From Zarea fungicola (lineage: Eukaryota; Ascomycota; Sordariomycetes; Hypocreales; Cordycipitaceae): a DNA stretch of 64,000 bases. Shown piece after piece: positions 1 through 64,000 of the stretch. The notes under the pieces are model-generated. The model was not told the DNA's origin, searched no databases, and worked only from the letters and a program-made list of their open reading frames with translations. Both the position numbers and the translations under genes were made by a program. Location of the stretch: the NCBI GenBank assembly GCA_900169235.1, contig FWCC01000305.1, forward strand, positions 62,001 to 126,000, given 5' to 3'. Each line of letters begins with the position of its first letter. Position 1 is the first letter of the stretch.

Positions 1-2382
1 CAGCTTTCAGATGCTTCTCCAGGAGCTGCTTTCTTAAGCCAGGGTGCTATGTTATGATTGTTTTTGTTGTTGTAATCTTATAGCCGGACTAAAATAGATG
101 TCGAAATGAACTACAAATGAAAAGCTGGTTTGGATTTACCTCTGTCTTGTTATACTGGTATATATTTCGAGTTTAGAGCCCTTGTGCTGGCTACATCGTT
201 CGCGCGATTCCCGGTATACTATTAATAAGGGTTATGGTTTTCGGCCTGGTCCGTCTCATCTTAGATGAAACGCAGACGGGGATTGCGGAATAGAAAAGAC
301 CCCGAGGCTCCACAGTGAACCTGGTGAAGCTTACTTTGAAAATTATTTCATTTTATTGTTTACTGCTGAGAGAATGAATTTTGCAGTCTGCATTGCGTAA
401 TTGCAGGACTTTCTTACACCCAGGTTACCATACCATGATGGTGTAAGAAGGGGATGCCATGGAGCAGGATACATCATCGAGATTTTCAGCTGAGATCTAA
501 TTCTCCACTGCAATTTATAGTTTGATTTAAAATAAAATAAATCTGTGTTTCAGAATAAGAATACCTAATAAGATGCTGGATGATGTATGTGGAGCGAGTG
601 ATGACTGAGGTGCAGGTCCGTCTGTCGTGTTTGTACTTGTGAGTTTCCGCATAGTTCAACCGTGAAAATAGGTAGCTTCTCGACATCTGCCATGTGTTAG
701 CTGGATTGGTGGTTCATCCTGTCCTATCAGAACGGGTCATGCATGTTTTGCCGGCGGATTGTGGCGGCAAGCGGGCACCGGCCCCTGGGGCAACCGTAGC
801 CTTTGTGGCTTGCGCCGACATTGAAAAAACAGGATGTTGGAGGGCGGCACAGCAAAAGATGTGTGTTCTTTTTTTGCGCAGGGTGGTGTAGGCGGCGTAT
901 TGGCTGGCTCGTCGGTAGATTCAAGGAAGCGGGCACATGCAAATGCACGTTACATCATGGATTTCGTTGCAGTAACGTGATGTATGTAAACACACCTAGT
1001 GGTAGGCTGTGGTGTTGTATACGAGATTTGTTTTTGTTTACTTGGGTCTTGGCCGTAGCCTGCTTGCCTGTATTGATTGAATCTGTGTTGTATTGCCGTG
1101 GCGAGTGGGAGGCCTGATGCTCAATGCTCCCCTTGATAATTTCAGCATGTTGAATACCGGGTATTGTCAAACGGTAATACCATTGCAAGTTGAGGGACGA
1201 GGGCAGGAAACACATGGGCCTGCCCCGCAGCCACTGCACCTGTTGTGCTCCGTACACCATTACTAGGTACCTACCTAGTACCTACCAGGAAAGGGGAGCG
1301 GGTACTTGCCTGTCGGCGATAAAGGCACTGACCGCAATGTACCTACCCAACCCACTGTACCACTAACACTGTACCGCCCACCGTACCTGGACTGTTCCTC
1401 CAGTTCTTCCACTGCTGCAGCCACTCAAGGAACTCGCTGGCCACAGCAGGGCGCCTCTTATTTTTCAGTGGCCCACAGCGCTCCAATCTCAAAAACCCCC
1501 CAGCGGTTCAGCGGTTGGAGCAGCCCGAGCCAAGGTGTCAGGCCAGGCACACAGCGCCTTGTTCACTAAAAGGTCACTGTGGCACCCGCTCCTCGCCCTA
1601 AAAAGATACATTCATCTCCACCACATCGACGTCGACTGCCAGGTACTGGTCTCGAAACCCGCCAAAATCTCGCCTCCATCAGACACCCCCTAACTTCAAA
1701 TCGACTGCTTCTCATTTTGTCTGTCCTCCACTTCGGCTGTTTGCCTCTTCCCCTTACTGCTGGCTATCTTTTCGTCTTTCCATCCATCTTTTTTTGTTGG
1801 AACTCTATTTTTTTTTTTGCAGTCTTTCAAAGCGTCTGTCTCCCTCTGCATAATTCATTCCTTTCCAATCTTCTTGTTTCTGCCTATTCGATAACTTTTT
1901 CGACAAACGCAACTGCGTGCTGTGAATAGGGATCGACCCATCTTTTTTCCTCTCCTTTACTAGTCCTCCGTCGCCCACCACCACCACCACACTCCTCCAA
2001 GGCAGCCCTTCAACGCCGTCTCTGTGGTCCTCTTGTCTTACTTGTTTATTGACTAGAGGCCCCTTTCACTGCCTCGACGACAACGACAACCACAATCACT
2101 CCAAAATAGCAGCACCGCTGTCTCGAAACTTGAGCCGCTTAAACTGACGCTGCCCTCTCTGCTGTGGCCCCCCCCACCCTCACCTCACACCAGAAGCGAA
2201 CCCCCAATTGTGACGCGACCGCGACAAAGGAATTTAGCATACACACACCCCTTGTGATCAGCCGGCGACCCTGACCACGCTTCCTGCATCGCCAATAAAC
2301 ACTCTGTTTGCTTTCGGCGCGAGACAATTCTACATTTTCAGAAGCCACTGTGCCGCGAAGCTCGCGAGCACCTCCCTCAAAA
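1..2382. other. Intergenic region and Smi1 promoter/5' leader
   Basis: No gene is recognised. The visible content is a small inverted repeat near the left edge (listed separately), a patch of recurring GTACC/TACCTA elements at about 1262-1390, and a long pyrimidine-rich stretch from about 1570 to 2380 just upstream of the Smi1 ATG. CT-rich leaders of this kind are common before strongly expressed fungal genes. The short ORFs here match no known family and overlap each other on both strands. Confidence 0.5.
411..449. repeat. Small inverted repeat (10-bp arms)
   Basis: TTCTTACACC at 411-420 is matched by its reverse complement GGTGTAAGAA at 440-449, leaving a 19-nt loop. It lies outside any recognised gene and may be in the 3' region of a gene to the left of the window. 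Function unknown; a perfect 10-bp arm could also be chance. Confidence 0.35.
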
Positions 2383-4113
2383 ATGGCGAACCCGTACGTT
2401 TGTTCTGGTCACTTTTGGTCATTCCGAAGCTTCTGCGCAAATCGTCAGAACGAGTTGCTAACTTGACTTTTCTCAACTAAACAGATTCAGTACCGCCTTC
2501 AAATCTTTCTGGCACACCATGACCAGTTATGACAGACGTAAGAGCCCCGGAAACCAACTTCACATCCGCGGCAACGACTAATCACAAGCCTTGCGACATG
2601 TACAGATTCTACCTTTGACTCTCCCCAACGAACCGGCCGCCATGTCCCCCTGCGAGATAGCCGAAGTGGCATGCTCACTGGTGTCGCCACCGCCTCCGAC
2701 TCACGCGCCGACGTCTCCAATCCCTACTTTGACGATGGTGCCCCGTCCAACACCCGCTACGAAGGCCACGGTGGCGCGTCCACCCCCAACGGTTCCTACT
2801 CTCCGGGCCTGCGATCATCAGTCGCCAAATCTGCCAACGCCGACGGCTTTGAGATCCAAGGCCAGGGCGACGTCCAGATGCAGTCCTTTTCCGACGGTCT
2901 GCCCCCTCCCCCGCCTGTTCAGCACTCATGGAACCGCATAGACAATTGGGCGGAAGAAAACTACTTTGAGCTCTTTGATCAGCTCGGCGAAGGCTGCACT
3001 ATCAACGACTTGAACGATCTCGAACACCAGCTCGACTGCTCGCTGCCCCAGGACGTCCGCGACTCTCTCATGGTTCACGATGGTCAAGAACGCGGCGGTA
3101 CTCCTACTGGCATCATCTTTAGCGGCATGCTCATGGATGCCGAAGAAATTGTCCAGGAATGGGAGACATGGAGGAGAGTCAATGAGCAGTACTTGTTGGA
3201 CGCTACCTCTAATAGACCCCCTGCCCGTCCCTCAAGCCAGGGCAACGGCGAGAGCTCCTCACGCCAGCGCCCTCAATCAGCCTCATCCAATCCCGATCAG
3301 TGGCAGGAGAACCTGCTGCAAAAGCAAGACTGCGTCCCCGCCAACTGTATCCAAAAAGCGTATGCGCATTCCGGCTGGATTCCGCTTGTCCGCGACTGGG
3401 GTGGCAACAACCTGGCTGTCGACCTGGCACCAGGCCCTGCTGGCCGCTGGGGCCAGATTATCCTGTTTGGCCGCGACTTTGATACCAAGTACGTGGTCGC
3501 ACGGTCATGGGCCGCCTTTTTGGCCCTTGTAGCAGACGATCTCAACAGCGGCAAGTGGTATGTTGACGAGGATACCAACGAACTGAAGCTACGCGAGTTT
3601 AAGGAGACCCGCATTGAGCCATCGTATTTTAACATTTTACGATGGAGAATGGATCAAAAATACGGACGCCGGGCCGCGGCTGCTGGAAAGAGAAGATCCA
3701 TGGCGTCTCCCAAGGCCAGCTCCCCACTAGGCAGCCGTTCCGCCTCACCGTATACGAGCCCCATCGACACCACCAACGGAGACGCCCGCGGCCGCTCCAT
3801 GCAACGACTTAAGGGTTCGTCGCCTCTGACAAGTCCTGGTCGCCGTGGCTTTGGAAAGCCTGCGCCTCTGAGTAGGGTAACGGAGGAGATGGTGATGCCT
3901 ATCCTGGCCGACGCCGAGATTGAGCCGACCAAACTTGTTGAAGTCGAGTCGCCGAGAAGCAGCCGGGACCTGAAGAGCACGGTCACTACCACCACAACAG
4001 CGTTGCCACGCCGTGAGTCGGACCTTTTAAAAGATAAGGAAAACGAAGCGCCCAAAGCCAACGGCAAGAAACCCGAGGTCCTCGACGGCGCCATGAAGAC
4101 GATTGAGATTTAG
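2383..4113 (+). CDS. Smi1/Knr4 cell-wall assembly regulator
   Basis: Member of the Smi1/Knr4 family, which coordinates cell-wall beta-1,3-glucan synthesis with cell-integrity signalling. Three exons are read: 2383-2393, 2485-2537 and 2606-4113, giving 523 aa. The first exon is only 11 nt; the joined N-terminus begins MANPFSTAFKSFWHTMTSYD, which fits the family, so the ATG at 2383 is preferred to internal ATGs. The central SUKH-type domain is clear: the GCTINDLNDLE and LDCSLPQDVRDSL segments, then VHDGQE and GIIFSG followed by EEIVQEW. The C-terminal third is Ser/Pro-rich and probably disordered. Both introns have canonical GT/AG ends. Intact and of usual length for filamentous fungi. Confidence 0.93.
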
Positions 4114-5828
4114 AGTGTAAAGATACAAAGCAGCAGCATATTTCGATGAGAGGGAGGGAGAGAGAGAAACGAGGGGCATTTAACAACAAACGATTGCATG
4201 ACTTTCATGGTGAAGTCCAACTTTTTACGGACAGCACAAAAAACTTCGCGCTGGGCCAACCAAGGGGGGAAACATTCTAGTACCACAAACTTTTTTTTGG
4301 GCGTTTTTACCGGTGGCGACTTTTTTTTTTAAAAACCTTTTTGGGGATCAAGGGTCTTTTCTATTTGGCCCTTTTATTTACATTTATTGTCTTATTTTAT
4401 ATTTGTTAAACTGGCACCTGCTGCAATGAACTTTGTGTCGCACACAAGAGCATACACAGATGGGGGTTTCTTTTCCGAATGGGACGCGCTGGGAGGTTTG
4501 ACCACGACTCTGACTCGGTCTACCAACTTGATCACGTTTCTTGGAGGGAGGCATAAACTTACAGGTCATCCGTTGGGCTTGCGGTGGGTAGGCGCTATTT
4601 TGCTCTTTGGTCGTTTGGCCTTGGAGATGGACTACCGGATTGTATTTCTGCATGGGGAAGAGGAAGGACGACGCCGGACAAACGTGGTTCAACGTTTTGG
4701 CCCTGTAAATATAAAATGTGTTTTTTTACTTGCAAATGATAATTGGTGAATATTGTATGTGAGAGAGGGGTTGAAGGGGTTGATGTGAGTCTTGGCTCAT
4801 TACTTGGCGGGACCGGACGGACTTGAAAGGACGAATGGGAAGGCGCCTTCAACTTTACTTTTTGCCTGGCCAGGCTGGATCACGCTTTGGCAGGGATGTG
4901 CATTTGATATGCCAGACTGGGAGCTGTCTCGGCATGCTCATCCAGTGGAACCAAGGCGGCTCCTTCTGATGGTCTGATACTCGCCGCCGTTGGTTGGTTG
5001 GAGTGGGCATTTACGCGCCCACGCTAGTTGCACCTACTCTAACCCAACAGGAAGTTGTTTATACTGCAAACAATTGAAGACAATTGAAGAACTATGGCGT
5101 AAATAAGGATGTATACCGTTGTGAATAAATGAATTCATCTAAAGTAAGTTGACAAGGTTAATGAATTGGCCAATTGGCGGATTTGGAGATTTGGAGTTGA
5201 AGGCCCTCTTTAGCTAACACCACAGGCAGGCAGGTAGAGTGATTTGGGGCTTCAAGATGCGACGGCCCCAAACCGCCACAATCCACCATCCCGCATCAAC
5301 ACGTAGCAACCATGTTAGCTGCATATACAACACTGTCATGACTAAAAAAAGACAGGCCAATATGAGAGACGAAGGAGTTCTTGGCCCCCTCCTTTCAGTG
5401 GGGGAAACCCCGTCCTTCTACTTCCGGGGAGGCAAGCCGCGAGCTTCAGCGGCTGCTGCGCGAATTGGGCACGGCTGACTATGGAGAAAGCACACAGTGA
5501 GGGGTCAGAGGCCGAGGCAGATATGCGTATCATCCTTGTCTATCTGCCATATATCTCGAGAAACCTTTGAAGAATACCTGTTTCAGGCCCGCAATGAGTT
5601 GCATATGTATCCTTGTCAAGGCGCCTGCGAGCTTGTCATAGTTCCCTGTGCTAGCGGCTAAGGCATCGTTTCTTAAACGATTCTTATCCCCATGACGAGA
5701 GGATTCCCCTCTTCTTCCTCTTTCTTATAGCCATTGACCTGGCGGGCATTGAGCTGAGCGAAAAGCTGAACGATAATGAAAGACGCGTGAAGGAAGGGAG
5801 GTATAGCCAAACCCTATCAATTGGAGCC
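4114..5828. other. Intergenic region
   Basis: No gene is recognised between Smi1 and the DUF3433 gene. The left part, with several T-runs at about 4290-4370, is probably the Smi1 3' UTR and terminator region. A 10-nt unit (ACAATTGAAG) occurs twice in tandem near 5070-5090. Short ORFs on both strands show no recognisable family. Confidence 0.5.
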
Positions 5829-8800
5829 ATGCAGTCGACCATTCGTCGACTCACCACGACGTTTTCATTTAAGAAACCAGTCATCAAGGTCAACAGCATC
5901 CCCATCGACCAGGATGAAGCCGAGACGACCATTGAAGAGCGTACGCCGCTAGCTCTGGTACCTCCATCCTCTGTGTTAGGCTCTTCAGACGCGAGTTCAG
6001 TGACGGCCATTGAACGAGATCCTTACGATGCATATACAGACCCAATAGGTATGTGGCAAAGTTACTTTTCCGATTTTATACTCTTCAAGGGACAATACGT
6101 ATAGACACGGCACATCGACTGACTACCATGTGCCAGTTCACAAACATGGCTGGAAGCCCGAGACCATGCGAGCGCCTGTCCTCGTGGCCCTCGTCATCGC
6201 ATCCCTCCTCATTGCTGCGTTACTCGAAGTTCTCGCCCAGAAAAGCGCCTCGGAGGGCGGTCTCTCCATTGTCAAGACAGCAGATGACATCCCCGGGTTA
6301 GTGAGCTTTGCATATCTGTATCTGCCCACCATTGTGGCCGTCTTGTATAGTTTGGCGTGGAATTGGGTTGATTTGGATGTGAAGAGGATGCAGCCGTGGC
6401 TAGAACTTTCCAAATCTGAGGGAGTCACCGGAAGTGATTCCTTGTTTTTGGATTATCCTGTCGATTTTGTGGCCTTTGTGCCATTCAAGGCAGCCAAGAG
6501 GAGGTAAGCAGTACCCTTAGACCAGACTGGCATTGAATCAACCCAACTGCTATGCTGACGAAAAAGAATAGACATTGGGAAGTCTTCTACTCTGGCACCA
6601 TTGTCGTATTGGTCTTCTGGATCATTACGCCTATGCAAGGCGCAATCTTTGGCACTTCGTCCATCTTATCCCGCCACCAAACCAACATGACATATAGCAA
6701 CGGCCTCATCCACGCCGCCGACCAGCCCACCAAAATTGACCAGTCAGTCTTGAATGCTGGCTATGCTGCTACGTGGCTGAATCAGCCCTACCCGCCGTTT
6801 ACGACGGCTGACTACGCGGTCCTGCCCTTTCAACCGTCATCGGTCCAGCAGGTTTCCGCCGCCAACTGGACAGGAACAACGACAAAGTACTGGACGGAGC
6901 TCGATTGCAAGCCTGCCACCATTTTTCCTGTTCTGGGTTTAAACCCGGGCACAGCAGACTTTCTCGACGGCAAGGGCTGCAATGTCTCTCGGCTGGACGC
7001 ATACTCCACCACCCAAGGACAGAATAGTCCGTACAGGATGCTATACATTGGCTATCAGGATAGTGCGTACGCAGATTATTCACTGGGCAGTGGTGGTGCG
7101 TGTGGTCCACAAGCATGGAACGAGTTCCTCGCGACATGGGGGTGGTCTGACGGTACCTCCAGCAATGTTAGTCTTGCCGCTGCATTTTGCGAGACGAGGT
7201 ACTTTAAGCAAAACGTCTCTATCACAGTATCAGCGACGGAGCGGCGGCCGCTGGATGGCACTTCGACACCGCTGGCCAGTCCCGAGGAGCTACACGAGAC
7301 CGAGTTCAACACTTCGGCGTTTCAGTATCTCCTCACCGCGGGCGTTTCGTCCGCCGACATCCCCCGCGATTACCCATTCCGGAGCTTACTATCACATTAC
7401 TACAGAGTTTCCACGCTTGGTCTCCAGATTCCACTGACACCAATGACGGCTCTGGCAGTTGGAGGCCAAAACTTGACAGCAGATGCGTATTCGAATATCG
7501 GAAATCTGCACAAGGCATACGAGACGGTGCATAAGATGCTCTTCTCTCTTGCGTTTCAGAATCTGCTACAGAATGCCACCAGGGAGGAACAAGTACAAGG
7601 CGACGCATTCACAGTGCAGTATGCTGTCACCGTCAACCGCCTCTTCTCAGCACTCGTGGAGGGTATACTGCTGTTAGTTGCTGTGATGACGATGACGTTG
7701 CTTTATAGATGTCGACGACGCACGAGTTTACTATCGAGTGACCCATCTGCTCTTGGATCTCTGGTCGCCTTTGCGCGCGATGATACGAAACTGCGCGATA
7801 TCTTTTCCGGGACAGGACACATGAGCGACGAGGTACTGCTACGGAAGTTGGGACAGTACCGCTTTCGACTCTGCTGCGGCTGTCATGACTTCACTGGACA
7901 AAACGGAACAAAAATCAGTGTCATTGGATCCCCCGATTATGAAAGTGAGGACAGCAATTGTGCTAAAACGAAGCAAGAGTTCAGCTCAGCAGGATATCTG
8001 GCGCCCGTGAAGCCTTTGGTATTACGCAAAGTTTCTGGCTTCCTCTTTATTGTGGTATTAGGTGGTGCGGCAGCAGCTTTGATTTATTTTAAAAGGCAGG
8101 ACGCTATCTTTGGAGGTAAAGTACCATCCCGTTGCAATCATGCCCCGACGCGGACTGCCATTAACGCAATCTTTTATGCTCTTCCAGGTCTCTCCCGCCC
8201 ATCCAACAATGCGGAAGTAAATCAGATCCTCACAAACTACCTGCCAACTGCCTTTTCCACACTTGTCGAGCCCCTCTGGGTTCTCTTAAACAGATATCTC
8301 TGCATTTTGCAGCCCTTTTACGATCTTTCCACGACAGGGCGCTCGCCTGCCACCATGCACACGACCATGGAGACACGATACACGGCGTTGCCTCCACAGC
8401 TCGCCTTTGTCCGTGCTGTGAAGTCTGGCCATTTTCTTCTCGCGGGCGTCTGCGTTACGGCCCTCCTTGCCAATGTGCTCTCTGTCGGTCTTGGTGCGCT
8501 GTTTAATGATGTACCCAAACAGGCGATCCGGCCGCAGGCGTTTATCCCCTCACGGCTTCCCACGATTCCAAATGACAACCTGTTGCAGTTTCTTGGGCAA
8601 ACGGCCATGGGCATTTCCACGACATACAGCGACCCATACTACGTCCTCATCGCCAATCTCACCTTCGGGACAAGCCTGCCGCCGTGGCTCTCCGCCGAGT
8701 ACAGCTTCCTACCCGTTAACATATCTCATAGTGAGAACGCCTCGCTCGGCGAGGGTGCGGACACCCTCTTCACCGTAAACACCACCGGGGTCGGCATCGA

Positions 8801-9977
8801 ACCGGGCTGTAAACCAGTCGGCGTCTTCCCGTCCGTCGACCAACCCGCCAATGTTAGTAGCAGCCTCATCATCCCATCATCCGTATCGGCCGCAGGCGGT
8901 GGAGTCTGCGCGGGCGAGTACATTTCAACGAAAAAGGGCTTCAACAACACCGCATCTGGACTCTTGCCGGATACCATGCCCGTCGCCGCCGAAATCGTCG
9001 ATACCTTAACCGATTCGTTCGTTGCCAACGAAACGACCTGCGACGAAACCCTCATCCTCGGCTGGTCCCGCTCCGGCATCGTCGACAGCACGCACGGCCG
9101 CGCATCGCAGACAGCCTATATGGCGTGCACGCCACGCCTCCGCATGGCCACATTTCAAGTTACCATGGATAGTGCCGGGCACATCCTCGCTGCAACTCCG
9201 TTGTCCAATTTCATATCCTCGTGGCCGTACGACGACATGGTGAGCAGCACAGTGCAACAGCCCGTCTTCAACGCCATCAACTTTAGCCTTCGCAACCGCC
9301 TGGCACCGTGGCACGCCACGACGCTCACGTACGACTGGTTCAACTACCTCCTGGTGCTGTACAACAAATCCCGTGCAACGGTCGACCCCGCGGCACCGCT
9401 CCCCAACGTGACGGCGCTGGTGCCGGCCGTCGAGAGCGTGTACAAAATGGTGTTTGCTGCGTTTTTGGCGTTGAATCCCGAGTTATTTGCCGAAAATGTA
9501 GTCTCATCGACATCTTCATCGTCGTCCTCGGTGCTACGGCAGGGTATGAGAACGGCACCCGAGACAAGGATGTCCATGTCGACACCCGCATTCATTGTCA
9601 GCATCGTTATTATTGCGCTATACGTTTTCGTGGCGCTCGCGTACTACGCCTTTGGCGTCAAGTTCTTTTTGCCACGGATGCCGTCAACGCTGGGTTCTCT
9701 GCTCGCATACGTCGCACCGAGTGCGATTGTGGAGGACTCTCGACTATCGCGACACAAGTCGTCCTCTACTGATGCCGTAAGTAGTCGGCATACATCACGG
9801 GCGTTATTGTTTGGAAGATATACAGGCCACGATAGCCATGGCCAGGTGGGCATCAGCTATGCAGAGAAGACGGTACCACTAAACATGGAGACGCTGTCGA
9901 TTGGCGATACGCGACCATCTAGATTCAAATTTTTGCACAGAAGAGGCGCCAAAAGGGCCGCTGATGTCTGGCTTTAA
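5829..9977 (+). CDS. DUF3433 multi-pass membrane protein
   Basis: Large fungal membrane protein of the DUF3433 family; function unknown. Exons read as 5829-6048, 6137-6503 and 6572-9977, giving 1330 aa. Joins are supported by sense across the junctions (DPIVHKHGW, then AKRRHWEVF). A soluble N-terminus of about 75 residues is followed by hydrophobic segments, a long N-glycosylation-rich outside loop, further membrane helices, a second such loop and a last helix. The protein looks internally duplicated: SALGSLVAFARDD after one helix is echoed by STLGSLLAYVAPS after the last. A further 72-nt in-frame intron (8116-8187) is likely; removing it gives AIFGGLSRPSNN and 1306 aa. The ATG at 5829 is the first in frame. 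Relatives are sometimes mislabelled SAICAR synthase; nothing here supports that. Confidence 0.88.
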
Positions 9978-10216
9978 CGGTAGGGCTGCATTCACAGGGT
10001 TTGGGACCTTGTAATTGAAAATATATAGTAAAACACAATGAATTTTCGGATAGCTAAGAGCTGTCTAATTTAAATAACTTCTGATCCCCGCAATTCCGTC
10101 GGAGAAATATGCACAACGAAAGATATTTACATGAAACTGGCTGCTTTTCCCAATCGAGTCATAACGATTGTCCACATCCACTCACACGGGTACTATGCAA
10201 AAGAGTGACCCTATGC

Positions 10217-11404
10217 TTAGGCACGCATGCGAAGCGCACGGCGCATAGCGCGCTTGCCCTGGATGGCTGCCATCTGGAGATCGGCGGACTCACCGGCAGT
10301 GCACTTGACACCGGCAGCCATGTTCTGAATAGGAGTCCAGGTTCCACTGGCGCAGCGCTGGAAGGCCTTGCCGTCAATGCAGTTCCACTGGCCATCGGTA
10401 GTGCAGGCAGTTCCAGCAGGGTAGCCACCGCTGGGGCTGGAGCCACCACCGGAGGGAGGGTTGCTCGGGGCAGAGGAAGCGGGAGGAACAACGCTGGTAG
10501 TCAGAGTGGGAGCGGAGCCGTTGCCAGAGCCAGGAGCCTGGGTGGGAGCGGGCTGCGAGTCGGTAGTAGTAATGAAGACACCACCGGGAATGCTGGCCTT
10601 GGTGGTAGTAGGCTTGGAGGAGGCAGGCTTGGAGGAAGTGGGCTGCGCGGCGGCGGTTGTGGTGGGCTGCGCGGAGCTGCCAGCAGGAGTCGACTTGGGG
10701 CCGCCAGCACCACCAGTAGCAGCCGCACAGTTGCCAGTAGGGCCCTTGAAAACAGTGGTGGCACCGTTGAACTGGTCAACGTTGCTACCAGGGTTGGGGA
10801 ACTGGACATCAGTGCCTTCGGTAGTGCCACAGCCGTTGCCGATATTGGCGACGAGCATGTTGGGAAGGCCGTTGATGAAGCTTGCAGAGCCAGCATTTCC
10901 GGTGACGGTCAAGGGGGCACAGTTCATGTACATTTCGCGGTTGCCGATCTTGTTGAACCAAGTCCAGGCCAGAGTATAGTTGCCAGCGGCGAGCTCGCTT
11001 GGGATATCAAAGTCGTACTTGAAAGGAACGGCGGCGCCGGCATTGTCTCCCATGTTGCCAACCTGGTTCTTGGCAGGGCATCCACCTTCGATGGACTTGA
11101 TGACCTTCCAGACAGAGTTCTTGTTGGGGGCAAGATCGGTAGTGACGGAAACCTGGCAAGAGCCACCACCGTGGACAGCAGAGCCCTGGAAGGCCAGCTG
11201 CTGCTTGCTTCCTTGAGCGTAGACATTGCTAGCGCCCTCAGCGGCGTATGTGTTGCCACGCAGTTTGCAAGGGAAATCGCTGCCGTCAGGAAGAAGTGGA
11301 CTGTTGCTGAGGGTGCTTTTGCCGTAGGGGACAGGGTTGGTCATGAGAACGTGGGCACTGGCGAGGGTGGCCAGGCCAGACATTGCGATAGCTTTGACGA
11401 ACAT
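10217..11404 (-). CDS. AA11-type lytic polysaccharide monooxygenase (chitin-active)
   Basis: Secreted copper enzyme predicted to cleave chitin oxidatively; 395 aa, no introns. The signal peptide (residues 1-17) ends at ...LASA, placing His18 at the mature N-terminus as the copper-brace residue. The second brace ligand is His78 (AVHGGGSC) and the axial tyrosine is Tyr159 (REMYMNC); these are mature positions 1, 61 and 142, close to the spacing of the characterised Aspergillus AA11. After a Ser/Thr/Pro linker (about 240-335) comes a small Cys module (CTTDGQWNCIDG...FQRCASGTW) like the X278 domain found on AA11 enzymes. The frame stays open upstream, but the ATG at 11404 is the one that exposes a signal peptide and the N-terminal His. 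A long Gly-rich frame on the opposite strand is a shadow. Confidence 0.9.
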   Translation of the reverse strand: MFVKAIAMSGLATLASAHVLMTNPVPYGKSTLSNSPLLPDGSDFPCKLRGNTYAAEGASNVYAQGSKQQLAFQGSAVHGGGSCQVSVTTDLAPNKNSVWKVIKSIEGGCPAKNQVGNMGDNAGAAVPFKYDFDIPSELAAGNYTLAWTWFNKIGNREMYMNCAPLTVTGNAGSASFINGLPNMLVANIGNGCGTTEGTDVQFPNPGSNVDQFNGATTVFKGPTGNCAAATGGAGGPKSTPAGSSAQPTTTAAAQPTSSKPASSKPTTTKASIPGGVFITTTDSQPAPTQAPGSGNGSAPTLTTSVVPPASSAPSNPPSGGGSSPSGGYPAGTACTTDGQWNCIDGKAFQRCASGTWTPIQNMAAGVKCTAGESADLQMAAIQGKRAMRRALRMRA

Positions 11405-14400
11405 TGTGAATTTGTGGTGATGAAAGTTGTATAGAAGAGTTGTAAGAAATCCAGGCGTTCCAGACGATAGATTCGGTGGAGGTAGTAAGTTTAATACAAA
11501 TGGAGTGTTCTGAATGTATGATATGTTAGCGAACTGAACATCTGAGAGACTTTGTGATTCTGTGCGAGGCGGTTGGTCAAGTTTGTGTGCACGTTTTGTT
11601 TTGTCGTTTGTCATGTGAAGGTGAACAGTGGCAGTATTCAGACTGAGTTCGAGGCGAGGGTTGTGCAAAGCCGCACATGTTGCTGTTTGCACAGCAAGTC
11701 ATGCGACATTGAGGTATCAAGCTGAAAACTTACAAAAACGTCCAGAAATACAGTGAATATTGAACAGATTGAGCTCGTGAAATGAGAAAGACAAAGTTCT
11801 CGTGGTTGTTAAAAATAAACTGTAACTGCACCAGGCGTGTTACGGCAAGGAATGACTTGTTTGAATGCAAAGGTCTAGCCTTGTGAAGAAATGAATGTTA
11901 AAGAGGGGCAAGGGAGTGACTCTTTAAGAGAAGGAGAGTGGTGAGCAGAATCTGATGAAGAGAAAGAAGAGGCATAAAGTGAGGGTGGCGGCGATGGTGA
12001 GGTCTTATACAGCCGTGACGGATTGGGCATACCACTACCAATTGTCGAGACAGACTCACAGAAAGACAACACTTGCAGGGGTATAGACAGACACCAAAGA
12101 AGTAACGAGAGACAGGGACCGGCCGGATTACCGAACTAGAACAAGAAGAGGCAAGGTACGGCGGAAACCCACTGGCCAGGGACAAGCCAAGGAGAAACAA
12201 GCCATTGTGGAATGGAGGCGGAAAGGCAAGAGTACGAGAGGAAGAGCATAATTGGCAATAGCAGATCGCCAGGGGACGATCCAATGCTGGCAGCGGCGCA
12301 GGCACGAGTCAACCAGGGAAACCAATGGCATGCATGAATGGGTGGATGGCTTAGCGAATGGCGTCGGGGTTGAAGTCGAGAAAGGAAGTGTGGACAAAGT
12401 TGAGTGGGCTATGGTTCTGCGGACCATTGACAGAGTCCCCTGTCGGTTTCGAATCAACGGCCGTAGGTGTGGAGTGTCTTGGATGGCCTCCACTCGCGGG
12501 ATACTAAGTAAAGCTGGGAAGAAAAGGAAAAGGCGATTGTGGCTCGCATGCGCGGTGGTGATGGGCTAGTGGTTGCAGTTTCAGAGCCTCATGCCAACCA
12601 GCACCAAGTGGGCTGGGAGGAGTCGTTTTTCTTCGTCAGGGATAGACAAAAAGGCTAAATGGGGGGCGTAGACACTATTATCGTTGGCAGGGGAGTATAT
12701 GCATGCTTGGCAGAGGTGACTAGCAAGATTCCTTGCACGTCTACCTGAATTTGAACCAAGCCACGCATGTAATATTTTTTTCCATTGCGGGCCAACGGGC
12801 TTCTCTGTTCTCAGAGCTGCGGCGGTGCAAAGAAGCATTGCCAAATCGATATACGCGTGGGACGCTAGCAGGGATTATTCTGCGGTAAGGGGGCTCGCGG
12901 CGTGGGGAAGATGAGAGACAACAGCCAGCCCAAGCCTGGCACAACAATGGCATGGCAGACGCATTCTGTAGCCCAGCAGCAATTGATGGTGGGGGGTAAC
13001 TGGTTTGTGCTGTATGTAATGCCATTCAGGTGATTAGTTAATTGAGGATGACGATGCGACGTGGTTGTCGAGTGATTGTCGAGTGATTGTCAGATGCAAA
13101 CGGCCTGAATTTCCTATTGTCAATGAGCCACTGCTATTTTCTGCGGGTAATTTTCTCCAGATACGTATTATTACTAGCCACCACTCGAAACCGTGCGACG
13201 GATTGGTTGGATCGAAAAGACTTGTCCTATCATTTTGATGGCATTGATGGAACAAGAGGTTGTGGCGGCATCTAGCTGGTGCTGATGATGCTACTGGCTG
13301 GGCATTGATGGAAGGGAAGGCTGGGAGCCAGTCAAAGACGGAGAGACAGCCATACCAGGGCTCCACCGCCATTATCCCAGCCAGCTGGCAGCCCCACCTT
13401 GCCATTTGGTGTAGCAAAAACCACTAACAAAACAAATGCCAGCATAACATCACCACACAACGTATTGTAGAGAGGGCTTTGGCTTCAATGACACCCTAAA
13501 CACGGCCTTTGTCTCGTCCCAAAGCCACAGCGACTACACACTCAATCGCGATCCGTCAGTTTGATGCTTCAATACAATCATTGCCAATTGGTAGCGTGAC
13601 ATGTTCATCTTGCGGCACTACGTTGGCCGTGTCACTTTGGCCTCTCGCAAGCCAGACTCTTTTTTTATCTTCTACCATGACTTTAGTATCATGGCTGTTT
13701 TGCTTGTCTGGGCAAATCAGGGGCACCACCATCTTCCTATTCATAGCTCAAGACCACGAAGACGCGTCCCTTTTGGCGTCGTCAGGGCAGTGACTAACAC
13801 TTGCAGCCTGCCATCGTCGGTACAGAAAGCGACCGTGCATGTTTCTGAGACGCAAAAAGGGAAAAAGGAAAAAAAAAATACAAAACCAACCCCCACGGCC
13901 AAGACCTGCGCGGCCCTGCACTGTAATAAATTTCCAACCGTCGCTTTCCCATCACACTGGATAGGGACAGCCCGCCACGCAGTGTACAATTGGCGGCCTA
14001 CTGTCCGAGGCTTGGCCTCGATATTTGGTGACATGGTGGTGCTGGGTGAAGTGATTGCGGCCCGAAGCAAATACTCATTCTATTAATTAATTAGGCAAAA
14101 ACTTTATCTCGTTTCCTGTGATGTGACTGTTTCCGTATTTACCGAGTAGCTAGCCATCGCAGACATCGTTTGCCTGTCTACCCGGCTACTAGCTCCCCAA
14201 ACATGTTTGATCTGCGGCCGTTCGCCAGCACCCAAAAAGCACTTCTACCTAGCATTTAGGCACAGATTGACTAGCTAGCTGGCTAATCTCGAGAATCGCT
14301 GTTTTTCCGATGCACGGGGGTCCCAAACTTGCGACACTGGTGACCTTTTTTCTTTTTCTTTGTCTTTCCCAGTTCGCGGCGTTGGCGTTATGCAGGGGGG

Positions 14401-16679
14401 ATCACTAAAGTGGCGTACTTTAGCGTATCCCTGTTTCCCCAGTGGCTTGTCACTGTCTGTGCCACTGCCAGCCACGCACATACAACAGCCCTCTGCCAGG
14501 GACCTTGGTGGGCAGGACTTGCAGCGCCGTTCAGCGATCGGGTTAGCTGAGGTTACAGTAATCGGGCCCTGTAAGGTGGCCGCTGGTCCCCTGTCCTGTC
14601 GGCTCACTGCCCAACTTGCCAGCTCTCTTTGGGTAGCCTGTTGCTCCTTTTGGTTAGTAATCCGTAGTTTAGTTACAATCCCCGCCTTTCTTTCTTCCAC
14701 CTTTGGCCCGAGATCCTGAAACCCTATACAGTTTCAGACTGAACATCTCTTCCTTTTTTCTGCATCCCTCTTACTCTGTTTTTCGGGGCCGAGATGCGGC
14801 ACTAATAATCTGTACACGCACATGCATGAATCCGTCAGCTGCAGAGAGAGAGGCCTTGTAAACGTGACGTATTTTCCCGCCGTCCGCCTCCATAACTCGT
14901 CAGCCCGCTCGGAGCTCATGATGGCTTCACTAAAAATAATTATGCCACGACTGCAATGCGCATCGCCTGCCTGAATAATGCAAGCCCTTATTCGTGCACG
15001 ACTCGTCGCGGCGGGCGGTGTGTTAGTCGTGATCCACGGCGCCTACTCAGCCTGTGATGTCGGACGTGAGGCATCATCTTACCCGATACCAACAAGCCAA
15101 CGACCTGCCGACATCCGGGACAGCCAATAGACGGAGAATAAAAACACCACCACGACAGCCGCGTTGCTTTTAAACCCCAACGGCTTCACCGCATTCTTGA
15201 TTGACCAACTCACCCATCGACACGTGTAGCTGCATCGTTGCTTAACGCCGGCCTACTTTCGGGGCCGTCTCCATAACCAACCAAGTTCTCGGGCCAGAGA
15301 GCGCACAAAGTAGTATTTTTGGCTTGGTAATTTTGGTGTGCATTGAAAATTATTTCCGGGCCAGCGAGGGCTTCTGCGCCGTCTATTTCCAAATTACCTC
15401 GCACTTGGAGGGGGTCGCATAATAGGCCGCCCTTTATCCCAACGGCATCGCATGCATTATCACTAAACAATGCAATCTCAGCCCAAAACACTTGCATAAA
15501 CAAAAATTAAGCATCAACTAGCTAAATTTAGTGCCAAGTAATCCCTGGTACAATCATAAGATAAACCCTTAAACTTTGAAAAACAAGGTCCGGCGCCGGT
15601 GTTTCCAGAGGACGCCACAGTCGTATGTCTAGTGTTCACTGTACCAAATAAATTACAGGGCTGTCCATAATAATACCCATTTTTATACATTCCGCCTCGT
15701 GCTTCCTCTTGCCAAGAACTTTGTTCAGCTTTGGTCACACATATAGGCCCGGGATTAGGGATTGTGCAGCAAGTTCTCGGCACAATCCCACCCAATTGTG
15801 CTGTGTGCATGGGGCAGTTATACTAGGCTTACTGGACTGGTAGACTGGGTCATTTTGGGTGTTCATGGGGCATCTTTCTTTTGTTCCTGCCCCTTTTCCA
15901 CAAGGCGACGGTGTGGCGTTACTCTTTTACCGGAACTGGTACTCCGTCCCATACCCTACAGCTTTTAATATCCGAGTTCAAAATTGGGTATTATTAGCTG
16001 AATACCTAGGCTATAATGCAATATTAGACTTTCCGCTAGTTCAGGTGAAATCAAAACATTGGCAAGAGTCTGCTTGAGTTGCATTAGGCAATGCCGAGCG
16101 AGCCTGTTACGTTACGTTGCGTCGTCTATATTACCATTTGTCCACCCTGACGTCAAATCACTTCTGGGCAGCAAGCATATGATCACTTGTGATTGTGATG
16201 ATCCAACATCAAACAGCAGGACCACTTCTAATTTCTCTCTGATGATGGCTTTTTCATGGTTGTAGTCATAATGGAAAAAATTCTTCCTTCTATGGTCGTG
16301 CATCTGTGTTAGTGATCAACTATTCCAACCTATCCTTGTCTAGTTTTATGTGTAACTGAAAAGAGCCATTGTGTGTGACGGAAGTCCATGCGCCAAATTC
16401 TTAGATACCGCAGCTACGTCTTGACCGCATTCTTTTCTTTGTACGCATCCATGTTCATCACAGAGTAAGCACAAAGTCTGTGCTTCTCAGTGTCCCAGTG
16501 TCCCTTCTTTGTCCTTCTTTGTCCCCGCCGTTCTAGGAGAACCCGTTCGAAGCTTGATACCGTCAATATCGTGACGAATACACCCTCTTCCTCCTTTCCA
16601 CCATCTCTCCGCCATCAATCATGCTGATATTGTCGAAACTGTCGGTAATACCGACAAGGTAGAAATCTGGTTTCGTGGC
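11405..16679. other. Long gene-poor interval
   Basis: About 5.3 kb without a recognisable gene. The right side of the LPMO (11405 to about 11900) is its promoter and leader. Short frames near 12.2, 13.0-13.4, 13.6-14.1 and 14.3-14.7 kb overlap on opposite strands and show no domain, signal peptide or plausible splice joins. An 11-nt unit is tandemly doubled at 13066-13087. No transposase, integrase or reverse-transcriptase signature was seen. Confidence 0.5.
13066..13087. repeat. 11-nt tandem duplication
   Basis: TGTCGAGTGAT occurs twice head to tail, followed by the start of a third copy. It lies in gene-free sequence and is probably a simple slippage duplication. Confidence 0.5.
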
Positions 16680-17319
16680 TTATTCACGCAACTCATCAGC
16701 CTCGCAGTATCCATTCCGCGTCCAAAACTTCATCGCATCCCGTCGAAACTCTTCAAAATCCCACTCCCGCCTCTCTAGCGCCTCCGGGTGCAGAAACACG
16801 TACACGCTCGTGTCCCTGACCTGCCCAGCCGTCTCCGAGCCATCGCTGCCGTCGCCCTCCAAACGAACCTGCACGTTCTCGAGAACATACTCGTCGCCCT
16901 CGTAATGGTTCAGCTTATCCATGTTGGCGTCCGTCAGCCCAGTCACGTACAGGCCGCGAACCGACTCGCCCTTCTCGGGCACAATGGCGGGGTAGTCAGC
17001 GCCGAGCACGCGATGCCGGCCAAAGTCGTCGAGAACGGCTGGGGTAAAGGTGTGAAGCTTCTGGATCACCTCGGGCGGCGCCTTGGTGCCGTAACAGACG
17101 CTGAAGAAGACCTCGGGGGCCATCTGTTGGCAACGCGACCTGTTAGTATACTCGGATTTCTCTGTTCTCTCTTCCATCAGAGTATCTAGCAAAGAAAGGG
17201 AAAAGGAGAACATACCAAAGTGCCTGCAAAATGTGGTGGTTAGTTATGCATCCCCAGCTTCCGACTTTGTTCGACTGGTTCGGCTTACCGTAGAAAAAGG
17301 CTGTGAACTCGCCACTCAT
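16680..17319 (-). CDS. AIG2-like / gamma-glutamylcyclotransferase-fold protein
   Basis: Small AIG2-like protein of the GGCT fold; family members act as gamma-glutamyl(amine) cyclotransferases or remain uncharacterised. Three exons give 160 aa: 17289-17319, an 8-nt micro-exon at 17216-17223, and 16680-17123. The join reads FFYGTLMAPEVFFSVCYG, the family's hallmark N-terminal YGTLM motif that binds the substrate, which proves the micro-exon. The acidic residue region YEGDEYV, where the catalytic Glu of the fold lies, is present. The intron before exon 3 contains a TACTAACA branch-point-like sequence. Length is normal for the family. The substrate cannot be read from sequence. Confidence 0.88.
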
Positions 17320-18122
17320 CTTTGCCTACAGGATGCTTGTCCACGGTAAGAAAAGTCGCAAGGAATTTCACGGATTCGATTCAGCTTTAACACAGAGCGA
17401 CAGTAGCGGTGCTTGCGTCGATGAGGCGTGTGGTGATGGCGGAAACAAGTATGGATAGTATCTGCATTTATGGGCCGGAACGCCTTCTGGATAGTCAGAC
17501 GTGGGGTAGCACCAAGTACAACAACGGTCTATCCCAGAGAACCTCAGACGGTTAAGACGAGCTTAGGCTAAAACCTGGCCACTTGAGGACACATATTTAG
17601 CGCAATATTCACGGCATCACAAGCATCATAGGGCTGAAGTTTCGGAGGCCGTCAGACACCGCCGTCAGTTATCCGCTATGAAGCTGATGGCGCCAGCAGG
17701 CTTAGTGCTGGCCTAGATCAGTCTGGTTTGCAGGAATATGTACAGCCACAATACAACATTTGTGTGAAAGGGGTCAAGTAAATGTAGCAGAGGCAGAAGT
17801 AAAGCCGAAAGGCGTTTTACGCTTTGTAAAGTATTTTGACTTTGTGCGAATAGTCTGTTCGATTACTGTTTCATGGCACCGGAAGCCACAACAAAGCACC
17901 ACGCGAATATCGACATGCCAGATACGTATCGTGTTTGCGAATGCAGATAAATAACTCCATTATCCAATTTCCTACAACTGCTATCCTACATGCAGTGCTG
18001 TGCTGTGCTGATTTGTTCATGTGCTATACTCCTGAACTTCTGGCCTATTCTCGCTCCCAATTTTGTACACAGAGTTCGTTTTCATCACTTGTCGCTCTTT
18101 GCAAGATCTCGCGTGTGCTGCT
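17320..18122. other. Intergenic region
   Basis: Lies upstream of the AIG2-like gene and downstream of the BTB gene, both on the minus strand. It should hold the promoter of the former and the terminator of the latter. No gene or repeat is recognised. Confidence 0.5.
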
Positions 18123-19119
18123 TCACTCTTCCGGCTCTTCTTTAATCTTGACATCTGCTTCTTCCTGTTCATTGCTCATTTTTCCTTCATCGTCTTCATC
18201 GTCATCCTCTTCTTCGTCACCCTCTTTATACTCGCTTTCGGATTCATCCGAACTGATACTGCTGCTTCTTTCATCATCAGCGAACCCTGGACAGACTGGT
18301 CTCTCTACGGCCCCAGCTAGTTCCCGGATACAAGCCTCCCCAAACTCGGGGTCCCATCGAGCCACATCGTAGAAGCATGACTCCTGGAAGAACTGAGTTG
18401 GATTGTAGACCACAAACTTGACAACTGATTCACGGAGAATATCTCCATTCTCCGGGGTTGTGTTGAAGTAAATGTTCTTAATGATTAGGCAGAAGATGTC
18501 AGCGCGGACCGGCCAAAATTCCCGAACCTTGGCCTCGAAGTGACGCAGGGCATAGTTCCTGAGGCGGGCAATCTTAAAGTTGTTTGCCAAGCAAAAGACA
18601 ACGACATGTCGGAGTAGCTCATCGTTATCTTTGTCCTCTGCTCGGTCATAATCTGTTAGCCTTTGCCAAACAATAAAAAGAGGAAAGAAGCAAGAAGCAA
18701 GGAAAAGACCCAAGATGACATACCGCTGAAGTCAGGAAGCGAACTTGATTCATGGGAATATTCACCAGTGTAAATCCACTCAATCATGCGCCAGTACGCG
18801 TGTGGATTCTGGTATATGAGTTGAAAGACAACTGGCTCCTTACGTTTCTTAGATTCAATAATGGCACTGTGAAAGACCTTGCTTGCAAGGGAGAGTACCA
18901 GGCCATGGGCCTGAAAGAACATTGAGCCCTTGGCCGTACCTATTTCGATCGTAATCTTGGCAAGGTGATCCTTGCCAAAGGAGCTATAAAATGTTAGGGT
19001 ACAAAGGGACAAAACACAAAGCATGGGAAGAGACGAAATAGCACTAACCGTGTTTCCTCATTAAACTTAGGCCAAGTGCCAGGGATTGTGGAGGATTTCT
19101 GATACTTGAGCTTGGGCAT
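18123..19119 (-). CDS. BTB/POZ domain protein
   Basis: BTB/POZ protein of the type abundant in filamentous fungi; possible cullin-3 adaptor or protein-interaction module, function unknown. Exons 19049-19119, 18724-18983 and 18123-18652 give 286 aa. The BTB fold spans about residues 25-110 (KITIEIG, FFQAHGLVLSLASKVFHSAI, WRMIEWIYTGEYS). A helical region follows (LLRHVVVFCLANNFKIARLR), as in other fungal BTB proteins. The C-terminal 50 residues are very acidic (runs of Asp/Glu) and end in EEPEE. Splice joins are supported by reading through ETRSFGKDH and DFSDYDRAED. The first exon encodes a short basic N-terminus (MPKLKYQK). Confidence 0.85.
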
Positions 19120-21243
19120 TTTCAGGATAGGACTTGATCCGAAAACAAGTATTGAGCAATATTGAGCAGTGTTGTTGGAGCATCAGAAAGTTTCTAGTGC
19201 TGCGGATGCTTTCTTTCTGGTTTCGGAGAAAGGTGAGGAAAGGGAAAGAGAGATAAACAGTTGGCTTGACGAGAGAAGAGGGGAGGCGGAAAGTGGAAGA
19301 TTTCTTATGAAACTACTGCAAACGCAGATTTTTCACCAAAGGTCAGCAAACTTGATAGCTCGCCCATGAATAGGCTTGCCGGACCGTCAAGAGGTCTGCC
19401 GGGCCGTCGAGAGGCCTGCCGGACCGCAAGCTAGTAATGCAGGAAGCCTATGGCCCATTGGATTCGATTGAACACCTAAGCGACCATGACCAATATGAGG
19501 TAGACATAGGCAAACAGATGAAGAAAGGCCCGAAATATTGAATAGCCCAGTTACAGAGAGGGACGTCAATTTACTTGCAAAGGCGGCAACAGTCTCATCG
19601 CGTTGTGAACATTGGGGAAGAATGCCAGTTTCTCGGGCCAGTGAAAGGCAATTGGACCTTATGAGGAAAAACCAGCAAAGTCTTGCAGATTTAATAATAC
19701 ATATTTCTTTTTGGACTTTAATTTTTTTTGCACAAAAGCTGGCATCTTCATGTGCTATAAAATAGCCGACTATTCCAATGTGAGGCGAGGCGGCCCAGAA
19801 TAGAACGCTGCCACAGACCATGGCTCCAGAGGAGAACACAACACGAAGTAGTTGTTACATCAATAGTATTCAGATTATTTAAATAGCATTCAGTCTGTTA
19901 CTACACCGTGATTTTCCCACTCGCTCCCCTGGCTGGGGCTGACCAGTCGCTTAGGTGCTCGCTGAAGCCTCTTTGTAGCTCAAAAGAAAGAATTCTCAAG
20001 CAGACTAAGTAGGCTGTGTCTTTTACCACCAGTTCAATCCATAATACGGACAACACGAAGCCGAAAAGAATACTGTTGTGGAGCGCGAGTCTCGTTACAA
20101 AATCTTATCTTCATAGCGTGGTGTCTTCCAACTCAGTGGTATTCGTCACCTTGTTTTCATTTCTCTGTGCTATCTGCTTCCCCCGGCTGCTCTTCCTATT
20201 TAGTTGGTAGCTGGCAGTGGATCCAGCATGCCTTTGCGCTCTGGTGGGATACAACAGCTGCGCCTTGAACTGCTATTGGCGCACTCTTTTTGGGCATTTT
20301 TGTTTTCCACTGTGGTTTCTGGATGTGAGAAGAAAGTGAATCAGGCCGGAGCAATGCCAGACACTAGCGAGGGGTTCATTTCACTGAAGTTGTCGTGGTG
20401 CTCGTACGGTATTATGATAGAAAGACAAGCCGCGATGAGCCCTCAGTCGCCGGCCCGTGTTTATGAAATAGATCTGTATTCTGGCTGCCCTTTCCGGATA
20501 TAATTACAGAGACCTTGTTATTTTACCTGCAACGAGAACTCCGTATGCCCCATGCAAGGACCCGAGCGTCTAAGGTGGCGGGGCGCGCTTCGACATCTAC
20601 GGACGGCAGGCTACATGCATCCGCGGCAAATGAGTGGAAGTGCGAATGGCCTCTGCCAAACGAAGGTATGAGACCGTTGTGAACGACGAGCAAGGAATTC
20701 ATACGGGCTAATTTGCTTCAACTGGAAATAATCCTGTCCCAAAGAGAGGGCTAATCGTCAGAACCTGCAGTTAAGGCCTGAATGAGCGTTCCAGGCCGAG
20801 AATGGGCTAACATTACCTAAATTTGCAGTGTATTGGTAGTGCAGTTTGAGCTAGGGTTTTTCAGTGGCAGAACAAGGCACCTGATTTCAAATCAGAATTT
20901 ACCAGAGTTCAAGGTCCAAGAGTGAGAGTATTGGCGAGGGATGCCGGAGATTTCTTGATGCAACATTCGCATGGATTCACTTAAGAGAAAATGTATCTGA
21001 ATAATATGAACAAGATACGTGGGCAAGGGTCTCACGAAAAGGGTGCTGAGGAACTACAAATCTGGAGAACAAAGTCACAGAGGGAATGAAGAAGCCAAAT
21101 CCAAACATTTAAATTTCCAATTATCAAGTGCTTCGTTCAATAGAAAAAAATATGCTTACACCCGTTGGTTTTGGTCGCCAATCTGTTAGGTGTCTAGTCA
21201 GAGAGAACTAAAAGCGACTTGGAGACCCGTTCATGCCTCTGCC
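19120..21243. other. Intergenic region
   Basis: Contains the presumed promoter of the BTB gene and a small 20-nt tandem repeat (listed separately). A 150-codon minus-strand frame at 19387-19839 and a 99-codon plus-strand frame at 20204-20503 have no recognisable domain and were not called. Nothing else is visible. Confidence 0.45.
19377..19426. repeat. 20-nt tandem repeat, 2.5 copies
   Basis: A unit beginning TGCCGGACCGTCAAGAGGTC is repeated with two or three substitutions at 19397-19416 and then half-repeated to 19426. It is in noncoding sequence; no function suggested. Confidence 0.6.
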
Positions 21244-21729
21244 CTACGTCTCCTCCTCCATCTGCGCCTGTCTCTCATCGTCCAGGTCCTTCTCCAAGTC
21301 TTTCAACCTCTTTTTCATTGCTTCAATCTTGTCTTTGCATTTTTTGTTTTTCAGCTTCATAGCTTCCTTTTCCTGTAGTACTTGCTGCAGGGTCTGGCCG
21401 ACGTCTCGCATTTGATCTTGAAAAGTTTGGATTAAACTCGTCTGCTGAGCATATAGATGCTTTACCATCCTTTCATTTGACACGTTTTTATTGTATAGGG
21501 CGTTGTACAGTTCCAATGGCACAGTCTCATGACTCTGTGCCTGAGAGGAGGTAGTCGGCGCATGAGCACCCCTCGAAGCCTCCCTTACAGAAAGAGGGAT
21601 GCTTGCAGGGAGTTAAATGTGTGCTCGTACAATGTTTAGAATCTCGTTCATCTGCTGATTCACTCTCTCGGACCGCCCATCGAGGGCTCGGCCTGAAGGC
21701 AAAGGCTGACCTCGCAGCCATTGGACCAT
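21244..21729 (-). CDS. Small coiled-coil protein, hypothetical
   Basis: Not a recognised family. A frame starting MVQWLRGQPLPSGRALDG at 21729 runs through ERVNQQMNEILNI and then meets a TAA. Removing a 51-nt in-frame segment with GT...AG ends (21580-21630) joins it to a second exon (21244-21579), giving 144 aa. The second exon carries a strong amphipathic, charged segment (KEAMKLKNKKCKDKIEAM, KKRLKDLEKDLDDER) that should form a coiled coil at the C-terminus. The intron is short, so this could instead be a decayed gene, or the 3' end of a longer one with exons further right. Confidence is limited. Confidence 0.45.
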
Positions 21730-23145
21730 TCTTTGTTTTCTGCGACTAGGTTGTTCGTTCATACTGGCTCGTATTATGTTAAATACAGTGAAGAGTTTTA
21801 TTTTTGCCTGAGAAGAAGCCGAGTCAATGCCTGGAACATTGAAAGAAACAGTATCCTGATGTTGATTTGGATACAGCCCATGTACTTACTGGCTTGTGAA
21901 CCAAAATAATGGAAAAGATCAAATTGAAAGATAGAGGAGAGAGAAAATGAAGAAAAGATGTGAGAGGATCCAAGCTTTTAAATATGAATATGCAAACGGG
22001 GAGCCGCCAAGGTCAATACAGTGTGAGAGAGTAGCGGAGCCTTCGCGTCCCAAGAGACGGCGCAGGTCTTGATTTTATGGCTCAAAATAACATGATATAC
22101 TTATTCTCTTTTAAGGTTGCTAAAAAGTGAATGCTGTCAACAGAAATTTAGGCTTCCTTGGTGCATCCTGTTGATAATCCCGGGGCAAGGAGGCAGCAGA
22201 GCCTATAGCACGAAAAGATACAAGGTATGGCGTTTGCAATGGCCTGTTGGGTTATTAAGTACCAAGTATTTAACCATGAAATATTCTACCCTAATACTGC
22301 TGGACCGGCGTTTGTAGAGTTTCTGGTTGGATAAAGACTTGATAAAGCGAGCCTACTGACACCAGCGTCCTTGGCTGCCGAAAGGGCAGCGCTTTTCGAC
22401 CTTGTACGATCTTGGAGGAGGAGTCAAAGGATTGGAGCTGCTACCAAGGCAGTGTGACATCGCAGACAGTGCGTGGGTTGACTCCCCACTACGCGTCAGA
22501 TATAGTACGCGCCTACGGCCGGGTTCAGAAGCCTTAGACGTAACATTATTCCAGTTTTTTGGGTGAAAATTTTATTACCAAAACGGAGTTTGATGCTAGA
22601 ACTGTATGTTCATGAGACTAACAATCCATCTTCTCAGCCATGAATGGATAAACCGTGACTGGCGGCGAGATTCCTCGCGTTCTCCATACCTCAACAGCAC
22701 TTCGGCACTACTTCATGATGCAACATTTCGAGTTAATATTTTAACGCATTGAGTTCATCGGGTTGATAAAGTACCAGGTTTCTCTGCTTGATGCGCCACT
22801 CAGCGTGCCGCACTGCTAAGACAGTGTGAATGTGAGCCAGCTTCTGCGACAACGCCGTAGATCTCTAAAAACGCCACCGCGATCTGGCCAACATGCCTGT
22901 GGGTACCTCGATCAGATCGACAAAAGTATGACATACCAAGACTGTCCACAACATGGCCGCGACCTTATGCCTTGGGCCTTCCAACTTAATTAGACGCCTA
23001 CACTTCAGATTTTATGTCGATGCGGACTTCTTTCTAACACTTCCTTAGCCATCTTTCTTTGAGCAAGTGTCTGTGTTGCAAAGTACGAAGTACAAAGAGC
23101 TTCCTTGTGGCGTCATCAGTGGGATTCCAAACAAAGCAACAGCTG
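21730..23145. other. Intergenic region
   Basis: About 1.4 kb between the coiled-coil gene and the UV endonuclease gene, read outward from both, so it holds the two promoters. No gene, RNA or repeat is recognised. Confidence 0.45.
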
Positions 23146-24995
23146 ATGCCGACAGGGTGCTTCTGGCGGACACTCTCGTCATTCTCAAGATTTCATAGCA
23201 CTCTACCGCAAGCGAATCTTATTCAAACCAACCCAAAATTCAACTTGAGGCAGTCGCGTCCTGCTTCGTCGTCTGTCATGCCCCCGAAGCGAAAAACCTC
23301 ACAGACAGATGCGGTGGCAACAAGCATCCCAATGACCTCATCACCACGCCGCAAGCTGGCTCGTCGAAGTAGCCACAAACCGGAGGCGGAGATCTCTGGA
23401 ACTCTTAGTAAGACCGCCAAATTGCAAGCAGGGAGCCGTAAGAACAGATTGCGAAGCTCAAGTCAGCCACGAGAAGCAATCGGCCAGAGCGAGCCACTGC
23501 GCCAACCTACGGTCATCATAGCAAACTTTTCAAGCTCCAAGGACAGCACTGAAAAGAAGGAAGAAGAATCAGGTGAGAGGGGAGCCAGGCGGACGCCGCC
23601 GATTAATAGCGGCATGTTGCCTCTGCCATGGTCTGGCCGATTAGGCTATGTAGGCAGGCGTGTTTCGAGATTCGTCCTTGGACAATGCTAATTATTTCCA
23701 AGGCATGCCTCAATACCTATCTAAGAACTGCAAACCCACCAGTTTTTTCCTCTAGGACGTGCCGAATCTCATCGATACTGGATCACCGACATCCTCTTCA
23801 GGAACCTTCACAGCCAGAGCACCCTACAAAGAATCGACCAGACAAGACGAAACCACCTAATGTGGAACTTGGGGCTGCGTTTGTCCAGGGCCTGGGGCTC
23901 GCCAATGCCCGAGACATTGTCAAGATGCTGCAGTGGAACGAAAAGTATGGCATCAAGTTCATGCGTCTAAGCAGCGAAATGTTCCCTTTTGCCAGCCATG
24001 CCGAGTACGGATACAAGCTCGCACCCTTTGCTGCTGATGTGTTGGCAGAAGCAGGCCGGGTGGCGGCGAAGCTTGGTCATCGATTGACTACGCATCCAGG
24101 TCAATTCACACAGATTGCCAGTCCAAGGCAGGAAGTTATAGCGGCATCGGTTCGTGATCTCGAGTACTACAACGAGATGCTGTCCCTGTTAAAACTGCCC
24201 CCACAAATGGACCGAGACGCAGTCATGATCCTCCATATGGGCGGTACCTATGGTGACAAAGCGGCTACTCTCGATCGGTTCCGAACCAACTACGTGAATC
24301 TATCCAAAGGGGTAAAGCAGAGACTTGTTTTAGAAAACGATGACGTTGCCTGGAGCGTGCACGACCTGCTGCCGATATGCGAGGAACTCAATATTCCACT
24401 GGTGCTCGACTACCACCACCATAATATTATCTTTGATTCCAGTCTCCGGGAGGGCACAATGGATATTATGACATTATACCCGCGCATCGAAAACACATGG
24501 ACCAGAAAGAATATAAAGCAGAAGATGCATTACAGCGAACCTACTGCCGCAGCCATCACGCCCCGTGATAGACGCAAACACTCGCCACGAGTCAAGGTGC
24601 TTCCGCCCTGTCCACACGATATGGATCTGATGATTGAGGCCAAAGATAAAGAGCAGGCCGTGTTCGAACTCATGCGAACGTACAAGCTGCCTGGATGGGA
24701 CCTATTCAACAACGTGGTCCCACACGAGCGAGACGATGAGCCTACAAAGGCGGCAACAAAAGCTGGCAAGAAAGAAAGGAAGCAATCCACGGATGATGCG
24801 GTCCTTTGCCGAGAAGATGTGGTACAGGAGTCTGTTATTGCTGACACTTTCGGGATGGGAGGACCAGAGAACCGCGTGTACTGGCCAGAGGGAATGGAGG
24901 AGTGGCTGCGACCCAGGAAGCGGAATAGTATAAAAGACAGCAAAAAAGCAGTAAAAGGCGATGTGGAAGACGAGGAGGACAGCGAACAGCACTGA
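23146..24995 (+). CDS. uve1: UV-damage endonuclease (UVDE/Uve1)
   Basis: DNA repair nuclease that nicks 5' of UV photoproducts and other lesions, starting excision repair independent of NER. Exons 23146-23649 and 23703-24995 give 598 aa; the join restores RLGYACLNTYLRT, the conserved start of the catalytic domain. Metal and active-site signatures of the TIM-barrel enzyme are present: HPGQFTQI, LHMGGTYGDK, LENDD, LDYHHH, HYSEP and MIEAKDKEQAVFEL. The N-terminal 150 residues are basic and low-complexity, normal for the fungal enzyme. Two in-frame ATGs are possible: 23146 adds an Arg/Ser-rich, acid-free leader (MPTGCFWRTLSSFSRFHS) resembling a mitochondrial presequence; 23278 (MPPKRK) gives 554 aa. 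The C-terminus is acidic. The gene converges with the DUF4246 gene 168 bp away. Confidence 0.93.
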
Positions 24996-25162
24996 ATCTA
25001 TTATTAGTTAAATTGTAACAGTTAAAGCTATGTGAAATAGAACCACAGCAGAAAACCCGTAAGTGATGGACCTAGACTCATTGTGAAGTCATGCCAATAA
25101 ACAGATCAGTTGGTCGAGACCAAATACAGTTCTACCTGCTACATACCGTGGAAATTTATACT

Positions 25163-27338
25163 CTAGTGTTCACAAAATCCAAATCCTACTCTTGCAATAT
25201 CATGGGCAAATTCAGACTGTTGAGTTTTTCGCTCTTCCATGAGCTCCTCGCGGATTCTCTTGGCCTCGGCCTCGTCAAATGGGAAGTCAACGTGATCCAA
25301 CACCATTTGCCCAACCTCAGCCGGAAGCCGCATTTCACCCCGAATATACTCTTCCCCAGGCCACCAATGGCGCTGTTGCGGCGGCACGTTGCCCGTCGAG
25401 ATAATGGGTACCTTGGGGTCTACGAGGAACAGGGCCAGAATCTTGCGGTGGCCAGGCCGCGTTGGGTCCTGCAGCGCAAACGGCTCAACTTTGTGCAGAT
25501 AGAGGTTGGGGAAGAAGATGGCGCGTCCCTGAAGCGTCAGCACCGACCCAACGTCCTGGAGCGTGCTGGCCTCGTGGCTCTCCTCCACGGCAAACATCCG
25601 TGCAATGGACTGCACATCGCTCTGGTGATACCTGAGGTCCATGCTCAGTTCCTCTGCGTCAGCGGATGTGCGGAGCGAGAGCAGGGACTCGGTGATGTTG
25701 TCATTGTCGTAGTAAAAGAGCGCCGTGGCACAAATGTGCTCGTTTAGCTGGCCCTCTAGATGCCAAGATCCGCCTTCGTAAGTGGGATTCTCCGGCGTGA
25801 GATGGATGTTGGCGAGCTTCACAATGACCTGAATGCGGCTGGTTCCGCCAAAGAAGCCCTCCGACTTCACCTGATCCTTATACGCGCTGCACATGTGGAA
25901 ATCGTCTTCATCATCCGGCAGGTCCATGGGGTGCGTCGCTCGGAACCACAGAGCATCGAGCTGGCCACGTTCCGACCCAGGATACTCGAAGTCATCTTCC
26001 TCATCCTCTTCTCGTGGTGGTTCGCCGGCATTTAATGGCCTACTACTCTGTCTGCACTCGTAGTCATTGTCGCAGATATCCGGTACTTTGCAAGTATACT
26101 CAGCGTTCATAGCCTTTAACCGCTGAAAGCGAAATTCTTTGGGCCAACGATAGACAAGATCCCACGCCGGCAGTGATTTGGCAATGAATCGCTCAATGAC
26201 CGGATAGAGGTCTTTGTGGGTAACGGGGTGCAGGTTGTTGATATAGCTGGTGATTTTGGGCGTGCCATCCTGGCTGAGAGCGACGTTGCACGGTAGCCAC
26301 TGGAAATTGATTGAGGATGCAGCAACGTTTCGGTTGTTCCAGAAAGTTGATGTATGTCTATCGATTTGACGCTGAATCAATTCGCCGGCCCCAATGAAGC
26401 TTAGACAGTCGTCTAGCCCAAATTCTTCGTCCGGCATGATACGAGACCTGCCATACACCAAGGGCCAGAGAGACGGATGTACAAGATCCAAAACCTTGCC
26501 ATTACTCCCTGGATGCCAATCCTTTGCTTTCTCTGGCACATTTTCCAAAGGGTTCACCTTGTCAATAAGGTCGCTTATCAGCTCGCCTTCGAGCAACGTA
26601 TCCGACTTGATGACGCAGGCGGAGTAGTCGAAAACGGGAACGAGACCCGTTTGCTCATACATATCTGCCTTGAGCAGAAGCTCCTTCATACACTGTTGCG
26701 GCGTTAATTCATCTACCAGAATGTGGCATATGCAGCATTCTCTGGCAACGTACAGCATCCGCCATGTTTGGCGTAAAATCTCCGTAGTCGTGGTAGTCCT
26801 CCCACTCCATGGCCAGCATTTCTGCTTTCCATTTCGCTGAAATTTCAGGGTCACGGACTTTTCGCCACCACTCTAGTTTGTTGGTAAGATCCTCCATGAC
26901 CTTAAGCATGCAGTACTCCCTAATCAGAAGGGTGTTCGCTTTCCAGCCGACCTGCTGCTCCGCCACCAGGACTGGGAACACAGCTTCTCCATCTTTCGAA
27001 TTTTGGTGTGCAATATTCATCCCATATCCTGGCAGGACAATTTTGGCCGTATGAGGAGGAGGCAATGGTGATTCAGGGGTTGCCACACGAGGCGGGCTGG
27101 GCGGAATTACTGGTATTGAAGGCGGCTCCTTTCTGGCAAATACTTCATTAATTACAGCCGTCACCGTGTCCTCTGGAAACGACTGACCGAATTTGAGATC
27201 CAGGAAATCGGTTGCCTGCTTCATAGACGGCCGCGAGTTAAAATTGAACCGATCAATCCAGACCTTGAACCCCTGTATTTGCTCCAGGGTCATGCCCTCC
27301 GCTGCTGGAGGCTGATGCTGCTCATCCCCAGCGTCCAT
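25163..27338 (-). CDS. DUF4246 family protein
   Basis: Fungal protein of the DUF4246 family, biochemical role unknown. Two exons, 26754-27338 and 25163-26692, give 704 aa; the join reads FTPNMADACMKELLLKA, continuous with the family. Recognisable family segments are LPGYGMNIAH near the N-terminus, WWRKVRDPEISAKW, VFDYSACVIKSD, the GGSWHLEGQLNEHI block, and the C-terminal GFCEH ending. The His-containing GGSWHLEG block followed by a later HRKILALFLVDP segment suggests a cupin or 2-oxoglutarate-oxygenase-like core; that is an inference. The ATG at 27338 begins a disordered leader; MTLEQIQGF at residue 16 is an alternative start. Intact. Confidence 0.9.
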
Positions 27339-29961
27339 CGTTTGTGGTGCTCCGTGTTCGGTGCTGCTGAAAAGATCGGTTTTTGAACGGCGTATTCCAA
27401 TACAATGTTGTTAAACGTGAATTTTTGGGACATGATTCGATGGCAGAGATTCGCTGCGTACAGTTTCCTGGCACAGGAGACTTGGCTGTGATACCAGGCA
27501 AGCTCAGCCCCAAGAACTAGCTCCACCAAACGACGAGGGGGCGGTCGCGATTCAGCTCAATTGGTACAAGTTGTAATTGATGCATGGCTTTCTTTGACAC
27601 GAAGTTTCAAGATTAATAAATAAGAGCAAGATACAGAGCTATGTGGAGATAATAGAACAACATCTCATGGTAAAGCCTCATCTGAAGGAACCGTCCCCTC
27701 AAAAGTTAATTGAAACAGATAGAAAGAGAGAATAGACTTAAGGCAGTGGAGATTTTTACAGAATAATGTTATAATACAATGCAGTATTGTAAGTATTAAA
27801 GTCTCTGGGTGACAAAAGTCTAAGAGTTTCTGTACCATCCTCCAACATCTCCAGCAATTTTAAGGCTGCTGCAATCCTAAAAAAAGAATCTGTGTATGGT
27901 ATAATCTTTACATAGATCCCTAGCAGGGGATAACAAGCTTTAGCTAGCAACTTTTACTTCTGTGCTGCTGACAAGCTACTGAAGGTAGATCTGTACCGAC
28001 TACGGTTCAATGGCGATACCTTGCGGCGAGCAAGCGCTGTAGCCTGCCTGCGCTAAAGGCATCTCGTCCGTTTTACCAAAACCTGAGGTGGAAGGAGCCT
28101 GAACAAAGCTCGCATTCCTCAACGGGCTCCCTATCGAATATGACATCAGTAGTTTGTTAGCTTCAGCGTGCCAACGAAGCCCGTCGGCCGGCAATGTGGT
28201 ATTCGTTTTGGTTGTTTGGTAAGTTTGCGAGTATCTGTTATATAATTGAAGCCGTTGTGGACGGAACGGAATACCGTCCGTTAGTTGCAGCCCGTCGGTA
28301 CATGCATCGCTTGATAAGAATCCATCGCCGACTTTATCCTACCTTGAATAATCTCTGGGTGAATGTGTAAGGACTCAGTAGAGTATGGGACGCGGTAATC
28401 GTCGACCAACAGCAAAACCATGGACGTCCATACCGAGCATTGCTGTAATCAGAGTATATACAGTTACATAAGTTGTGCAAATGTTTTTAAATAAATTATC
28501 TAGGAAGCACCGAATCAGGAACCTGATTTCATACACAACTCAGCTTCCGCGCAGATGCTCAAGTGTTGGATCGGCCAAACAGTGAAGAAAGGGTCTAATG
28601 ATATGCTCATTTTTTTTGAGGATGCTCGTTTAATTTAATCGTTTACTGGTAACTCCGAATGATTAGAATTGTTCCAGAAGGTATTATGATGATGTGGCAC
28701 TACGCCACCTCCTGTTGGGACCATCGCTGCTGGCGCAATCCGCCACCATCCTTCGCGCAGCTATCCCCCGCAATGGCTCGACCCAAGCGGGCTTATTGCT
28801 AACTGGATTATTCGATACCTGCTTTTTGCCGATCCTTCGCGCATAGCCTTGCGAAATGATAGACAAATGAGAGACATCTAGCCAGGCGTAGCCTGGACGC
28901 TGACCCGAAAGTACCGGCTCACTGAGCCGTACACTCCAGGAGGACTAAGATCTCTTAAATGATTTATACTTGTCTCAGAATGCTGTTTAGAAGGTCTCCC
29001 AATAATCTCCATAGCCTTGAGTATAAGACTCGTATACAAGTTCAAGGCAGCAATCGAGGTGCCATGAGTGTGCTGACGTTATTAGGGCTGTGTCTCGTAA
29101 TACACTAAAATCTAGAAGGATCTCGCCCACGTCCAGATTCACTCGCAGAACCGGAATTAATCCGTGCCACATGTGTCGGCCAGGTCAAAGGTCTGCCACA
29201 AGAGACAGGTATTCCAATTTAAGCCCGGTTTTTTGGCCACGATTCTACTATTCCAATGCTATGGAAACAAATCAAGCTTTATGTGCGAGCTGAGGCAGCT
29301 CACACTACACACCTAAGACATCTTCATGCACACTTTACTCTCAGCTGAACGCCTTTGTGTACAGACTCGGCTGCAAGGGCATGCAAAGATCTTACTCATT
29401 ATCTCAGGCTAGCCTGAAAGAGAAAGAAGCCGTTCCAAAGTCCCTCCGTCTTATCAGGATTAGAGAGAATTTCCAAATGGCAACTAACGAACGTAGCCAG
29501 AAGCGAGCCCAAATAGGAAAGCTAAAGGTGCAGCTGCCAGGTTGGCCGCCGCTCCCAACCGCCGTACTCGAAAGAGGCTCTGCACACTGTGCCACAGCCG
29601 TACAACAGATAGAACTCAGGCCGTGTGCCTAACTCAGCAGCATGTATCGAATTGTTCCGCAGCGGCGGAAATGTCTCGCTAGCCCAGAGAATTGGAGGAT
29701 TTTGGCGCCCGCGTATCGAACCGTGGCGGCGGAAGTTCTTGACATGACTCTAGCTTGTACGATGGTCTTCCTTTTGGTTCCAACTTGCGGGCACTAACTC
29801 TTGAAACCTTGCAAGATTGTACATGTCAGTGTGTAGATGCATCTTTCCTCCCCACAAAGAAGAAAAAAACCATTGCTCCGTACTGGCTTACATCGAGTCG
29901 TTTCGTTAAGCCTGGTTACATATCGCTGCAGAGCTACCTCACCCACGGACATTGGGAAACG
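27339..29961. other. Gene-poor interval
   Basis: About 2.6 kb between the DUF4246 gene and the left edge of the polyketide cluster. Only short overlapping frames are present, none with a recognisable domain. No terminal repeats or transposase motifs were found, though decayed mobile sequence cannot be excluded by eye. Confidence 0.45.
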
Positions 29962-31380
29962 ATGGACGCTGACTTTGGCTCAATACTGGAAAACTACGAT
30001 GCTGGCTATACTGACAGCGCTCTGCACCAAAGTGAATGGCATTCAGATATTCAACTTGACCAAAGCGAGCTAATTTGGCCCATACCTGCCGCCGAATCGG
30101 GCTTACACGACATCGACCATATATATGCCGAGCTACATAAGCGCCTCGACCAGGTGGCTGCGCAAGCCATCTTCCTCTCGCCTACTCAGGCAAATCAGAT
30201 ACGCCAGCAGAATCGCAGCGTAATTGAAAAGCTGGCAGCTCTAGAAAATGCCCTACTAGACAAGCATTCTGACATTGATCCATCGCTCCCTGATTCACCA
30301 ACCACGTCATCGAGCCGAGAGCGAAGGACTAGGGCGGGGAAGAGGAGACAAACATTACAACCCAGACGCCGCGATACGAAGGAAATTTCAACCTCGGGCC
30401 CAAAACGGGTCCGAGATCACACTGAGCAGACTCCTAGACCTCCTTGCTCCAAAAACTTGCCAATCAACACAGGAAATATTGACTCGTCTCTGGCACGAAA
30501 GTTGCTTCAAATTGGCAATCCTGAAACTATAGTGCAACTAAATGAATTCTCCGCGCAAGCGTCGGCTCTCCCGTGTACTCAACCGGACGTTAATAGTCTG
30601 ATTCTCAATATGGGAGCCTTGACAGACATGTCAAGCCTCATGCGTCTGGTTGTGGCGCTCAGTCTCGCCATAGAGAGCAGTGCCTTTGGAGAACAGCACT
30701 TCCGCATCAGGAAGAGGATAGCACTCGCACAATTCTACCATGCATACACCATTGCACAAAATCACCCAGCAATGTTCTTGTCGTGGTGTGACGAGCATCA
30801 AGTTCAGCGAAGCTGCATTGCGCCCAAGGGTAGTAGAAAGTCGGCGGTCCAGCAGCGCTTTGCCGACCTTATTTTCAACCACACGGGCCAAAACTCCATG
30901 ACGGGTTTAGTCGGGTCTGTTTCCGGCGCTGAGGATACTAAGAGAAGGTGCTCAAAGATACAGACCTGGAGGAAGAGCGGCAAGAGTTGGGCGAAATTCG
31001 TCGAGCGTTTTGGATATGGAATTTTGCTGTTGGTGCCCGCATGTCTCTCGGACGAGGAGTAGGTCATCCCGCTCTCACCACCGTTATTTTATGAACAAGT
31101 CACTAAAGCCTTTTTTTCTAGTCTAAGAGTCGCACAGGACGATGTCATTGCATCATGCTTGGACTTGATCGAGTCTCGAAGACACTTATTCGCGGATGCC
31201 TTGCAGAAGGGTAACGAATTACTACAGACAACGCTGCAAAATAGTGCCAATGTAAATAATGATGGCCACTACATACTCGAGATCGACAGCCCCAATTCAG
31301 TGGCGAAAGCTGATTTTCCAGAGTTCTTGATGGCGCCGTACTCTTTGGACCAGACTACGAACAAAGGCATTGACTTATAG
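29962..31380 (+). CDS. Hypothetical protein at edge of polyketide cluster
   Basis: Not recognised. Exons 29962-31058 and 31122-31380 (GT/AG intron of 63 nt, join SDEDLRVAQDD) give 451 aa. The N-terminus is acidic (MDADFGSILENY), followed by a helical stretch (residues about 45-105) and a strongly basic, Ser-rich segment (RERRTRAGKRRQTLQPRRRD, ...KRVRDH) that looks like a nuclear localisation signal. The C-terminal half is helical with a patch IQTWRKSGKSWAKFVERFG. No signal peptide or membrane helix. A nuclear, possibly DNA- or chromatin-associated role is plausible but unproven. It sits 200 bp from the 3' end of the carboxylesterase gene, so it may mark the cluster border or belong to it. Confidence 0.7.
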
Positions 31381-31582
31381 AATTGCTGCTGCGATAGTAT
31401 TCTAGGCCCGTCGATTCGCCATTTTCGAAAACATCATTCTCAAAATTTCAGAGCACCACTCAATAGCATTTCTATGTCATAAACTGAGAATATCCACTCA
31501 GTAAAAAGTTTTATTTCACTAGTAGGGCCCTAAGACTCGCTTTCCCTGTAGTGCCACCCGAGAATTAATGGAAAGACTTCGT

Positions 31583-33238
31583 CTAACTGATATCAAGAAA
31601 AGAAGCACTACCTGTGACTCGGAACTTTTTATTCTCTTCCATGCCATAATACTGATCCAGGAAAAAAATCTTGTTAATAGCCTCCGTCCCTAGTTTTTCC
31701 AGTCGCGGACTGACGTCCCATATCTTGATCCATTCGGCTTCCCTCCTCAATTCAGCCCAATGATCAGAACTGTCTTTATTCAAATTCGGGTCACCAGCCT
31801 TCATAAATTGCACCCATGTGCTGGATATACTCTCCGAGAGTCTTCTGTCATCGCCAGTCCAGTTCCAGTTACGCTCATCAAGGTTGCCAAATCCATATTC
31901 GGTTCCAACGCAATGGAATGCACCAGCAAACTTGGCTTCGATGACATTTTCTTCATACAAAAGCGGCGGTGCACGTAGAAAGCGATAATACCACACCGGT
32001 GAGGTCAAAGTTCGTGCCTGTAGCCGTGCTGCAGTCCACATCGGCCACAAAAAGACTTGGTCCGACAAAAGTTGCAAGGATGCCACGCTGGCTGCGGCAT
32101 CATTTCCTGCCGGGTAAAGATCAAAGACACGATATTCATGCCCTGGAAAAGAAGCCTTTACAAAAGCTGTGTATTCGGCCAGTGAATCAAGACACGGGAG
32201 TCCGGAGGACTCATTCGCAACATTTCCGGCCAGCATGGGCACATCAATGGCATCCCCGGACTTGAATGCCGTTAGAGGCGAGACGGGAAGAATGTGGCCG
32301 TCGACAATGGGATTCGACGTGTCGAAAATGCTGAGACTGCTGGAGCCAGGCCAGAGTCTGGACTTCCACGGGCCTTGGGCCCGGTGCAGGTGTACTTTTA
32401 GTATATGTTCTGATGGCACGTTTCTAAGTTCGGCAATCGATTTCGCGCCCATTGATTCAAGTAGATCTCTACCAGCCTCTTCCGCAGCTCGCAGTGTTGA
32501 AAAAGACGCCACGTGCCCGTTCCCATCCAAAGCTGGAGTAACTCCTGGCCCGCTTTCGCAGATGACTTTAGAGAATAGTCCTTTAGCAGCAGGCGCAGAT
32601 CGCAGAATATGAATGCTGCTCGCGCCAGCAGAAGCGCCGCCGAGGGTCACGTTGGTTGAATCGCCGCCGAACGCTTCAATATTTCTCCTCACCCACTCTA
32701 AGGCTGCAATTTGGTCCAATATGCCATAGTTTCCAGAGGTTTTATATTGAGACTCGGCACTCAGCTCGGGATGAGCAAGGAACCCGAGGCGTCCAAGACG
32801 ATAATTGAAAGTGATGACAGTCACTCCTTGAGCGGCCAATTTCTCTCCATTATAGTACGGGTTGGAGCCAGAGCCAAAAAGAAATGCGCCGAAATGGAAC
32901 CAGACAAGGACAGGCCTATCGCGACCGCCATCAGCACCAGTCCAGATGTTCAAGTATAGGCAGTCTTCGCTAAAGTTTGTCTCGCCGCCGGAATAAATCG
33001 AGTTTGGAGGTGGTGGGAATTGAATGCTGCTCGACCCATATACTCGGGCTTCTCGAACCCCTTCCCACTTAGCTGGTGGTTGAGGTGCTCTCCAACGAAG
33101 ATCTCCAACTGGAGGTGCTGCATAAGGAATGCCAAGGAACGCTCGTCCGCCATGTGACGTTTGGAGCCCTGACAGCATTCCCTCTTCGACCAACACAAGC
33201 GGAACCGAGAAAAAAGCGGAATTCTGGGAGATTGACAT
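31583..33238 (-). CDS. Type-B carboxylesterase (polyketide cluster)
   Basis: Serine hydrolase of the type-B carboxylesterase/lipase family; 551 aa, no introns. The family core is clear: FLGIPYAAPPVGDLRWRAPQ, EDCLYLNIW, the nucleophile elbow GGASAGA and the catalytic-His region GAFHCVGTEYGFG. Two features are unusual: the oxyanion-hole segment reads FHFGAF rather than the usual HGG[AG]F, and the elbow is GASAG instead of GESAG. No clear signal peptide follows the ATG at 33238, so the enzyme may be intracellular. It lies head-to-tail behind the P450 gene on the same strand, which suggests a tailoring or deprotecting role on the polyketide product; that is inferred from context. Confidence 0.9.
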   Translation of the reverse strand: MSISQNSAFFSVPLVLVEEGMLSGLQTSHGGRAFLGIPYAAPPVGDLRWRAPQPPAKWEGVREARVYGSSSIQFPPPPNSIYSGGETNFSEDCLYLNIWTGADGGRDRPVLVWFHFGAFLFGSGSNPYYNGEKLAAQGVTVITFNYRLGRLGFLAHPELSAESQYKTSGNYGILDQIAALEWVRRNIEAFGGDSTNVTLGGASAGASSIHILRSAPAAKGLFSKVICESGPGVTPALDGNGHVASFSTLRAAEEAGRDLLESMGAKSIAELRNVPSEHILKVHLHRAQGPWKSRLWPGSSSLSIFDTSNPIVDGHILPVSPLTAFKSGDAIDVPMLAGNVANESSGLPCLDSLAEYTAFVKASFPGHEYRVFDLYPAGNDAAASVASLQLLSDQVFLWPMWTAARLQARTLTSPVWYYRFLRAPPLLYEENVIEAKFAGAFHCVGTEYGFGNLDERNWNWTGDDRRLSESISSTWVQFMKAGDPNLNKDSSDHWAELRREAEWIKIWDVSPRLEKLGTEAINKIFFLDQYYGMEENKKFRVTGSASFLDIS

Positions 33239-33721
33239 TATCACTTGGCCGCGAAAGATGGCATGTAAATTTTTATGCAGATGTGATGCATTGAAGGGGA
33301 CGGATGGTTGCTTTTATGTCCGGAACCGCAAGGCTGTAAATATACCGGACTCGTCGACAGTAGAAACAATAATATTGTGGCATGCCGCTATTACAAATTC
33401 TCTCCAACAATGTTGCATGAGTTTGTAATTATGATCCATGCATCGTAATTGCAGCTGTGAAGACTATGAGGCAGAACTCGGTCAAATTCCTCGCGCAACC
33501 ACTGAACCCGGATGAATAAGGCCCAGTCACCAGTTAAAGAGGCAGGTTCGGTAAGATTGAAGTTAAATAGCAAATAAAAAGCTTATAAGCAGGCAGATCA
33601 GTAATCACACGTGCGCCTACCAAGGCGCAGACAATTAAGTTATTAGATGTTCTAGTTTCTTGTCGTAGACTATGAGTCGCAAGTCGATTAGTTAAAGTAT
33701 GGGAAATCCAAAATATATTGC
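33239..33721. promoter_or_regulatory. Promoter region of the carboxylesterase gene
   Basis: Noncoding gap between the P450 3' end and the carboxylesterase start. A TCCGGA palindrome lies at 33319-33324, about 80 nt before the ATG; the same hexamer lies about 70 nt before the PKS ATG. A hexamer match alone is weak evidence of co-regulation. Confidence 0.4.
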
Positions 33722-35541
33722 CTATGCCCTAAATTTGCCCATTTGATGAAGTTTGAATTCTACCCCCTCTCTCTTATTATAAGCTGCCACAAAAAAATCG
33801 CCGCTCATCTGCACATCATGGGCGGTGGTGTTGAAGAGGCTCAACGTGCCGATTTCGTCGCCAATCTTTGCGCCTGGACTTGCCCACAATCTCCAAACCT
33901 GAGCTAATACCAAGCGCATGACAGCATAAGCTTGAGGCATGCCGATGCAAACGCGACTGCCTTTTCCAAAGCCCACATTATACTTGTCAAGTTTCTTTCC
34001 GTTATCACCGATCCAACGCTCAGGGATAAATTTTGAGCTGTCTGGGAAATGCTCCTCGTTGTGATGTAGCAGAACGCTCGACATGCCCACCGACGTGTTT
34101 TGTGGAATTAACCAGCGTTTTCCGGTGGCTTTGTCTTCATATACAAGTGGCCTGTCAGGGTCGAAGCGAAAATGAGGCGTAGAGTTTCCGTATATAAGCC
34201 GAATACTTTCTTTAATGATAGCAGTCATGTAGGGAAGACTTTCCAACTTTGTGAGAGGAAGTGTCCCAACATCGCTGATTGATGGCATAGCCCGCTTAAG
34301 CTCTTCCTTGAGTTTTTGAAGCACCTCTACATTGTCGACCATCCAATAAATTAAATGCTCCAAAACAGATGCCATTGTCAAGGTACCTGCCATTAGAAGC
34401 ATCTGTGCATCTTGTGCGACTCGCTGGGCAGCTCTCTCTTTATCTGGAAGCTTGGAAGAAGCCATGACGACTTGAAAAATGGGAGCCACAGCAGCGTCCG
34501 CGAATTCATCCACAGTCTTAGACGATAACCGATCAATCTGAGCTCGAGTCATGCGCTTCTGACGCATGAAAGATGCTAAAGAAGGATTGATAAGCTGCGC
34601 AATGGCTTCGGGCAGAGCCATCATGATATCATTTAACCACGGTAGACGCTTCAGCAAATGGAAGGACTGGGCACCAGAAAGTGCTGCATCGCGCTCGGAT
34701 GAATCGAAATCCGGAGTTTCTAACTTTATGTTAATGTTCGCCTTGGTGATTTTTGGATTGTCTTACCAAGCTTGTAGTCACACTTTCCAAAGGCTAGCAT
34801 CTGAACCAAATCTTCGTGTGAATCAAAGTTAGAGAGTTGAGGCATATTGTTTGACATTCGTTCTATTATTCACCGTTGCTAAAGGCCGCAAACAAGCAAT
34901 TTGCGTTGACTGCCTGCTCAGTATCTTTGAGATTGGCAATCCTAGCAAGAAGAACATCAATTCGTTCTTGAAACATTGGCTGCAGTTTCCTCACGTATGA
35001 TGGGCTGAAGAATGGCAACAAGGCAGCGCGGCGCATTCTGTGGGTGTCATGTTCGATTGTGGAAAACAAAGAATCGTCCAGCCCAAAAAATTTGGTCAGG
35101 CTCGCTGACTTATTAGCCCTTCGTCCACTTGTTGTACTAGGATAAAGAATATCATAAAAGTCCTGCTGAAAAGATAAGTGAATGGTCAAAAATCTATATC
35201 TTTTCATGAGTTGGGTGTACCGGGTCGTTGACATGGAGGTCTGAAGGTGATATTCGAATAATTGGCCCATACTGGTCATGCATCTGCTGAATTTTGTAAA
35301 TATACTTTCCACCCTTCCAGTTGTTGTAATAGGCTTCATAACTATGGAGATTTTAGTTTTTTAATTAAATAAACATCCCACTCCAAGATACTTACGCATG
35401 CGTCAGTGCAGCAAGCCTTGGCCCAGGGAAATGAGCGATTGGGCTTAAATACAAACGCCAAATTGCAGTGTACGCCGCGAAGGCCAAGATGGCTGCCAAA
35501 CCGAGCCAAAATTGCTCCATGGAGGTAAACACTGCTTTCAT
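33722..35541 (-). CDS. Cytochrome P450 monooxygenase (polyketide cluster)
   Basis: Membrane-anchored microsomal P450, likely oxidising the PKS product. Five exons are assembled: 35396-35541, 35221-35341, 34874-35165, 34767-34811 and 33722-34719, giving 533 aa. The N-terminus has one hydrophobic anchor (FWLGLAAILAFAAYTAIW) and the proline-rich hinge FPGPRLAALTHAYEAYYN, as in trichodiene-oxygenase-like fungal P450s. The helix-K motif is KESIR and the heme loop FGKGSRVCIG places the thiolate at Cys459. The third intron uses an acceptor at ...CGAAG so that SNDLVQMLAFGK is restored; the 45-nt exon 4 is confirmed by KLETPDFDSSERD. An alternative start at 35520 (MEQFW) would remove seven residues. 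The gene is divergent from the PKS and shares its promoter. Exact CYP family not assigned. Confidence 0.9.
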
Positions 35542-36635
35542 TTTCAGTTCAAGCAAAAAAAAAATCGCGGGAGTAAAGAAATAAGCGGCGTCAATCGATT
35601 TGCACCCCTTAATAGTATTATAGACGCAAACTTGGATAGAAATCAAGACCAAAAGTATTCATACCAAGGGAGTATCGACGTTTTCCTTTCCTCCTTCCTG
35701 TTACATGTTAGTTAGTTGTTGCATATGATGAGGCTGTTTTCAGTCCTGCGCAGGGCGGCCCCGAACACTAACTATCATGAGTTGGTTCGTGCGCTTGTTC
35801 TCCCGTACCACCGCCGTAGACGGAGTTTTTCACAGCACAGAGTCTATAACAGATGATTTGTTGGCAACATGATATGTAAGATGAGGCCGCGTCATCAAGT
35901 AACGCAGCAAATCTGCTCGGCCGGTTCTAGGCTGGACCGATCGATTGTCAAGTCGAAGACTTTGAGCGGCGGTGGAATTTGCGTAGAGTTGTGCCCAACC
36001 CTAGCATCTATCCGATAATTGGTAGATTCACCTCCCTTGTGTACCATGATACGGGCATGATTTTAAGCTCTTGTTACCTAACATCAACAATAAAAAATGA
36101 AACCAGGCTGAGAAAGTTGGCTCTTATAATTCATTTGCAAGGCTGTCGCCATCCATTGCGGGCTCTTACTGATGACATCATGCAGGTTGTCTCCGTTGAA
36201 CAGGGAGATTCACGGTTCACAAAGTAAAACGGAGTTGATACCATTTTCGCCAAGATTGCGCCTGATGCCTATCTCTCGCCTCTCAAATAATGTTATGCTT
36301 GGCATGGAAGGCTCATCGAATACTCCAGCTCGTTCCCATCAGCCGATAGATGTTCTTGTTGGTGGCGGAGATGTCCACGCCTCGAATCAGTCCTTCGTGT
36401 TAGAAAGATAGCGATCCAACGTCGGTTGGCAGTTCTCAGCCCTCCATACTTGGCTCTACGTTTTAGTAGACTTAAATTACGTTTATCTAACCTGATCTAT
36501 CTCTTTTTTGTTCGTCTGATCCTGTTTGCCTGTATTTTATGATAAAAAAGGATTAAATATCGTCCGGATCTTTGCAGCTTCCAACTCGTACATCATTTTA
36601 AACATATCAAAAAATAAAGCTTCTCGGCTAGAAAA
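35542..36635. promoter_or_regulatory. Bidirectional promoter between P450 and PKS
   Basis: A 1.1-kb noncoding gap with the P450 reading left and the PKS reading right, so both are driven from it. A TCCGGA palindrome is at 36563-36568 near the PKS start and a CGGCCG palindrome occurs further left, near 35920; both contain CGG triplets of the sort bound by Zn2Cys6 regulators. Short frames inside have no recognisable family. Confidence 0.5.
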
Positions 36636-39600
36636 ATGGAAAACCCAGGAACTGAAGCATTCCCCGCAATGTTGGTCTTTGGGCCACAGGCAGAGCATCC
36701 GTCAGATTCCGTGACTGATGAGCTTCGACTCGAGCTCGTCAATAGTAATGCACTCTTGGCTCTACGAGAAGCAGCACAGCAGCTACCAGTATTCTGGCAA
36801 GAGCTTGTTACTTTTGATCCTGCTCTATCACAAGTCCCTGGAAGTGAATTTTTGGGCAATATAAAGCACTGGCTTGAGGACGGTGCTGCGCTCCAGCGGC
36901 AAGAGGGAGGCTCTCCTAACCACTTTGCTCTTGCTGTCACTACTTTATTGCAATTCAGCCAGTACAGTCATTACCTGAGCTGCCTTGGCCATGACGCGCA
37001 CTCCAAGGTTGTTCAAAATTTGCAGCGAGGCGGAGCTCAAGGCTTTTGCGTTGGGTTTCTCAATGCTGTCGCTGTGGCCAGCTCACGGAATGAATCCGAT
37101 CTCGGTGCGTACGCCGCGGTTGCCCTTCGTCTTGCTGTGTGTATTGGCGCGTATGTCGATCTAGACGGCCGATATGCGTCTCCCAGAAAGGATTTCTCTG
37201 CTGTTGCTATTTTGTGGAAGGAGGCAAGCCCTGAAAATGAGAGAACAGTATCTGGTATTTTACAGCGTCTTCCCGGTGTAAGCTACCTCCCCGACCACTC
37301 TAGAGGATCAATGTCGCTCATAACAACTATTAGGCCTACATATCGAGTGTCAACGACTACTCCAGCGTGACGATTACGCTCAAAACTGAAGACATCGATC
37401 AACTAAATGAGATTTCCCATGAGAAAAACTTTCGCGTCAAGCGCATCGGTGTTCATGGCCGGTTTCATTCTACCAGGCACCTGCCAGCTGTCGAGAAAAT
37501 AATGAAGCTTGTTGCGACAACAGACAAACTCCAGTTTCCGGATGCTGCGGAGCTAAGACTTCCTCTTCTGGATACAAAAAATGGGCAGCTCATTTCTGTC
37601 GGTTCCTTGACTCGAATTGCACTTGAAAATACGCTTGTCAATGTCGCCAACTGGTCCACGACAGTGGAAGCTTCGGTTCGGAACCTGAAGCGGACCGATA
37701 CCATTCGCTACGCTGGGTTCAGCATGTTTATGCCGCCTTCGACATTGAGAAACTTGGATTTGCGTCTGCAATCCCTATTGGATCCTTCAACATCAACGCC
37801 ATTTATGAATGGGCAGCGCACTGCAAACCAACCGACTGGTGCTGTTCATGGACTCAACAGCGCGACCGAGTCCCCAGATCTGTCAAATTATCCAGCTCAT
37901 TCTATCGCAATTGTTGGCATGGCAGGCCGATTCCCAGGCGCTGATTCCGTCGATGAACTCTGGGATCTTATTATGGAGGCACGGTCAACAGTTGAACCTG
38001 CACCAGTTGAACGGCTGAACCTCCCCCAAACTGGTGCTCATGCCAACGTGCAGTGGTGGGGAAACTTTTTGAAAGACCCGACGGCATTCGATCACAAATT
38101 CTTCAGGAAATCACCTCGCGAGGCTGTAGCATGGGATCCTCAACAGCGAGTTCTACTGGAAGTCATTTACGAATCCTTGGATTCTTCTGGGTACTTTGGC
38201 GCTTCGAAATTGACCCAACCAGATGATTTTGGCTGCTATATCGGTGCTGTCATGAATAACTACTATGACAACCTGACTTGCCACACAGGTACTGCTTATG
38301 CGACCGTTGGAACCTCGCGCTGCTATCTCAGTGGCTGTATGAGCCACTATTTCGGATGGACTGGTCCGTCTTTAACGATTGATACGGCTTGCTCTTCGTC
38401 TCTTGTCGCCATCAACTCCGCCTGCCGAGCAATCTGGTCTGGGGAGTGTTCTCGGGCAGTTGCTGGTGGAACAAACGTTATATCAAGTCCGTTTGACTAC
38501 CAGAATCTTGCCGCGGCTGGTTTCCTCAGCCCATCTGGTCAGTGCAAGCCGTTCGACGCTGGGGCTGATGGCTACTGCAGAGGCGAAGGCGTCGCAGCAG
38601 TGGTTTTAAAACCACTAAAGGATGCCATCAAAGAGAATGACAATATTTTTGGGGTTATAGTAGGCTCGGCTGCCAATCAGAACCACAATATCAGTCAAAT
38701 TACGGCACCGTACTCCCCCTCCCAAGTTGATCTTTACAATAAGGTCATGAAACTCGGCGCCGTGACACCAGAAGCTATATCGTATGTCGAGGCTCATGGA
38801 ACTGGAAGTAAGTCGAGCTTCATTTTCTGGTCATACCCTGCTATTCCGATAGCTATTCAAAATTAGTGCATGAAATTTACTAACAATGGGTCTCAGCCGG
38901 TGTTGGGGATCCAATTGAGGTGCGCAGTATCCGTGATGCTTTCGGCGGATCCGATCGCAAGTCGGTGCTTCACTTTGCATCTATTAAAGGAAACATTGGC
39001 CATACTGAAGCTACAGCTGGTATTGCGGGTCTTATTAAAGTTCTTTTAATGATGAGGCACAGGCAGATACCTGCTCAAGCTAGCCATAGCAGCTTGAACC
39101 CAAAACTACCTAACTTTGCCGACCATCGCATGAAGATCCCTCTGAGTGTCGTACCCTGGAAAGCGTCGTCTTTGGTGGCATGTGTGAATAGTTACGGCGC
39201 AGCGGGAAGCAACTCTGCGTTACTGATTCGGGAGAAGCCAACCTCGGGATGCTCGATTACCCATGAACCGTTGTCGACATATCCTGTCTTCATATCTGCT
39301 GGCTCTGAGACAAGCCTTTCCAATTATTGTGCCAAACTTCTTCAATGGCTGAAGTCTTCTGCTGAAAGTGATTTGCGCCAAGACCTTGCGGCAATATTGT
39401 TTAATCTTGCCGACAGGGGGAACCATGCGCTGCAATATACCTTGGCCACTTCCGTGCGGACCTTGGCAGATTTGGAAGTCAAGCTCCGGTCTGGGGTAGA
39501 AGGCACCGGCACGACAAAAATTCCCGAGAAGTCTAAATCTTCAGTCCTCGTATTTGGTGGCCAAGAAAGTGACTTCATCGGACTCTCTGGGAGCATTTAT

Positions 39601-42600
39601 AGCATGTCCAAAGTTTTTCGCGAGCATTTAGACTCTGTCAATGATCTTCTTGTCTCGGCAGGCTTGGAGAGCATTTATCCCGCTGTTTTCGAATCCAGGT
39701 CTTTGAAAAGCCTGTCAACTCTCCATTCGGCGCTTTTTGCAGTTCAATATGCTTCTGCTATGGCATGGATCGATAGCGGGTTGCAGGTTAGCGCAGTTGT
39801 AGGACACAGCTTCGGACAGCTCACAGCTTTCTGCATCTCGGGAGTTTTATCCCTTGCCGATGCTCTTCAATTGGTAACTGGCAGAGCCTCCATCATGCAA
39901 AACTTCTGGGGCACTGAGCCAGGATCGATGCTGGTTTTGCAAGCCTCCCGAGACATTGTTCTTAGCATTCTTCACGATTTTAAACTTGAAGACAGCAGCG
40001 CTTATGTTGAAGTTGCCTGCTACAATGGCCCGGAAAGTCACGTTCTCGTTGGCTCGTCTGAGGCAATTGGTAACTTACAGTACTACGTGTCAAATCATCA
40101 TAGCTCAATTCGGATGAAAAAGCTCAACGTTACCAATGGATTCCACTCTCATTTCACGGAACCGATGCTCCCGCATCTTGATGCTTTGTCGAAGCGCCTT
40201 GATTGGAAGCAACCAAAGATATATCTAGAAACAACGGATGAGCACGGCAGCATTATTGCACCCGGATACGATATCGCATCCAAGCATACAAGGCAGCCAG
40301 TGTTCTTCGCAAATGCAATTCAGAGGCTTGCCAGCAAACTTTCACCCTGCACATGGATAGAGGCCGGCCGTGGCTCTTCTGTAATGACATTGGTGAAGAA
40401 TTCCGTGCCAAAGCCAGAATTGCACTCCTTCCACTCTCCTCAGCTCACCTCGGCGGCAGCACAGGACTCCCTTACAAGCTGCACCGTTGAGCTTTGGAAG
40501 CATGGCCATGCTGTACAGTTTTGGCCATTTAACAGACTTGAGAAATTGCAGTACAGACATCTTAGTTTGCCATCAATTCAATTTGACAAGAATCGCCACT
40601 GGCTTGCATTCACCGGAAGAACAGATGCAGCAGACGCTGAAACAAGAGCTGTGGAAGATGCTGAAGAGTGCCGTGGGCTCCTTAAATTCGTTCATTTTCA
40701 AGATGCCGTGAAGACGAAATCAGTCTTCCAGATTAATCCAAATTCTGAACGTTTTCAGAAAATGGTAGGTGGCCACGTCATGGCTGGCGAAAGTCTTGCT
40801 CCCGCATCCTTATACTTTGAGGTTGTCTCCCGCGCTGCAATGTTCCTGGAAAGTGATGGGGAGACACTCAAATTTGTGCCGACAGTAAAAAGTCTATCGA
40901 TGAGATCTCCTATTGGGGCTTCCATCACCAAACAGATCTTGCTGCTGCTGCACAGACTTGACAGCCCCACGCCATCTTGGTCCTTCTCCATCACAACACA
41001 GGAGATTGGGGATAAGCGAACAGAGCCTTTTGAACATTCAACAGGCACTGTACATCTTAGGGAAAGAAATGATGCTGAAAGCTCACGAGATTTCGCTCGA
41101 TTCCAAAGTTTAACTGGGCGCGCTCGATTGGAAAACTTAATGGGCCATCCGGATGCCGAGAAAATGCGCGGGAGCCACATCTATCGTGCTTTCAACACCG
41201 TTGTGTACTATGGAGAGCCATTTAGAGGCATTAAAGACGTGGCTTGTGTCGGCTCGGAAGCTGCAGGCAAAGTGCAAATCGCGCTGCCCGTCGACGACCC
41301 TGCTGATCAGCGCCTCTGTGACACTCCAATGACAGACAGTTTCATGCAGTTTGCGGGATTTCTGGTCAACTACTTCAACAACGCAAGTATGGAAACTGTT
41401 TACGTGTGCGGCAAGATTGAACACATTGAGATTGGGGGCGACTTTGATCCCGACGCCGTCGAGTGGCTAGTCTACTCCAACATGAGCAAAGGTGGCGAAA
41501 CCGATGCTGCTTCAGATGTGTACGTTTTCGACGCCAAAACCAAGAAAATTGTTATGATTGCGTTAGGATTTCGGTTTTCAAAAATGCAGCAGAGTACGTT
41601 GCAGCGGATGCTAAAGAGTGTCAATAAAGTCAGGCCAACCATTAGGCAACTTGTCGATGAGTTCCAGCCCCCCGCCGTAATCCCAGTCGCCCCTCTGGTT
41701 GAGAAAACAGGCGTAAAGTCCGAATCTCAATATTCTGGAAAGCGGCAGGAAATATTTCAAATTTTGTCAAATGTTACGGACGTTCCCCTTGATAAGCTCA
41801 CACACTCCTCCACCCTCGACGATTTGGGCGTAGACTCGCTGATGGCTACCGAGGTCCTCAATGACATCCGGGCGGCCTTGGGTATTACCATTGACCTCTC
41901 GAGCTTTTTGTTCTTTCCGGACGTTGAAAGTATTGTCAAGCATGTTGATGAGAGGCTTGGTTTATCTGAGGCAGACATGGCCAGCGAATCAAGCGGCGAT
42001 TCTGGTATCTCAGACATGGACGAGATACAGCCCCAGAAGGAGGAGCACAGAGAAACGTCTCCAGAATCGATCAGGACAGCTACTTCAGATCTGGTCTCTG
42101 AAAGCCAGCTAGAATTGCCATCTACTGTTTCGGCCTTTGAAGAGGTTCGGCTCAACTACGATAAGCTTGCGGAGACCACAGGGGCCGCCGGATTTTGGGA
42201 GAATGCCTATCCGCCTCAAGCTAGGCTCGTCCTTGCTTATGTGGTGGAAGCCTTTGCCGTCTTGGGTTGCGACCTACGAGCCCTAAAATCGGGGAGCCAG
42301 GTACCACCGATAAATACACTTAACAAGCACTCCCAGCTAGTCCGACAGCTCTACCGTATACTGGAAGACGGCGCGCTTGTGGCAATGACTGGGGATGGAA
42401 GTACTTTTGTTCGAACAAGCAAAGAAATCGAGGGTTCCTCTGCCGAGTCGATTTACCATGAGATTATCGATATACACCCGCAGCATGCTAGCATTAACAA
42501 GCTTGTAAGAGCAGTTGGGGCTCAGTTTGCCGCCTGTCTGCGCGGTGAAAAGGAGGGAATCCAAGTTGTATTTGGTAACCGCGAAACCAAAAAGACTCTC

Positions 42601-44364
42601 GAGGATATGTACGAATTCTCTCCTCTGCTGCGAACCCCTACACTTGTTCTGGGCAATTTTTTGGCTAGTGCCATCTCAAAGGCTAATGGAAAGGGAAAGT
42701 TTCGTCTTTTGGAGATTGGGGCTGGAACAGGTGGTACTACTCGGTACATTGTCAACCTCTTGCAGACACTAGGGGTAGACTATGAGTATTTTTATACTGA
42801 TATTAGTCAGTCGCTTGTGAATACAGCTGCAAAGAAAATGAAGGACTCTCCAGGCCTGAAGTTTGAGGTCTTGGACATTGAAAAGCCGCCTGAGGACAGG
42901 ATGCGGGGTGCATTTCATTTTGTTATTGCGACAAATTGTGTCCACGCAACGAGAGATCTGGAGACGTCACTGCGGCATACAAAGCAAATGTTACGCCCCG
43001 ACGGCGCTTTGGCGCTGATCGAAATAACAAAAAATATGTACTGGCTCGACATTGTTGTGGGACTCCTTGAAGGGTGGTGGCTATTTGAGGACGGTCGCGA
43101 GCATGCCTTGGTCAATGAGAGACACTGGGAGCGGCGTATGAAGGCTGCAGGCTTCCGCGAAGTTGCATGGAGCGATGGTGCAACTCCGGAGTCTAAGACA
43201 GTCCGGGTTATTGCCGCTTTCCGTACCAGCACTGAAACAGAGACAGAAAAACCGGTTAAGGCCGCAATGGAGACCCTTGTGTACAAGAAGATTGGTAAAC
43301 TCGAGATCAAGGCCGATGTTTATTATCCGATTGAAACCACAAGGTTTACGGATAAGGACCTTCCAGTTGGTATGTTGACACGTTTATGCCAGGTATCATC
43401 GAAATTTGAATGACCTAGTTGCTGACCAGGGCTAGCACTGATGATTCATGGTGGCAGCCACATGATTTTCAGTCGAAAGGACATAAGACCTGCTCAGACG
43501 CGCCTTTTACTTTCCAAGGGCTTCCTGCCCGTCAGCGTCGACTACCGTCTTTGTCCAGAAGTATCTTTGTCTGAGGGGGCTATGGTAGATGTCTGCGACG
43601 CTCTCGACTGGAGTCGCAACCAACTACCTGCTATTGGGCTACAGCGCTTCGGCCTGCGCATTGACGGCCAAAACTTGGTTGTGGTTGGTTGGTCATCTGG
43701 TGGGCAGCTCGCGATGTCTTTGGCCTGGACTGCGCCTCTGCGAGGTCTCCGACCCCCGTCTGCGGCCCTAGTCTTTTACGCACCGACAGACTACGAAGAT
43801 GAATGGTGGTTGCATCCAATCCATCCCAACGGTGCTCCCTACAAGGGACAAGAATACAACGTGCTTGACAGCGTACAAGAAGCACCTATCACTGGCTACG
43901 GTATCGTCGGGGCGTGGGAGGAGCCCATATCGAATCCGAACAGTATAAACGACCCGCGCTGCCGTCTCATTTTGCATATCAATTGGAAGGCTCAGACCCT
44001 TCCTGTCATCCTAAATGGTCTCCCAAGCAAGAGTAAGGCGCTCAAGGAGCATTCAGGTTGCAAAAACTGGAATGCACTTCCGCAGCCGTCTCTGGATGTT
44101 ATACAAGCTGCGAGTCCGAGGGCCCATATCTTAGACGGTACTTACATTGTCCCAACCTTCTTCATTCACGGGTCCGCAGACGACCTCATTCCATGGCAGC
44201 AAAGTCAAGGGACGTATCATACCATGATTCAAGAAGGTATTGAGTCGGATATAGTGCTCCTCGATGGGGCTCCTCACATCTGCGACTTGAGCAGCGACCC
44301 AGACTCGGAAGGATGGACAGCCACTGTCAAGGGCTACAATTTTATTTGCTCGCGAGTCAAATGA
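36636..44364 (+). CDS. Non-reducing polyketide synthase, SAT-KS-AT-PT-ACP-CMeT-esterase
   Basis: Iterative type-I NR-PKS; exons 36636-37277, 37334-38807, 38897-43369 and 43436-44364 give 2505 aa. Domains and key residues: SAT (about 1-370; Cys138 in GFCVG, His259 in GRFHS), KS (about 398-820; Cys567 in DTACSSS), AT (about 920-1220; Ser1010 in GHSFGQ), PT (about 1300-1600; His1332 in GGHVMAGESLAP, Asp1519 in MTDSF), one ACP (Ser1686 in LGVDSL), C-methyltransferase (about 1790-2150; LEIGAGTGGTTRY at about 1978) and a C-terminal alpha/beta hydrolase (about 2180-2505; IHGGSH, Ser2283 in GWSSGG, Asp in SADDL, His in GAPHICD). This order is that of the NR-PKS group making 3- or 5-methylorsellinic and dimethylorsellinic acids. 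All catalytic residues are present, so it looks functional. The exact product, starter unit and number of methylations cannot be read from sequence. Confidence 0.96.
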
Positions 44365-44719
44365 CGGGACCAGCATGAAACTCAAGTGTACATGTTTTGG
44401 AAACTAGATTATCATTTTCCGTGTAATTATCTCATTTCCCTTTCTGCGAACCTAAGTATTTGTATTCATACACTAAACCGAGGCTATCTACCATGATTGA
44501 AAAATCCTGTCGCAAGTGCCACTTGTTCCAAGACTGAAGAACTGACCCAAATCTCAGCTCATAATGAAATGATAGAATAGCAACATTAAACTAAAATTAA
44601 GCAAATTCTTTCTCCCAGTATATGCAGAGCAGTGAGCTCCTCTGCCGACACGTTGCCCTCCTTTGCCTTCTTCGTGCCCCCAATCCTGTTGAAGCCGTGC
44701 ACGAGTCGTGACAGGGCCT
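44365..44719. other. Convergent 3' intergenic region
   Basis: A 355-nt gap between the 3' ends of the PKS (+) and the MFS carrier (-). It should hold both terminators. No gene or structured repeat is seen. Confidence 0.5.
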
Positions 44720-46126
44720 TCAAACTTTGACTTTGACTGCAAAACCAGCTTTCATAACTCTCACTGCGAGAATGACCAAGCCACCCACAATCCCAGCTAC
44801 TCCGCCATACACCCACAGCGATGTCCATTCCAGAGGGTGACTGAGCCCAAGAATGGCACCGCCACTCGGTCCGCCGATGAAGAGCCCAAATCCAGCCATG
44901 GCAAATCCTTGACCAACACGAGTACCAATCATGGATTTGTTTTCTGTCAACATGCGGAAGCATACGGGAGGCAGCGCCACGACCACGCCGCTGAGGAAGC
45001 CAGTGACAATGCCCTCAACAATGATGCCAGCCTTGTTTCGTACAGCCAGCATGCACAAAACACTAATACCCAGAGCCACTGTAATGGGTGCCATTGTGTT
45101 GAAGACTCCAATTCGGTCGGACAATGCGTTGGGAGCAATTCGGCCAAGGACAGATGCAGCGTTGAAAATAGCAACCATGTAGAACGCCAATGACGTATTA
45201 GTGAAGCCGCGATTTTCGGGGTAAAATGAAATGTAGAAAATCAGAACAGCATTTCCAATAAAAACGATTAGCAAACCCAGTGTAAAAACCATGAATGGAG
45301 GGTCACGAAACGCAGACCAGTCAATTAAGGCACGAGGCTTAGGCGCCAGAACTCGGACTCGCATGACAATAAGCGGAAGGGCAAAGGCGGCCAAGGCGAT
45401 GAAGCCAATGGTGCGCACAGCCCAGGGAAATCCGACTTCTGGGATAAGGCGAGAAAGGGCAATTGGATAGATAACACCTCCCAAGGAGGAACCAGAAGAG
45501 GCAATTCCAATTGCAAGACCCATCCGAGTGGTAAAGTATGTAGGTAGTAGTGACACGGTGGGGGTGAAAAGTAATCCAGCGCCGATGCCGATACAAAAAG
45601 CCTGTGCAAGCACCACCTGCCAGAACTCCGTGCATAACGAAAGCATCATGAAACCGAAAACAATCAAGAAGCTTCCGGTGATAAGGAGCAAACGGAGATG
45701 GCCACGGTCATATACTGGTCCTGCGATGAGGCCGGCGAACTGTAAGAGGAAGCACTGGATCGAGCCAATCCAGGAGATGTTGGAAGAAGATTCGTTGAAG
45801 AGGACACCGGACTCGTAGTATGTTTGGAATACTGCAAAGGTGTTGATCATGCCCCAGGTGTTGAAGAATAGCATGAACCCAGCTGCGACCTGAAGCCATG
45901 CGAGGACGCCACCATTTGGTGGGGGCGATGGCGCGCCGGCAGCAGGTGCAGCAGGTGCAGCGTTTTTCTCAACGTCGGACTGCTTCTTGGTACCATTATC
46001 GACGTTTGCCATATCAGTTTGCTTTTGGGTACCATCCTCAGTGAAAGTGTTGCTGCTTGAACGCGGCGAAAATCCTGCAACGCCTAGTTTCAGCTCGTTC
46101 GCCGAACTGCCACCGGGGTTGGCCAT
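44720..46126 (-). CDS. MFS transporter, monocarboxylate-permease-like
   Basis: Twelve-helix major facilitator of the fungal monocarboxylate-porter-like type; 468 aa, no introns. An approximately 55-residue polar, disordered N-terminus leads into PPPNGGVLAWLQVAAGF, a typical entry to helix 1 of this subfamily. Helix 1 contains FFNTWGMINTFAVFQTYY, and a GPVYDRGHLR loop between helices 2 and 3 is conserved. A charged loop (VRVLAPKPRALIDW) separates the two six-helix halves. It is convergent with the PKS and divergent from the Zn2Cys6 regulator. By context it could export the polyketide or import a carboxylic acid; sequence does not decide. Confidence 0.93.
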   Translation of the reverse strand: MANPGGSSANELKLGVAGFSPRSSSNTFTEDGTQKQTDMANVDNGTKKQSDVEKNAAPAAPAAGAPSPPPNGGVLAWLQVAAGFMLFFNTWGMINTFAVFQTYYESGVLFNESSSNISWIGSIQCFLLQFAGLIAGPVYDRGHLRLLLITGSFLIVFGFMMLSLCTEFWQVVLAQAFCIGIGAGLLFTPTVSLLPTYFTTRMGLAIGIASSGSSLGGVIYPIALSRLIPEVGFPWAVRTIGFIALAAFALPLIVMRVRVLAPKPRALIDWSAFRDPPFMVFTLGLLIVFIGNAVLIFYISFYPENRGFTNTSLAFYMVAIFNAASVLGRIAPNALSDRIGVFNTMAPITVALGISVLCMLAVRNKAGIIVEGIVTGFLSGVVVALPPVCFRMLTENKSMIGTRVGQGFAMAGFGLFIGGPSGGAILGLSHPLEWTSLWVYGGVAGIVGGLVILAVRVMKAGFAVKVKV

Positions 46127-46906
46127 GTTGACGATGAATTAATTGAATTGCGATGTTAAAAATTAGCACGTAGAAGATTGTAACGCAGCTATCTTCTCGT
46201 TCTTGGCAGTTCTGAAAGTGTCACGTTTGTGCCAAAGAGGCGTTTTGTATCTCTCTTTGTGACGAAGTTGGAGGAGGAGGGAGGTGTGTTCTGCGTTGGC
46301 GCGGTACTCGCAAAGACAATCGATGTAATGGGCTTGATTTGAAATCAACTGACTTTGTTTAGTTGCAAAGTGAGAGTTTGAAAGGCGTCATCTAGTTGCG
46401 ACTTTCGCTTGGCGCCTGCCGCAGACTCAATCTGGCTCCAAGTAACCATCCTCCGCTGGCACGGCGGAACGGCAGTACCCAGCCAACCCCGAATTAGGCA
46501 AGTCGGCGGATCATTTCTTCGATAGCGGCGAGATCGCCCACAGTGGCGTCTTCGGAGGCTCCAGTGCTTTCTCCGCCGTTGACGGTGGAAGGGTTTGAAG
46601 GTGTACTTGTTTCAAGTACCCAAGTTGTATGTGCAACACACGTACCTCGGTGGGACACGGAAAGGTGGGGCAGAGTCTAAGAGCTGAACCAATCACATAC
46701 CCAACTATTTGCCTGCCAACAGAATCACTTGTCCTATTCCAGTTTAGTCAGCCAAACCGATTCATCACGACCGCCGCCAACGGTGTTATTCCGTGAGCAT
46801 TGCATGGCCTCGCATTGCTTCGTGAGCCAGATCCAGACAACAGAGTCGTTGACCGGGGGCCGCGTTTTTTATTGCCGGCATACGGTGACACGACCTCTCT
46901 TTTATC
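46127..46906. promoter_or_regulatory. Bidirectional promoter between MFS carrier and Zn2Cys6 regulator
   Basis: A 780-nt noncoding gap from which both genes read outward. It contains an inverted repeat TCCGC-N7-GCGGA at 46452-46468, which can also be read as everted CCG-N9-CGG, a half-site arrangement used by some Zn2Cys6 factors. Further isolated CGG/CCG triplets lie at about 46500-46580. Autoregulation by the neighbouring factor is a reasonable guess, not shown. Confidence 0.5.
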
Positions 46907-49218
46907 ATGGAACAAACTATAGATGAAGCTGTAACAACACCGGCAACACCCAACCAACCGTGGGCTGCCAAGCGACGAAAGCTTCGCAAGGGTACACGGT
47001 CCTGTTGGGAGTGCAAACACCGCAAAACCAGCTGTGTTTTCGCCTCTCCTCATGACTCCTCATGCAAAGGGTGCCAGCGCCGCCGACTGCCATGCATTAG
47101 TCAAGAGGTACCTGAAGACGAGGCCATCACGACAATAGGCGGACATCGAAGCATCAATGCACGGCTTACCCGCGTCGAGGATTTCATGAGAGATGTTCTT
47201 GCCAACCCACAGGCCGCTGTAATGCGCGAGCCATGGTCCGGCTTGCGCCCTTCGAATCCGAACAACATCAAGGCCCCGCCAACTTCAGCCGACGCTTCGC
47301 CGTCTTGTCTGCTACCGCCAACATACACCGAGGTACAAACAAACCCGTTGCCTTGTACACCACGGAAATCGCAACGTTGCTAACATCACTTTAGAGGTTT
47401 TTAGAGGAACCAGCAGTACCTGATTCAACCACGTCTTTGCGGGATCGGCAAGCTGTGACAAACCTACCTCGTGTACCAGATCCGTCTCGCTCAAGTCTAA
47501 GCACAGCCGAAGCAAACTCTCAGCGGAACCTTCTCGCCGCATTCCCATGTGCCGAAGATGCTCAAATTCTTCTCAGAGAAGGAGCCAGTCCTTCATTCTA
47601 TACACATCTTGTATGCACACAGCCGCATGGCAGATTGGCTCATGAACTTGTTGCCAAAAAGACTCCCCCAGCACTCAAACTTCCCAGTTCCGATACCCAT
47701 CCAGTCATTGTCGCCACCCTCATGCTCACATTTGCTATTACGCTGCAAAGTCCGAGTGCAAACAAGTTGCACGATCTCGCTGAGTCGCACGATGCACTTA
47801 TTCAGCGTTTAACCGCCGCTGCGAGCTCATGGGTAACAACCAAGTCAGAAATGCAAGGGACCCTCGATAGCCTGCTATGTGTTATGCTAGAAGTGGTAGT
47901 GGAGACGAATCGGGGCAATCTTCGTCAGGCCTGGGCTGTCAATCGACGTGCAATGACGATGGCGCAACTGATGGGACTGCAACGCTCTCCCATACCACCA
48001 CTGGAGCATATCGACGCTCCTCTGAGCGTCAGTCCGGAGTTCATGTGGTTTCGCATCGTTTACATCGACCGCTACCTCAGTGTTTTGCTTAATTTGCCGC
48101 AGGGAACGCCGGACAATACCATGGCTTTCACGATGTTCTTGCTGGATGAACCTCCACTTGGCCGTTTTGAGAGGCTCTTGACTGTCGCGGCCTCACGTAT
48201 AATTGAGCGCAATCAACGCTATACTGAGATGAACAAATCAGTCACGCGTTCTATCGACGAGGAACTTTTGAAAGCCTCAAACAGCATGCCGTTAAGCTTC
48301 TGGCGTCCCGTGGATTTCCATGGGCTCGTTCCTGGCTCATCAGACGCCCTCTTGGAAACGCTGCGTGTTTCTGCCCATGTCTACTATTACGGGCTTCTCC
48401 TTCAGCTGCACCTACCTTACTTGTTTCATGGGAAGGCTAGCGAGGAGGGGGATGAATATTCTAGGATGACATGCGTCAGCGCGGCCCGTGAAATTCTCAC
48501 ACGGTTCAACTCACATCGCACGTTCAATCTCATATCCTCTTGCTCTCGCCCAGTGGACTTTTTCGCTTTGCTAGCATCAATTACCGTCATGCTGGCTCAT
48601 ATTGACGCTCATCACTATAGCAGGTCAAGAAATATTTTGGCTCACCAACGCCAGAGTGATCGGGGCCTGCTAGAACGGGCCCTAGAGAGAATGGATTTAC
48701 TGAGTAACATCAACAAGGACATGATCGGCGAGAAGAGCGCCTCTGTGATACGGCGACTTCTCGCCATCGAGGCCGAAGCCGCACGTGGAATTGATTACAT
48801 CACCACCGCAATACCGGCTAACGACATGCAAGACGCCGGCGAGATCGGCATTGGGAGCTTTCATTTGCAGATACCATATCTCGGGGCCATTAGGATCTCG
48901 TGCCGGGCTACTCTTGCGAAGAGCCCGTGGGCTGGAGGTGCGCATCCGCCGCCCCTTGATCGAGCGTCGTCGATGGACTTCTCGGACGGGTCACAATTTA
49001 CGCCAGAATCTGGTGCTCCATGTGAAACGATGAGTAATATTCAGATGCTGAATCAGACCCGCGCAGGGCCAAACAGCTCCATGCCTCAGCTCTCGCTGTC
49101 GGCAACAGAAGTAGAATTCCCTGGCATTACAGCAAACATCGATGACTGGACTTTTCAGGGCATTGATATGGCGTTTTTCGATAGCTTGTTGGGTGAAAAC
49201 TCAGAGCTGCATAACTAG
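46907..49218 (+). CDS. Zn2Cys6 fungal transcription factor (cluster regulator)
   Basis: Binuclear zinc cluster factor; two exons, 46907-47332 and 47395-49218, give 749 aa. The DNA-binding domain lies at about residues 33-65 with spacing CX2CX6CX9CX2CX6C (CWEC, then C in HRKTSC, CKGC, final C in RRLPC), preceded by a basic stretch RRKLRKGTR. The middle region (about 200-560) is helical, like the fungal-specific transcription-factor domain (LAAFPCAEDAQILL, VATLMLTF, AWAVNRRAMTMAQLMGL, FRIVYIDRYLSVLLNLPQG). The C-terminus is acidic and aromatic (DDWTFQGIDMAFFDSLLGE), a likely activation segment. The join reads PPTYTE-RFLEEPAVPD; a nearby alternative acceptor would change two codons. As the only such factor beside the PKS it is the likely pathway regulator. 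Confidence 0.93.
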
Positions 49219-49754
49219 ACGTGTAGGGGTACCTGGTGCGGGTGGGGGTTATTGTGGACATTTAGCTCGCCGAACTAGCAGGGATGTTTTCCTATTGAAA
49301 AATACAATCCCACCGATGGTCTTTCTTTGATCTTTTCATTTATTTGATACGAATTTTACCACTCAGCTACTATCGACGCCTCATCGAAAGGCCTGGGTGG
49401 CTTGGTGCCAGCGCAGTAGCATATCTACTAGCAAGGCTAGTGGTAGTGGCGTCACCATCGAACGTTAGCGCAGGAGACCCTGAATAAAGGAATAGGAGAG
49501 GAGCATGTAGAATAATACAAGATGCCGAGAATAATTGACGAGGGCTAGATTAAAATTCCTTGCAGCCAAGTAAATGAAATGAACCCTTTGGCATGATTTG
49601 TTAGCCTTTGGCACAGGACATGCAGGGTGACCCGAGACGCAGATAGACTTCTTCAGCCAGCGAGAGACTTCCCCGCATCTTGGGCTCACACGACCAGAAA
49701 CAACGGCCAACCCGAGATTCCCGCTGCACTACCAACACTTCCCATCCCTGAAGC
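49219..49754. other. Intergenic region
   Basis: About 540 nt with the regulator's 3' end on the left and the F-box gene promoter on the right. Nothing else recognised. Confidence 0.5.
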
Positions 49755-51245
49755 ATGGCGGATGAGAGACCCAAGAATACTGCGATACGTCTCCCTGAAA
49801 TTCTCCGCAACGTTCTGACGCACCTCGAGGGCGATCAGCAGACGCTAGCCTCGGCGCTTCGCGTTAGCAAGCTGTGGTTTGACCTAGCCGCGCCCGTGTT
49901 GTGGAACGGCGCACCATGGAAGGCCCTCGCACTCGTGACGGAGCATCGCCGGCCGCTTTACGCACATAGAATCACATCGCTCACGTTATCGGGCGCCCTC
50001 CGGCCGTGGCGCGAGGTGGCCGTGATCCAGGGTCGCGAGACACTGAGCAATATCCTCAGCTGGGACACCAACAGGCTCAAGGATGAAAATGCGCTGCGTG
50101 ACCACGCAATGTGGCAGTACTTTGCGCCGTCTCTCCGTTCCATAACGATTGACGGCGTCGTCGTTGATGACGGCATTCTAAATGATCTCCGAACACGCTG
50201 TGGGAAGCTAACCTGTTTCATCCTCGAAGACTGCGGCAAGAAAATCACGCCGGATGCGCTGCTATCTTTTTTATCGCAATATACTTCGCTGGAGCACATT
50301 GTGCTAAATATAGACGATCCTCTCATACCGGATGCACTTATTGTACATCTCGCTGAGCGACCAGGTCTACGAACGCTGGGGATGAGAAAGCACATCCCAA
50401 CCGCCGTCCTAGAGACGGCTGCCGCAGGCGTCACGGCACCATTTGCGAAGCTTGAGAGTCTCGAGCTTACAATATCATGCCTCGATGTGTCCTTGCTTAC
50501 CTCGTGGGCTGGGAATCTCAACAGCCTTTCCCTATTCGTTGTCGGCTCGGAGGGGGATGTACTGCCACACATTTCTTCCTTGCGACAGCTGCGCTCATTG
50601 AAGCTCGGCTTCCTTTATCCACGCGTCCTGTCGCGCACCGAAATCATGACGCTGCGGCACCTCGTCAACCTTGTTGAGCTCTACATTCCCAGCCGTGGCT
50701 CGAGTCTGGACATTGCAGATGAGGAGTTTTCGCATCGTGATTTTGACGACCTCTTTTCGCGGCTATCTCATCTCCGCCGTCTATATTTCGGTGTCTTTTA
50801 TACCATGACAATCGACACACTGGACTCCTTGTCTAAACATTGCCCGGAACTTGAGGAGCTGGAGATCCCTGTGGACGTAGACAAGGTCGAACTGGAAAAA
50901 CGGCCAGGCGTCATGTTTCCCAACCTGCGCCTCGTTGAATTCAGTGCCATTGTTTGGTTTGATAATAAACGAATTGGCCAAGATGAGTGAGTTCTTTTCC
51001 TGGTGATTCCTGTAGGCTATTCTTCTTTTCCCCCTCGTTGGCTAATATAATGGCTTCCTTTGTCATCACTTTACTGCAGATATGATAAACGGGAACTTGT
51101 TTTGCTACTGAAACGCCACATGCCCAAGCTAGAGGAACTGGCGCTGGGTACGGTGCGACTGGGTGAGGAAGCTCTGAATTCCGACGCATACAATATAGAT
51201 GAAGACGGCACGCCCGTCTCGGTCGGGGGAGCGCAACCGTTGTAG
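49755..51245 (+). CDS. F-box / leucine-rich-repeat protein
   Basis: Two exons, 49755-50986 and 51080-51245, give 465 aa. The N-terminus (residues about 10-50; IRLPEILRNVLTHLEG, ALRVSKLWFDLAAPVLW) is a degenerate F-box of the fungal type, the module that links substrates to SCF ubiquitin ligases. The rest is a series of LRR-like segments (LRSITIDGVVV, LTCFILEDCG, LEHIVLNID, LRTLGMRKHI, LESLELTISCL, LNSLSLFVVG, LRSLKLGFLY). The join restores GQDEYDKRELVLLLKR, which continues the LRR pattern. Substrate unknown. It borders the polyketide cluster but has no obvious link with it. Confidence 0.85.
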
Positions 51246-51919
51246 TAGCAGGCGGTGCAGGCTGCTCGTCCAAGATCTGGCATCAATATGAGCTTCGTCA
51301 ATACAGCCAGCTATACACTTTGGGGGCAAGCGACTTGTGGCCTTCAAGATTTGCAGCCTTTATGATTAGTTCTATCGTTTTTTAATGATTTATGAGGTAA
51401 TATTTAGGAGGATATTGGACTCCTGACTTGGAGTTTCCAGGCTCCCAGGTTTTGAAAGTTAAGGATACCATTGGGACTTGCATCGGGTTTGCGAATATTC
51501 TTATACTTGTTCTGAGCGAGGCAAAACTTACCAGGCACAAGTTTTTGCCGGGAAAATGATTACAGCTGTTAATAAAAGTGAGAGTAAATATGGAAACGTT
51601 TGAGTGAAAGCTGTCAACTTGACTGGGCGAGTCGGGATGCCCGATACCCGATTCCCGATTAGCCGGTGGGCTAAGATTTAAGACGGTGCACTCGCTCAAG
51701 AATAATAGAATTAAGTATAAATCCATATCTTTCCACGTCTGTGTATAAAAAGTCTTTCAAGTACGTCTGTAACATTCCGTATTGCTTAACTCGATAACAA
51801 CGAGGCAGCCACTGAGGCAGCCGATGAGCAACTAATCCGCGAAAGCCAGTGCTGGAATCTAAGCGTAACAATTGCAGGAAAATATCTATTTATTCCCAGA
51901 AGAATAAAACAGGGAAACG
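51246..51919. other. Intergenic region
   Basis: About 670 nt between tandem plus-strand genes; holds the F-box gene 3' end and the NmrA-like promoter. Short frames on the minus strand have no recognisable family. Confidence 0.5.
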
Positions 51920-52834
51920 ATGAAGAAAGTGATCCTCGTCACTGGCGCTACTGGAAGGCAGGGGATGGCTATTATTGCACAACTTTGTGATTCACCGGGC
52001 GTCCAGTTGCTCGGCCTTACCCGAAACACCGCATCGACAGCCTCCTCTAGACTAGCAGCACGGTATCCATCACTTGAACTCGTATCAGGCAATCTCAAAA
52101 ACGCGAATGCTATTTTTGCTGCCGCAGGTCGCCCAATCTGGGGTGTTTATAGCGTCTCCCCGTCCATGGTAAGCGGCTTCGACCCTGCCGAAGAGGAGCG
52201 CCAAGGCCGACAACTCATCGACGCTGCGATTCAAAATGGGGTCAGGCACTTTGTTCTCTCCTCTGTTGACCGGCACGGATCGCGATCCGACGAAAATGAA
52301 ACAAATGTGCCACATTTTCAGAGCAAATTTCGCCTGGAAAAGTATCTACAACAGCAAGTCGGCGATTTGTGTTTACAGCCCTATGAAGGCCGCATGAAGT
52401 ACACCATCCTCCGATTGCCTTGCTTCATGGAAAATCTTACACTGGGCTTCATGGGACGCTTTGGGGCCACAGCGTGGAAGCTTTCCCTGGACAGGGACAA
52501 GAAAATGCAGCTCATCTCGGTCAAGGACATTGCCCGCTATGCTGACGGCGCTTTCAACCAGGGCCAGCATGTGAATAAAGCCATCAGCATCGCAGGGGAC
52601 GAGTTGACATTTGCTGAGGCGAATGCAATATTTCACAGGAGATTTAAAAGAAATTTGCCGACAACATATGAGTTTCTAGTAAAGATGGTGCTGTGGTGGA
52701 TTCCCGAGCTTGGCCGCATGATGGCATGGTTTAATGAGGTTGGCTGTGCTGCAGATATTGCGGCGTTGAGAGAGGAGGTCGGCGATTTAATAAACTTTGA
52801 AACATGGCTAGAGTCTAGCTGTTTCAGCCACTGA
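51920..52834 (+). CDS. NmrA-like NAD(P)-binding protein
   Basis: Atypical SDR of the NmrA-like family, 304 aa, no introns. The Rossmann entry is VTGATGRQGMAI (residues about 7-18, GxxGxxG-like), followed by LLGLTRNT after strand 2 and LVSGNLKNANAI. Later segments typical of the family are GVYSVSP, EEERQGRQLIDAAIQNGVRHFVLSS and HFQSKFRLEKYL. The classical SDR Tyr-x3-Lys dyad is replaced by a family-typical KFRLEKYL stretch, so it may be a redox sensor, a reductase or an isomerase. It lies between the polyketide cluster and the right-hand gene group; membership in either is uncertain. Confidence 0.9.
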   Translation: MKKVILVTGATGRQGMAIIAQLCDSPGVQLLGLTRNTASTASSRLAARYPSLELVSGNLKNANAIFAAAGRPIWGVYSVSPSMVSGFDPAEEERQGRQLIDAAIQNGVRHFVLSSVDRHGSRSDENETNVPHFQSKFRLEKYLQQQVGDLCLQPYEGRMKYTILRLPCFMENLTLGFMGRFGATAWKLSLDRDKKMQLISVKDIARYADGAFNQGQHVNKAISIAGDELTFAEANAIFHRRFKRNLPTTYEFLVKMVLWWIPELGRMMAWFNEVGCAADIAALREEVGDLINFETWLESSCFSH

Positions 52835-53290
52835 TCAAAGAAGACGATATTTTCAATAATAACAGCCACGCCGCCATTGTCAGCTGGTGTGTCTGGCTCG
52901 GGTATAAGGCAAGACGGGAATAACGACACATCTCTCCAGACCAGTCATCAAAATTACTACAAGACTGCGCCCAAGGCAATACAGAATTTAGTCCGAACCC
53001 GGGTATTTGAATTGTTCACTCCAGATGGTATACCTTTCAACAGTTCTGTGAAAATTGGCTCAAAGCTTCGCCAGAATTGCAACCGATCTCGCAATGGCCC
53101 ACTAAAAACTTGAACCGGCCCGTTGGGGCAACACCTCGGCACTGGGCAAAATGTAACTCTTAGTTGGCTACGAACTGCTTGTACACCGTCTACTATAAAC
53201 GAAGATCTTGAACACAATTTTAAAAAAAAGGTATTTTTGAGGATATTCCGAAACATACGTGCTTTTGGGCTCGCATCCGTGGAACGAGCC
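52835..53290. other. Intergenic region
   Basis: About 450 nt between tandem plus-strand genes. The hydrolase frame stays open leftward to about 53123 but without an ATG, so this is treated as promoter and 5' leader. Confidence 0.5.
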
Positions 53291-54602
53291 ATGAGCCAAC
53301 TCGCTGCCTGCTTTAGCCGCACCAATGGTAACTCGACGACCAGTTCGGCCGCAGCCGCCACCGCAGTAGCTGCGGTGTGTCTAGGTGCCTATCTTTGTAT
53401 CCGGCCAGCTTTGACAGAATTGCGACCATTGCCAATTGACCGCCACATAATCCGGGCCAGGACGCGAGCTGCGGCCGAGGCGGGACAACCGGCACCGCTC
53501 ACCAGTGATGCTCAAGCACCACCACCGTACCGGCTCGACGAGTTCCCTGGTGGGCGGCAGGTCACATCCTCGTACGGTACTATTCAAGTCTTTGAATGGG
53601 GTCCAGAAGAGGGCGAGAAGGTGCTCCTTCTGCATGGCATTGGCACTCCGTGCATTGCCTTGGGAGATATGGCCCGGGAGTTTGTGGAAAGAGGGTGCCG
53701 AGTAATGCTGTTTGGTAAGTTCGAAATATACGAATTATATACAGAAGCAAGCATTTCCCTTTGTGCTGAATATCCCGCAACACACAGACTTATTTGGTAG
53801 AGGCTACTCGGATGCACCGGCTGATTTGCCCTACGACGACCGTCTGTACACGGCGCAAATCTTCCTCGCCCTGTCCTCGTCACCCCTATCTTGGACCGGC
53901 TCGTCCGCTTTTCACATCATCGGCTTCTCACTCGGCGGCGCCCTTGCTGCCTCGTTTGCTACTTACCACGCCAATATACTTCGCTCCGTAACGCTAATTT
54001 GCCCCGGTGGCCTCGTCCGTGCCTCCACAATCTCCCGCCGCAGTCGCATTGCGTACTCCAAGGATGGCATCATACCAGAGTGGCTGATTCAGCGTGCTGC
54101 CAGGAAGAGGCTGCGACCGTCAGCGTCTCATCATACTGCAGTGGATATTCCAGACGGCGCCGATGACGCTGATGTCGACTTTGACGAGGTACCCGTCGCG
54201 CGCGGTGTGCCAGGCTCCGCAAAGGTTGGCCAAGTCGTGCAGTGGCAGTTTGATGGCAACGACGGCTTCGTGCCTGCATATGTCAGCACCATACGCCATT
54301 CGCCTATTTATGCTCAGCACACGGAGCTATGGTCTGTGCTAGCCGATGAATTGGCTGCGCGGAGAAACAGAGAACGGCAAGATCGCCCAGCGGGCTTGGA
54401 GACGGGTCTTATATGCTTGATTGTAGCAGAGCGAGACCCGATAGTTGTCGCGTCAGAGTGTATAGAGGACGCACGCGCAGTGCTTGGTGAATATGGCGTA
54501 GATGCCCATACTATCAAGGGTGGTCACGAGGTCGGCATCTCGCGCGGTAAAGAAATTGCTGGCCTGGCGATGGATTCTTGGGAGAAATTTAGACAAATTT
54601 AG
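53291..54602 (+). CDS. Membrane-anchored alpha/beta hydrolase
   Basis: Alpha/beta hydrolase, 412 aa from exons 53291-53714 and 53788-54602; the join restores MLFDLFGRGYSDAP, a conserved loop after strand 4. A single hydrophobic segment (AAAATAVAAVCLGAYLCI, about residues 19-36) predicts an N-terminal membrane anchor. Catalytic features are LLLHGIGTPC (oxyanion region), nucleophile elbow GFSLGG, an Asp in AERDPIV and the His in KGGHEVG. An insert rich in Asp (VDIPDGADDADVDFDEVP) sits in the cap region. The fold suggests esterase, lipase or epoxide-hydrolase-like activity; substrate unknown. Confidence 0.9.
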
Positions 54603-55047
54603 ATCATAATGGCCAACTGAAGGCAAATAATCGCCAAGCAGTAATGGAAATTTGCGATATGTAAACAGTAGCAAGAATATTTCATAAAATTCCAGAGCTA
54701 CAATCGATCTTCCTGAATTATGGCTACTTTTTAGTTAAGTGAGCGAGTATTCCAACTGCCGGCGAGATGGTTGTCCGAGTGAGGCACAATAAGGGCCGCA
54801 AATAGATTAAACGGAGCAGCATCAGACATCGAAAAACACACGAACCTCAAGTCTCGGTTTCTCCACCAAATTGTTTCGTGTTTACTGTCTCTGAAAACCT
54901 ATAGTAAAGAGGGGTGCAAGAATGTAAAAGTTGATTTGGTACTTGTTGTACCAGCCACCGCATTGATCAAGGCCCTGTAGCCCGGCTAAGTATCATGGTC
55001 TCGCTGTAGCATCCGAAACCTATACAGTCGAGATCCATTATAACCGG
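54603..55047. other. Convergent intergenic region
   Basis: About 440 nt between the 3' ends of the hydrolase (+) and the repeat protein (-). Nothing but presumed terminators. Confidence 0.45.
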
Positions 55048-56298
55048 CTAATGAATTCCCATGCCCTTGTAATCGACAGTGTCAATGGGTTCCTCGTTCA
55101 AATCCGGGTTCGTCCGCTCGCGATCCTGAATGTACTCCTAAATGCCAGATGCTTTAGCAGGCGAGAGGAAACATTGCAAAAATTAATAATGGTCGACTTA
55201 CCAAGCAGTGAATGGCATGTGCATTCATATCGGCCGTCATCTTGCTACCATTTCCAGTAATCTGCCAGGCAAGCATCATTCGAAGATTGGCAAGGCAGTG
55301 TCTTCGGTGGTAAGTACTTTGAATAAACCCAAAGCCGTTGGCTTGCCCTCCCTCGATGAAGTTGGGTTCGCCCTCGACCTGGTCTCCGGTCCAGAATCCT
55401 CCATGATTCACAGAAGATGCCCAGTAGTTCGCAACCCATGCATCACCATCTGCGCTCATTTTCGCCGCTCCGTCTGCAGTCAGCTCCGGCTTTCCAGAAA
55501 CTCTGTGCGCAATGTTGACTCGCTCGATAGCACCGAGGGCCAAATTGTCACGGTTTAACAGGCTGTCATACAAAGCAGCAGTATTAATGGCGCTGCGCTT
55601 GATGCCGCCACCCATTGCACCCGACTTCGCATATGCGAATTCACGGGTATCTTCGACATCACTGCGCTTCACAGAATTGCCCATGGTGCCTGATCGAAGA
55701 TATCCAAATTCACGGGTATCCTCAGCATCACTGCGCTTTACAGAATTGCCCATGGTACCTGATCGAAGATATCCAAATTCACGGCTGTCTTCAGCATCAC
55801 TTCGTTTTGCATGATTTCCCATTGTGCCAGCTCGAGTATAACCAAATTCTCGGTTATCTTCGGCGTCTTCTCCATGGACCGAAACAGGCCTAGCTGTAGG
55901 GAGAGCTGACGGGAGAACCATACCGAAGGCTTGAGACAGGTCTATGAGCGGCAAGTCCAAAGCCTCTCGCTCGATGTTGACTCTAAAAGAAATTTCATGT
56001 TCAGCAAAGTCAGAACTTGAAAAAATATAAGCAAACAAGGAGTGGAAATTGCTTACCTCATAATGGTGTCGTTTCGGAATGCTTGGCCTTTGTCACTCAT
56101 ATCATCCAGGTGCTCCTGGGCAGCTTCGAGCCTCTGGCGAGTGTCGTTGGACAAGGTGCCCTGCCAGATGTCTCCCTCAAAAGGAGTCTCACGTATAATC
56201 ATGGCAGGGACTTGGTCAACAGAGACGACTGCTAGAGCCTGCGTCCTAAACATGGAAATGGCAGCAAGAATAACAAATGTTGAATGAAAGTTGATCAT
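55048..56298 (-). CDS. Secreted Kex2-repeat protein with UstYa-like HxxHC C-terminus (putative RiPP precursor fusion)
   Basis: Three exons, 56057-56298, 55202-55982 and 55048-55137, give 370 aa. Residues 1-23 form a signal peptide (ending ...FRTQALA). Residues 119-210 are four 23-residue tandem repeats, each with an acidic start, a core REF-[GA]-Y followed by GxMG, and a closing Lys-Arg (140-141, 163-164, 186-187, 209-210) suited to the Golgi protease Kex2. After a 95-residue linker come two HxxHC motifs, HRRHC (306-310) and HAIHC (336-340), spaced 30 residues apart in contexts STYHRRHCLANLR and AHAIHCLEYI, as in UstYa/DUF3328 oxidases of dikaritin biosynthesis. The last exon is supported by a strong GTAAGT donor after HAIHCL and an ATTTAG acceptor; without it the frame would run into intron sequence. 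Kex2 precursors and DUF3328 enzymes are normally separate genes. Alternative: a secreted repeat protein whose HxxHC motifs are coincidental. Repeats are certain; oxidase homology rests on motifs. Confidence 0.8.
55595..55870 (-). repeat. Four 69-nt in-frame tandem repeats in the Kex2-repeat gene
   Basis: Four exact-length 69-nt units encode the 23-residue peptide repeats. Phase-shifted units at 55642-55710 and 55711-55779 differ at only about five positions, mostly silent, whereas the outer copies are more diverged. This suggests recent duplication or homogenisation of the inner copies. Confidence 0.92.
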
Positions 56299-56990
56299 TT
56301 TCAGTGGTTATAAAAGAAGATTAAAAGAACAAGAGCTATCTTAATGTGATTGATTGAGTTTTGTGGAATGAGTTGAGGATTCTGAATTAACGCTGCACTC
56401 GTCGCCAATATATATACTGCTACAAGCTAGACGGGGTTATTCCTTGTGTCAACGCTTCATGTACTTACAGATTTTTCACAAACTGTTAGTTCAGCATCAC
56501 ACAAACTGCCAGCGTGACATGTACATATCCCATCTCCTGAATCGAACCATATCAAAACTTTAAAATAAGGACCAACAAGTCATTCAGTCAATCAACCGCG
56601 CTCGGCCAGCAAATGTGTCCGAACCAAGGCGTCTCGAACGGTTACACAGCTTGAAGCCATCCAACCAACGCCTCTAGCGACTCGACCAACTGCATTAGTG
56701 CCAGACCCAACTGAAGGTGCAGCGCCACCAACTGCAAAGCCTCGTCCTATTTTTATCTTAATGGTTTGCCGGCAGGCTTCTGTGAGTACATGCCAGACTC
56801 TCAGGCTCTCTGCCTCTTCCACTTTCAATGTGGAAGATCAGTTCTACGGTGTTAGTCGTTACTCTCGGTACCTGGACATATCACAGTGGACCGTTAAACG
56901 ACAGGTTGTGCAGAGGAAGACTCATGAGCAGGTAATTCAGATTGTAAATTTTAATTTCTCACTTTCATACTCGTTTAGCCTCCAGAATTT
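56299..56990. promoter_or_regulatory. Promoter region of the Kex2-repeat gene
   Basis: Noncoding gap between the Myb-like gene's 3' end and the repeat-protein start; both genes read leftward. A TATATATA box lies at 56409-56416, about 111 nt before the ATG, consistent with a strong regulated promoter. Confidence 0.55.
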
Positions 56991-58410
56991 CTATGGACTC
57001 TCAGTATCTATTGCATGTGGCGACCCGGTTCCCTGTGATGATGAATCCACCGACTCGAGAGGTGATCCTGAAGACTCGCTGCGGTCCAAGCACCCATCGT
57101 TGCTCAGCATCGAAGCCAAGACTGGGGAGAACCTGCGCTTTTGAAATCGCCTATCCTGGGCCACCTTTGTTCTAAGGTCCGCTGGAGTCAGCAACATGTT
57201 TCGCGAACCGCCCAGCCTATAGAACTCATCCAGTACCAATTTAAAACGCTGCTCCTGCACCCCAGCCCATGCTCTGTGAAGGATCTCGACCTGGCCACGA
57301 CGTCAGTTTCACTCTGGTACTTTGCTAGATGCTAAGTTGTAACGAATGCATTGTGCTGTTCGTTACCTTGCAACACTAGCCTCATGGGAACATACGTCAG
57401 TAGGTGACCATCGCACGTGGAATCTCGTGCACTGTGCCAGTTTTCGCTTGAGCGTCTCGATGGTATACTTCTTGGAGAGTGCTTGCTCGCATTCGACTTG
57501 AATAATCTTCCATTTTATGTCCTCATCGCGATGACGATATTCCCAGTGTAGATGGAATACCAAACGGAGATCCTTGGGGCAACGAGCTGCCAGCGGCTGA
57601 GGCAGACCATTGGCGCACGTTGCCGCTGGCCACTCTTCGGTTGCAATTTGATCAAGTGATCTGGGAGGCCTGGGAGTATGGCAATCCATATGGCTGCTAG
57701 GACCCAACGCATTTTGGGATTGAAGCATGGACGCGGTGCTGCGAGCTTGGTCGCTACTGTAATTGCAGTCAGTACCACCAACATCGGAAGCACGCCACGT
57801 CGCTCGATTGTAGTTGGGAGATGCATGTCTGAAGCCTTGGCGTGCTTGATTCGCGGAACCAAAATGGTTATCAGCCGGGCTGCTTTGAGAGCTCAACAGG
57901 TGCGGCTTTTGAGCTATCGGGATGCCGCCGTAGTCGAACGAGCCCCGGAAAGATGTCGCAGGGTTGGCCATTGCCGTGTCGGTTAGTCCATTTGGAACGA
58001 TGTCAACTGTGGGCATTCCAATTTGTGGCATTGGGGAATGCTGGCCTTTAGTTGCGCCTAAACTACCACCACGGCCAGCGCCTAATAATGAAGCATAATT
58101 TTGAAGCCTCGGAGGTGCACCTGACGAGAGGTTGGGTAGATGGTCAACAGACTGCCGCTGTAATTATTGTGAGTCAAAGAATTATAGTCGTTTTTGAAAG
58201 TCCTCTTAATAGTATTCATACCGTGTATAATTGATATGGCATCGTCGGAGTTTGCCAGTCTGATTGGTATTGTTGTAGGGAAGCAACCTGTGCGGAACGG
58301 TCAAGTTCATCAAATCGCGGCATAGGTAAAGCAGGGGGCCACCCGCTAGGTATAGCGTCGACCGAGATTGATGGCACAACCAAAGGTATTTCTCTTGATG
58401 GAGGACTCAT
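56991..58410 (-). CDS. Myb/SANT-like hypothetical protein
   Basis: Three exons, 58222-58410, 57396-58157 and 56991-57290, are joined in phase 0 to give 416 aa. Residues 1 to about 230 are low in complexity, rich in Ser, Pro, Gln and Asn, and probably disordered. The region from about 265 to 370 is helical with regularly spaced aromatics: LVFHLHWEYRHRDEDIKW, then RFHVRWSPTDVEILHRAW and FKLVLDEFYRLGG. The RWSPTDVEILHRAW segment resembles a Myb/SANT first helix and only appears after the second splice, which supports that join. A nuclear DNA-binding role is likely but no family name can be given. It is directly upstream of, and on the same strand as, the Kex2-repeat gene, so it could be its regulator. 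Confidence 0.7.
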
Positions 58411-59360
58411 TTTTACAGTCCGAGATGTGTATTCTAAAGTTGAGATCTAAGAATGATGGAGATTCTATCTCCAGCACCTAGTGGCAAGCCCGTCGTGGAA
58501 ATGGGCAAGTATGGGTTGCTTAAAACTGCAATAGCCAGCTTGGCAATGCCCTTTTATCATAATAGCTTAACATTCGTTTTTTTTATTCCCGGGCTTAATT
58601 TCCTGTTCTGGAATATTCTTTTTCTGGCCCGCAAGGGCTCGACCAACGAAATGTGTTAGTCCCAACTCAACAAGGCTGCGTCACGTCTCCGACATGTGTC
58701 GAACACAGCGCAATGGGAGAGAGAGTTTAAGCTACAGGGGGTTTAATTATTACGCTTTCGTCTTATTGGCTTCCGTGCTGATTCGGCGATGTCCGCGTGG
58801 ATGCTATTGGAAGAGAAAGTTGCAACTGGCGAGGCGGGCAGACAAAATCGTCTATGCTCAAATGAATCAATGTTCACCATTATTTGTGACCTTCATTGCA
58901 GACCTATGCTTTTTAGAACTACCAGACTGTACAGCACCTTAGTTCTCTTGGGCCAAAGCTACAGTGGCCTTCCTGCCATTCCACGGGCACACCTCCTGAG
59001 AAGGATACAACATAATTAGAATTTCGTGAGTCATTTTTACTGGGCCCTTCATGACTTCCGCACTAATAACATGAGATTAAAATTGTACTTTGTACATGCG
59101 TCTCGTGTTGGACGAAGCCGGGACGCCCGCGCCAAGCTGGACCAAGCGATTCTTGGAACACAGGATGAACCAACTCGTACGATTATTCTCCATATATCAG
59201 CCATATTAATGCATCAGGTAAATTGCCAACACAAGCTCAATGATGTATGTTAGTCATAATGGAATTTGGAGAGTCTGGCCTGTGCTGCCGGCTGAGTCTG
59301 CTACGGTACCTGCAAATTGTTCATTAGCAAAAGATCAAAGTAGTTCCAGGTGCTGCATAG
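58411..59360. other. Intergenic region
   Basis: About 950 nt with the promoter of the Myb-like gene and the 3' end of the amine oxidase gene. Short plus-strand frames at 58453-58659, 58694-58942 and 59026-59253 show no domain. Confidence 0.45.
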
Positions 59361-61263
59361 TCACATACCAGAAGTTTTGTCAAATATTTCGCGCGTATTA
59401 CATGTCTTGGTATCTTTGGAGCCATTTACGCAGCGCCCCTGTATCAATCCAGCAACCTGCTCGCCCGCATCCTTGCCTTCGAACCAGGCGCCGTGCACAT
59501 ACCCCATAGATTCCCTACTCAGGGCCTCGCCAGCAAACCACAGCCGATCTACATTGGCACGTAAGTTGGAATGGACCTTTTCTGACGTCCCGGCCGGCCA
59601 ACTTGTATAGCTACCGTAAGACCAGGGCATCTGGGTCCACCGAGGATACATGAATGACGTTGGTTCAGGAATAATCCTGTCAGGGAACATCTCTCGCAGC
59701 ACCTTCATTGCCTCGGCTTGCGTCTGTTCATCTGTTTGTTCCTCTGCATGGTATGATTCCTGGTCTGTGAGCGTTGCAAAGAGAATATGGGAGCCTTCCA
59801 AGAAGCCCTCTGTCGATAGCGACTGCCACACAGCATAATGGCCACGTGCTGTTGGGCTCGCGTAGAGGAAGAATTGCTCATTTGGCCAAAATGTTTCGTT
59901 GAACTGCATAAAAAGCTTGGTATAGGTGCCAAAGTTGAAGCTTTGGATAGCTTGCTGTTTCCAGGTCGGCAAAGCAGGGTCGAATTTGATGACATTGTGT
60001 CGCTGGAGGACACCGAGGGAAAAGGTACAAATGGCGTACTCTGCCGATATACAACTTCCGTCGTCATTGGTTATAGTTACTCCAGTGGAAGAGTACTTGA
60101 CTCCCGTGACTTTTGTGTTGAGCAGTAGTCGGGTATCGTTGGGCTTTAAGAATTCGGACGCTTCGCCTTCGACGATTCGGCGAAATCCTCCTTGGTCAAT
60201 GACAAACTCATTTCTCGGGCCAAAACTGCTGCCGTCGTCACCACCTGTATCAATACTGAAGGCGAGGGAACAATTTTCAGGTGCGTAAATGTTTTCAAAG
60301 TCTATTCTTGTCAGGCCATCATAAAATACAGTGAAACACTGTCGCTCGACTCACCCCAGCCCAAGTATTCAGCAGCTTGTGCAGCCATATCGGACTTGCG
60401 TGGCTTCCATCCGGCAATGGTGAGGCCTGTTCTCACAGTCTCATCCGGCAAGTTCTTGTCCTGAATCGTTGATGCTTGCCGACTCAAACTTTTTGCTGTA
60501 CCTGAGTATTTATCGATGAGATCCGAGTAGTCAACGGACCCGGTTTCGTTGTAGGTAAGTAGAGAGTCAAAATCAGAAGTGCTCGTCAATAGGTTGTATC
60601 GTTTTGCCTGTTACGCATTAGACGATGTCGATTAGGGACCCGATTTTGGGCGCCCTACCAAGTCCCAAATTGGGTTTGCTGCAAATTGTATTAGCGGACT
60701 GATAACTCCATTACGGGCAGCCGAGACACACCTTTTCCACCAGGCTTGCCGATGCCTTGAATCTATTACAAATATTAGGAGCTTGTTGTAACTGCGGGCT
60801 GTCGAAGGGCGCATACCCAATTTGCGCCGATTTCGACGTGGAATGGGTTACCATTTGCCTGCCACCCGAATGTTGTATCATGAATGCGGCCGCCGAGAGT
60901 AGCTTGGTACTCGATTATTATAAAGTCGGATATTGAATTATTGTGCAAGGTTTGCTATTTTGGGTAATGTTAGGATATCGCTGCATGGCAGCTGGTTTGG
61001 TCTCAGAGGCGCAACTTACAGCAGCCGTGATGCCCGCCATTCCTCCGCCCCTAGTTTTTGGTGAGCAGGGATTTTCTTGAAGAAAATATCTTGAAAATAT
61101 ATATGAAAACGTTTATGTTGGATGGAACTCTCCCTACTCACAAAATGGCAATCCTTGTCTGTCGGCACTCATTATTGGGACGAGGTACAAGGGCAGAGGT
61201 AAGCGCTGTGCATGTGGCTATAGCAGCTGCGATGGCTAACCTGGTGTGCGATGGCAGCAACAT
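59361..61263 (-). CDS. Secreted FAD-dependent amine oxidase (polyamine-oxidase-like)
   Basis: Flavin amine oxidase assembled from seven exons: 61142-61263, 61020-61050, 60817-60954, 60732-60762, 60659-60678, 60355-60607 and 59361-60301, giving 511 aa. Three exons are only 20-31 nt, but joins read through family motifs: AILGGGMAGITAA (FAD-binding GxGxxG), EYQATLGGRIHD, VEIGANWIQGIGKPGGKANPIWDLAKRY. The C-terminal FAD signature LWFAGEA...GYVHGAWFEG is present. The N-terminus (MLLPSHTRLAIAAAIATCTA) is a signal peptide, so the enzyme is predicted to enter the secretory pathway. Family members oxidise spermine, spermidine or related secondary amines and release hydrogen peroxide. Intact, normal length. 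It shares strand and neighbourhood with the Kex2-repeat and Myb-like genes; a role on a peptide amine is speculative. Confidence 0.9.
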
Positions 61264-62351
61264 TATGATTCAAACGTATAGGTCAACTTGAGGGTCCATT
61301 TGGCTACGGTCAGAGTCTTATAGCGGCAGGGATGTCACAGCACAGGCGGATGCCAAGAGGTCTCACAAGTGAGCTGGACTGTGCCAATGCTACATAGCCT
61401 GGCTGGCACGGCAGGGCGGTGCTCTCGCCTCTGGCTTATCATCCCTTGAGCCCTGTTTGGGCAAGCTTACAATTTTGTTTATTTGGTCCATTCGTTATCT
61501 TGATGCCTTCTGTTTCACCTTTTGACTCATGTTAAACTGGTCGAAAACTGGGGAGATCCGTGGCTTGGTCAGCTGCAACAGCTGTTTGAGCCATGTCTTA
61601 TGACCCCATGTATACCTGCAGCTATGGGTAGACTCGGCTCTGTCTTTTTAGGGCTGAGCAAACAAACATATTCCGTGCGTCTCTCACGTTTCCCCATCTT
61701 TTCCTGCGGCTTACTTGACCGCTTGTGATCCACATTCAGTCTGAAAATTGGGCTTGGCCGTCACCCAATCGCCGTTATCGTGGCTGTAGCTGGTGTCGGA
61801 GTCCTCCGGCCGGTAGCGTGACCAGAAGACTAAATCTGCATCTTAAATAGACAAGCATGAAACTGGCTATTCTCTCCACTCGTTTTGGCGTCTACTATGG
61901 AGAATAGCACGTGCCTCATCTTGATTGCATATTCTACAGACTGTGGAGGCTGCCTCTAGGAAAATAAAGACAAAGCTCACATCTCCTGCTGGAGTAGTCT
62001 GTGCAGAGCTGCCTATTTGGCCTGGCCTGCGCAGTTCGGCATTTGAGTGCGTTGAGGGCAACAAATTCAAAGATCCGCTGCCGGGAGGACAGGGAGAAGA
62101 AATCTCCCCAACAAAAAGCATGCCGGTGTGGCCACTACTTTTACTGCCTTGGATATTAAGCGTGACGGCGGACGCTGCCCAATACACACTTATACGGAAC
62201 AATGCGAGCATGGGCCAGAAGAATAATGCTTTCTGAGTTGAATTGATAGACCGTAACAATAAGAATTCCAGCACATGTATATAGTAGAAATACACTTCAG
62301 GCGCTCCGTTGTAGCCTCCCATGGCACATCAGCTGTAATGTCTCTTTAGCT
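61264..62351. other. Intergenic region
   Basis: About 1.1 kb holding the amine oxidase promoter and the SDR 3' end. A 151-codon minus-strand frame (61867-62322) and a 103-codon plus-strand frame (61925-62236) overlap almost completely on opposite strands; neither shows a domain, so neither is called. Confidence 0.4.
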
Positions 62352-63508
62352 TTACGGGCACACCCTATTAAAGACCTCTTCGGTATGCTCAATCACCTTT
62401 TCCACTGCTCCCTCCTCCCTAATTTTATCCAACTTGGCATTCGCCTTGAAGATTTCCCCATTCCAATTCACCCAGTAGCAGCCACTTCCCTTGACCCCAT
62501 CACTCCCAACCGCGACGCCATCATCACCATCATCACCATCCTCCACCGCCGTCGCCACCGCCGTGCCTTTGGGTGGGAAACTCGCCGTCGTCGCCGCAAA
62601 CAGATGCCTCTCGCCGCTCTCCCGTAGCGGCACCAGCCACGGTCGCAGCAGCGTCCCCAGCACCGCCGACAGCACACGCCCACCCGGCACCTCCCTCATC
62701 ACGCCCGTCGCCACACCGGACGGGTACGCGTGCACAAACGACGTGCGCGGGTGCCTGGCTGCCATGCCCTCCAGGAAGAAGTCGCCCATCAAGCTCGCGT
62801 GTGCCCCGCAGCGCGCCAGGCTAAACGAGTTCCGCAGGCTGAGGTCGGCGTAGTCGAGCGCACCGCGGGCGCCGCCGCGCACGGCGACATGGGGGTCGAG
62901 CACAGAGACGACGCGGGAGAGCGGCGCAGAAGCAGAGGAGGAGCCTCCATCTCCTCCTCCTCCTCCTCCGGCGGCGGCGGCGGCGGCGGCGGCAGATAGC
63001 AGGGGAAGTAGATTTGTGACGAAGCGCATCCGCGCGTAGTAATGCAGGACAAATTTCCGATCGAGCCCGTCGGCTGTTTCGTCCCAGCCCTTGAGGGTCA
63101 GGTACCCTGGCGTCATGAAGAGCAGGTTGACATGCTTCTCCTTGGCGGCGATGCCGGCGCACACGCCGTCCACGTTCTTCAGCACGGAAATGTCGGCTTG
63201 GACAAAGGTCGCCTGGGCGGACGGGTTGATTGCCGAGAGGGCGGCGAGAGCCTCATCGGCCGCGGATTGGCTGCGGCCGATGAGATAGATTTTAGGGGAC
63301 GGCGTGTGGCGGGCGAGGGCCATGGCCGTGGACAGGGAGATGCCCGAGGTGCCGCCAACTTGAGGCGGTAAAAGAAATGTTTAGAAAAAGCAAAAGAAAA
63401 TTCCAGCAGAGTTTAATCTGTAAACTACTTACCAAATACAGCTACGAGACTCGGGGCTATGGATTTAAGAGTAGCATTGTGAGCTTGGATGGTTTGAAAC
63501 GTGACCAT
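62352..63508 (-). CDS. Short-chain dehydrogenase/reductase-like protein
   Basis: SDR-fold protein, 360 aa from exons 63433-63508 and 62352-63358; the join gives VAVFVGGTSGISLSTAMALA, the NAD(P)-binding loop, followed by YLIGRSQSAADEAL and FVQADISVLKNV. The usual Tyr-x3-Lys is not evident: the corresponding region reads FVLHYYARMRFVTNLLPLL, as in a fungal SDR subgroup found in secondary-metabolite loci. A low-complexity Ala/Gly/Ser insert follows helix E and another acidic one is near the C-terminus; both are probably surface loops. C-terminal GCYWVNWNGE is typical of the subgroup. Substrate and even catalysis are uncertain. Confidence 0.85.
62937..62995. repeat. GC-rich trinucleotide microsatellite inside the SDR gene
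   Basis: Consecutive runs of CTC and GGC triplets encode the poly-Gly and poly-Ala tract of the SDR on the minus strand. Length is likely to vary between strains. Confidence 0.8.
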
Positions 63509-64000
63509 AGTAGCGATTGAGATGGTTTGCTCGAGGTGACGGGACGTGTATAATGTAGGAACAGCACAGAGTCTAGTGCTATAGCTTCGGTTTTATGGCA
63601 CGGTTTGGGCGCAAGAAAGCCCAAGTGGTCACTATTGATTCTGCAACGAACGAAACATATTGGTAGTGATAATCTTCTAATGTGGCTGTCGCTGCTTAAA
63701 TAGTAAAGTTGATATGAAACTACGTACGCTCTCGGCTGCCTCGGGCGCATACGCTAGCCTGTTCCATCATCTTGAATGACATGGCTTGAAATAACATCCA
63801 TGTTCATTATGTCTTGTTTACAAGTAACCATTTCCAGCTCCATCATATTTACGCGGTTTTTCCCTTTTGCAACGCCCGCTGGCCAGTCGCAGTAGATCGC
63901 AAGAAGAAAAACGCAAGCACCGCACCAACAGTCAAAAGAATAATATTTCCTTTGCACACCCAAGATTGTTAATAAAATATTCCCTGTAAATAGAAATGAT
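63509..64000. other. Right-edge intergenic region
   Basis: Promoter side of the SDR gene up to the window edge. No gene is recognised. Confidence 0.45.

What the first reader, a model, noticed from the sequence alone, without database searches (positions are those of the whole stretch)
55048..56298. Kex2-type peptide repeats and UstYa-like HxxHC motifs in one secreted protein
Seen: a signal peptide, four 23-residue repeats each ending Lys-Arg with a conserved Phe-x-Tyr core, then HRRHC and HAIHC 30 residues apart at the C-terminus. Known: in dikaritin RiPP pathways (ustiloxin, phomopsin, asperipin) the Kex2-cleaved repeat precursor and the DUF3328 UstYa oxidases, defined by paired HxxHC motifs, are separate proteins. 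Inference: this may be a self-contained precursor-oxidase fusion, or an evolutionary intermediate, releasing up to four Tyr-containing peptides.
Basis: partly seen in the sequence, partly recalled or inferred. Interest (0 to 1): 0.9.

Follow-up and report, generated by a model that had tools for sequence, protein, structure and literature searches.

The report
Fungal peptide precursor carrying own oxidase
One secreted fungal protein appears to carry both a string of near-identical peptides ready to be cut out and, on the same chain, a relative of the copper enzymes that normally tie such peptides into rings, and the same arrangement recurs in many related fungi.

Summary
On the minus strand (56298-55048) a three-exon gene encodes 370 residues: apparent signal peptide, conserved leader, four 23-residue repeats ending Lys-Arg, and a C-terminal domain with HRRHC and HAIHC. 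Repeats and both motifs share one uninterrupted frame, so the fusion does not depend on splicing. The domain is a divergent UstYa/DUF3328: the window copy is below Pfam's cut-off (17-19 of 25 bits), but all 31 family members scanned match PF11807 at E<=1, best 4e-10, and profile comparison gives P=7e-9, unmatched by 100 motif-preserving shuffles. The fusion recurs in 12 named genera and in Diaporthe, with 1-10 repeats sharing a Glu-x-x-Tyr...Met core. Best explanation: a self-contained RiPP precursor-oxidase whose UstYa-type domain modifies its own Tyr repeats before kexin-type release, a fungal counterpart of fused plant BURP cyclases. Catalysis and products are inferred. Corrections: Phe-x-Tyr is not family-wide, dibasic sites are not universal, some members have a damaged HxxHC, and 'evolutionary intermediate' has no support. 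The open-licence papers searched gave no description of this fusion.

The parts
55048..56298 (-). whole gene, three exons, 370 aa precursor-UstYa fusion
56057..56298 (-). exon 1: signal-peptide-like N-terminus and first part of the leader
   Evidence: the frames of P0007, P0018, P0027 and P0034 begin at (M)RV/INIERE, just after this exon's end
55202..55982 (-). exon 2: rest of leader, four repeats, UstYa-like domain with both HxxHC motifs, in one open frame
55048..55137 (-). exon 3: C-terminal tail ...EEPIDTVDYKGMGIH and stop, nearly invariant in the family
   Evidence: tail lines up with classical UstYa DLTPIPLVYSKGAG
56230..56298 (-). signal peptide (residues 1 to about 23; cleavage site not predicted)
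   Evidence: hydrophobic N-terminus read by eye; no predictor run
55904..56172 (-). conserved leader (about residues 43-107, spans intron 1): W..TLS.DTR.R...GQAFRNDTIMRVNIEREALDL..IDL.QAFG..LP
   Evidence: residues 41-70 of relative P0015 modelled at pLDDT 84-91; no similarity to UstYa
55802..55870 (-). repeat 1 EDAEDNREFGYTRAGTMGNHAKR (no Lys-Arg before it)
55733..55801 (-). repeat 2 SDAEDSREFGYLRSGTMGNSVKR
55664..55732 (-). repeat 3 SDAEDTREFGYLRSGTMGNSVKR
55595..55663 (-). repeat 4 SDVEDTREFAYAKSGAMGGGIKR; its Lys-Arg separates the repeats from the domain
55295..55309 (-). first HxxHC motif, HRRHC (residues 306-310)
55205..55219 (-). second HxxHC motif, HAIHC (residues 336-340)

Best explanation
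The gene encodes a single-chain ('fused') fungal RiPP precursor and tailoring enzyme. Shown: the precursor layout (hydrophobic N-terminus, conserved leader, tandem repeats with a conserved Tyr and a boundary Arg), homology of the C-terminal domain to UstYa/DUF3328 with both HxxHC motifs, and conservation of the fusion in many fungi. Inferred: the chain enters the secretory pathway; the UstYa-like domain binds copper through the two HxxHC motifs and oxidises the Tyr-containing repeats of its own chain (in cis, or between chains), most likely at the conserved Tyr, as a cross-link or another oxidation (2 Da lost per cross-link, 16 Da gained per hydroxylation); kexin or a similar Arg-specific protease then cuts at the repeat boundaries, releasing peptides of about 21-23 residues and freeing the domain. 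Because substrate and enzyme are on one gene, no separate precursor or UstYa need be clustered with it, and none was found on its contig.
For: One open frame holds repeats and both motifs. PF11807 is matched at E<=1 by 31 of 31 A2 members (30 relatives and the window's own frame P0001), best 4.1e-10; P0002 scores 27.1 bits, over the 25-bit cut-off; precomputed PF11807 in 21 of the 33 hits. Profile-profile: probability 95.8, P 6.8e-9 against 9 UstYa fragments of the same genome; 0 of 100 shuffles that keep the two motifs reach the real score (57.6; best shuffle 42.4). Against 23 UstYa proteins 65 columns align into the tail (29% identity, P 3e-8 to 4e-8), 0 of 60 motif-keeping shuffles reach that score (56.6; best 43.8), and with both motifs masked the same register still scores 23.9 against a maximum of 18.7 in 60 shuffles. 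The fusion recurs in 12 named genera plus Diaporthe, with 1-10 units by a motif search. A scan that ignored the Tyr column found 129 units and all 129 had Tyr; 128 of 129 have a nearby upstream Arg (37 proteins, window included). The own genome gave no second gene related to this protein except a weak UstYa hit (E 0.129), no PF11807 hit on this contig among 55 and no tyrosinase hit on it among 9. DUF3328 enzymes are described as dicopper, oxygen-dependent oxidases in PMC12186524 (passages).
Against: No activity, transcript or peptide was measured. The window sequence alone is under Pfam's cut-off, and the gene itself is absent from the PF11807 list of its own genome, so that list is not exhaustive. 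With motifs masked there was no signal against the smaller own-genome set (16.9, within the masked-shuffle range up to 23.1). Two Cys that are invariant in classical UstYa are missing. Damaged motifs occur: HKLYC in P0016, P0025, P0035 (Metarhizium) and unnamed P0032; HKLHR in P0038 (Metarhizium acridum) and unnamed P0042; YAMHC for the second motif in Diaporthe P0034. Some members have a single unit (P0015, P0016, P0020). Only 79 of 129 boundaries were scored dibasic (KR 72, RR 7); Drechmeria has KR at 1 of 10. The Tyr count is partly circular because the matrix was trained on Tyr-containing units, and one divergent unit of P0026 has His there. The repeats are modelled with pLDDT under 50 and no structure match was found.
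Confidence: 0.6

Rival explanations
1. The repeats are a cleavable pro-region or spacer: kexin cutting frees a secreted UstYa-like enzyme that acts on some other substrate, and the released repeat peptides are by-products.
For: A Lys-Arg also separates the last repeat from the domain in the window, and an Arg does so in many relatives; repeat number drifts between 1 and 10.
Against: A mere spacer would not be expected to keep E-x-x-Y-x-R-x-G-x-M in unit after unit across genera, nor to be amplified to ten such units (P0003).
Confidence: 0.2
2. The product is a set of unmodified secreted peptides (signal or effector), and the domain is a non-catalytic remnant, perhaps a folding or metal-binding part.
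For: Kex2-processed repeat protein (KEP) types without DUF3328 genes nearby are common (PMC7329392, Table 2); a motif is damaged in several relatives, named ones being Metarhizium and Diaporthe; the classical Cys pair is lost.
Against: Both motifs are intact in 15 of the 16 sequences of alignment A1 (all but P0016), and the domain is among the most conserved parts of the chain, its tail conserved to the last residue.
Confidence: 0.13
3. Chance motifs or a gene-model artefact.
For: The window protein alone is under Pfam's cut-off.
Against: Single open frame, relatives with the same layout and shared second-intron position, profile statistics.
Confidence: 0.02

Closest known systems
Dikaritin RiPP pathways (ustiloxin, phomopsin, asperipin-2a): UstYa/UstYb/AprY-type DUF3328 oxidases with separate kexin-processed precursors
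   Same: Repeat precursor for secretion with basic cut sites and aromatic residues in the cores; oxidase domain with two HxxHC motifs.
   Different: Here precursor and oxidase domain are one polypeptide; two Cys usual in UstYa are lost; no tyrosinase or other PF11807 hit on the contig.
Fused (autocatalytic) BURP-domain peptide cyclases of plants (e.g. AhyBURP)
   Same: Signal sequence, core peptides, then a C-terminal copper-dependent cyclase on one chain (PMC10880069, PMC12186524 and PMC12874468, passages).
   Different: Different domain family; plants rather than fungi. A parallel in layout, not a relationship.
Borosin precursors such as OphA (omphalotin)
   Same: A fungal enzyme fused to its own RiPP core (PMC6514808, passages).
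   Different: Methyltransferase, core at the C-terminus, not the kexin-repeat type.
KEPs, Kex2-processed repeat proteins (PMC7329392)
   Same: Signal peptide and at least 3 repeats of at least 8 aa between dibasic sites (definition).
   Different: In the parts of that paper I read, DUF3328 is counted in neighbouring genes, and no listed KEP type carries it in the protein; its supplement was not available.
Epichloecyclin precursor GigA
   Same: Repeat precursor of Epichloe with Tyr-containing cores, thought to be Kex2-processed (PMC9233826, passages).
   Different: Described as a repetitive precursor; I compared no GigA sequence. Epichloe bromicola also has a member of the family described here (P0017).

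Membership tests
UstYa / DUF3328 (PF11807) | two HxxHC motifs about 30 residues apart | tested here: met
   HRRHC 306, HAIHC 336; both intact in 15 of 16 rows of A1; damaged in P0016, P0025, P0032, P0034, P0035, P0038 and P0042
UstYa / DUF3328 (PF11807) | Pfam score over the curated cut-off | tested here: inconclusive
   window copy 17 bits, domain alone 19, against 25: not met; relative P0002 27.1 bits: met; P0034 22.9: not met; 31 of 31 A2 members match at E<=1
UstYa / DUF3328 (PF11807) | homology beyond the two motifs | tested here: met
   0 of 100 and 0 of 60 motif-keeping shuffles reach the real score; motifs masked: 23.9 against shuffle maximum 18.7 with 23 UstYa proteins, but no signal with the 9 own-genome fragments (16.9 against maximum 23.1)
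UstYa / DUF3328 (PF11807) | C-terminal Cys residues usual in UstYa (CxxD and HxC) | tested here: not met
   C139 and C167 are invariant in the 8 sequences of A3; the window protein has Cys only at 310 and 340. The aligned Asp is kept, and, though not, the family's last His falls on the His of HxC. I treat this as typical rather than defining
UstYa / DUF3328 (PF11807) | copper-dependent oxidase activity | not testable with these tools
   needs protein
UstYa / DUF3328 (PF11807) | same fold as UstYa | tested here: inconclusive
   no PDB chain matches A3 at E<=1; model pLDDT 58.8, pTM 0.36; Foldseek no match at E<=0.001
KEP (PMC7329392 definition) | signal peptide, >=3 tandem repeats of >=8 aa between KR/KK/RK/RR sites | tested here: met
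   three repeats flanked on both sides by KR plus one with KR on one side; definition read; signal peptide judged by eye
dikaritin pathway | precursor and DUF3328 oxidase as separate genes in a cluster | tested here: not met
   single fused gene; no PF11807 hit on contig C403 among 55 and no tyrosinase hit among 9 (both searches score only the best candidates, exon by exon)
dikaritin pathway | Tyr side-chain ether cross-link in the product | not testable with these tools
   needs mass spectrometry or NMR
fused BURP cyclase | BURP domain | tested here: not met
   Pfam lists only UstYa and a weak GCV_T_C match for the window protein at E<=10

The most novel reading that the evidence does not exclude
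A conserved class of self-modifying fungal RiPP precursors: leader, tandem Tyr cores and UstYa-type dicopper oxidase on one chain, in which the conserved leader holds the repeats near the oxidase domain so that every core is oxidised before kexin releases it; a convergent fungal counterpart of the fused plant burpitide cyclases that needs only one gene.
Probability: 0.5. Interest if true: 0.9.

Novelty: new variant of a known kind. Interest (0 to 1): 0.78.

Why it matters
UstYa enzymes are studied as separate proteins whose substrates must be guessed from gene neighbours. A fused family states its likely substrate outright, needs one gene to test, and lets product diversity be read from the repeats across many species. 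If true it would show that fungi and plants each arrived at a single-chain precursor plus copper oxidase, and, if genome mining for separate precursor and oxidase genes passes such genes over, it would mark a class worth adding to the search.

Tried and rejected
Structure: AlphaFold2 on the 31-member family alignment gave pLDDT 43.7; with UstYa proteins added 58.8. Foldseek against the PDB gave nothing at E<=0.001. No significant PDB match by sequence (best E 0.21, none at E<=1).

Leader as the missing N-terminal half of UstYa: rejected, hhalign probability 0.1 percent. Repeat as a copy of the UstYa segment before the domain (NGTMYRD-like): seen only in a multiple alignment and a forced global alignment, not in the local alignment; dropped.

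A separate precursor or second oxidase related to this protein in the same genome: only a weak UstYa hit, E 0.129. Membership of the neighbouring polyketide cluster: cannot be decided, no related fungal genomes are held for synteny. NCBIfam gave no hit; the plasmid search was uninformative for a fungal gene.

Literature: 10 searches; passages of PMC7329392 (also section 6 part 1 of 2, and section 13), PMC12048977, PMC12186524, PMC6339444, PMC6514808, PMC9233826, PMC12874468, PMC10880069 and PMC11253845. None described a UstYa-precursor fusion. Of the 6 papers listed with both 'DUF3328' and 'fused' (7 counted) I looked at passages of 5, not PMC10373908. One search found no paper with any of six sequence words of the family. 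Only open-licence papers are held and supplements were not available; the copper paper of Chiang et al. 2025 is not held and was seen only as a reference.

Rows dropped: L021 and L044 (long insertions) were left out of the own-genome UstYa set, 9 of 11 kept; A3 used 8. P0020 and P0027 (incomplete domain) were left out of the family domain set, 17 of 19 kept. P0030 and P0033 (truncated or degraded) were left out of A2, 31 of 33 kept. The UstYa set used 23 of the 29 new proteins, a search whose query already contained UstYa fragments. One search scored only the 7995 candidates sharing most words.

Full report
What is there. The gene lies on the minus strand, 56298-55048. Splicing at GT..AG introns of 74 and 64 nt gives 370 residues: a hydrophobic N-terminus, a leader, four 23-residue units with Lys-Arg at 140, 163, 186 and 209, then HRRHC (306) and HAIHC (336). 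The 312-codon open frame 55154-56092 contains the repeats and both motifs, so the fusion stands even if the exon joins were wrong. The genome is a 43 Mb assembly in 456 contigs, fungal by its genes. Among the closest named relatives are Lecanicillium, Beauveria and Aphanocladium proteins at 58-59% identity over the whole query (Purpureocillium and Pochonia reach 59% over 88-89% of it).

The family. A protein search gave 33 hits, one of them (P0001) the window's own frame; a second one with the family alignment gave 44, of which 13 were new. Named members come from Lecanicillium, Drechmeria, Ophiocordyceps, Beauveria, Aphanocladium, Claviceps, Purpureocillium, Pochonia, Conoideocrella, Metarhizium, Epichloe and Hirsutella, and from Diaporthe (P0034: five repeats and the domain, with its gene model running on into an unrelated stretch). 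Colletotrichum is seen only as domain fragments (P0043, read; P0070, listed, not read). Units found by a motif search range from 1 to 10 (P0033 gave none and looks degraded). In an alignment of 16 members the leader, the Tyr and Met of a repeat, the motifs and the tail EEPIDT.DY.GMGIH are invariant or nearly so.

The repeat. A position matrix that left out the Tyr column found 129 units, all with Tyr; leaving out Met, 126 of 130 have Met; the full matrix found 129 units in 37 proteins, the window included. The matrix was trained on units containing Glu, Tyr and Met, so this is not fully independent; one divergent unit of P0026 has His in place of Tyr. An Arg lies at or just before the start of 128 of 129 units, preceded by Lys in 72 and Arg in 7; the rest are QR, TR, AR, SR and others (P0015 was scored SR although a KR lies two residues before). 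Drechmeria has KR at 1 of 10. So the cut fits kexin in the window and many relatives, but the general statement must be 'Arg boundary'. The window's own first unit lacks a preceding basic site.

The domain. Pfam UstYa (PF11807) scores 17 bits for the whole window protein and 19 for its domain, cut-off 25; all 31 members of A2 match at E<=1, best 4.1e-10. Profile comparison of 17 family domains with 9 UstYa fragments of the same genome: probability 95.8, P 6.8e-9, score 57.6; with all columns but the motifs shuffled, 0 of 100 reach it (maximum 42.4); with the motifs masked the score is 16.9, inside the range of 60 masked shuffles (maximum 23.1). Against 23 UstYa proteins: 56.6; 0 of 60 motif-keeping shuffles reach it (maximum 43.8); with motifs masked 23.9 in the same register, above all 60 masked shuffles (maximum 18.7); with the tail masked 45.9. 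The aligned stretch runs on into the tail, where the family's D-L-x-x-E-P-I-x-x-V-x-x-K-G-x-G matches UstYa D-L-T-P-I-P-L-V-x-x-K-G-x-G. In some searches the family's last residue, His, falls on the His of the UstYa HxC motif; it does not. The CxxD and HxC cysteines are both missing; the only two Cys in the window protein are in the HxxHC motifs. I take this as a divergent but real branch of UstYa.

The leader has no similarity to UstYa and the protein has no Pfam match there. In the model of P0015, residues 41-70 of the leader form helices at pLDDT 84-91, and the motifs lie in helices 227-247 and 256-275 at about 76-83; the repeat and the rest are mostly poorly predicted. That the leader positions the repeats is a guess.

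Context. The only other match to this protein in its genome is a weak UstYa hit on another contig (E 0.129). PF11807 has 55 listed matches, none on this contig; this gene itself is not among them, so the list is not exhaustive. Tyrosinase has 9, none on this contig. Neighbours include a non-reducing polyketide synthase with SAT, KS, AT, DH, ACP and methyltransferase domains at about 36.6-44.4 kb, an MFS transporter, a transcription factor, an NmrA-like protein and an alpha/beta hydrolase on one side and an amine oxidase on the other. Nothing found links them to this protein.

How it works. The layout is that of the fused plant BURP cyclases: signal sequence, cores, C-terminal copper cyclase on one chain (passages). 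DUF3328/UstY enzymes are reported there to use a dicopper site and O2 and to do cyclisation, halogenation and hydroxylation. I therefore put self-oxidation of the repeats before proteolysis first (0.6), a pro-region of an enzyme acting elsewhere second (0.2), and unmodified peptides with a spent domain third (0.13). Metarhizium members have one or two units and a damaged first motif (P0016, P0025, P0035 HKLYC; P0038 HKLHR), a hint that repeats and motifs decay together; but this is one lineage, P0015 keeps intact motifs with a single unit, and Diaporthe P0034 has five units with a damaged second motif (YAMHC).

Novelty. Ten paper searches and passages of nine papers showed no fusion of this kind (calls listed under Tried and rejected). 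The KEP survey (PMC7329392) counts DUF3328 in neighbouring genes, in the parts read. Subscription papers and supplements were not searched, so prior description cannot be excluded. I rate it a new variant of a known kind.

Noticed in passing
L008, L018-L022, L027-L029, L031-L034, L037-L043, L045, L048 (own-genome UstYa loci) and window 55138-55201: In 22 own-genome UstYa loci the frame reads on as His-Cys-(Leu/Val)-Val after the FIRST HxxHC, as if an intron sits there; in the fused family the shared intron sits right after His-Cys-Leu of the SECOND HxxHC.
   Followed up: partly
L002 minus strand, L006 plus strand frame 0 and minus strand frame 1: Three frames with two HxxHC motifs about 30 residues apart near UstYa hits that match no Pfam family at E<=0.1; possibly an undescribed dual-HxxHC family.
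   Followed up: partly
G000 contigs C43 (about 18 kb and 24.6 kb) and C157 (about 123 kb): UstYa and tyrosinase hits lie close together, candidate classical dikaritin-like clusters in the same genome.
   Followed up: no
window 36618-44361: Non-reducing polyketide synthase with SAT, KS, AT, DH, ACP and methyltransferase domains followed by an alpha/beta hydrolase, with MFS transporter and transcription factor nearby.
   Followed up: no
P0033 (Claviceps citrina), P0030 (Beauveria bassiana): P0033 keeps a degraded domain and no recognisable repeats; P0030 keeps leader and repeats but its frame ends before the domain.
   Followed up: partly
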